A stretch of 28,721 nucleotides of DNA from a virus: IMG/VR virus record IMGVR_UViG_3300043774_000481, positions 1 to 28,721 of that record; one strand, given 5' to 3'. Below, piece by piece: positions 1 to 28,721 of this stretch. The position numbers and the translations under genes were made by a program. Within the stretch, counting starts at the first letter, position 1. Each line of letters opens with the position of its first letter. The notes under the pieces were generated by a model, which did no database searches, was not told the DNA's origin, and worked only from the letters and a program-made list of their open reading frames with translations.

Positions 1-76
1 TTCATAGGTACAGTTATGTGTCATATATCCATCATATCAGATGGGCTATCTATCTGTCAATAAGGTGGTTTGATAT
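1..76. other. left edge, no gene seen
   Basis: No supported gene or signal in these bases apart from the stop-proximal flank of the zinc-ribbon gene at 77-202. Confidence 0.5.
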
Positions 77-202
77 TTATTTAGATGTCTTTAATGGCAT
101 GACGGTTTCACAAGGACAGATGATTGACTCTGGAAGATCATGTACTTTTGTATCAATAATAATGGATGTAGCACAGTCTGGACACTTATATGTATTCTTC
201 AT
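77..202 (-). CDS. 41-aa zinc-ribbon protein
   Basis: This ATG-started frame encodes a 41-residue protein that begins MKNTYKCPDC and has a second cysteine pair, CPC, about 20 residues later. Two cysteine pairs in so short a protein point to a single zinc ribbon. It lies 21 bp downstream of another small zinc-ribbon gene on the same strand, so the two are probably co-transcribed. No strong Shine-Dalgarno sequence is visible. The specific function is unknown; small zinc ribbons of this kind recur through this genome. Confidence 0.6.
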   Translation of the reverse strand: MKNTYKCPDCATSIIIDTKVHDLPESIICPCETVMPLKTSK

Positions 203-223
203 ATGTTAATGATATCACAAGAG

Positions 224-232
224 TTATCCACA
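224..232 (+). promoter_or_regulatory. DnaA box (TTATCCACA)
   Basis: A perfect TTATCCACA. It overlaps the stop codon of the minus-strand zinc-ribbon gene. It is an outlying member of the cluster at 434-488. Confidence 0.5.
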
Positions 233-412
233 TGCCAAACAGTAGTATGGATTACGAAAGTTTTCTTTATTAGTGTAGATGGTTTGAGAACATCCTGAAC
301 ATTGGATATGATCCATAGATGGATTTTTATAAAGTGTTTGGATGGTCAAGGTTTTTGTATAGTACACCTTAGTGGCATACCATGTGATTAAAATTAATAG
401 TATTGTTAGCAT
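224..412 (-). CDS. membrane-anchored small zinc-ribbon protein
   Basis: The product is about 62 residues. It has one hydrophobic N-terminal segment (MLTILLILITWYA) followed by a soluble tail with CSGC and, 17 residues on, CLAC. This fits a membrane-anchored zinc ribbon facing the cytoplasm or periplasm. Two in-frame ATGs occur, at 415 and 412. An extended -10 (TGG-TATTAT, 419-424) lies exactly 6 nt upstream of the second, which favours a leaderless start at 412. The last codons overlap a DnaA box. Function unknown. Confidence 0.6.
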   Translation of the reverse strand: MLTILLILITWYATKVYYTKTLTIQTLYKNPSMDHIQCSGCSQTIYTNKENFRNPYYCLACG

Positions 413-418
413 CATTCT

Positions 419-427
419 ATAATACCA
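419..427 (-). promoter_or_regulatory. extended -10 promoter for a leaderless gene
   Basis: On the minus strand TGG-TATTAT is followed by 6 nt and an ATG at 412. This puts the predicted +1 on or next to the start codon. The same geometry recurs at many other genes in the window. Confidence 0.5.
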
Positions 428-433
428 GATAGG

Positions 434-488
434 TTATCCACATGTCAAATAGGCATAAACATTATAGTTATCCACAGGTTTATCCACA
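434..488 (+). promoter_or_regulatory. cluster of three perfect DnaA boxes
   Basis: Three copies of TTATCCACA occur in the same orientation at 434-442, 468-476 and 480-488. A fourth copy is at 224-232. TTATCCACA is the consensus bacterial DnaA-binding nonamer. The cluster stands next to a gene-poor, AT-rich, repeat-filled stretch, so it is a good candidate for part of a replication origin that recruits host DnaA. No replication gene is adjacent within this window, so the assignment is inferred from sites alone. Confidence 0.6.
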
Positions 489-606
489 ATTAAATCTTAC
501 TGATATTTTTAAGATGTGGTTTGCAATGGAGGAAAGTGGAGGATAGTGGGTTATTACGCATCTATAGAAGGGGGCCGTAATCCTCTGGCGGAAAAACCTC
601 CAACCC

Positions 607-681
607 CAAACCTTCCAAACCTTATATTCTGCAAACCTTTCAAGCGGATTATACCCCCAAACCTTCATATTGTCAAACCTT
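607..681 (-). repeat. AAGGTTTG octamer array, leftward-facing copies
   Basis: Five perfect copies of CAAACCTT lie at 607, 616, 632, 658 and 674. Start-to-start spacings are 9, 16, 26 and 16 bp. All face the opposite way to the copies further right. Confidence 0.75.
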
Positions 682-756
682 TATAGCTTAAAAACCCTAT
701 ATAAATTTGCTCAAATTTGCAGGAAAAATATATAGAAAACCAGAAAAAAATATAGA

Positions 757-1220
757 AAGGTTTGTTATTTATTTAAAAAAACCAGATAAAAGGTTTGATG
801 GTTTTATAGTATCTTATACTAGGGAGTTTGGGTATTGATTTAAGTTCCAGGATTTTTTAGGTCCCGTCGTAATATGTTTTACAGGATTATTACTGATCGC
901 TAGGGCGGGATTTAAAGCGGGACTTAAAGAAAGACTTAATCCTAGCTATAGTAGAAACCCTAGTAGTAGGAAGATCAGTGTGTTGAGAGAAACCATCACT
1001 AACAAAGTATGGTCCACCTCTTCTAGAGAAATAGTTTCTGGTCATAAAAATATTATACACCTGTATATGAGGTTTGTAGATATAAAGGTTTGGAAATAAG
1101 TTCCACGATTTTTTGAAAAACCTTCTTAATGTCTTTTTCAAAAATAAGGTTTGAAGGTTTGTCCAACTTCGGGGAAAAATTTAGCTTCTTCGTAATAAGG
1201 TTTGGAGAAAATAAGGTTTG
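757..1220 (+). repeat. AAGGTTTG octamer array, rightward-facing copies
   Basis: Seven perfect copies of AAGGTTTG start at 757, 790, 1085, 1146, 1154, 1197 and 1213. Two of them abut (1146 and 1154) and one pair is again spaced 16 bp (1197 and 1213). A one-mismatch copy lies near 1069. Confidence 0.75.
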
Positions 1221-1232
1221 TCCATAATGTCC
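1219..1232 (+). repeat. TGTCC-N4-TGTCC direct repeat
   Basis: TGTCC at 1219 and 1228 are 9 bp apart, and TTTCCTCGGGG follows at about 1246. The same pairing with TTCCTCGGG is seen at 8213-8239. Possible protein-binding site. Confidence 0.4.
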
Positions 1233-1300
1233 AATTTGTATAGATTTCCTCGGGGCCCCACCCACCCCACAAAAAGTGAGGCGGGTTTGGTCAAACCACT

Positions 1301-1543
1301 TTACTGGAAATCAGATTCGCTGTAATACTTTCCTATCTCTCTGTATTGCTTTGTTGTATAGTTGTATTCTGTTGCTTCTAATACTTCAAGTGCCCTGCAA
1401 TAAATAACATACGGATTTGATACCGCCATGTATTTTCCTATTGCTTCTAGGTCTAATGAAAAATCAGATAAGAGTTTACCAATAGATAGCGCAACCTTTT
1501 CTTCCTTGCTTATACCAAGTTTATGACCACGCATTATTCTCAT
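1301..1543 (-). CDS. hypothetical protein, 80 aa
   Basis: The product is an 80-residue, mostly helical soluble protein that I do not recognise. Two starts are possible. ATG at 1543 has an extended -10 (TGA-TACAAT) exactly 6 nt upstream, which suggests a leaderless mRNA. ATG at 1534 would have an AAAGGA ribosome site about 9 nt upstream. It is the last gene of the leftward block and lies just beyond the terminator at 1556-1584, so it has its own promoter. It ends at the edge of the repeat-rich origin-like region. Confidence 0.55.
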   Translation of the reverse strand: MRIMRGHKLGISKEEKVALSIGKLLSDFSLDLEAIGKYMAVSNPYVIYCRALEVLEATEYNYTTKQYREIGKYYSESDFQ

Positions 1544-1549
1544 CCTTTC

Positions 1550-1558
1550 ATTGTATCA
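1550..1558 (-). promoter_or_regulatory. extended -10 promoter for a leaderless gene
   Basis: TGA-TACAAT on the minus strand is followed by 6 nt and the ATG at 1543. It lies immediately downstream of a terminator, as expected for a new transcription unit. Confidence 0.45.
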
Positions 1559-1584
1559 AAAAAGAAGGTGGGGAGCAACCCACC
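1556..1584 (-). terminator. rho-independent terminator of the leftward operon
   Basis: Read on the minus strand, GGTGGG-N6-CCCACC is followed by TTCTTTTTT. The stem is six perfect G:C-rich pairs and the T-rich tail follows directly. It lies 27 bp after the stop of the 54-aa basic protein gene, so it ends the operon that begins near 4367. Confidence 0.75.
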
Positions 1585-1610
1585 ACAGTTCGCCCCCCAC
1601 CGTTTGTTAC

Positions 1611-1775
1611 TTAGCGAGAAGAGACCCTTTTCTTCCGCTTAGGTGCGCCAAGGGACGTATTATCTACGAATTTTCCACCCTTACGCAAAACCACTCTTTT
1701 GCTTAAACCATAGCGTGTATCCCATGTCTCAATATATGAGAATGTTTTTGGTTGAGCTTTCTTCTTTGTTGCCAT
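1611..1775 (-). CDS. 54-aa highly basic protein
   Basis: The frame encodes 54 residues rich in Lys and Arg (MATKKKAQPK at the N terminus, KRKKR near the C terminus). A good ribosome site (AAGGAGAG) precedes the ATG. The charge suggests nucleic-acid binding or charge neutralisation, but no domain is recognisable. It is the last gene of the leftward operon, 11 bp after its upstream neighbour and just before the terminator. Confidence 0.65.
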   Translation of the reverse strand: MATKKKAQPKTFSYIETWDTRYGLSKRVVLRKGGKFVDNTSLGAPKRKKRVSSR

Positions 1776-1786
1776 TAGATCTCTCC

Positions 1787-2155
1787 TTAGATAGTTGTTA
1801 ACGTTGGCATGTATGCCTGGATAAAATTATCCCATGTTACTGAATGTATATCTGTAACTGTTTTGTTGCTAAAATCAATTATGATTGTTTGTTCCCCTAG
1901 GTCTTGATTGATATCATTAATAGCATAAATACCAAAGCCTGTTTCATCCAGGATGTTATGCTGCGTCAAATAACTAATCATCATACGTGTTGCATATGAA
2001 GGGTCACTCCACCTAGGAGCAGCATGCTTTAGTGCACATGCAATGTCAGTCTGCCAATCATCTTGTCCCCAGTGACTATATAGGACCACATATGCATATG
2101 GCTCACCTATTGCTGGCTCTGAGTCTTTAAATACAAAGTTAATTCTTGCTCCCAT
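1787..2155 (-). CDS. hypothetical protein, 122 aa
   Basis: The product begins MGARINFVFK and holds a YSHWGQDDW motif followed by an alanine-rich helix. The arrangement resembles conserved small hypothetical proteins of actinobacteriophages, but I cannot name the family with certainty. A longer reading from a TTG at 2167 is possible. The ATG at 2155 is preferred because a GAGGAA ribosome site precedes it. The start lies one base past the stop codon of its upstream neighbour, so translation is probably coupled. Confidence 0.65.
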   Translation of the reverse strand: MGARINFVFKDSEPAIGEPYAYVVLYSHWGQDDWQTDIACALKHAAPRWSDPSYATRMMISYLTQHNILDETGFGIYAINDINQDLGEQTIIIDFSNKTVTDIHSVTWDNFIQAYMPTLTTI

Positions 2156-2156
2156 G

Positions 2157-2294
2157 TTATTCCTCAATCTCTAAAGCGGTAACGGATAATTCACTAAAGA
2201 CCTCATCAAGCACATCATTGTCGTCTGTATCTAGAACAAAAGTCATAGTGGTATTGGTTGGGTCATGAGTTACTTCTACTGTGTATTTTGTCAT
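2157..2294 (-). CDS. acidic 45-aa hypothetical protein
   Basis: A 45-residue, strongly acidic product starts MTKYTVEVTH and ends in an Asp/Glu-rich helix. An AAAGGAAA ribosome site precedes the ATG. The alternating hydrophobic start followed by TTMTFVLDTDD suggests a small beta-hairpin plus helix. The next gene begins right after its stop codon. No function can be assigned. Confidence 0.6.
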   Translation of the reverse strand: MTKYTVEVTHDPTNTTMTFVLDTDDNDVLDEVFSELSVTALEIEE

Positions 2295-2315
2295 GGTATT
2301 TCCTTTCGTAGTGGT

Positions 2316-2660
2316 TTATTTAATGATAGCATTTTGTAGGTCAGATGTCAAATTATCATCATCTTCTTCATCGTCCTCAAACATAAGATCAATCATTATC
2401 TCATTATTCAAGAGCCAGTCCTGGATGTCCTCATAGTTTTGCTCTGCCCCATATTCCAGGGAAAATCCATATCCTTTCGTAACAGCCTCAGTAAGCATTT
2501 GCCAAACCTCATCTTCTGATTTGGTGAACTTATATTGCTCATCTTTCATAAGACCTTTAATTGTGCTCCAGGTCCATAGCCAGACCATAGATAGACCAAG
2601 ATCTGTTGTATCTAAGATATCTAGACATTGGTTTAGTTTATCTTTATCCCCTGGCTTCAC
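2316..2660 (-). CDS. hypothetical acidic helical protein
   Basis: About 114 residues, helical, with a very acidic stretch (FEDDEEDDDN) near the C terminus. No ATG suits the start. GTG at 2660 follows a GGAG ribosome site at the right distance; TTG at 2678 is a less likely alternative. The start lies inside the end of the upstream gene (17-bp overlap), which points to translational coupling. The function is unknown; the acidic tail could mimic DNA or bind a basic partner. Confidence 0.6.
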   Translation of the reverse strand: MKPGDKDKLNQCLDILDTTDLGLSMVWLWTWSTIKGLMKDEQYKFTKSEDEVWQMLTEAVTKGYGFSLEYGAEQNYEDIQDWLLNNEIMIDLMFEDDEEDDDNLTSDLQNAIIK

Positions 2661-2874
2661 GGCGTTCTCCAATCGCAAATGCTAGTTCATATGTTAATTG
2701 ATATACAGTTGCATAGGCGTCAAGCATACCCTCATGGTATTTTGATTCCCCCTGCATATATGATTGCTCAGCGTCAAGCATTAGGTTCTTTAGTTCACCA
2801 TGGAGGATGTCTGTACCTGATTCTCCCATGTCTACCATTTTTTGTAGGCGGGGACTAAGAGTCATGTTATTCAT
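2644..2874 (-). CDS. hypothetical helical protein, 76 aa
   Basis: The 76-residue product is almost entirely amphipathic helix (for example ELKNLMLDAEQSYMQ) and begins MNNMTLSPRL. A GGAG ribosome site lies 7 nt before the ATG. The start overlaps the end of the upstream 58-aa gene by 8 bp and its own end overlaps the next gene. The family is not recognised. Confidence 0.65.
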   Translation of the reverse strand: MNNMTLSPRLQKMVDMGESGTDILHGELKNLMLDAEQSYMQGESKYHEGMLDAYATVYQLTYELAFAIGERREARG

Positions 2875-3043
2875 TTATATACTCCAATAAGTGATTACAG
2901 GTATCAATGGCTCCCTCATAGTAAGCGTCTGATTCATAGTACTCATCGTCTGCTATTGGTATATCATTGTTAGCGTCTTCAACATCTTGCTCCAATGAGA
3001 TTTTATGTATGTTGATATATTCTTTAAGTGTGTTTAGGTCCAT
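2867..3043 (-). CDS. acidic hypothetical protein, 58 aa
   Basis: The 58-residue product begins MDLNTLKEYI and has an Asp/Glu/Tyr-rich middle (DDEYYESDAYYEG). It is tightly packed: its ATG lies 3 nt after the stop of the zinc-ribbon gene upstream and its end overlaps the next start by 8 bp. That packing supports it as a real gene. No domain recognised. Confidence 0.6.
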   Translation of the reverse strand: MDLNTLKEYINIHKISLEQDVEDANNDIPIADDEYYESDAYYEGAIDTCNHLLEYINE

Positions 3044-3046
3044 ATA

Positions 3047-3259
3047 TTAATTATAGGGGTTGGTGTTGATTTTGACAAGCCCTGGCTTTGTGTCCTTGGT
3101 CACAGTCTTTACTACTGGTTCGTAGGCTGGAGATGTGCCAATATTAATAACAAACCCATTTCCACAAATACAGTCAGGGTCTAGTCTATGCCTAGCTTTG
3201 GCGGTAACTTCAATTAAAGCATCACAGTTAGTACATACATAATCATATCTAGTCCACAT
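3047..3259 (-). CDS. zinc-ribbon protein, 70 aa
   Basis: The N-terminal half holds CTNC and, about 17 residues on, CIC, in the setting YVCTNCDAL...DPDCICGN. This is a typical short zinc ribbon. The C-terminal half is a charged, extended tail (VVKTVTKDTKPG). The ATG overlaps the stop of the upstream gene as TAATG. Likely a small nucleic-acid- or protein-binding accessory factor; the partner is unknown. Confidence 0.7.
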   Translation of the reverse strand: MWTRYDYVCTNCDALIEVTAKARHRLDPDCICGNGFVINIGTSPAYEPVVKTVTKDTKPGLVKINTNPYN

Positions 3260-3354
3260 TAGTCAAAGTCCCTTATCTCAATTTCAACTTCAGGTGGACA
3301 TTCAGCAATATGTGCTACTCCACCAACTACCTCAATAACTACTTTATATGTCAT
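3259..3354 (-). CDS. 31-aa hypothetical protein
   Basis: A 31-residue product (MTYKVVIEVV...EIRDFD) that looks like a beta-hairpin. It is joined to both neighbours by TAATG stop-start overlaps, which is the main reason to accept so short a gene. Its C-terminal DFD resembles the GYFD ending of the gene before it. Confidence 0.5.
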   Translation of the reverse strand: MTYKVVIEVVGGVAHIAECPPEVEIEIRDFD

Positions 3355-3515
3355 TAGTCAAAGTACCCTTCTGCCCATAAGCCTTGTAAGAAATCATGAG
3401 CGGTAACTAAATAATTATGAATAGCAGGATTCTCATCTGCATTGATTAACAAATCAGCCTGATAAACCCCATAGGTCATATCAGCTAAATCTCTTTGTGT
3501 ATAACCTAACATCAT
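3354..3515 (-). CDS. hypothetical protein, about 53 aa
   Basis: A helical 52-53 residue product containing MLGYTQRDLADMTYGVYQAD. Two adjacent in-frame ATGs (3515 and 3512) are possible; the first overlaps the upstream stop as ATGA. It is coupled downstream by TAATG. The function is unknown. Confidence 0.55.
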   Translation of the reverse strand: MMLGYTQRDLADMTYGVYQADLLINADENPAIHNYLVTAHDFLQGLWAEGYFD

Positions 3516-3658
3516 TCATCCCACCAATACTTTGTTATTGTTTCCATTGTTTTATGTAGATAGCAGTCACAGTCTCCGCTATTCATATTTTCTATTAAAT
3601 CAAAATGTGAGAAGTTATCCTCATATATCTCATTAACTAATTCATCAATGGTTCTCAT
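3512..3658 (-). CDS. hypothetical protein, 48 aa
   Basis: A 48-residue product that begins MRTIDELVNE and carries CDC in its second half, ending YWWDE. It overlaps the end of the Api92-like gene by ATGA and the next gene by ATGA as well. The two cysteines alone are too few to call a zinc site. The function is unknown. Confidence 0.55.
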   Translation of the reverse strand: MRTIDELVNEIYEDNFSHFDLIENMNSGDCDCYLHKTMETITKYWWDE

Positions 3659-4335
3659 GCCTCTACCTTTCCTTTAGTTTCTAAGTCTACCAAAGGGTAC
3701 TGACATTTTGGACAAATAATATCATCATGCTCATCGCTCCAATTGTCTGCAGGGTCTCCTGTTTCCATATAGTCACATGCCTGACATTTCCAGTTATATG
3801 AACTGCCCTCAAGAACTACACCACGCAGAATCTCAAACTCACCACCCCAGCCTGTCTCTTCCTCATATGACAAAGTAAATAATAAATCAGGGTACTGAGA
3901 TGATAGATTAACTAAAGCCTTATCAGGAACTCCCCATGCAGTCTCAAAGTTATAGAAGACAACATGGTTATCTCCATTAGCGGTTTCTTCCATATATGTA
4001 TTAGGCAGGTTATCAGTTGAAGATACTGCTACATCCCACTTGGTTCCCCAATTACGAAGGTTCCAGTTATACCAATCATCACCTGACATATCAAATGGCT
4101 GGTCAGGCTTGTGCTTTGGTTGATTATGATATGCATCAAGGTCAGTAGGTTTGACAATGTTCCAAAATGCAAAGACAGGTTTTGGATAAAGAGTATTCTT
4201 CTTCATGAATGTGTTAGTGCTTATATCCCATGAATCATGAACTACAGTAAATGGTTGATTAAGTTGCTCCATCATTTTCTTGACGGAATCAGGATTACCT
4301 TCTACAGTTAATCCGTTATATACCCAGTTTGGCAT
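3655..4335 (-). CDS. Api92-like ferredoxin-fold protein with C-terminal zinc ribbon
   Basis: The 226-residue product starts MPNWVYNGLTVEG and contains LRNWGTKWDV near residue 95. Both are hallmarks of the Api92-like (DUF1281/YubB-type) ferredoxin-like fold found on phages and plasmids. A zinc ribbon follows at about residues 185-215, with CQAC and CPKC. The biochemical role of the family is not established. It is the first gene of an eleven-gene leftward operon. A promoter with a -35 TTGCTT, a 17-bp spacer and a -10 TACAAT lies at 4367-4395. Confidence 0.8.
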   Translation of the reverse strand: MPNWVYNGLTVEGNPDSVKKMMEQLNQPFTVVHDSWDISTNTFMKKNTLYPKPVFAFWNIVKPTDLDAYHNQPKHKPDQPFDMSGDDWYNWNLRNWGTKWDVAVSSTDNLPNTYMEETANGDNHVVFYNFETAWGVPDKALVNLSSQYPDLLFTLSYEEETGWGGEFEILRGVVLEGSSYNWKCQACDYMETGDPADNWSDEHDDIICPKCQYPLVDLETKGKVEA

Positions 4336-4366
4336 GGTGGTTTCTTTCTATTAGGTGGATATATTA

Positions 4367-4395
4367 ATTGTAGCCTAGATATGGGAAAAAAGCAA
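4367..4395 (-). promoter_or_regulatory. promoter of the leftward operon
   Basis: On the minus strand TTGCTT (4390-4395), a 17-bp spacer and TACAAT (4367-4372). The spacer holds TTTTCCCATA, a string also found in the spacer of the promoter at 8172-8200. Confidence 0.6.
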
Positions 4396-4490
4396 CTCTG
4401 TCTTAATAGGGTTTTGGGAAAAATATCATATCCCCTTAATAAGGTTTTTATGTTAGATTATTTAGTTTAAAAACCCGAGCCAAACTTTTG

Positions 4491-4564
4491 CGATCCGTAC
4501 GAGACTTGAACTCGTGACCTCTACCGTGACAGGGTAGCGCTCTAACCAACTGAGCTAACGGACC
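4491..4564 (-). tRNA. tRNA-Asp (anticodon GTC)
   Basis: Read on the minus strand, a full cloverleaf is visible. The 7-bp acceptor stem (GGTCCGT with ACGGATC) has one G:U pair. The D-arm holds TTAGCTCAGTTGG, the anticodon arm is CTACC-CTGTCAC-GGTAG, and the T-arm contains GTTCAAGTC. The anticodon is GTC and the discriminator base is G, both as in tRNA-Asp. No 3' CCA is encoded. It is the only tRNA in the window and lies just downstream of the DUF932 gene, so it may be processed from that transcript. Confidence 0.93.
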
Positions 4565-4568
4565 AGCG

Positions 4569-4592
4569 AAGCAGTTTTATTTCATGCTCAGG
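4569..4592 (-). repeat. 24-nt 3' hairpin element, copy 1
   Basis: One of five 24-nt elements with plus-strand consensus RRGCAGTTTTANNNCWTRCYYAGG. It lies 8 bp after the stop codon of the DUF932 gene. The arms are AAGCA and TGCTC with one mismatch at the outer pair. Confidence 0.65.
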
Positions 4593-4600
4593 AAATTTTA

Positions 4601-5617
4601 TTATGCTAGTTGCATAACATTCTGTACAACTTTTAGCAAACGATTTTTTTCTGCATTGATAGCAGGGTCAAATCCGCTAGCACTTGCAAGAATAGATTCG
4701 TTATTGCCACCACGTGCTGAACGGTACCAATCTAAACGCTCTGTTAGTGCATTGAAAGCACCCCAAGCGTTACCAGCAATCATACCGTTAAACTCGCCTG
4801 TATAAATGTCATTGATAACATCTATTTTGTTTTCCCATTTCTTGATTGCACCCTTAGCATCTTTTTCTGGCTTAGGATAAGCAGCAAGAATAATGTCATT
4901 GAATTGCTTAGCGTTGACTTCTTTTGAAATCATAGCATTAGCCATAACATCAAATGAATCCATGTATTTATGTGCAAGACCTAAAGTCTCACGTGCAACT
5001 TGAATCTTACCTTGTGCTGTCTGTGTGTGACGAATCTTGAAGGATTGCTTGACACCATTTTTCTTTTTGATGCTACCCAATGCAAGATTGAGAGTATTAG
5101 CGCACACAACACGAACGGGTGTAATGCTTGCTTGAATTGCGATTGAGCCATCATGAGATGTATTGATTAGCAGATAAGTTTTTACAACATCTGCAACGCC
5201 ATTAGGGTCTAGAACAGTTTCACGCTCTAATGCCAATGCGCCAAATACAACACGTCCACCTTTAATTGAGCCAGCGGTCTCCCAACGTCCACCACCGTCT
5301 AGAATGTTATCACCAAATGAAAATAAGTCTTCATTTTGCATAACATGATAACGCTCACCAACGACACCTAAGATGTCTGTCTGTGAATTGTCTGTAGGAT
5401 TAGTACGCAAAACGTACTGATAGTTTTTATCGCTTGTTAAGTGTGATGGGGTTTCCAAATCCTCAAGACGAACATTCCACTTAGAAAGGTTAGCAAGGTC
5501 TAACATTTCCTGTGTGGTTTTTTCTTCTGTGAATACGGTACCCAATCCATGCCAAGCAGGTTCACGGAATGATGCAAAAGATGCAACGCCGTTTTGTGTT
5601 TCTAGGTCATGTGCCAT
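4601..5617 (-). CDS. DUF932 (phage/plasmid-like) protein
   Basis: The 338-residue product begins MAHDLETQNG and reads ...PAWHGLGTVF at about residues 20-30, then RYHVMQNEDLFSFGD. It later has THDGSIAIQASITPVRVVCANTL split across about residues 153-176. This is the typical layout of the DUF932 / phage-plasmid protein family. Its length is usual for the family. Members are common on plasmids and phages, but their activity is not settled. A strong ribosome site (AAGGAGAA) precedes the ATG. The promoter at 5650-5678 carries the TGTCAG box, and a CRP-like palindrome lies further upstream. Confidence 0.88.
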   Translation of the reverse strand: MAHDLETQNGVASFASFREPAWHGLGTVFTEEKTTQEMLDLANLSKWNVRLEDLETPSHLTSDKNYQYVLRTNPTDNSQTDILGVVGERYHVMQNEDLFSFGDNILDGGGRWETAGSIKGGRVVFGALALERETVLDPNGVADVVKTYLLINTSHDGSIAIQASITPVRVVCANTLNLALGSIKKKNGVKQSFKIRHTQTAQGKIQVARETLGLAHKYMDSFDVMANAMISKEVNAKQFNDIILAAYPKPEKDAKGAIKKWENKIDVINDIYTGEFNGMIAGNAWGAFNALTERLDWYRSARGGNNESILASASGFDPAINAEKNRLLKVVQNVMQLA

Positions 5618-5649
5618 GAGTTTTTCTCCTTATTGTTGTTGATAAGATA

Positions 5650-5678
5650 ACTATACATGATAGGGCTGACAAATGCAA
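5650..5678 (-). promoter_or_regulatory. TGTCAG-class promoter for the DUF932 gene
   Basis: Minus strand: -35 TTGCAT (5673-5678), a 17-bp spacer starting with TTGTCAG (5666-5672), and -10 TATAGT (5650-5655). The distance from TGTCAG to the -10 is 10 nt, as at six other sites. Confidence 0.6.
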
Positions 5679-5697
5679 ATCAGGATACTTAATCATG

Positions 5698-5711
5698 GGA
5701 CAATTTGGACA
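5698..5711 (-). repeat. TGTCC-N4-TGTCC direct repeat
   Basis: GGACA at 5698 and 5707 (TGTCC on the minus strand), 9 bp apart, between the DUF932 promoter and the CRP-like site. Confidence 0.4.
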
Positions 5712-5730
5712 TTTTCTTAAGCTTACGTAA

Positions 5731-5746
5731 AGTGATATTCATCACA
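5731..5746. promoter_or_regulatory. CRP/FNR-like palindrome
   Basis: AGTGA-TATTCA-TCACA, one mismatch to TGTGA-N6-TCACA. It is followed after 5 bp by the CCCGAG box and a T-run. Confidence 0.5.
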
Positions 5747-5751
5747 TGGTC

Positions 5752-5765
5752 CCCGAGATTTTTTT
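5752..5765 (-). promoter_or_regulatory. A-tract/CTCGGG box
   Basis: On the minus strand A7-TCTCGGG, 5 bp upstream of the CRP-like palindrome. The same pair of elements occurs at 9570, 10438 and, on the plus strand, 10884. Confidence 0.45.
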
Positions 5766-5776
5766 GGGAATTTAAA

Positions 5777-5800
5777 GGGCAGTTTTAAATCATACCCAGG
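5777..5800 (-). repeat. 24-nt 3' hairpin element, copy 2
   Basis: It has the same consensus as the element at 4569. The arms are GGG and CCC, a compensated change from GAG/CTC in other copies. It lies 21 bp after the stop codon of the 135-aa gene. Confidence 0.65.
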
Positions 5801-5821
5801 ATCTTATTAGTAGACCCCCTA

Positions 5822-6229
5822 CTAAATATCTATTCTGTCAACAGTGGATGATAGATACTCAACACCTTCAGGATAAGACACTGAATCAAAATCAATGTCA
5901 TGAATTAAGTTCTGTGCGCTTTCTTCATCACGTGCATTGACTGTAACTGAATATTGAACTGTAACTTCTAATTCAAATTCTTTTGTTAAATCAAAACCGC
6001 AGATGTTTGCAATTGCTTCTGCAATGTCTTCTGTAATTGTTTCATCCTCTAGCGCTTCAAGCGTCCACTCTTGCATTTCATTAGTAATACGGTTACGCTC
6101 TGCAGCCTCACCATATGAACGTTGAGTTACTTTCTGAATGTGCTCTTGTAGACTGTTGATTGTTTCTTCTTTTTTTGTTAACTCTAATTGGAGATAGTCT
6201 GTTGTTGCGTTTATTAGTACCTGGTCCAT
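5822..6229 (-). CDS. hypothetical protein with N-terminal coiled coil, 135 aa
   Basis: Residues about 12-45 form a heptad-rich helix (LELTKKEETINSLQEHIQ). An acidic helical section follows, and a beta-rich C-terminal domain begins FELEVTVQYSVTVNA. An AGAGG ribosome site precedes the ATG. The gene has its own TGTCAG-class promoter at 6261-6289 and a 24-nt hairpin after its stop, so it looks like a single-gene transcription unit. I do not recognise the family. Confidence 0.7.
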   Translation of the reverse strand: MDQVLINATTDYLQLELTKKEETINSLQEHIQKVTQRSYGEAAERNRITNEMQEWTLEALEDETITEDIAEAIANICGFDLTKEFELEVTVQYSVTVNARDEESAQNLIHDIDFDSVSYPEGVEYLSSTVDRIDI

Positions 6230-6260
6230 GGGGGCCTCTTTCTGTTAGTTGATTAATTTA

Positions 6261-6289
6261 AGTATAGCGGAGGGCACTGACAATTGCAA
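6261..6289 (-). promoter_or_regulatory. TGTCAG-class promoter
   Basis: Minus strand: -35 TTGCAA (6284-6289), TTGTCAG at 6277-6283, 10 nt, then -10 TATACT (6261-6266). The spacer is 17 bp. Confidence 0.65.
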
Positions 6290-6307
6290 TGCCCCCTCAC
6301 TAATTAT

Positions 6308-6478
6308 TCACTTAGAGGTTTTTACCATAGCTAAGCGTTGCTGACCATTAGACAAGCGAAGGGCAACTCTAGTTACCTTGTTAGACATTGGTGAGAACTT
6401 TACAATTCTACCTGTAACGCCTGTTTTGCTTGTAGTGAATAGATCACCAATTTGGTATGTGTATCCGTGTAGTGTCAT
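6308..6478 (-). CDS. small SH3-like beta protein, 56 aa
   Basis: The 56-residue product carries the pattern YQIGDLFTTSKTGVTGRIV, then a positively charged strand (KVTRVALRL). This matches the layout of the 54-aa protein encoded at 7088-7252 (YKVGDTFTSQKSKVTGII...). The two are paralogs and probably small SH3-like barrels. An AAAGGAAA ribosome site precedes the ATG. Such folds often bind nucleic acid or act as modulators, but no partner is evident. Confidence 0.65.
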   Translation of the reverse strand: MTLHGYTYQIGDLFTTSKTGVTGRIVKFSPMSNKVTRVALRLSNGQQRLAMVKTSK

Positions 6479-6514
6479 TTGTTTTCCTTTGTTTGTGGTG
6501 GTATTAAGTTGTGT

Positions 6515-6538
6515 GAGCAGTTTATCAACTTACTCAGG
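6515..6538 (-). repeat. 24-nt 3' hairpin element, copy 3
   Basis: Arms GAG and CTC around the GCAGTTTAT core. It lies 37 bp after the stop codon of the 140-aa gene. Confidence 0.55.
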
Positions 6539-6575
6539 TTGTTAGTAGTATCAGGGCGTTTGCTTGCCCATCTAG

Positions 6576-6998
6576 TTAGAGATAACGAGCAACCGCATTG
6601 TATGTAGAAGTATTAACTACTTCCTCATCTGTCATCTTGAGGATACGAATAGCGTTAGACATTTCCTCTTTCTGCTCACGATAAGAGTGTTGATGGATTT
6701 CAACATAGTCCTTTTCAGGTTCTTTAGGAAAGTCCTCACCTAAAGTTTTGATGTCAAAATCAACATTGAGTGTTGAGTTCCAAGCACGATAGTTTGTTCT
6801 GATGTTCTCAGCATTTGAGAAACGGTCAATAGCCCACTTGCCAATTTCTTTTTGCCACTTCTCGTAAGCCTTCTTGTACTTTGTTTCATTAACTTCTTGA
6901 TTAGCATAGTCTTTTTCTAGTTCTGCTAATTTAGTTTCTAGTGCTTTGATAACTCTTGCCGTAGGTATCTTTACGCTAATTGCTTTTCCTCTTGCCAT
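6576..6998 (-). CDS. hypothetical coiled-coil protein, 140 aa
   Basis: The product is helical and charged. Residues about 15-60 read as a long coiled coil (KALETKLAELEKDYANQEVN) and are followed by KWQKEIGKWAIDRF. The C-terminal half is also helical. An AAAGGACA ribosome site precedes the ATG. It is probably read from the promoter at 7287-7315 together with the 54-aa gene upstream, with hairpin copy 4 between them. The family is unknown. Confidence 0.7.
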   Translation of the reverse strand: MARGKAISVKIPTARVIKALETKLAELEKDYANQEVNETKYKKAYEKWQKEIGKWAIDRFSNAENIRTNYRAWNSTLNVDFDIKTLGEDFPKEPEKDYVEIHQHSYREQKEEMSNAIRILKMTDEEVVNTSTYNAVARYL

Positions 6999-7044
6999 GT
7001 ATTTCTGTCCTTTGTTTGATGGTGGATTTTAGGGGGGGTGTGTT

Positions 7045-7068
7045 GAGCAGTTTTACATCATGCTCAGG
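7045..7068 (-). repeat. 24-nt 3' hairpin element, copy 4
   Basis: This copy has a fully paired 5-bp stem, GAGCA with TGCTC, around an 11-nt loop TGATGTAAAAC (minus strand: ...GTTTTACATCA...). It lies 19 bp after the stop codon of the gene at 7088-7252. A small TAGCC-TAGT-GGCTA palindrome sits between the two. Confidence 0.7.
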
Positions 7069-7087
7069 ATACTAGCCTAGTGGCTAA

Positions 7088-7252
7088 TTAGTTTGCTTTC
7101 CATGTTGTCCAGCGTGGTGAGCCATTGACATCTAACTTAACACGAACGGTGTTCTTGTCTGTTGGCTTGATTTCTGTGATGATACCTGTGACCTTTGACT
7201 TTTGTGAAGTGAAAGTGTCGCCTACCTTGTATGTTGCTACTGATACTGTCAT
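7088..7252 (-). CDS. small SH3-like beta protein, 54 aa
   Basis: Starts MTVSVATYKVGDTFTSQKS and continues KVTGIITEIKP. It is a paralog of the 56-aa protein at 6308-6478. A longer reading to 7318 exists, but the ATG at 7252 has a strong AAAGGAGA ribosome site and aligns with the start of its paralog. The TGTCAG-class promoter at 7287-7315 would lie inside the longer reading. The fold is probably an SH3-like barrel; the function is unknown. Confidence 0.7.
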   Translation of the reverse strand: MTVSVATYKVGDTFTSQKSKVTGIITEIKPTDKNTVRVKLDVNGSPRWTTWKAN

Positions 7253-7286
7253 TTGTTTCTCCTTTGTTGTTTTTGTTGATGTATTA

Positions 7287-7315
7287 AGTGTAACATTTCC
7301 TACTGACATTTTCAA
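7287..7315 (-). promoter_or_regulatory. TGTCAG-class promoter
   Basis: Minus strand: -35 TTGAAA (7310-7315), ATGTCAG at 7303-7309, 10 nt, -10 TACACT (7287-7292). The spacer is 17 bp. Confidence 0.6.
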
Positions 7316-7356
7316 CATTTATCTGAGATTTCTCACATTTTGAGACGCTCAGGGTA

Positions 7357-7372
7357 TGTGATTTATGTCACC
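7357..7372. promoter_or_regulatory. CRP/FNR-like palindrome
   Basis: TGTGA-TTTATG-TCACC, one mismatch. It lies 42 bp upstream of the -35 of the promoter at 7287-7315. Confidence 0.5.
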
Positions 7373-7442
7373 TTTTATGCCCCATGCCTGCACTCATAAG
7401 GATTATGAATAATAGGGTAATTGTGAATAGTTCCATTTGCCC

Positions 7443-8165
7443 TCATTTCTTTGTTGCTGAAAACACTATGTCGCTCTTTGAGTATACACACAATCCGCAA
7501 GAAACGCAAGCGCTTCCACTTTGTGAAATTAGGGGTATAGCCTTTAGGTTTTCAGGACACTTTGCTCCAGGCTTAGCAGTTAAAGCTTTCATGTCCGCTT
7601 GACCTATTGCAAAATTTTTGGCAAGGTATGCTAAACGAATACCCTCATTAGTTTTAAGTTCAATCCCAATTTCTTTATTCTCGCTATCTGTAGAATAGTA
7701 TAGAGATAGATTAGGGATGTTTTTTAGTATTATTGCGGCAGATCTAACTCTAGTGTATACCCAGAATTGAATGTCTGTATTATTAAGAATGACATATTGC
7801 CACGCTCTAGTGTACTTATCATTAAAGAAATCTCCGTCCCAGTGGATACGGAATAATAATTTAGCATTGCGCTTTACGCAGTCTTTTCTAAACTCTGCAA
7901 TCATGTTTTCTAATAGATCAACCATAGTGGGCTCATCTGCATTGCGTAGTAGTTCCCAGTTATGTAATAGGTTTTTCTTTACTCCAGGAAATAGTTTTTC
8001 TAACTTGCCAGCATAGCAGACACTTTCGCAAACGCTAGTAGCACCAGGGCAAGAATAGTCCCTCCCAGCAGGTAAACCAAAAGTGTTAGCAATCGTGGCT
8101 GTTTTGCCATTTGGGGATACCGCATTAGCAACCTTTCTATCTTTAGAGCGCAATAATTGGGTCAT
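7443..8165 (-). CDS. GP88-like phage protein with two cysteine clusters
   Basis: The 240-residue product contains NTFGLPAGRDYSCPGATSVC at about residues 27-46, with Cys39, Cys46 and Cys50. The motifs RIHWDGDFF and FWVYTRV come mid-protein, and CVSCGLC (Cys220, 223, 226) lies near the end. This matches the mycobacteriophage gene product 88 family as I remember it. The cysteines could bind a metal or an Fe-S cluster, but the activity is not established. A strong promoter at 8172-8200 sets the ATG as a leaderless start. The gene forms its own transcription unit. Confidence 0.75.
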   Translation of the reverse strand: MTQLLRSKDRKVANAVSPNGKTATIANTFGLPAGRDYSCPGATSVCESVCYAGKLEKLFPGVKKNLLHNWELLRNADEPTMVDLLENMIAEFRKDCVKRNAKLLFRIHWDGDFFNDKYTRAWQYVILNNTDIQFWVYTRVRSAAIILKNIPNLSLYYSTDSENKEIGIELKTNEGIRLAYLAKNFAIGQADMKALTAKPGAKCPENLKAIPLISQSGSACVSCGLCVYSKSDIVFSATKK

Positions 8166-8171
8166 GTAATA

Positions 8172-8200
8172 ATAATACCAATTTATGGGAAAAATGTCAA
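8172..8200 (-). promoter_or_regulatory. consensus promoter giving a leaderless mRNA
   Basis: TTGACA (8195-8200), a 17-bp spacer ending in TGG, TATTAT (8172-8177), 6 nt, then ATG at 8165. This is the most canonical promoter in the window. Confidence 0.75.
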
Positions 8201-8212
8201 CTATCTTAATTG

Positions 8213-8226
8213 TGTCCCAAATGTCC
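8213..8226 (+). repeat. TGTCC-N4-TGTCC direct repeat
   Basis: TGTCC at 8213 and 8222, 9 bp apart, followed by TTCCTCGGG as at 1219-1250. Confidence 0.4.
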
Positions 8227-8243
8227 GAATTTCCTCGGGCTTA

Positions 8244-8477
8244 CTAATCTAAATAAACATACCAATCAACAACTTCATTAAAGGCAAACTGTACAACTTC
8301 TTTTTCACCAAAGTCATTTACAATTTGAATGTCATAGTTATCTCCCGTTGAATCACTTTCAATAAATAACACTTCTACGATCTCATCGTTATAAGAAATG
8401 AAATCACCAATTTCTAGTGCGTCAACTGTTAGTACATCAGCTTTTATAAGTTCCACGTTCATTATTGTAGCAGCCAT
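8244..8477 (-). CDS. hypothetical beta-rich protein, 77 aa
   Basis: The product holds ALEIGDFISYNDEIVEVLFI, a pattern of strands typical of small SH3- or OB-like barrels, and ends DWYVYLD. It is the last gene of a six-gene leftward operon and starts directly after the stop of its upstream neighbour. The function is unknown. Confidence 0.65.
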   Translation of the reverse strand: MAATIMNVELIKADVLTVDALEIGDFISYNDEIVEVLFIESDSTGDNYDIQIVNDFGEKEVVQFAFNEVVDWYVYLD

Positions 8478-8753
8478 TTATTCATCTACCTCTGGAAGCC
8501 AAAACTCTAAGTGGTGTTGTTCAATAATTGCATTTGCTGGGGCGTGACTCATGCCTTTATAGAATACGCCTTCAGGCATAGCAATAAATCTCTCATAGTC
8601 CTCATCATAGTATGCGTCAATAGCATCTATGCAAGGCTGCACCATGCTAAGCGGTACTGGTGGATAGTGATTACCCTGTAAGTGATAACCAATTGCTTGC
8701 TCAAGGCTTATGTCAATGTTTTCTGCTAAGTCAATTGCTGTACTACTTCCCAT
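8478..8753 (-). CDS. hypothetical protein, 91 aa
   Basis: An acidic helical product that begins MGSSTAIDLAENIDISLEQA and ends LEFWLPEVDE. Its ATG directly follows the upstream stop codon. The family is not recognised. Its position in a run of stop-start-linked genes supports it as real. Confidence 0.65.
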   Translation of the reverse strand: MGSSTAIDLAENIDISLEQAIGYHLQGNHYPPVPLSMVQPCIDAIDAYYDEDYERFIAMPEGVFYKGMSHAPANAIIEQHHLEFWLPEVDE

Positions 8754-8885
8754 TTATTTACCTTCCCAATCTTCAATCACTCCGCTAACTGCATCTTCAA
8801 GGTCTGCATTAAACAAATCTATCTCATCTGCGCTTAGTGTGCCAATAAAACTATTTATCTTCCAAAGCATAGCATCTGTATCCAT
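8754..8885 (-). CDS. acidic hypothetical protein, 43 aa
   Basis: A 43-residue acidic helical product (MDTDAMLWKI...VIEDWEGK). Its ATG overlaps the upstream stop as TAATG and it is followed directly by the next gene. The function is unknown. Confidence 0.6.
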   Translation of the reverse strand: MDTDAMLWKINSFIGTLSADEIDLFNADLEDAVSGVIEDWEGK

Positions 8886-9094
8886 TATTTAACACTTACC
8901 TCTCCATCACGAAAAAAGATTTTAGTAAACATTTTTCCATTAGGGTCTGATAAGTTATAGGTTGCGTGTTCAAGAGCATCGCCATGGTCTACGCATTTAT
9001 TCCAAGCATCTACTATTTCAAGCATGTCTGCACTTCGCAGGGTATGTATAAGTGTTCCGTCATAAGAAGTAGTAAGTGAGTAATTGTATTCCAT
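8885..9094 (-). CDS. hypothetical protein, 69 aa
   Basis: The product begins MEYNYSLTTSYDGTLIHTLR and ends MFTKIFFRDGEVSVK, a mixed alpha/beta sequence. The ATG at 9094 is preferred over a longer reading because it overlaps the upstream stop as TAATG, in step with the rest of the operon. The family is unknown. Confidence 0.65.
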   Translation of the reverse strand: MEYNYSLTTSYDGTLIHTLRSADMLEIVDAWNKCVDHGDALEHATYNLSDPNGKMFTKIFFRDGEVSVK

Positions 9095-9225
9095 TATTCT
9101 GTCCAATCTAAGGTAAGTTCTGAGTCTAACATGTTTAGGTAGTTCTTGTCCATTCCGCAATCAAAGCAACGAAAGCCATCTAAGGCTTCATTTTCGTTAC
9201 AATCAACACAGGTATTATCGTTCAT
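9094..9225 (-). CDS. zinc-ribbon protein, 43 aa
   Basis: The 43-residue product carries CVDC and CFDC 11 residues apart (MNDNTCVDCN...FRCFDCGMD), a compact zinc ribbon, and then an acidic tail ending LDWTE. It is coupled at both ends by TAATG overlaps. This strongly supports a gene too short for routine calling. Confidence 0.7.
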   Translation of the reverse strand: MNDNTCVDCNENEALDGFRCFDCGMDKNYLNMLDSELTLDWTE

Positions 9226-9434
9226 TATTCACCAACCTTTACTGCAACAGTAGCATAGCGGTCTGACAAATACGAAGGGGTCTTTACTTGAATTAAATAC
9301 GCTTCAGTTTCATTACCATAGAAAATCTCTGGTCGTTTTTCTGCATGTACAATTTCACCCTCAAAGTTACGATTTTTGGAGCGATAGTTTTTTCCTATTA
9401 GTAGGTTTTCTATTGTGTATAGTTTAGTGGCCAT
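9225..9434 (-). CDS. small beta-rich protein, 69 aa
   Basis: The product begins MATKLYTIENLLIGKNYRSK, and FEGEIVHAEKR and a C-terminal strand TVAVKVGE follow. The layout resembles the SH3-like proteins at 6308 and 7088, though more distantly. GTG at 9443 is an upstream alternative; ATG at 9434 has an AGAGGTG ribosome site. It is the first gene of the operon driven by the promoter at 9480-9508. Confidence 0.65.
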   Translation of the reverse strand: MATKLYTIENLLIGKNYRSKNRNFEGEIVHAEKRPEIFYGNETEAYLIQVKTPSYLSDRYATVAVKVGE

Positions 9435-9479
9435 TAGTGGCACCTCTTTCTTTTTGTTTAATTAACTTATTACTCTGTA

Positions 9480-9508
9480 ATCCTATCATTTTTGGCTGAC
9501 AAAAGCAA
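9480..9508 (-). promoter_or_regulatory. TGTCAG-class promoter
   Basis: Minus strand: -35 TTGCTT (9503-9508), TTGTCAG at 9496-9502, 10 nt, -10 TAGGAT (9480-9485). Confidence 0.65.
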
Positions 9509-9529
9509 ATCCATTTAGGGGTTTTGCGG

Positions 9530-9545
9530 TGTGTTTTTAATCACA
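9530..9545. promoter_or_regulatory. CRP/FNR-like palindrome
   Basis: TGTGT-TTTTAA-TCACA, one mismatch. It lies 21 bp upstream of the -35 at 9503-9508. Confidence 0.5.
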
Positions 9546-9555
9546 CTTAATAGCC

Positions 9556-9564
9556 TGTGGATAA
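9556..9564 (-). promoter_or_regulatory. isolated DnaA box
   Basis: A perfect TTATCCACA on the minus strand. It lies between a CRP-like site and a CTCGGG box, far from the cluster near 460. Confidence 0.35.
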
Positions 9565-9569
9565 CTTTT

Positions 9570-9582
9570 CCCGAGCTTTTTT
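9570..9582 (-). promoter_or_regulatory. A-tract/CTCGGG box
   Basis: A6-GCTCGGG on the minus strand, between hairpin copy 5 and the CRP-like site at 9530. Confidence 0.4.
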
Positions 9583-9595
9583 ACTTGAAAAGATC

Positions 9596-9619
9596 AAGCA
9601 GTTTTAAAACTTGCTTAGG
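9596..9619 (-). repeat. 24-nt 3' hairpin element, copy 5
   Basis: The arms AAGCA and TGCTT pair fully, a compensated change from GAGCA/TGCTC. It lies 10 bp after the stop codon of the gene at 9630. Confidence 0.7.
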
Positions 9620-9629
9620 TTTTTTATTT

Positions 9630-9824
9630 TTATTTTAGTGTTGCAAGAAATTCTTGACTGTCAATGCAAGCATCATAGAATTTGCTTTCATCAAATCTAG
9701 GATTGTCAGAAGCAAACCATTCGCTAAATTCAAAAACTAATTCATCAAAATCATTTTTGTCAATTACATCAACAAAATTATTTAGAATTCTTGCAGTTTC
9801 AACATAGTCTTTACGTGTCATCAT
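9630..9824 (-). CDS. hypothetical helical protein, 64 aa
   Basis: The product begins MMTRKDYVETARILNNF and has NPRFDESKFYDAC near the end. This resembles a widespread small phage protein with the MTRKDY...RFD...F pattern, but no function is known to me. Its ATG directly follows the upstream stop codon. Hairpin copy 5 follows its stop, so it ends a three-gene unit. Confidence 0.7.
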   Translation of the reverse strand: MMTRKDYVETARILNNFVDVIDKNDFDELVFEFSEWFASDNPRFDESKFYDACIDSQEFLATLK

Positions 9825-10031
9825 TTATTCTGCCACCTTTAGAATTGCGTAGGACCCATTTTCATTTATGCGTTCAATTTCAGGCTCTAAGAAAGGTACT
9901 AGCATTTCTTTTAGCATAGATTCAAGCATTACGATTTGCATTTTATCAGGAAGTGAAAGCAAGCGAATGCCTATTGGGTGATTCTCGTCAACCTCAGTTA
10001 CGAATTTTAGAGAGTGTTCAATTTTTACCAT
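9825..10031 (-). CDS. hypothetical protein, 68 aa
   Basis: A 68-residue product with a helical centre (LPDKMQIVMLESMLKEMLVP) and a C-terminal strand (GSYAILKVAE). Its start overlaps the upstream stop as TAATG. The family is not recognised. Confidence 0.65.
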   Translation of the reverse strand: MVKIEHSLKFVTEVDENHPIGIRLLSLPDKMQIVMLESMLKEMLVPFLEPEIERINENGSYAILKVAE

Positions 10032-10216
10032 TAGATAGAAGCCTTTCCTCTAAGTGTTCCACGAACGCCCAATGCGTCACATGAGATTTTTACAGCAACG
10101 CCAACAGGTAGAGTGTTTGGATACTGTGAAATAAATTGAGCAACCGCACCTTTGCTAGGCATAGCGATTTTTTTTGTTGAACCTGAAAAGGTTTCTAGTG
10201 TTACAGTGTAAGTCAT
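10031..10216 (-). CDS. hypothetical protein, 61 aa
   Basis: The product begins MTYTVTLETFSGSTKKIAMP and ends GVRGTLRGKASI. It is basic, with a beta-hairpin followed by a helix. A GAAAGGAAG ribosome site precedes the ATG. It is the first gene of the three-gene unit driven by the two stacked promoters at 10250-10278 and 10368-10396. The function is unknown. Confidence 0.65.
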   Translation of the reverse strand: MTYTVTLETFSGSTKKIAMPSKGAVAQFISQYPNTLPVGVAVKISCDALGVRGTLRGKASI

Positions 10217-10249
10217 TCTTTGACTTCCTTTCGTTAGTTTGATAAGACT

Positions 10250-10278
10250 ATCCTATCAGAGGGGTCTGACAAATTAGG
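10250..10278 (-). promoter_or_regulatory. TGTCAG-class promoter
   Basis: TTGTCAG at 10266-10272, 10 nt, -10 TAGGAT at 10250-10255. The -35 hexamer (CCTAAT) is poor, so an activator may be needed. Confidence 0.5.
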
Positions 10279-10299
10279 GTATTTATTCGCTAGGCTCAC

Positions 10300-10315
10300 T
10301 GTGATACTGGTCACA
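10300..10315. promoter_or_regulatory. CRP/FNR-like palindrome, perfect
   Basis: TGTGA-TACTGG-TCACA, a perfect match to the TGTGA-N6-TCACA consensus. Confidence 0.6.
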
Positions 10316-10367
10316 TTTATTTGCTAGGCTCATTACCTAATCTGTCCTTATTTATTTGTATAAGAGA

Positions 10368-10396
10368 ATACTACACCATAAAGTTCAAAAAGTCAA
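10368..10396 (-). promoter_or_regulatory. leftward promoter PL
   Basis: TTGACT (10391-10396), 17 bp, TAGTAT (10368-10373) on the minus strand. The sequence around it matches the rightward promoter at 10938-10966, including TTGACTTTT and the CTCYTATA string after the -10. Confidence 0.65.
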
Positions 10397-10417
10397 GACG
10401 ACACGCCGTATCTTAAA

Positions 10418-10433
10418 TGTGTTTTACATCACA
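10418..10433. promoter_or_regulatory. CRP/FNR-like palindrome
   Basis: TGTGT-TTTACA-TCACA. On the minus strand it reads TGTGATGTAAAACACA, nearly identical to the site at 11001-11016. Confidence 0.55.
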
Positions 10434-10437
10434 GCTG

Positions 10438-10450
10438 CCCGAGTTTTTTT
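10438..10450 (-). promoter_or_regulatory. A-tract/CTCGGG box
   Basis: A7-CTCGGG on the minus strand, 4 bp before the CRP-like site at 10418-10433. It overlaps the end of the small membrane-peptide gene. Confidence 0.4.
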
Positions 10451-10520
10451 ATTCAGTAGATTGCGTATTAAGAATTTCAATAACACCAAATAAAATAAGT
10501 AACATCATTACAACTAACAA
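10449..10520 (-). CDS. 23-aa membrane peptide
   Basis: The frame encodes a tiny hydrophobic peptide ending FGVIEILNTQSTE. The likely start is TTG at 10520, with GGGAG 7 nt upstream; an ATG at 10508 would give a shorter product. It starts one base after the stop of the 32-aa zinc-ribbon gene. A similar 19-aa peptide follows the paralogous gene set at 11248 on the other strand. Confidence 0.4.
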   Translation of the reverse strand: MLVVMMLLILFGVIEILNTQSTE

Positions 10521-10521
10521 T

Positions 10522-10620
10522 TTATTTCTCCCAACATTTTGGACAAGTAATTACATCATCTATTTCAAAATAAATGCTAGACATTTTATCATTACACAAT
10601 TTACAATTAAGAGTTATCAT
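10522..10620 (-). CDS. 32-aa zinc-ribbon protein, left copy
   Basis: The 32-residue product holds CKLC and CPKC (MITLNCKLCNDKMSS...DDVITCPKCWEK). It is a close paralog of the 32-aa protein at 11457-11555 (MITLSCRLCDTKMSS...CPKCWDN), read in the opposite direction. It overlaps the upstream gene as TAATG. This is a minimal zinc ribbon with an unknown partner. Confidence 0.75.
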   Translation of the reverse strand: MITLNCKLCNDKMSSIYFEIDDVITCPKCWEK

Positions 10621-10748
10621 TAGTTATTCTCCATTTCTTTAGAAGCGTTAATCGCTTCACGAATCCATGGATACTTAGCCATTTGAATTTCATGGTTGAT
10701 TTTGTATTGAGCCTGTTGCTCATTTCTGAATTGTTCTAATGTAGTCAT
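10620..10748 (-). CDS. 42-aa helical protein, left copy
   Basis: The 42-residue helical product starts MTTLEQFRNEQQAQYKI. It is a paralog of the product at 11099, which starts MNTLERIRKEQQERYAI. An AGAAAGGTGG ribosome site precedes the ATG. It is the first gene of a three-gene leftward unit driven by the promoter at 10796-10824. The function is unknown. Confidence 0.7.
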   Translation of the reverse strand: MTTLEQFRNEQQAQYKINHEIQMAKYPWIREAINASKEMENN

Positions 10749-10795
10749 TTGAGACCACCTTTCTTTAGGTTATACTTTAACCTTCTATACCTAGA

Positions 10796-10824
10796 AGTCT
10801 AACATAGACCACTGACAAATTGGG
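10796..10824 (-). promoter_or_regulatory. TGTCAG-class promoter
   Basis: TTGTCAG at 10812-10818, 10 nt, -10 TAGACT at 10796-10801. The -35 (CCCAAT) is weak. Confidence 0.5.
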
Positions 10825-10835
10825 GGGTATAATTC

Positions 10836-10849
10836 GGACATTCTAGACA
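10836..10849 (-). repeat. TGTCC-like direct repeat
   Basis: GGACA at 10836 and AGACA at 10845, 9 bp apart, in the divergent control region. Confidence 0.35.
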
Positions 10850-10850
10850 T

Positions 10851-10866
10851 TGTGACGTAGAACACA
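10851..10866. promoter_or_regulatory. CRP/FNR-like palindrome
   Basis: TGTGA-CGTAGA-ACACA, directly abutting the next site with no gap. Confidence 0.5.
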
Positions 10867-10882
10867 TGTGAGGTAGGTCACA
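10867..10882. promoter_or_regulatory. CRP/FNR-like palindrome, perfect
   Basis: TGTGA-GGTAGG-TCACA, a perfect match. With its neighbour it forms a 32-bp tandem. Confidence 0.6.
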
Positions 10883-10883
10883 A

Positions 10884-10895
10884 AAATAGCTCGGG
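10884..10895 (+). promoter_or_regulatory. A-tract/CTCGGG box
   Basis: AAAATAGCTCGGG-like box on the plus strand, 5 bp before the CRP-like site at 10901. Confidence 0.4.
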
Positions 10896-10900
10896 CTGGA

Positions 10901-10916
10901 TGTGGCGCATATCACA
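10901..10916. promoter_or_regulatory. CRP/FNR-like palindrome
   Basis: TGTGG-CGCATA-TCACA, one mismatch, 21 bp upstream of the rightward -35. Confidence 0.5.
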
Positions 10917-10937
10917 CCAGACACGCCGTGCTAGGAC

Positions 10938-10966
10938 TTGACTTTTGGGGCGGTATATGTTAGGAT
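10938..10966 (+). promoter_or_regulatory. rightward promoter PR
   Basis: TTGACT (10938-10943), 17 bp, TAGGAT (10961-10966), then ACTCCTATAACAA. It is an inverted copy of PL at 10368-10396. Confidence 0.7.
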
Positions 10967-11000
10967 ACTCCTATAACAATTAAATAACAGGGTAAGTAGA

Positions 11001-11016
11001 TGTGATGCAAAACACA
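11001..11016. promoter_or_regulatory. CRP/FNR-like palindrome
   Basis: TGTGA-TGCAAA-ACACA, between the two rightward promoters, 21 bp before the second -35. Confidence 0.55.
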
Positions 11017-11037
11017 CAGACACAAGCCTAAATAGAG

Positions 11038-11066
11038 TTGAAAATGTCAGCCCTATAGTATAGGAT
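11038..11066 (+). promoter_or_regulatory. rightward TGTCAG-class promoter
   Basis: TTGAAA (11038-11043), ATGTCAG at 11044-11050, 10 nt, TAGGAT (11061-11066), then ACTACTATACAAA. The -10 and its downstream string repeat those of PR. Confidence 0.7.
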
Positions 11067-11098
11067 ACTACTATACAAACTAAAGAAAGGTGTTCACA

Positions 11099-11245
11099 AT
11101 GAATACACTAGAAAGAATAAGAAAAGAACAACAAGAACGCTATGCAATACAGCGTGAGAAAGATAAGGCCAAGATTGAGGCTATGTTCTCTCTTGGTTCA
11201 CAACCTCTCAATAACGATTACCTGCTAGGAAAGGTAGAGAACTAA
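11099..11245 (+). CDS. 48-aa helical protein, right copy
   Basis: The 48-residue product starts MNTLERIRKEQQERYAIQRE and is mostly charged helix. It is a paralog of the leftward 42-aa protein at 10620. An AAAGGTG ribosome site precedes the ATG. It is the first of six short rightward genes under PR and the second rightward promoter. First genes behind strong divergent promoters are often early host-takeover or regulatory genes, but nothing here proves that. Confidence 0.7.
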   Translation: MNTLERIRKEQQERYAIQREKDKAKIEAMFSLGSQPLNNDYLLGKVEN

Positions 11246-11247
11246 TT

Positions 11248-11307
11248 ATGGAACTACTACTACTAGCATTCATTGCTTTATTCGCTACTATTTGCGCTAC
11301 TAACTAA
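11248..11307 (+). CDS. 19-aa hydrophobic peptide
   Basis: An ATG 2 nt after the previous stop opens a 19-residue, almost wholly hydrophobic peptide (MELLLLAFIALFATICATN). It would span the membrane once. It has no clear ribosome site of its own, so coupling is likely. It resembles in place and character the membrane peptide at 10449. Confidence 0.4.
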   Translation: MELLLLAFIALFATICATN

Positions 11308-11320
11308 GGAGAATTATTAA

Positions 11321-11452
11321 ATGATAAACGCTATTATAGACAGAATTAAATTTGAAATAGAGTGGGCCTTTACAGAAGAGTTAGAGGGTATCCTTTTACT
11401 CATGTGTATGGTTGTTATCCCTGCATCTCTAGTGTTTTTGATTGGTATGTGA
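11321..11452 (+). CDS. 43-aa single-pass membrane protein
   Basis: The product has a charged amphipathic N terminus (MINAIIDRIKFEIEWAFTEE) and a hydrophobic C-terminal half of about 20 residues. An AAGGAG ribosome site lies upstream of the ATG. The role is unknown; small early membrane proteins in phages often alter the host envelope or block superinfection. Confidence 0.55.
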   Translation: MINAIIDRIKFEIEWAFTEELEGILLLMCMVVIPASLVFLIGM

Positions 11453-11456
11453 TTAG

Positions 11457-11555
11457 ATGATAACTCTTTCATGTCGCCTATGCGACACCAAAATGTCAAG
11501 CGAAATCTTTGCAAGTGATGATGTTATTACTTGCCCTAAGTGTTGGGATAACTAA
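11457..11555 (+). CDS. 32-aa zinc-ribbon protein, right copy
   Basis: It contains CRLC and CPKC (MITLSCRLCDTKMSS...DVITCPKCWDN). It is about two-thirds identical to the leftward protein at 10522. The ATG lies 4 nt after the previous stop. With its partner it marks an inverted duplication around the control region. Confidence 0.75.
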   Translation: MITLSCRLCDTKMSSEIFASDDVITCPKCWDN

Positions 11556-11711
11556 ATGAGTGAAGGTTTCTTTACTATTGAATTAGGTCGTTATGGTTTT
11601 ATGTTTGATACAGAATGGTGCTATGTTGCAATCTCATGGCAGTTGATTATTACTAGTGCGCTAGTATTTGCAGGGTATAAATTTTATAAGAGAAAGAAGA
11701 TAACTAAATGA
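11556..11711 (+). CDS. 51-aa single-pass membrane protein
   Basis: The product begins MSEGFFTIELGRYGFMFDTE and has one hydrophobic span at about residues 24-40, then a basic tail (KFYKRKKITK). By the positive-inside rule the C terminus is cytoplasmic. Its ATG immediately follows the previous stop and its own stop overlaps the next gene as ATGA. Confidence 0.55.
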   Translation: MSEGFFTIELGRYGFMFDTEWCYVAISWQLIITSALVFAGYKFYKRKKITK

Positions 11712-11809
11712 AGTCAGCGATGTATGCACACACATGCGAGTCCTGTGGAGACACAGGCATCATTATTTTTGATGAGGGTAGTATCAGAATAGATCCTTGC
11801 AAATGCTAG
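11708..11809 (+). CDS. 33-aa zinc-ribbon protein
   Basis: It carries CESC near the start and CKC at the very end (MKSAMYAHTCESCGD...IDPCKC). It overlaps the upstream gene as ATGA. It is another member of the small zinc-ribbon set of this genome; the function is unknown. Confidence 0.6.
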   Translation: MKSAMYAHTCESCGDTGIIIFDEGSIRIDPCKC

Positions 11810-11895
11810 GATAGTTGGGGGCACTAGGTATACGTGCTCACTATGTTTTCTAGATTTCCCTATCTAATGTATGTATCGTACATCTGACAGAAATA

Positions 11896-11933
11896 TTCAG
11901 ATTTTGGTAAAATGAAAATATTTTCAGATTTTG
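11896..11933 (+). repeat. TTCAGATTTTG direct repeat
   Basis: Two perfect 11-bp copies, at 11896-11906 and 11923-11933, with starts 27 bp apart. The second ends 3 bp before the -10 of the next gene, so this could be an operator. Confidence 0.5.
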
Positions 11934-11936
11934 CGG

Positions 11937-11942
11937 TATACT
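11937..11942 (+). promoter_or_regulatory. -10 box of a leaderless gene
   Basis: TATACT followed by exactly 6 nt and the ATG at 11949. Confidence 0.5.
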
Positions 11943-11948
11943 TAATTT

Positions 11949-12122
11949 ATGGCCATATTAGATAACTTTGAAAACTGGTTTGAGCTAGAAGAACCAGCAA
12001 ACCTAGCTACGAAAATTTTTTCAGAAACGGTATGTAAAGACTGTCAATGTGAATCTAACACTATACAGATAACCGACAATATGGGCAGACCTGTTTCTTG
12101 GGATCAAACACAAACAAACTAA
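11949..12122 (+). CDS. 57-aa hypothetical protein with cysteine cluster
   Basis: The product begins MAILDNFENWFELEEP and carries CKDCQC at residues 29-34. Three cysteines within six residues could join one metal site if paired with another ligand or a partner chain. The start is set by a -10 box 6 nt upstream (leaderless). The gene is convergent with the leftward gene at 12119 and their stop codons overlap by 4 bp. Confidence 0.6.
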   Translation: MAILDNFENWFELEEPANLATKIFSETVCKDCQCESNTIQITDNMGRPVSWDQTQTN

Positions 12123-12316
12123 GGTTTTACAATAAGTCCGTTATCGTCTAAAAACTCATAGAAATTTGTAGCTTCTCCAACAAAAAACTCTTTCATTTCT
12201 GGAGTATTAATTTTTGCTTTTCTTTCTTCAGCCAGTTCTATATTATTTATTGGTCTATTAAGATTACTTTCAAACAAAAATGTTGCAAATAACTCTACTG
12301 CTTCTTGCTTGTTCAT
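12119..12316 (-). CDS. MNKxxA-family small protein, 65 aa
   Basis: Starts MNKQEAVELFATFLFESNLN and ends FLDDNGLIVKP, helical throughout. It is the third and longest of three tandem paralogs. The shared parts are the N-terminal MNKxxAVExxATFxxES and a C-terminal aromatic-xxxxDD/KExGII motif. An AAGGAA ribosome site precedes the ATG. The function is unknown. Confidence 0.65.
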   Translation of the reverse strand: MNKQEAVELFATFLFESNLNRPINNIELAEERKAKINTPEMKEFFVGEATNFYEFLDDNGLIVKP

Positions 12317-12352
12317 ATTTTTTCCTTAATTATGTTAATTGTTTTGTGTTGC

Positions 12353-12499
12353 CTAAGCAATAATTCCTTGCTCTTTCATAACATCATATAGATCTGAACA
12401 TGTTTCTGTATAGGCTCTTAGTGTTTTATTTCTTGGTCTTTCTGCAATGCTTTCCTGTACAAATGTTGCCATGATTTCTACTGCTTGTTCTTTATTCAT
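12353..12499 (-). CDS. MNKxxA-family small protein, 48 aa
   Basis: Starts MNKEQAVEIMATFVQESIAE and ends LYDVMKEQGIIA. It is the middle of three tandem paralogs. A strong AAGGAGAAA ribosome site precedes the ATG. Its compactness suggests the conserved core of the family is just two helices. Confidence 0.7.
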   Translation of the reverse strand: MNKEQAVEIMATFVQESIAERPRNKTLRAYTETCSDLYDVMKEQGIIA

Positions 12500-12530
12500 G
12501 TTTTCTCCTTAGTTAGCTGTCTTAATTATA

Positions 12531-12725
12531 CTACAATTTTGATGCAATTATTTCTTGTTCTTTCATTCTATTGTATAGGTTTTGAACAATAAAAACAAGA
12601 GACGGATGGCTTTGCTGAAAAGACTCTTTTATCTGATCTTCGCTCATTCCAGCTTTGATAGCCATATCATAATTATCGTCTCTAATGCTATCTAGCATAA
12701 ATAAAAGTATTTCTTGTTCATTCAT
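12531..12725 (-). CDS. MNKxxA-family small protein, 64 aa
   Basis: Starts MNEQEILLFMLDSIRDDNYD and ends LYNRMKEQEIIASKL. It is the first of three tandem paralogs. A longer reading to 12791 exists but overlaps the upstream zinc-protein gene. The ATG at 12725 aligns with the starts of both paralogs and lies 5 bp after the upstream stop. Confidence 0.65.
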   Translation of the reverse strand: MNEQEILLFMLDSIRDDNYDMAIKAGMSEDQIKESFQQSHPSLVFIVQNLYNRMKEQEIIASKL

Positions 12726-12730
12726 TTCTT

Positions 12731-12949
12731 TCACCACTTTCCTATAGGACAACGAGCTTGCTCTAGCTCGGTTTTTAACTTCATAAAGCACTTACACAAT
12801 TTGCAACGGGATCCATTCTTTTTAAAATGCTCACACTCATTACAAATTTTCAAACGGGAGTTAACAATTTCCTCTGACGCCCTAGGCGTAGAAGGCTTAA
12901 GCCAATCACCTATAGTAACATCCTTAGATTCGTCAGAACTTTTAGACAA
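12731..12949 (-). CDS. cysteine-rich zinc-binding protein, 72 aa, TTG start
   Basis: The C-terminal half holds CNEC, CKLCKC and a final C in the setting CPIGKW, five or six zinc ligands in all. It is a clear paralog of the 77-aa protein at 17673 (CKKC, CKKCGC, CPLNKW). It has no ATG start. TTG at 12949 follows an AGAGG ribosome site and gives MSK, the same first residues as the ATG-started paralog. It overlaps the gene upstream by 8 bp. The family is common near structural genes in large phages; its role is not established. Confidence 0.75.
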   Translation of the reverse strand: MSKSSDESKDVTIGDWLKPSTPRASEEIVNSRLKICNECEHFKKNGSRCKLCKCFMKLKTELEQARCPIGKW

Positions 12950-13538
12950 TTAACACCTCTGGCTCGCCTATTAGCGATTTAGAAACGGTAGTCCATAATT
13001 GATACGACATAGACGGACTTATCTTTGCATGCATTCCTTGTATATCCATAACGTATTTAAAACCACCCTTTTTAGACTCTCTAACTCCCCATACACCATT
13101 ATAGTCTAGCATAGAAGCCTCAAATACAAATAGCTGATATTTCTTATCTTCATCCTTTTCGGGTATATTAGACCAATCCGATTCTACCTTTGCTAGACAT
13201 ATATAGTAATCAGCATGTGTATCATTTATTGCCTCTACCATTTGTTCTAATGTGTCATGTTTTCCTAATCTGCTCCCCGAAAATCTCAATGTACCCTTTT
13301 TTGGGTCATAGACTCCAGACTTGATTGAAAATGATTGACCCGTCTCTAGGGTAAGATCTTTGGATACGGTATGAGATCTATTTGGCTTCCAGTCATTTTC
13401 CAAACCATTATCTTTTAAGGTTTGGGCAATAAGCTCTTCTAAAAATTCTGCAATTGCAGGCAGGCGATATAACATGTGATGTGTTTTTAATTTTGCAGGA
13501 AGGAAGGTTTGTAATATATTCCTAATTGTCTCTACCAT
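12942..13538 (-). CDS. unidentified protein, possibly a restriction-endonuclease-like nuclease, 198 aa
   Basis: The product has a helical first 50 residues, then a basic beta-rich core: LTLETGQSFSIKSGVYDPKK at about residues 62-81, then GTLRFSGSRLGKHDTLEQM. The SxKSG strand after acidic residues resembles the E-x-K step of a PD-(D/E)XK nuclease core, but I cannot place all the catalytic residues. An unrelated DNA-binding protein is possible. The start is set by TGG-TATACT exactly 6 nt before the ATG (leaderless). The gene contains two AAGGTTTG octamers and a third lies just upstream. Confidence 0.4.
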   Translation of the reverse strand: MVETIRNILQTFLPAKLKTHHMLYRLPAIAEFLEELIAQTLKDNGLENDWKPNRSHTVSKDLTLETGQSFSIKSGVYDPKKGTLRFSGSRLGKHDTLEQMVEAINDTHADYYICLAKVESDWSNIPEKDEDKKYQLFVFEASMLDYNGVWGVRESKKGGFKYVMDIQGMHAKISPSMSYQLWTTVSKSLIGEPEVLIV

Positions 13539-13544
13539 CAAACC

Positions 13545-13553
13545 AGTATACCA
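13545..13553 (-). promoter_or_regulatory. extended -10 promoter for a leaderless gene
   Basis: TGG-TATACT on the minus strand, then GGTTTG, then ATG at 13538. Confidence 0.6.
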
Positions 13554-13580
13554 AAGATCACCAGATATGTCTACATAGGT

Positions 13581-13602
13581 GGATACGTGTATCCAAGGTT
13601 TG
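13581..13602. repeat. inverted repeat with adjacent AAGGTTTG octamer
   Basis: GGATAC-GT-GTATCC at 13581-13594, followed by AAGGTTTG at 13595-13602. It sits upstream of the divergent genes at 13538 and 13715 and could be an operator. Confidence 0.4.
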
Positions 13603-13629
13603 TAGGTATGTGGTTTGTTTAATCTCTAT

Positions 13630-13676
13630 TTCGGCGAACTTAAAATCGGCTTTGTAATTCGGGCGAACTTTAAAAA
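13630..13676 (+). repeat. imperfect direct repeat TTCGG(G)CGAACTT
   Basis: Two copies begin near 13630 and 13659, each running into TAAAA. They lie upstream of the -10 of the gene at 13715. Confidence 0.4.
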
Positions 13677-13698
13677 ATATTTTTTTTATCTTATATAA

Positions 13699-13707
13699 TG
13701 ATATAAT
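13699..13707 (+). promoter_or_regulatory. extended -10 promoter
   Basis: TGA-TATAAT followed by 7 nt and the ATG at 13715. A second TATAAT lies at about 13693. Confidence 0.5.
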
Positions 13708-13714
13708 TATACTT

Positions 13715-13927
13715 ATGACTCTACAAGACTGGGCTGCATTAGTATTATCACTTTTATCAATTTTTGTTATTGTAGCTGGCGGAATCAAATGGCTTGTAAA
13801 ACATTACCTAAGTGAACTTAAACCAAATTCTGGATCATCACTAAAAGATTCCGTTAATCGCTTAGAAGAAAAAACTGACAAAATATTTGATCTTGTTGTT
13901 GAACATTTAAAAGATCATTCTAAATAA
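13715..13927 (+). CDS. single-pass membrane protein with coiled-coil tail (holin-like?)
   Basis: The 70-residue product has one hydrophobic span at about residues 7-27 (ALVLSLLSIFVIVAGGI) and a charged helical tail. Heptads in the tail run through SVNRLEEKTDKIFDLVVEHL. Size and layout fit a small holin or a membrane tether. It is not next to the lysozyme-like gene, so holin is only a suggestion. The mRNA is probably nearly leaderless. Confidence 0.6.
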   Translation: MTLQDWAALVLSLLSIFVIVAGGIKWLVKHYLSELKPNSGSSLKDSVNRLEEKTDKIFDLVVEHLKDHSK

Positions 13928-14159
13928 TTTACTATATATAATATATAAAAGATATTTTAAAAACCTTATTTGCTTATATCTCTTTTCTTATATATTTTAA
14001 GTATACACTATCCAATACCCTGGCCTAATAGACATAACATAACAAAACGGACATTTAAGACAATAACAATTTGATAACAAATAAAAATATAACAAAAAGT
14101 TATAAAATCTTTATACTCTGGTATTTTTAAAGAATATAATGTTATACTTTGTATGGCTG

Positions 14160-14203
14160 GCCCCTAGGTTGCTCTCTACCCACCCCCCACTGCCCCTAGG
14201 GGC
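14160..14203. repeat. 9-bp inverted repeat around CCTAGG
   Basis: GCCCCTAGG and CCTAGGGGC are separated by a C-rich 26-nt loop. The stem is G:C-rich in an otherwise AT-rich genome. It has no T-tail, so it is not a standard terminator. Confidence 0.55.
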
Positions 14204-14217
14204 TTAGTCATTTAATA

Positions 14218-14226
14218 TGATATAAT
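14218..14226 (+). promoter_or_regulatory. extended -10 promoter for a leaderless gene
   Basis: TGA-TATAAT followed by exactly 6 nt and the ATG at 14233. Confidence 0.65.
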
Positions 14227-14232
14227 CCTTAT

Positions 14233-14649
14233 ATGTGCTCTCCTACAATAGAAAAATTTGGCGCTACACCAGCAAATATACAATGGACAGTTGTTCGTGG
14301 AGACTATGCTTCATTTACAGTTTCATTTCTTGAAAATAATGAAGTTACAGAATTTGATACAGATGGATGGGCATTTGCTGCCACCGCCTATGATCCAATA
14401 ACAGATGTTCTAGATGAGCTAGAAGTTTCTATTGATGGATCAGTAGTAACAGTAAGTGCCCCAGCATCTGTAACAGAAAATTGGGGAATAAAATATAGAT
14501 CAGTAGTGGCAGAGCTATCTTTTGACCTACAGGCAATAGTTCCAGATGGAGCATCAACAATTACCTGGACACCAGTTATTGGAACAATTTGCGTATTAGG
14601 AGATGTATCTCCAGGAAATACAAGAAACACTATTGGGGGAGTTTCTTAA
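14233..14649 (+). CDS. baseplate/fibre-type beta-sandwich protein (BppU-N-like)
   Basis: The 138-residue product has WTVVRGDYASFTVSF near residue 19 and later GWAFAATAYDP, then alternating strands ending GDVSPGNTRN. The RGD-x-x-x-F opening and strand pattern are shared with the products at 15497 and 26097, so the three are paralogs. They resemble the N-terminal domain of siphophage baseplate upper proteins and small Ig-like fibre domains. It probably forms an adaptor for a tail fibre. Confidence 0.6.
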   Translation: MCSPTIEKFGATPANIQWTVVRGDYASFTVSFLENNEVTEFDTDGWAFAATAYDPITDVLDELEVSIDGSVVTVSAPASVTENWGIKYRSVVAELSFDLQAIVPDGASTITWTPVIGTICVLGDVSPGNTRNTIGGVS

Positions 14650-14733
14650 ATGATAATTAAAATTAAAGACACTAACCCAAAGCTTCCACCATTAATAAAA
14701 GTTAATGGGACTATTTTTAAAGTAAAGAAATAG
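14650..14733 (+). CDS. 27-aa hypothetical peptide
   Basis: An ATG directly after the previous stop (TAA-ATG) opens a 27-residue basic peptide ([20 protein letters not shown]...). It sits between two structural genes 4 bp upstream of the collagen-like gene. The tight packing supports translation. Its short beta-hairpin pattern suggests a virion accessory peptide, but that is a guess. Confidence 0.4.
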
Positions 14734-14737
14734 TCTT

Positions 14738-15472
14738 ATGGCCATATCAAAAAATATGGATGGTCCAAAAACAAAATATTCAGAAACAGTTAAATCAACA
14801 AAAAGCATAGAATTAAGTAACACCGAGTATATTGCTGTTCCAGGAAACCAAGGGGAAAAAGGCGAACAAGGCCCTCCAGGACCACAAGGACCAGAGGGTC
14901 CAAGGGGCGAGAGGGGACTTACGGGAAAAGACGGCAAAGATGGCCCACAAGGTCCTAAAGGGGAACCTGGAAAAGGTGGTGGACAAGGATATGAAAGTCC
15001 ATCAGGACAATATCCAGGATGGGCATACTATGAAAATAAAGAAAGAAAGCCGTTATTACTTGGTCCAGACAGAGGAGATGATGGATGGGTAAATATTTTA
15101 ATGCATGATGATGAAAATAAAAGTATTTTAAATTTTTTGCCAGAAGGATCAGTATCGCTTTGGAATTCTTACACTCAAAGAATTAATTTTAAACAGTTAA
15201 AAATAGGAACAAAAGTAGACATAAGATACGATATAACAATTACAACAGACACAAATAACACAGAGGCTTGGATAAGAACTTATACTCCAAAAGTAGAGTC
15301 TCCAACGGCATACATTGGAATGTTGAAATATAGGTATGTTTATGATATGTCTGTTAATCAAACACTATATATAAACCTTTCAAAAATTAAGTCAGAAGGT
15401 GCAATTATTCAGGCTAGAGCAGACAATGAAAGCACTATACTTTTAAAAGGCATGTATATCTCTGTCTCTTAA
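14738..15472 (+). CDS. collagen-like tail fibre protein
   Basis: The 244-residue product has a 35-residue N-terminal attachment part, then sixteen Gly-X-Y triplets at about residues 36-83 (for example [19 protein letters not shown]). A 160-residue globular C-terminal part follows. Gly-X-Y runs form a collagen-type triple helix in many phage fibres, so the protein is probably a trimer with a C-terminal tip. Only one triplet is GPP, but several have proline in the X position. The six hydroxylase-type oxygenase genes that begin 3 kb downstream could in principle act on it. There is no promoter directly upstream, so it is probably co-transcribed from 14218. Confidence 0.8.
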
Positions 15473-15474
15473 TG

Positions 15475-15483
15475 GTATAATAA
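15475..15483 (+). promoter_or_regulatory. extended -10 promoter
   Basis: TGG-TATAAT just after the collagen-like gene. Here the start codon lies 15 nt downstream and is served by an AGGAGG ribosome site, so this mRNA has a short leader. Confidence 0.55.
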
Positions 15484-15496
15484 ACTAGGAGGAATA

Positions 15497-15850
15497 ATGG
15501 CATTTCCAAGCGTATATAATTTTTCGTATTATCGTGGTGACACTTTTCAGTTTGTTGCCCGTCCAAAATCAGCAAATGGAGAAACTTTTCCATTAGACGG
15601 TTTTACAGCAATTTTTACAATTGCTAACCAAAGAGGGTCTGGTGCAACACAGTATGCAGCAAGTGCAACTGTAAATACATCGCTAGACATAGTTACATGT
15701 ACAATTAATCCATCGGTAGGAAGATCGCTAAGTAGTGGTTCTTATGTTTATGATGTTCAAGTTACAAATACAACCCCAGATCCAGATGTTATTTATACTT
15801 TACTTACTGGAACAATTACAGTTCAAGATGACGTAACTGGTGCAGTTTAA
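15497..15850 (+). CDS. baseplate/fibre-type beta-sandwich protein (BppU-N-like)
   Basis: The 117-residue product has FSYYRGDTFQFVARPKSANG near residue 10, then FPLDGFTAIFTI, SYVYDVQV and a closing strand TGTITVQDD. It is a paralog of the products at 14233 and 26097. A strong AGGAGG site precedes the ATG. Its stop overlaps the next gene as TAATG, so the two proteins are probably made in matched amounts. Confidence 0.65.
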   Translation: MAFPSVYNFSYYRGDTFQFVARPKSANGETFPLDGFTAIFTIANQRGSGATQYAASATVNTSLDIVTCTINPSVGRSLSSGSYVYDVQVTNTTPDPDVIYTLLTGTITVQDDVTGAV

Positions 15851-16410
15851 TGACAGATGTTGTTTTATCTAATGACGACATTACCATTCTTGGTCCACCG
15901 TCAACCATTGATCTTTCAGTTGACATAGGTCCACAAGGAGATCGTGGTAGTCAAATTTTTGTTGGAGTAGGAGATCCAAATACAATTGAAATTGGACAAC
16001 AAATAGAATTAAACGATATGTACATAAATACTTCTCCTGGTGTTGACTATGGATATATGTATCAATATAGATCAGAGCCTGGTGGAAATGTTTGGGTAGA
16101 AACACTTAAAATAAGTCCTGCAATTTACTCAAAAAACATATTGACAACATATACAAGTGGTGCAGCACAAATAACTATTCCAATAAATGACATTGTTACT
16201 GTTTCTGGAGCACCACTAACATCATCAAACTTTAACGTTCAATATAGTATTTCTCATACAAATCCAATAGCTTCTTCAATGGCTATTCCAGCTTTATCGG
16301 GTTCAGAAAACCTTGTTATTAATTTTAAAGCAGTCCAAAGCACAACTGGAACTTGGTCAAATTTATCTGGAGAGGTTGTTACGCATATTTTTATATCAAT
16401 AGTTATTTAA
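15850..16410 (+). CDS. tail fibre or baseplate protein with short collagen-like motif
   Basis: The 186-residue product has IGPQGDRGSQIFVGVGDPNT at about residues 26-45. This short Gly-X-Y turn precedes a conserved phage-fibre motif. A beta-rich remainder follows. Such GPQGxxG-then-domain layouts are common in short tail fibres. It starts inside the stop of the upstream gene (TAATG). Confidence 0.65.
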   Translation: MTDVVLSNDDITILGPPSTIDLSVDIGPQGDRGSQIFVGVGDPNTIEIGQQIELNDMYINTSPGVDYGYMYQYRSEPGGNVWVETLKISPAIYSKNILTTYTSGAAQITIPINDIVTVSGAPLTSSNFNVQYSISHTNPIASSMAIPALSGSENLVINFKAVQSTTGTWSNLSGEVVTHIFISIVI

Positions 16411-16413
16411 TTA

Positions 16414-16422
16414 TGGTATAAT
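16414..16422 (+). promoter_or_regulatory. extended -10 promoter
   Basis: TGG-TATAAT upstream of the gene at 16439, with a GAGAGG ribosome site between. Confidence 0.5.
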
Positions 16423-16438
16423 TTTTGAGAGGTGAAAA

Positions 16439-17152
16439 ATGGCAGCAGAAAGTATAGGAACACTAGTTCCAACAAAGATTCCAGGCTATTCAGATGCTGC
16501 TGATATACAAGCAGCTCTAAGGGTTTATCACTACGGATCATATACTTTTGATACAGCAGAGTCAAATACTGCAAACCTTGTAAACCCCTCAATTGCATAT
16601 ACAATTAATGATCTTCAGTCTCAAATTGATGGTATTTCTGGATTAGATCCAAGCCTTTATACAGCAAAAGGTTCATTACTAAGTGCTTCAGCTGCATCTA
16701 CAGTGTCTTTGTTAACTGTTGGATCAAACGGTACTGTATTAACTGCAAACTCTGGAACTGCAACAGGACTTGAATGGGCAACGCCATCAGTTACTGCAAC
16801 TAATACAGTTACACTTACAGGAAAAACATTAACTGCTCCAGTAATTAATATAGCAACAAATGCACAAACAGCATCATATTCTTTAGTTTTATCTGATGCC
16901 TCAAAAATTGTAGAGGTTTCAGTTGGTTCAGCCAACACACTAACAATTCCAACTAATGCATCTCAAGCATTTCCTATCGGCACACAAATATTAATTCTTC
17001 AAACTAACACTGGACAAACAACACTTACTGCAGCAAGTGGAGTTACCGTTAATGCTACACCAGGACTAAAGCTAAGAACTCAATGGTCATCAGCTGTATT
17101 GGTTAAACGTGCTACAGATACATGGGTTGCTTTAGGCGATTTGGTAGCTTAA
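16439..17152 (+). CDS. tail fibre protein
   Basis: The 237-residue product begins MAAESIGTLVPTKIPGYSDA and continues with AADIQAALRVYHYG. The middle has GSLLSASAASTVSLLTVGSN and LTGKTLTAPVI, the latter a TLTxKTLTxP repeat typical of phage fibres. The C-terminal part ends SAVLVKRATDTWVALGDLVA, a common fibre-tip ending. Similar phrases recur in the large fibre at 27206. A virion component is very likely. Confidence 0.75.
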   Translation: MAAESIGTLVPTKIPGYSDAADIQAALRVYHYGSYTFDTAESNTANLVNPSIAYTINDLQSQIDGISGLDPSLYTAKGSLLSASAASTVSLLTVGSNGTVLTANSGTATGLEWATPSVTATNTVTLTGKTLTAPVINIATNAQTASYSLVLSDASKIVEVSVGSANTLTIPTNASQAFPIGTQILILQTNTGQTTLTAASGVTVNATPGLKLRTQWSSAVLVKRATDTWVALGDLVA

Positions 17153-17153
17153 A

Positions 17154-17660
17154 ATGTCATTTATCCTTATGGGGGCACAAGGATCTGCTGGGCATCAGCC
17201 AGGAATACCTACCATAGGAACTGCCACTACTTCAGCTTCACAAACAGTAAGTGTTCCTTTTACTGCTCCATCTTATTTAGGAAAACCAACTGGAACAAGT
17301 TATATTGCAATTTCAAATCCAGGTGCAATAACTGGAACTTCATCAACTTCTCCAATATCAGTTACAGGGTTAACTAATGGAACCGCATATACTTTTACTG
17401 TTAAGTTAAACAATGGAGTTGTAGATTCTTTATCTTCAGAAGCATCTAATTCTGTAACACCCGTTGTTCCAGGACCGTTTTTCCCACCATTCTTTCCGTT
17501 CTTCCCTTACTTCCCGTTCTTCCCAACATTTTTACCATGTACTCCAGGAACAGTATGTGCAACAGGAACAAATAACGAACCACAAGGTCCGTGTGATTAT
17601 GTTATAGCTTGGAGCAGTACTTGTACCTGTACAGTTGAAGTTTCTTACGTTTGTTATTAA
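17154..17660 (+). CDS. fibronectin-III-like protein with Pro/Phe tract and cysteine-rich tail
   Basis: The 168-residue product has one fibronectin-III-like domain at about residues 18-105, with GTSYIAIS, VTGLTNGTAYTFTVKLNN and SNSVTPV. A 21-residue tract made almost only of Pro, Phe and Tyr follows (residues 108-128, for example PFFPPFFPFFPYFPFFP). The last 40 residues hold six cysteines and may form a disulphide-bonded tip. It is a paralog of the protein at 17956. It is likely displayed on the virion. The Pro/Phe tract could be an extended hydrophobic rod, a membrane- or glycan-binding surface, or a substrate for the oxygenases downstream. Confidence 0.7.
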   Translation: MSFILMGAQGSAGHQPGIPTIGTATTSASQTVSVPFTAPSYLGKPTGTSYIAISNPGAITGTSSTSPISVTGLTNGTAYTFTVKLNNGVVDSLSSEASNSVTPVVPGPFFPPFFPFFPYFPFFPTFLPCTPGTVCATGTNNEPQGPCDYVIAWSSTCTCTVEVSYVCY

Positions 17661-17672
17661 AAGGGGATAAAA

Positions 17673-17906
17673 ATGTCAAAACCGTATAACCGTACAGCAA
17701 AACCATGGGACTTGTTTAATCCAGCTATGCAGAAGGTATCAGATGAAATTGCAGATAGCCGTATGGCTATATGTAAGAAATGCCCTGAACTTATTAAACT
17801 TACAAGCCAGTGTAAAAAATGTGGATGTATCATGAATCTTAAAACTAAGTTAGCTATTGCATCCTGCCCACTAAATAAATGGGAACAGGTAGAAAATGTT
17901 AAATAA
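17673..17906 (+). CDS. cysteine-rich zinc-binding protein, 77 aa
   Basis: The product has CKKC at about residue 35, CKKCGC at about residue 48 and a final C in CPLNKW. It is a paralog of the leftward protein at 12731. An AGGGGA ribosome site precedes the ATG. It sits between two fibronectin-like fibre genes, as relatives do in other large phages near structural genes. It could be a chaperone or assembly factor, but that is not shown. Confidence 0.75.
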   Translation: MSKPYNRTAKPWDLFNPAMQKVSDEIADSRMAICKKCPELIKLTSQCKKCGCIMNLKTKLAIASCPLNKWEQVENVK

Positions 17907-17911
17907 TAGTA

Positions 17912-17917
17912 TATAAT
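17912..17917 (+). promoter_or_regulatory. -10 box giving a leaderless small ORF
   Basis: TATAAT followed by exactly 6 nt and the ATG at 17924. Confidence 0.5.
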
Positions 17918-17923
17918 GTTCAT

Positions 17924-17956
17924 ATGAAGGCAGTACGAATGAGAGGCTTAAAGTAA
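17924..17956 (+). CDS. 10-aa leader ORF coupled to the fibronectin-like gene
   Basis: The codons read MKAVRMRGLK and stop. The stop overlaps the next ATG as TAATG at 17954-17958. A -10 box lies 6 nt upstream of its ATG. The fibre gene at 17956 has no clear ribosome site within the usual distance, so translation of this small frame may deliver ribosomes to it. Confidence 0.4.
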   Translation: MKAVRMRGLK

Positions 17957-18405
17957 TGAGTGCAAAGAATAAAGGAATTATTTCTTCTTCTGGTGGACGT
18001 AAACCAGGAACTCCAACCATAGGATCAGCAACAGGTGGAAACGCACAAGCCACTGTTACTTTCACAGCACCGTCATATTTAGGAAAACCAGCTGGAACTA
18101 GCTATATTGTAACATCAAGCCCAGGTAGTATAACTGCTACAGGTTCAGGTTCTCCAATCACTGTTACAGGTTTATCAAATGGAACAGGATATACATTTGT
18201 TGTTGCATTAAGAAATTTAGATTCTGCTGGACAAATTGAAGCAACATCTGATAATTCTGCTGCTTCCAACTCAGTTACTCCAGTAGCCCCACCATTCTTC
18301 CCACCATTCTTCCCACCGTTCTTCCCATTCTTCCCACCTTACTTCCCGTTCTTCCCAGGATTTGCTCCACCCCCATACTTCCCAACATTTACTGGTTGTT
18401 GGTAA
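17956..18405 (+). CDS. fibronectin-III-like protein ending in a Pro/Phe tract
   Basis: The 149-residue product has one fibronectin-III-like domain at about residues 18-110, with GTSYIVTSSPG, VTGLSNGTGYTFVVALRN and SNSVTPV. A 34-residue Pro/Phe/Tyr tract then runs almost to the C terminus (residues 112-145, for example PPFFPPFFPPFFPFFPPYFP). It lacks the cysteine-rich tail of its paralog at 17154. The tract is encoded by imperfect TTCTTCCCACCA repeats, which could change length by slippage. A virion adhesin or fibre-tip role is likely. Confidence 0.7.
   Translation: MSAKNKGIISSSGGRKPGTPTIGSATGGNAQATVTFTAPSYLGKPAGTSYIVTSSPGSITATGSGSPITVTGLSNGTGYTFVVALRNLDSAGQIEATSDNSAASNSVTPVAPPFFPPFFPPFFPFFPPYFPFFPGFAPPPYFPTFTGCW
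18292..18390 (+). repeat. TTCTTCCCACCA-type tandem repeats
   Basis: A purine/pyrimidine-skewed tract in which units of TTCTTCCCA(CCA) repeat and encode FFP or FFPP. A shorter version lies at about 17476-17535. Copy number could vary between relatives. Confidence 0.6.
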
Positions 18406-18420
18406 AAGTAAATATTTAAT

Positions 18421-18443
18421 TGACATAAAGTTTTTATGGTACA
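18421..18443 (+). promoter_or_regulatory. promoter of the oxygenase block
   Basis: TTGACA at about 18419 and TGG-TACAAT ending near 18443. The spacer is only about 14 bp, so the extended -10 may do most of the work. It is the one clear promoter just ahead of the first oxygenase gene. Confidence 0.4.
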
Positions 18444-18474
18444 ATTAAATTAAGAAAAAGGGGGTATATGCATT

Positions 18475-19185
18475 ATGCAAACCTATGATGAAAATGAAAA
18501 CCCATGGTTTACAAAAGACAGATCAGAAACAGTATTAAATAGAGTTAACAGATCTGTTGATGAAAAGATTACTGTTGAAAATCCAGGTATCGGATTAAAC
18601 ATATACAAGAATACTTTTTCAATTGATGATGCAAATAGATATATAAATATTCTTGAATCAAATCTATCAGGTGATAAAAAATATAAATGGGCAGAGGCTA
18701 CAGTTACTAACTCACCTAATCCAATTAAAAAAGCAAGAGACTGTGTAGATTTTAAGTATAAGCAAGAAAATTTAGGGCCAAGAGATGAAACAAATGAAGA
18801 ACTAATTGATCTTCATGAAGAGATATATCAAAAACTAAAATATTGCATAGATGATTATGCAAAATATTGGGGAATACATGTTGTTTATTATGAAGCATTT
18901 AATTTTGTAAAATATGAAGGTGAAGGAACGCACTTTAACATTCATGCAGACCACGGACCAGCATATAACTGCACAGTATCTGCCGTTATATACATTAATG
19001 ATGATTATGAGGGTGGAGAAATTAAATTTCCAAGATTAGATAATTATGTGCATAAACCACAAGTTGGAGACATAGCAATTTTTCCATCAAATTATATCTA
19101 TGAGCATGCATCATTGCCAATGAAGACAGGAACTAAGTATTGTGTTGTTGTAATGACAGACATAAATGAACTTGGTCATAAATAG
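18475..19185 (+). CDS. 2-oxoglutarate/Fe(II) oxygenase, prolyl-hydroxylase type (1 of 6)
   Basis: This family couples oxidative decarboxylation of 2-oxoglutarate to hydroxylation of a substrate, usually a prolyl or other side chain. In this 236-residue protein the metal triad is His157, Asp159 (HAD) and His211 (YEHAS). Lys221 in GTKY stands where the co-substrate-binding Arg or Lys is expected. The hallmark YINDDYEGGEIKF lies between. It is close to the product at 19980: both share ECD-like RDCVDFKFK and YEAFNF motifs. It starts the block, and the next gene overlaps its stop as TAGTG. Confidence 0.88.
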   Translation: MQTYDENENPWFTKDRSETVLNRVNRSVDEKITVENPGIGLNIYKNTFSIDDANRYINILESNLSGDKKYKWAEATVTNSPNPIKKARDCVDFKYKQENLGPRDETNEELIDLHEEIYQKLKYCIDDYAKYWGIHVVYYEAFNFVKYEGEGTHFNIHADHGPAYNCTVSAVIYINDDYEGGEIKFPRLDNYVHKPQVGDIAIFPSNYIYEHASLPMKTGTKYCVVVMTDINELGHK

Positions 19186-19967
19186 TGAAGTCAGTAAACT
19201 TTAATAAAATAATTTTTAGATCTTACAAAGATTGGCTAAACAAAGAAAGTCCATCAGTTCCATCCCCTACTCAAAACACAATACCTGATTGGTATAAAAA
19301 TGCGGATAGATTTTTTAAGGATCCAATTACTAAAAAACACTATCCAGCATCAAAAGAAATTTGTCCTTTTCCAAAAGAAGGAACAAAAAATGACTATGGA
19401 AAGATTCCTACATGGAAAGCCTGTCCAGCAATTATGGATTCATTTTTAACTGGATATATATTAAAAACTCCATGCGATATTAGATTTTTTAAAAACAATA
19501 ATGACATAATTGATGTTGAAATTTTAGATCAAAAGTATAAAGATTTTTGCAGTAGAAGACCACCTATGCCACAATTTAAACATCCAGAAGGTTTTTATCA
19601 GGATCATTTTGCTTGGTATCCAGATTGGGGATTTGAGCTACCAGAAGGCTATAGTGCTTTATTTATGACACCAATGAACAGATTTGATCTACCATTTTTA
19701 AATACAACTGGAGTTGTTGATAATGACAAGGTTCATCTTTTAGGAACGTTTCCATTTTTTATTCCAATAGGATGGGAAGGAACTATTCCAGCAGGAACCC
19801 CATATATGCAAGTTTTGCCATTTAAAAGAGAAAATTGGGAGCATGAGGTAGAATTTCAAAATCAAACAACAATTTATGATAAAATGGTAAAGAACATGAA
19901 GTTTTACCGTCAACCAGATGGTGGGATATACAAAAATAAAGTTTGGAATAAAAGAGAATATAAATAA
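19185..19967 (+). CDS. beta-rich phage protein of unknown role, 260 aa, GTG start
   Basis: The product has IPDWYKNADRF near residue 33, WKACPA near residue 78, DHFAWYPDWGFELPEGYSA at about residues 140-160 and IPAGTPYMQVLPFKRENWE near residue 212. I recognise this as a conserved hypothetical of marine and freshwater phages, often near oxygenase genes. It may have a cupin-like beta-barrel and is distantly like the product at 20657. The GTG start overlaps the upstream stop. It could bind or present the substrate of the oxygenases, but no catalytic motif is evident. Confidence 0.65.
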   Translation: MKSVNFNKIIFRSYKDWLNKESPSVPSPTQNTIPDWYKNADRFFKDPITKKHYPASKEICPFPKEGTKNDYGKIPTWKACPAIMDSFLTGYILKTPCDIRFFKNNNDIIDVEILDQKYKDFCSRRPPMPQFKHPEGFYQDHFAWYPDWGFELPEGYSALFMTPMNRFDLPFLNTTGVVDNDKVHLLGTFPFFIPIGWEGTIPAGTPYMQVLPFKRENWEHEVEFQNQTTIYDKMVKNMKFYRQPDGGIYKNKVWNKREYK

Positions 19968-19979
19968 AAAGGGGAAACT

Positions 19980-20657
19980 ATGAAAACTTGGACAGAAAAA
20001 CAAAATTTAGGCAGCGGTATTTTTTTGTATAAAAATGTAATTAAAAAAGAATTTGATGTAATAAATACACTTGAGAGTGTTCTAGGATCAGTTGCTGGAT
20101 ATGGAGAGCTATCTCCTGAAGGAAACAAATATCACTGGATGCCAGCATATGTAGGATACAAAGAGCTTATGCCAGAATACAGAGATTGTGTTGATTTTAA
20201 ATTTAAAAAAACAGATATAGAAAATGATAAAAGTGAAAAATCTTTAATTTTGCAAGATCTATGGCAAAAAGTTTATGATGCACAGTTTGCTGCTGTAGAA
20301 GATTATCGTGCAGAATACAACATAATGGGCTTAAACTATTGGGAGGCATTTAATTTTATTAAATATGGTCCAGGACAACACTTTCAAGAACATCATGATC
20401 ATGGTTTTTCCTACAACTGTACAGTTTCTTTAGTTGCATACGTAAACGATGACTATGATGGCGGAGAATTAAACTTTAGACTTCAAAATTTAAATGTTAA
20501 GCCAGAAGCTGGTGACTTGTTTATATTTCCATCAAACTATATGTATCCACACAGGGCAATGCCAGTTCATTCTGGTACAAAATATTCAATTGTTACAATG
20601 TTAGATTTTAACAAAAAATTTCATACCCCAGAAATGTATACTCCAGATACAGACTAA
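19980..20657 (+). CDS. 2-oxoglutarate/Fe(II) oxygenase, prolyl-hydroxylase type (2 of 6)
   Basis: The 225-residue product has the metal triad His138, Asp140 (HHD) and His191 (YPHRA). Lys201 sits at the 2-oxoglutarate site, and YVNDDYDGGELNF lies between. It is most like oxygenase 1, sharing YNCTVS and IFPSNYMY. These two form one subfamily with Lys rather than Arg at the co-substrate site. An AGGGGA ribosome site precedes the ATG, and the stop overlaps the next gene as TAATG. Confidence 0.88.
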   Translation: MKTWTEKQNLGSGIFLYKNVIKKEFDVINTLESVLGSVAGYGELSPEGNKYHWMPAYVGYKELMPEYRDCVDFKFKKTDIENDKSEKSLILQDLWQKVYDAQFAAVEDYRAEYNIMGLNYWEAFNFIKYGPGQHFQEHHDHGFSYNCTVSLVAYVNDDYDGGELNFRLQNLNVKPEAGDLFIFPSNYMYPHRAMPVHSGTKYSIVTMLDFNKKFHTPEMYTPDTD

Positions 20658-21370
20658 TGTTAAATATTTCTGTAGAAAAAAGGACTAAGTCTAAGACAAT
20701 CATATCTCCAATGTCAATAAAAAGAGATTGGATGGATGAAACTCCAGAAAAGCATGCGTATAGGTGTTTTCCAGTTACTCAGGCAAACATGATTGGTTGG
20801 AATTTAGCATGGAGTGAAGATGTTAAATTTATTTGGAATGGAATAAACGACACATCACAAGACAATGTTAAAATTTTAGGAGAAGATAGTTTAATCTATA
20901 CTGGAAGAGGGCAATCAAGTATAAGCTTTACAACAGGTCTAACATTTAAAACAGAAAATAATATTAGCTTGTTTACAATAAATCCAGTAAATTATTTTAA
21001 TTTAGAGTTTGAAGTTATATCTTCACTTATTAGTACTTCTTGGTTTGACAATGATTTTCCATTAGCAATAAAAGCAAAGGTTCCAAATAAAGAAATATTA
21101 ATAAAGGCAGGCCAGCCAATTGCAACAATCCTTCCAATTTCTTTGACGGCACTAGATAATACCTCAATTAAAATACATGACTATAAAGATGAAGACAATG
21201 TAAGACAAAACAAACATAGACTATATGGAATTGCCGCTCAAGAAGTAAACAAGTCTGGTAACTGGACAGATTGGTACAGAGATGCAATAAATGAAAAAGG
21301 TCAAAGCTTAGGAAGTCATGAAACAAAGGTTTTACGTCTTTCAGTAGAAGATAACAGTGAAATGGTATAA
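20657..21370 (+). CDS. beta-rich phage protein (DUF6065-like?), 237 aa
   Basis: The product has RDWMDETPEKHAYRCFP near residue 24 and ANMIGWNLAWSEDVKFIWNG near residue 44. Near residue 135 it has WFDNDFPLAIKAKVPNKEIL, then AGQPIATILPIS and KHRLYGIAAQEV. The order resembles DUF6065-type proteins, and the AGxPxxxxLPxx step is shared with the product at 19185. No metal triad is present, so it is not an oxygenase. A substrate- or cofactor-binding barrel is one possibility. Confidence 0.6.
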   Translation: MLNISVEKRTKSKTIISPMSIKRDWMDETPEKHAYRCFPVTQANMIGWNLAWSEDVKFIWNGINDTSQDNVKILGEDSLIYTGRGQSSISFTTGLTFKTENNISLFTINPVNYFNLEFEVISSLISTSWFDNDFPLAIKAKVPNKEILIKAGQPIATILPISLTALDNTSIKIHDYKDEDNVRQNKHRLYGIAAQEVNKSGNWTDWYRDAINEKGQSLGSHETKVLRLSVEDNSEMV

Positions 21371-21371
21371 T
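21363..21371 (+). promoter_or_regulatory. extended -10 promoter for a leaderless gene
   Basis: TGG-TATAAT followed by exactly 6 nt and the ATG at 21378. It overlaps the stop codon of the upstream gene. Confidence 0.65.
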
Positions 21372-21377
21372 CTAATT

Positions 21378-22052
21378 ATGGATAATTTAAACGCCTCTGT
21401 TGTAGTAAGAAAGCCTTCAATGACACCCTCTGGTTGGTTTGGTAACGGCAAAGAAATGATTGTTGAGCTAGAAAACTTTATGACTCAAGAAGAAATAGAG
21501 TTTTTAGAAAAAGCTGCAAAGTCTTTAACTATATGGGATATAACTCAAAGCCATATAAATGAAAATGGAACAGTTGTCTATGACTCTGAATATTGGAAAG
21601 ATAGAGTGGCAACTAGTCCAACTTTAGATAAAAATGATCCAACAATTGCTCCAGTAATTGCAGGATTATTTAAAAGGCTTAAGCCAATAGTTGAAGAGTT
21701 CTACAAGGTAAAGGTTATTCCAACTGGTACAACTATTGTTAGATGGCTTCCAGGCCAGTTTCAGAACCCTCATGCAGATAAAGAACTACACGAAGGCCCA
21801 GATGCAGGACTTCCTAATGATTTTCCAAACTATGACCTTTCAAGTCTATTTTATTTAAACGAGGACTATGAAGGTGGAGAATTATATTTTCCACTACAAG
21901 GTGTACAGTTTAAACCTAAAAAAGGTGCAGCGTATTTTTTTCCAGGTGATATGAATTACGTTCACGGAGTAACAGAAATTAAAAGTGGTATAAGATATAC
22001 CTGTCCATTTTTCTGGGAAATAACAGAGCATACAGGAGATAGAAAGCCATGA
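21378..22052 (+). CDS. 2-oxoglutarate/Fe(II) oxygenase, prolyl-hydroxylase type (3 of 6)
   Basis: The 224-residue product has the metal triad His132, Asp134 (HAD) and His196 (YVHGV). Arg206 in GIRYT binds the 2-oxoglutarate, and YLNEDYEGGELYF lies between. A longer reading from a GTG at 21357 exists but would run through the promoter. The leaderless ATG at 21378 is preferred. The stop overlaps the next start as ATGA. It has Arg at the co-substrate site, unlike oxygenases 1, 2 and 6. Confidence 0.9.
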   Translation: MDNLNASVVVRKPSMTPSGWFGNGKEMIVELENFMTQEEIEFLEKAAKSLTIWDITQSHINENGTVVYDSEYWKDRVATSPTLDKNDPTIAPVIAGLFKRLKPIVEEFYKVKVIPTGTTIVRWLPGQFQNPHADKELHEGPDAGLPNDFPNYDLSSLFYLNEDYEGGELYFPLQGVQFKPKKGAAYFFPGDMNYVHGVTEIKSGIRYTCPFFWEITEHTGDRKP

Positions 22053-22798
22053 ACTTAAATAACAAAAAAAGAATAACAAAGGATATAGTAGTATACGAAA
22101 ACTTTATTGATGAAGAAACTTGTCAAAAAATGATTAATGTTTTAGATGCACAAGCAAATAACAATAAAATATCATGGATGCCAATTTCTTTTTATGAGTC
22201 ATACTCATCTATTCTTCCAAAAGATGGAGATCAAGAAGTTCTTGATACTGGATTAGTTCCAACAATTTTTTCAGACATTGAAAATATAATGCCACAGGCA
22301 ATAGCATCTATTCATAATTTAGATCCAAAAACAATTTCTAAGATTGGATACCATACACAAAAATGGGAGCCAGGGGCATATGCAAGAATGCACTCAGACA
22401 ATACTGATGAACATGGAAACTCTGGAGCATTTACAAGAAGTCGTTATGCTGGATTCTTGTACCTTAATGATAATTTTGAAGGTGGAATACTTAAATTTCC
22501 AGATCAAAATATAGAAATTAAGCCACAGGTTGGAATGCTTGCTGTTTTTGACGGTGGATTTAATAACATGCACGAAGTATCCTTAATAGAAAGTGGAGTA
22601 AGATACACAATAGGATCTTTTTGGGACGATAGAGAAGAAGATGCTTATCCACAAGAACTAAGAGATTCATGGGCAGCAGAAATGAAAGAAACAAGAGCAA
22701 AGCAAGAAGTTGAAAGAGCAAAATGGCAAGAAATTCTTAAAGAAGGATACAAGATTGATGATAAAGGAAATAAATACAAGATAAAAGGACTTGATTAA
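22049..22798 (+). CDS. 2-oxoglutarate/Fe(II) oxygenase, prolyl-hydroxylase type (4 of 6)
   Basis: The 249-residue product has the metal triad His115, Asp117 (HSD) and His175 (NMHEV). Arg185 in GVRYT is at the co-substrate site, and YLNDNFEGGILKF lies between. After the catalytic fold comes a charged helical tail of about 45 residues (ETRAKQEVERAKWQEILKEG), absent from the others, which may tether it to a partner. It is translationally coupled to oxygenase 3. Confidence 0.9.
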   Translation: MNLNNKKRITKDIVVYENFIDEETCQKMINVLDAQANNNKISWMPISFYESYSSILPKDGDQEVLDTGLVPTIFSDIENIMPQAIASIHNLDPKTISKIGYHTQKWEPGAYARMHSDNTDEHGNSGAFTRSRYAGFLYLNDNFEGGILKFPDQNIEIKPQVGMLAVFDGGFNNMHEVSLIESGVRYTIGSFWDDREEDAYPQELRDSWAAEMKETRAKQEVERAKWQEILKEGYKIDDKGNKYKIKGLD

Positions 22799-22799
22799 C

Positions 22800-23459
22800 A
22801 TGGAAACATTTTTAAAAAAAGAACTTGAAGAAGCTGGCTTTGTTGTAGATGAAATTATGGAGAATGTTTTAGTAGTAGAAAATTTTATTTCAGAAGAAGA
22901 ATTAGAAATAATTCTTAATATTATAAATGACACAAAAGAAGAAACATGGTTTATAGAATATACTCAAAATTTAAAACGTTTTTGTCTAGAAAAATTTGGA
23001 AGAGATGACGTAGATAGCCTTGTTGCTGAAGGAAAGTTTGAAGTTACTAAAGGTTGGCAAGACAAAAATTTAAACATAGTTGATAACCCAATATATAAAA
23101 TAATTCATAAAAAATTAAACGTTTTTGTTCAAGAGGCAGATGATTCTTTAGGGCTTTCTGGTTTTGGAACTATACAAAGAATGCAGGAGGGTATTGAACT
23201 AAAACCTCATACAGATCAACATACTGACCCTTCAATTAAGTATGCTGCAATAATATATTTAAACGATGACTATCTTGACGGAGAACTTTTTTTTAAAAAA
23301 AATGAACAACTAATAAAGCCTAAAAAAAGATCTTTGCTTATATTTCCTGGAAATGATGAATTTGAACACGGAGTAAAACACGTTGGAAAGGGACCAATTA
23401 GGTATGTTCTTGTTGGTTTTGTAAAAATAAAAAATTTTTATAAGAATAATAAATACTAG
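22800..23459 (+). CDS. 2-oxoglutarate/Fe(II) oxygenase, prolyl-hydroxylase type (5 of 6)
   Basis: The 219-residue product has the metal triad His137, Asp139 (HTD) and His190 (FEHGV). Arg201 in PIRYV is at the co-substrate site, and YLNDDYLDGELFF lies between. The ATG at 22800 is chosen over a TTG at 22791 that overlaps the upstream stop. Its N-terminal 50 residues are acidic and helical. It belongs with oxygenases 3 and 4 by the Arg at the co-substrate site. Confidence 0.88.
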   Translation: METFLKKELEEAGFVVDEIMENVLVVENFISEEELEIILNIINDTKEETWFIEYTQNLKRFCLEKFGRDDVDSLVAEGKFEVTKGWQDKNLNIVDNPIYKIIHKKLNVFVQEADDSLGLSGFGTIQRMQEGIELKPHTDQHTDPSIKYAAIIYLNDDYLDGELFFKKNEQLIKPKKRSLLIFPGNDEFEHGVKHVGKGPIRYVLVGFVKIKNFYKNNKY

Positions 23460-23471
23460 AGAAAAGAAAAA

Positions 23472-24167
23472 ATGATGAAAAAAACTATACTAGAAGAAAA
23501 AGTTTATTACTATGAGGACTGTATTAAAAATTTTGAAGAGCTAATGAAAACGATTGACAAACTAGATGAAATGGAAAAATCTGAAGGTATATCTTCTTGG
23601 TTAGACTGGACAGCATCTAATGATAAAACCTTTATCTACGGATTAACAAAAACCTATGACTTGTCTGAAATTAATAATATGCAAGAACCATACAAATCTA
23701 AAATGCTTTATGTTTATAACACAATTTCTGAGTCTTTTTATGAAGTTTGTAAAGATTATGCCTTGGCTATGGGAGACACAGATGAGCCAAATTTATTTCC
23801 TGTTTTTAACATAAAAAAATATAATGCTGGAGTAGGAATGGGATCTCACTTTGATCAAAATGACGGAGACACAACACTAAGGTATTCCTTTAACATATAC
23901 TTAAATGATGATTTTGATGGTGGAGAAGTATCGTTTACTCTTTCCGATTATGATAAAAGAAATGAAAGACCTTCTCCTGAACTAGATTATGACATTGCAG
24001 TAAAAAATAATTCAGTTGATTTTGCAGTAAAACCTAAAGCAGGAAGTATTGTTATTTTTCCATCATCAGCACCATATTATCATACTGCTCACTTAGTAAA
24101 AAATAAATTTAAGTATATGATACCAGGACACTGGATACACAACGATATGCCAATGCGTAATCGCTAA
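23472..24167 (+). CDS. 2-oxoglutarate/Fe(II) oxygenase, prolyl-hydroxylase type (6 of 6)
   Basis: The 231-residue product has the metal triad His126, Asp128 (HFD) and a distal His204 (or His207) in YYHTAH. Lys replaces Arg at the co-substrate site (NKFKY). YLNDDFDGGEVSF is followed by a 30-residue insertion (DKRNERPSPELDYDIAVKNN) before the last strands, which may shape the substrate site. It is the most divergent of the six. Confidence 0.87.
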   Translation: MMKKTILEEKVYYYEDCIKNFEELMKTIDKLDEMEKSEGISSWLDWTASNDKTFIYGLTKTYDLSEINNMQEPYKSKMLYVYNTISESFYEVCKDYALAMGDTDEPNLFPVFNIKKYNAGVGMGSHFDQNDGDTTLRYSFNIYLNDDFDGGEVSFTLSDYDKRNERPSPELDYDIAVKNNSVDFAVKPKAGSIVIFPSSAPYYHTAHLVKNKFKYMIPGHWIHNDMPMRNR

Positions 24168-24178
24168 AGGCAATAAGA

Positions 24179-24847
24179 ATGAAAACAGCAATAGTTACAG
24201 GGGCAAGTAAGGGTGTTGGGTATGCCACTGTAAAACTTTTATCTGAAAGTGGATACAAAGTTATTGCTGTTTCAAGAAACTTGTCAAAAGTCTCTAATCT
24301 TATTTGTGACAATGTTGAGGTGTATCAATTAGACATTACAGACTCTGTTGGAGTTAAAACATTTTTTGAAAAATATAAAGAAATATCTTTAGATCTTTTA
24401 GTGCACAATGCTGGTGGTGGAGCAAGTCCAACCACTATTGTAAACGAAACACCAGAAAATTTTAGAAAAGCATATGACATAAATGTAACTGGACCAATGT
24501 ATATGTCTCAGTTGTTTGTTCCGTGCATGCAAAAATCATCTTCTCCCACTATTATTTTTATTAATTCTTTTGGTGGAAAGGTTCCATATCCTGGAGGCGG
24601 AAACTATACAAATGCTAAAAGAGGACAAAGAGGACTAATTGACACAATGCGAATAGAATTTCCGCAGTATAAAATTAAAATTACTGAGATTTGCCCAAGC
24701 ACAATTGACACACAGGAGCAAAAAAAAGATAATGCTTTAACTGCAGAAGATATGGCAGAGGCTATAAGCTGGGTAGCATCAATGCCTAGCCACGTAAACA
24801 TTAATGAGATAGAAATATGTCACATTAATGGAAATAGGTATAGATAG
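24179..24847 (+). CDS. short-chain dehydrogenase/reductase (SDR)
   Basis: Classical SDR enzymes oxidise or reduce alcohols and ketones with NAD(P). This 222-residue product has the dinucleotide motif TGASKGVG (residues 7-14) and HNAGG (76-80). The full catalytic set is Asn102, Ser130, Tyr143 and Lys147 (YTNAK), so it should be active. It is slightly shorter than usual (about 250 residues) at the C terminus. As the last gene of the oxygenase block it could oxidise a hydroxylated product further or make a sugar precursor for glycosylation. The substrate cannot be read from sequence. Confidence 0.85.
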   Translation: MKTAIVTGASKGVGYATVKLLSESGYKVIAVSRNLSKVSNLICDNVEVYQLDITDSVGVKTFFEKYKEISLDLLVHNAGGGASPTTIVNETPENFRKAYDINVTGPMYMSQLFVPCMQKSSSPTIIFINSFGGKVPYPGGGNYTNAKRGQRGLIDTMRIEFPQYKIKITEICPSTIDTQEQKKDNALTAEDMAEAISWVASMPSHVNINEIEICHINGNRYR

Positions 24848-24859
24848 TCTAACCAATGG

Positions 24860-25402
24860 TTAAAATGGAAACAGACTAAGCCATTCCTTAGTTCTTTTGG
24901 TTATACCCTTCCAAGCATCCCAGTTCTTTCCGCCAGCACTCATATGATATGCAATTTGTGAATTTATTACTGGATTAAATAAATCAGAGTTTGACCTTAA
25001 ATTAAATTTTTCCCGTCTTTCGGGACCTAGATTTCCAATCATATTAATTTGGAAAATACCGTATGAACTGTCTCCAGTTTTTGAGTTTCCATTAAAAGCT
25101 ATTGGTCTTCCGTTAGATTCTTTTTTTGCTATAGCCCAGGCTTCTTTTAGTTTTTTACCCTCAAAGCCAACTGCACCCAAAAGCAAGTATAAATCTTTAT
25201 CTGACAGTTTTGATGCATTTTCATATTTTTTAAGAATTGATCGTTTAGAAACAACAAATGCCGCTTTGTGGGCGGCAGGGGCTTCTTTTGATATAGATTG
25301 TTTTAGTAAATTATTCTTGGGGGTAGCATTAGCGTTATTAGCAAATACCGCTGAAGAAGCCACCATCAATAGTACCCCAAACCACACCTTAGTTTCTCTC
25401 AT
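24860..25402 (-). CDS. secreted lysozyme-fold (transglycosylase-like) enzyme
   Basis: The 180-residue product has a signal peptide (residues 1-27, hydrophobic core FGVLLMVASSAVF, predicted cut after ANA). A linker of about 50 residues and a lysozyme-like domain follow. The likely catalytic acid is Glu95 in AKKESNG. SSYGIFQIN (112-120), DLFNPVINSQIAY (140-152) and GGKNWDAWKG (157-166) are typical of the transglycosylase/goose-lysozyme fold. It would cut peptidoglycan outside the membrane. A strong AGGAGG site precedes the ATG. It lies on the opposite strand to the structural genes and has its own TGTCAG-class promoter. A signal peptide suggests export by the host Sec system rather than a holin. 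Confidence 0.8.
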   Translation of the reverse strand: MRETKVWFGVLLMVASSAVFANNANATPKNNLLKQSISKEAPAAHKAAFVVSKRSILKKYENASKLSDKDLYLLLGAVGFEGKKLKEAWAIAKKESNGRPIAFNGNSKTGDSSYGIFQINMIGNLGPERREKFNLRSNSDLFNPVINSQIAYHMSAGGKNWDAWKGITKRTKEWLSLFPF

Positions 25403-25425
25403 AGTTTTTACCTCCTAAGAAACGA

Positions 25426-25447
25426 ATGAGACCCACGTTGGTCTCAT
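25426..25447. repeat. 8-bp inverted repeat in the lysozyme-like leader
   Basis: ATGAGACC and GGTCTCAT around a 6-nt spacer. It lies between the -10 and the ribosome site of the leftward gene, so it would form an RNA hairpin in the leader, or an operator in DNA. Confidence 0.6.
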
Positions 25448-25452
25448 AATTA

Positions 25453-25482
25453 AGTATATCATGTTTCTACTGACAAGTACAA
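25453..25482 (-). promoter_or_regulatory. TGTCAG-class promoter for the lysozyme-like gene
   Basis: TTGTCAG at 25470-25476, 11 nt, TATACT at 25453-25458, with TTGTAC (25477-25482) as a possible -35. Spacing is one longer than in the other members. Confidence 0.5.
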
Positions 25483-25548
25483 GTCAATGTCCGATTTGTA
25501 CGTTATTTTAATAATAATTTTATAATAAAATATATTATTTTTTTGAAG

Positions 25549-25557
25549 TGGTATAAT
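25549..25557 (+). promoter_or_regulatory. extended -10 promoter
   Basis: TGG-TATAAT 3 nt before one ATG (25561) and 9 nt before the next (25567). The predicted +1 falls between them. Confidence 0.5.
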
Positions 25558-25566
25558 AGAATGACT

Positions 25567-26097
25567 ATGGCTACAGGAATAACAACTAACTACGACATAC
25601 CATTTCCATTATCTAGTGATCCAGTAAATGTTCATGGAGATATGCAATCTCTTGCAGAAGCAGTGGATGCAGCTCTTAGAGACATCTTAAAGACATATCT
25701 TGCTCTTGGCGTTCACAATGACAGTGGTGTAAATATTGCTAAGGGTGATCCAGTATACATAACTGGATATTCTTCAGTTGCTGGCTTTGCTACCGTTGCA
25801 AAGTGCGAATCTTCAGATATTGATACATTTCCAATTTTAGGTTTAGCTCAAGAAGCAATTGGAAATAATGCAACAAGTACTGTAATTATTTCTGGTGTTT
25901 TTGATGGTATAAATACAAGTTCATATCTTGCTGGAGATAAACTTTATGTTGGTGCAACTGGAGGACTTACAAAAACAAAACCAGCTAATGCTTCAGTAGT
26001 TGCTATTGTTGCTAAATCAAATAGTTCAGGTATAATTATTGTTGGTCAGCCAAAAGGCAACGGTACTTGGGGATCACTAAAAGAAGGATTAGCATAA
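25567..26097 (+). CDS. virion fibre or head-decoration-like protein, about 176 aa
   Basis: The product begins MATGITTNYDIPFPLSSDPV and has HGDMQSLAEAVDAAL, a common helical start of phage fibre proteins. A domain with GVHNDSGVNIAKGDPVYITG and GDKLYVGATGGLT follows, a motif set seen in phage structural proteins that form small beta-barrels. ATG at 25561 is the alternative start. The predicted transcription start favours 25567. It is coupled to the next gene by TAATG. Confidence 0.65.
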   Translation: MATGITTNYDIPFPLSSDPVNVHGDMQSLAEAVDAALRDILKTYLALGVHNDSGVNIAKGDPVYITGYSSVAGFATVAKCESSDIDTFPILGLAQEAIGNNATSTVIISGVFDGINTSSYLAGDKLYVGATGGLTKTKPANASVVAIVAKSNSSGIIIVGQPKGNGTWGSLKEGLA

Positions 26098-26498
26098 TGG
26101 CTACATACAGAGGACAAGAATCAGGAACCTACGATGTTGGTTTGAGACCACCAATTGTTTCTTGGACGGTTGTTAAAGGAGACACAGCAGCATTTAGGGT
26201 ATACACAACAGATGATAACAGGGAACCACTAGTAATTGATGATTGGGATATTCTTTGTCAGTTTCGTCGTCCAGATGTTGCAAACAATATTGATCAGGAT
26301 TCCGCTGGTACTATTTTTACAATTACTCCTGTAGCAACAGTAAATGATGAAGAAGGAGAATTTACAGTTTCCTTAACAGCAGCACAAACAATACAGTTAA
26401 AGACTGGTGATGTTTTTGATGTTGAGTTAAGAGATGTGGATAGAGTTTGGACAGTTTGCCAAGGCAAAATGATAATTATTGAGGATGTAACTGACTAA
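26097..26498 (+). CDS. baseplate/fibre-type beta-sandwich protein (BppU-N-like)
   Basis: The 133-residue product has SWTVVKGDTAAFRVYTTDDN near residue 22, then VIDDWDILCQFRRPD, FTVSLTAAQT and MIIIEDVTD. It is the third member of the paralog set with 14233 and 15497. ATG at 26097 overlaps the upstream stop as TAATG, and its stop overlaps the next gene in the same way. Confidence 0.65.
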   Translation: MATYRGQESGTYDVGLRPPIVSWTVVKGDTAAFRVYTTDDNREPLVIDDWDILCQFRRPDVANNIDQDSAGTIFTITPVATVNDEEGEFTVSLTAAQTIQLKTGDVFDVELRDVDRVWTVCQGKMIIIEDVTD

Positions 26499-26722
26499 TG
26501 GCAACAGCTGTAATTATTGATGATTACAGAAATAGGTCTACAGTTCCAAGAGTAGTTAATTATCCAATAACAAAAATAAGTTATTCTAATACAGAAACAA
26601 TAGCGCAGTCAATACTTCCATTTAGAGTTAGGTTTACTTCTATTGTAATTGAAGGGTATGCTTCTTCAAATCCACCAGGAATTGGCTTGCAAGTTATTGG
26701 TTTCTCTAATTGGATTATTTAA
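26498..26722 (+). CDS. small structural protein, 74 aa
   Basis: The 74-residue beta-rich product begins MATAVIIDDYRNRSTVPRVV and ends GLQVIGFSNWII. Its place between a beta-sandwich protein and fibre genes, with TAATG coupling, suggests a virion part. The family is not recognised. Confidence 0.55.
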   Translation: MATAVIIDDYRNRSTVPRVVNYPITKISYSNTETIAQSILPFRVRFTSIVIEGYASSNPPGIGLQVIGFSNWII

Positions 26723-26728
26723 AATATA

Positions 26729-26737
26729 TGATATAAT
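26729..26737 (+). promoter_or_regulatory. extended -10 promoter for a leaderless gene
   Basis: TGA-TATAAT followed by exactly 6 nt and the ATG at 26744. Confidence 0.65.
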
Positions 26738-26743
26738 TCAAGC

Positions 26744-27190
26744 ATGGCTAAATTATCAATCTCAAGCATAAAGTCTTTGTTTCAAACAGGAGATCGTCCA
26801 ACTCAAGAAAATTACGAAGACTTGATTGACAGTACATCTGCAAGATCAACAGATCTTGGTTCAGATGGTAATAACGAAGTCACAATCAACGGTATTGAAA
26901 ACTCAACAATTTTTGACAATTTTTTGACAACTGAATGGAGATCAGTAAAATACTTGATCTCAATTAAAAAGACTTCTGGCGGTGCAAATAAATATTGGGC
27001 CACAGAATTAACAATTGTTCCTGACAATACAGATGTAAATGTTAGCGAATATGGAACAGTAGACAATGATGGGAATATTGGCACCATCTCCGTGTCTAGA
27101 GCGGGAAACACAGTTTCATTAACTGTAATTCCAGTGGGAGGGCAAACCCCTATAACCTTACGCTATTTGCGTATAGGATTAAAGGCTTAA
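26744..27190 (+). CDS. virion fibre-associated protein, 148 aa
   Basis: The product begins MAKLSISSIKSLFQTGDRPT and continues QENYEDLIDSTSA. This N-terminal module is widespread in phage tail proteins and probably serves for attachment. A beta-rich C-terminal domain follows, ending ITLRYLRIGLKA. It is followed 15 bp later by the large fibre gene, so it may be its adaptor. Confidence 0.7.
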   Translation: MAKLSISSIKSLFQTGDRPTQENYEDLIDSTSARSTDLGSDGNNEVTINGIENSTIFDNFLTTEWRSVKYLISIKKTSGGANKYWATELTIVPDNTDVNVSEYGTVDNDGNIGTISVSRAGNTVSLTVIPVGGQTPITLRYLRIGLKA

Positions 27191-27205
27191 CCAAGGAGAT
27201 AAAAG

Positions 27206-28721
27206 ATGGCAACAGTAACTAAAGATTTTAGAGTAAAAGCGGGATTAGTTGTTGAAGGATCAACAGCAACCGTTAATGGAAAAAACATTATCACAGCAGG
27301 TGTCGTTGACGCTAAGGGTGATTTAATTGTAGGTAGTGCAGACGATGCAGTAGCACGTCTTGGCATTGGTACAAATGGTCAAGTACTTACAGCAAACTCA
27401 GGTGCCACATATGGCGTTGAGTGGCAAGCACCAGCAGCAGTTGGCGTATTTGGTTCAAGCATTGAGTTTGAAGGTTCAACAGCAAATGATTTTGAAACAA
27501 CTCTTGCAGTAACAGACCCAACAGCAGACCGCACAATTACACTTCCAGACGCAACTGGTACAGTAGCACTTACTTCAGATATCACAGTAACAGCATCATC
27601 AACAAATACATTTTCAAATAAGTCAATATCACTAGCAACAAACACAATAACTGGAACTACTGCAGAATTTAATACTGCTCTTTCAGATTCTAACTTTGTA
27701 ACTACTGGAGATACTGGCACAGTAACTAGCACAATGATCACAGACGGAACTATTGTTGACGGCGACATTAATGCATCAGCAGCAATTGCACAGTCTAAGA
27801 TTCAAGGCCTTACTACGGATCTTGCAGGCAAGGCTTCATCATCAGATCTTACAACTCACACAGGTGCAACAGAAGCACACGGTGCAACAGGTGCGGTAGT
27901 TGGAACGACTAACACACAAACACTTACAAATAAGACACTTACAAGCCCAGTAGTTTCAGGACTTGCACTTTCAGATTCAAGCGTAGTATTTGAAGGTTCA
28001 TCTGCAGATGATAATGAGACAACTCTTACAGTAACAAACCCTACAGCAGATCGCACTATTACTTTGCCAGATGCTACAGGTACTGTTGCTCTTACAAATA
28101 ATAAGTTAGATGTTTTTGCAGCAACTACTTCAGCAGAACTTCGTACAGTAATCTCTGATGAGACTGGTACTGGCGGACTTGTTTTTGCTGATACCCCAAC
28201 ACTTATAACACCAAACATTGGCGTAGCAACTGGTACATCTTTGGTTCTTTCAGGGGACCTAACAGTTAATGGTACAACAACTACAATTAACTCAACAGAA
28301 ATTACAGTTGATGACAAAAACCTTACACTTGGTTCAGTAGCAACACCAACAGATGCTGGCGCTGACGGTGGTGGTATTACTCTTAAGGGTGCTACAGACA
28401 AAACTATCAACTGGGTAGATGCAACCGATGCATGGACCTCATCTGAACACCTTAATCTTGCTTCTGGCAAAGATTATTACCTAAACGGTACACTAGTAAC
28501 AGCTGCAACACAGACTCTTACAAACAAGACAATTGATGGTGCAAGCAACACACTTACAGTACGAATTGCAAATGATGTTTCTGGTCTTGGAACTGGCGTA
28601 GCTACATTCCTTGCTACACCATCTTCTGCAAACCTTGCAGCAGCATTAACTGATGAAGCAGGTTCTGGAACAGTAGCATTTACTACTAGCCCAACTTTTG
28701 TTACACCAACTCTTGGTGCAG
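27206..28721 (+). CDS. large tail fibre protein, cut by the right edge
   Basis: The frame is open for 505 codons to the end of the window. The product begins MATVTKDFRVKAGLVVEGST. It then carries repeated modules: FEGST/SANDxETTL...PTADRTITLPDATGTVAL occurs twice (codons near 27463 and 27989), and TLTNKT occurs at least twice. A conserved block follows with VDDKNLTLGS, DGGGITLKGATDKTINW and WTSSEHLNLASGKDYYLNGT. All are typical of phage tail-fibre and tail-repeat proteins of aquatic phages. A GGAG site precedes the ATG. Its codons are richer in G and C than its neighbours. Confidence 0.85.
   Translation, partial: MATVTKDFRVKAGLVVEGSTATVNGKNIITAGVVDAKGDLIVGSADDAVARLGIGTNGQVLTANSGATYGVEWQAPAAVGVFGSSIEFEGSTANDFETTLAVTDPTADRTITLPDATGTVALTSDITVTASSTNTFSNKSISLATNTITGTTAEFNTALSDSNFVTTGDTGTVTSTMITDGTIVDGDINASAAIAQSKIQGLTTDLAGKASSSDLTTHTGATEAHGATGAVVGTTNTQTLTNKTLTSPVVSGLALSDSSVVFEGSSADDNETTLTVTNPTADRTITLPDATGTVALTNNKLDVFAATTSAELRTVISDETGTGGLVFADTPTLITPNIGVATGTSLVLSGDLTVNGTTTTINSTEITVDDKNLTLGSVATPTDAGADGGGITLKGATDKTINWVDATDAWTSSEHLNLASGKDYYLNGTLVTAATQTLTNKTIDGASNTLTVRIANDVSGLGTGVATFLATPSSANLAAALTDEAGSGTVAFTTSPTFVTPTLGA
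27463..28095 (+). repeat. duplicated module within the large fibre gene
   Basis: About 105 bp at 27463-27570 recurs at about 27986-28095 with synonymous and a few coding changes. The protein repeat centres on ADRTITLPDATGTVALT. Confidence 0.65.

Follow-up and report, generated by a model that had tools for sequence, protein, structure and literature searches.

What is the function of a divergent region that repeats the same series of sequence elements along both of its arms, and which proteins would read it? The region in question lies in a linear virus fragment of 28.7 kb from IMG/VR (hereafter the window, by which we mean the whole stretch of DNA analyzed, 28,721 nucleotides), with a GC content of ~35%. 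A search of the open-access literature yielded no description of such a region, nor of any regulatory motif for phages of aquatic actinobacteria. Here we argue that it is, with somewhat better than even probability, a divergent early control region in which tandem promoters are combined with CRP-type class-I sites and with a TGTCAG box that would replace the -35 element.

Judging by its gene content, the window comes from an actinobacterial phage. The nearest relatives of its DUF932 protein are proteins of the BE (Stanwilliamsviridae) phages of Streptomyces (~54% identity), its 240-aa protein belongs to the Pfam family GP88 and is matched by mycobacteriophage proteins at ~53%, and 24 of 26 related records contain WhiB; it is this combination on which the affiliation is based. 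WhiB has been used as an actinophage marker (PMC6802176). A search of metagenome-assembled genomes (MAGs) returned two matches, a ~110-kb contig within a cyanobacterial bin, which we take to be mis-binned, and a distant one (47%) in an actinobacterial MAG. When the control region itself was compared with isolated phages, no DNA match was found.

The initial annotation described two mirrored cassettes with the same elements in the same order. Both are present where it placed them, with all the listed elements, and, upon reverse-complementing one of them, the two arms align over their full length, beginning at the A-tract and ending at the ribosome-binding site (local alignment score 44; 500 shuffles gave at most 29). 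Between the arms lies a third, leftward cassette that escaped the initial annotation (TGTCAG at 10817, palindromes at 10851 and 10867). In both TTGACT promoters, the -35 hexamer is separated from the -10 by 17 bp, within the 16-18 bp of ordinary SigA promoters. The features are as follows, with the strand given where one applies:

7287..7308, minus strand: further TGTCAG-N10-TANNNT promoter; other copies end at 3684, 5650, 6261 and 9247
9480..9564, minus strand: further cassette built on the same pattern, with DnaA box 9564-9556, palindrome 9530-9545 and TGTCAG promoter 9501-9480
10031..10216, minus strand: first leftward gene, start at 10216, encoding a conserved protein of 61 aa
10250..10271, minus strand: TGTCAG-N10-TAGGAT promoter of the left arm; 29 of 38 relatives have it at the orthologous place
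10283..10297, minus strand: S repeat GAGCCTAGCGAATAA, copy 2
10300..10315: CRP-type palindrome L2, TGTGATACTGGTCACA, 57.5 bp from the -10 end of the TGTCAG promoter
10317..10331, minus strand: S repeat GAGCCTAGCAAATAA, copy 1, within the leader of the TTGACT transcript
10368..10396, minus strand: SigA-type promoter TTGACT-N17-TAGTAT of the left arm
10401..10411: Z box ACACGCCGTAT, near-palindromic, between L1 and the -35
10418..10433: CRP-type palindrome L1, TGTGTTTTACATCACA, centre 57.5 bp from the -10 end of the TTGACT promoter
10443-10438, minus strand: CTCGGG box of the left arm, adjoining the A-tract
10620..10748, minus strand: gene of the third cassette, encoding 42 aa and similar to the right gene in its start and leader
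10796..10817, minus strand: TGTCAG-N10-TAGACT promoter of the third cassette
10851-10866 and 10867-10882: two adjoining CRP-type palindromes upstream of the third-cassette promoter
10890..10895, plus strand: CTCGGG box of the right arm, adjoining the A-tract (left counterpart 10438-10443)
10901..10916: CRP-type palindrome R1, TGTGGCGCATATCACA, 57.5 bp from the -10 end
10921..10930: Z box ACACGCCGTG of the right arm
10938..10966, plus strand: SigA-type promoter TTGACT-N17-TAGGAT of the right arm
11001..11016: CRP-type palindrome R2, TGTGATGCAAAACACA, 57.5 bp from the -10 end
11045..11066, plus strand: TGTCAG-N10-TAGGAT promoter of the right arm
11099..11245, plus strand: first rightward gene, 48 aa, without a Pfam match

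For the comparison with related phages, relatives were chosen by their GP88 protein rather than by any motif, so as to avoid motif-based selection, and reduced to 42 non-redundant loci (686 kb); as these share a common ancestry, the motif counts given below do not represent independent events. Separately, a scan of IMG/VR for a palindrome followed, after a gap of 20-36, by TGTCAG-N10-TANNNT yielded at least 119 stretches, and homologues of the window proteins are encoded in 111 of the 119 stretches listed.

The palindromes are the most conspicuous component of the region. Perfect TGTG-N8-CACA sites number eight in the window, where 0.71 would be expected (none of 100 shuffles reached eight), and six of them fall within 10300-11016. 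In the 42 relatives, there are 285 such sites as compared to 7-13 in shuffles, with a sharp preference for N8, other spacers being rare. A chance origin of the region is ruled out by this enrichment taken together with the alignment of the arms and the motif counts in relatives. The position of the palindromes is equally constrained: the distance from the palindrome centre to the last base of the -10, a spacing on which the initial annotation did not remark, is exactly 57.5 bp in all four arm promoters and in a fifth one at 9480 (centre/-10-end pairs 10425.5/10368, 10307.5/10250, 10908.5/10966, 11008.5/11066 and 9537.5/9480). Among 175 palindrome-promoter pairs from the relatives, the distances gather at 57.5 bp, at 67.5 bp and at 76.5-78.5 bp, and lesser clusters occur around 46.5 and 92-96 bp (Rayleigh R=0.74 at periods of 10.3-10.5 bp), and these peaks persist when only TGnTAnnnT is demanded of the promoter, with neither TGTCAG nor TTGACT. 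A minor, out-of-phase group is found at 62.5-63.5 bp; the two palindromes of the third cassette, centred 62.5 and 78.5 bp from the -10 end, include one member of it. Such phasing is the signature of a putative activator bound to one face of the helix.

The features found here, a palindromic site of the TGTGA-N6-TCACA type that precedes the -35 and keeps to one face of the helix, are those by which class-I CRP promoters are recognized, and both the palindrome and the helical-turn steps are shared with the lac promoter of E. coli and with the actinobacterial GlxR/Crp regulons. Unlike in those systems, the sites here belong to predicted phage early promoters and are repeated along one arm. In E. 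coli lac, the CRP centre is, by our count, 54.5 bp from the -10 end; the main phase here, at 57.5 bp, is ~3 bp longer. The palindromes of the family have TA at the centre and the consensus TGTGATNTANATCACA, which fits the actinobacterial CRP/GlxR sites.

Which protein, then, would bind these sites? Neither an HTH_Crp_2 nor a cNMP-binding domain was found in 25 related phage records, and, since no CRP-family protein turned up in these relatives, the factor is probably the CRP of the host. A strong Crp match exists in most of the small actinobacterial genomes examined (relatives of one MAG with a distant homologue), and the proteins that were read carry the helix GASRETVNKALADF, which we take to be the recognition helix of mycobacterial CRP. 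The main weakness of this attribution is that perfect CRP sites show no excess over the control in nine small actinobacterial genomes, which are possibly not those of hosts; the true host may belong to another lineage. The same lack of excess, along with the density of the sites in the phages, would be expected if TGTG-N8-CACA were bound by a phage regulator unrelated to CRP, so that the region would form an autonomous circuit rather than a sensor of host physiology. We consider this rather unlikely, given that the consensus is that of CRP/GlxR, that hosts of this phylum possess a CRP with a conserved recognition helix, and that the 25 phage records lack a CRP-family domain.

The second component, the TGTCAG promoter, had been annotated as part of an ordinary promoter, which proved too simple a description. 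The window contains nine copies of TGTCAG-N10-TANNNT, all on the minus strand except for that at 11045, which is on the plus strand; those outside the three central cassettes, at 3705, 5671, 6282, 7308, 9268 and 9501, had gone unnoticed. Most of the nine directly precede an open reading frame, the copy at 9268 lying inside the end of a gene, and a tenth promoter, with N11, precedes a lysozyme-like gene that starts at 25402. In the 42 relatives, the motif occurs 307 times, as compared to 5-10 in one set of shuffles and 2-14 in another, and the spacer is strict, with only 8 cases of N9 and 12 of N11. Position counts give roughly WW-TGTCAG-T-S-S-Y-N4-TG-N-TANAMT, that is, an extended -10. Within 70 bp, a perfect palindrome accompanies 119 of the 300 distinct copies and one with a single mismatch another 25, whereas 156 have none; the last number is an upper bound because some of these promoters carry an altered CRP half-site fused to a DnaA box. 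The CRP-less copies have no -35 element: they show 1.83 of 6 matches to TTGACA, as compared to 1.63 at random positions, and TTG in 6% of cases. Hence TGTCAG appears to replace the -35 element.

The alternative is that TGTCAG serves as the operator of a phage repressor silencing the early genes, much like a stoperator, and not as a positive element of the promoter. A short motif recurring throughout one arm would suit such a role, and the stoperators of mycobacteriophage L5 contain TGTCAAG, a resemblance that can count only as a lead. L5 stoperators, however, are dispersed and not tied to promoters, whereas TGTCAG is fixed 10 bp from the -10, as the counts at N9 and N11 demonstrate; furthermore, no tyrosine integrase was found in 25 records. 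Since a pure repressor operator would leave the CRP-less promoters, which have no -35, with no positive upstream element at all, we favour a positive role for TGTCAG and deem the operator explanation unlikely.

A precedent for -35 replacement exists in the middle promoters of phage T4, which retain the host -10, about half of them with TGn, and in which a phage box substitutes for the -35 (PMC2988021). The retained host -10, often with TGn, and the short box in the -35 place are common to both; the TGTCAG box is centred near -25.5, as compared to -30 for the MotA box (PMC2988021), and, unlike the T4 promoters, those described here are combined with CRP-type sites. The predicted TGTCAG promoters are thus an analogue of the T4 middle promoters and not members of that class, because the sequence of the box differs and it stands 4-5 bp nearer to the -10. 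As for the protein that would read the box, no Sigma70_r4 domain scored above the cut-off in any of 25 records. WhiB was considered and set aside: it is found in 24 of 26 records, yet nothing connects it with TGTCAG. WhiB7 contacts AT-rich DNA upstream of the -35 (PMC6282962).

The cassettes are conserved beyond the window. The 61-aa protein is highly conserved (mean column identity 77%); its predicted fold gave no significant match, only a weak, non-significant likeness to the T4-type Dmd antitoxin and AcrIF9. Among 38 orthologues of its gene, 29 are preceded by a TGTCAG promoter and 33 by a palindrome, for the most part at ~55 and ~99 nt from the gene, as in the window, so that the elements of the left cassette are indeed conserved in related phages. 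The upstream TTGACT promoter is found in 14 of the 38 orthologous cassettes, and all 14 of these contain the two S repeats. That the arms align along their whole length and that the middle and right cassettes have a gene start and leader in common might be taken to mean that the mirrored cassettes are merely a recent duplication devoid of regulatory meaning. This is hardly credible: relatives whose proteins are ~60-80% identical retain both the elements and their spacings at orthologous positions, and a duplication accounts for the origin of the cassettes, not for their conservation. Enrichment, helical phasing and positional conservation together lend good support to the proposal of the initial annotation that the region exerts divergent control through a factor binding the CRP-like sites.

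The relatives also abound in DnaA boxes. The 42 loci contain 172 copies of the sequence TTATCCACA, as compared to 7-12 by chance, clustered in the same control regions and spaced by ~12 or 41-42 bp; in no fewer than 21 composites, a CRP-type half-site runs straight into TGTGGATAA (an example of a composite CRP-type site and DnaA box is TGTGATGTANNTCATGTGGATAACTT). In small actinobacterial genomes, pairs of the box recur at a spacing of ~113 bp, which suggests that TTATCCACA is a genuine DnaA box there. Both the clustering and the composites would also be compatible with the region being mainly a replication origin, with DnaA boxes and AT-rich spacers for initiation and the promoters secondary. 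We hold this to be quite improbable, as the focal region of the window has no DnaA box, and boxes precede numerous promoters throughout the arm, keeping in phase with the promoter elements. The window contains DnaA boxes at 9564, at 22645 and within 224-488, where four lie on one strand (224, 434, 468 and 480, with a distance of 12 bp between the final pair); this cluster is possibly a replication origin or another control region.

How might such a region work? The sequence itself shows the elements, their spacings, their conservation and the lack of a -35 in the CRP-less TGTCAG promoters; binding proteins, activation and timing are what we infer. Each arm carries a tandem pair, a SigA-type promoter (TTGACTTTT, TANNNT) and a TGTCAG-N10-TANNNT promoter, the TGTCAG of which, located at roughly -28 to -23, would stand in the -35 place. 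Host cAMP-CRP would bind the palindromes and recruit RNA polymerase from one helix face (class-I activation), and another factor, encoded by either the phage or the host, would read TGTCAG and replace the sigma/-35 contact, as MotA does at T4 middle promoters. We read the region as a combination of CRP-activated and T4-middle-like promoters, each kind being known separately. A bolder version, to which we give only a modest chance, is an independent T4-like sigma takeover, in which a phage protein, possibly aided by WhiB, would read TGTCAG and be coupled to CRP and DnaA via the composite sites; if so, early viral transcription would track the carbon and energy status of the host and its replication state.

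The early role is a reasonable inference because the leftward arm of small genes, at whose head the region stands, holds the DUF932 and GP88 homologues and the TGTCAG promoters concentrate in one zone: in twelve large relatives, they lie mostly within ~10 kb, with few scattered matches elsewhere. The initial annotation had gone further, proposing an early/late or a lysis/carrier-state switch. Of the former, only the early half is retained here; the latter found no support, a search for tyrosine integrases in 25 related records, which are possibly fragments, having detected none. The leftward arm of L5-type mycobacteriophages likewise has a GP88-family gene; as compared to it, a lysogeny gene (tyrosine integrase, 25 records) was not found here. 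The left ends of BE (Stanwilliamsviridae) Streptomyces phages such as Riptide, NootNoot and Jay2Jay share DUF932, many small self-promoted genes and CGGACAT with this group, but TGTCAG-N10-TANNNT is practically missing from their first 14-16 kb, and both TGTG-N8-CACA and DnaA boxes are absent there.

The phages that infect aquatic actinobacteria are abundant but difficult to grow in culture. A promoter grammar readable from sequence would allow early genes to be named in metagenomic genomes. Two questions become testable: whether early phage genes are wired to the CRP (and DnaA) status of the host, and whether the factor reading TGTCAG provides another and independent instance of the -35 replacement known from T4 MotA. 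In addition, CRP-type sites stepped by ~10 bp across many virus genomes constitute a natural data set on the geometry of actinobacterial activators.

The lesser elements differ in their standing. The CTCGGG box, although present in both arms as annotated, is the weakest, being barely enriched in relatives (98 versus 56-85 in shuffles), and in many of them DnaA boxes occupy its place. The interval between palindrome and -35 holds, in both arms, an ACACGSCGT box (Z) that the initial annotation missed; in the relatives, ACACGNCGT occurs 95 times as compared to 2-4 in shuffles. The second CRP-type palindrome of the left arm is flanked by the direct repeats GAGCCTAGCRAATAA (10283-10297 and 10317-10331, minus strand). 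A leader peptide encoded by the S repeat was rejected, the reading frame not being conserved among relatives. Compared with shuffles, the leader has a slightly better fold (z -2.3), and it matches no known RNA, an Rfam search of the window returning tRNA only.

Several further observations concern neighbouring sequences. The motif CGGACAT/ATGTCCG (10836-10841 in the window) is common to this phage group and the BE Streptomyces phages, with 8-13 copies per 14-16 kb in the latter; in the relatives, ATGTCCG occurs 185 times versus 24-42 in shuffles. In the Streptomyces phages Riptide and Anedea, a palindrome GGCCG-N3-CGGCC is found upstream of early promoters in ~10-11 bp steps from the -10, in a small sample. 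A tiny open reading frame at 10522-10620 on the minus strand, overlapping the end of the 42-aa gene, contains two CxxC pairs (MITLNCKLC...TCPKCWEK) and probably encodes a zinc-ribbon peptide. Finally, 18475-24167 is a tandem run of similar genes, of which the one at 18475-19185 matches 2OG-Fe(II) oxygenases, and several others have the same motifs by eye.
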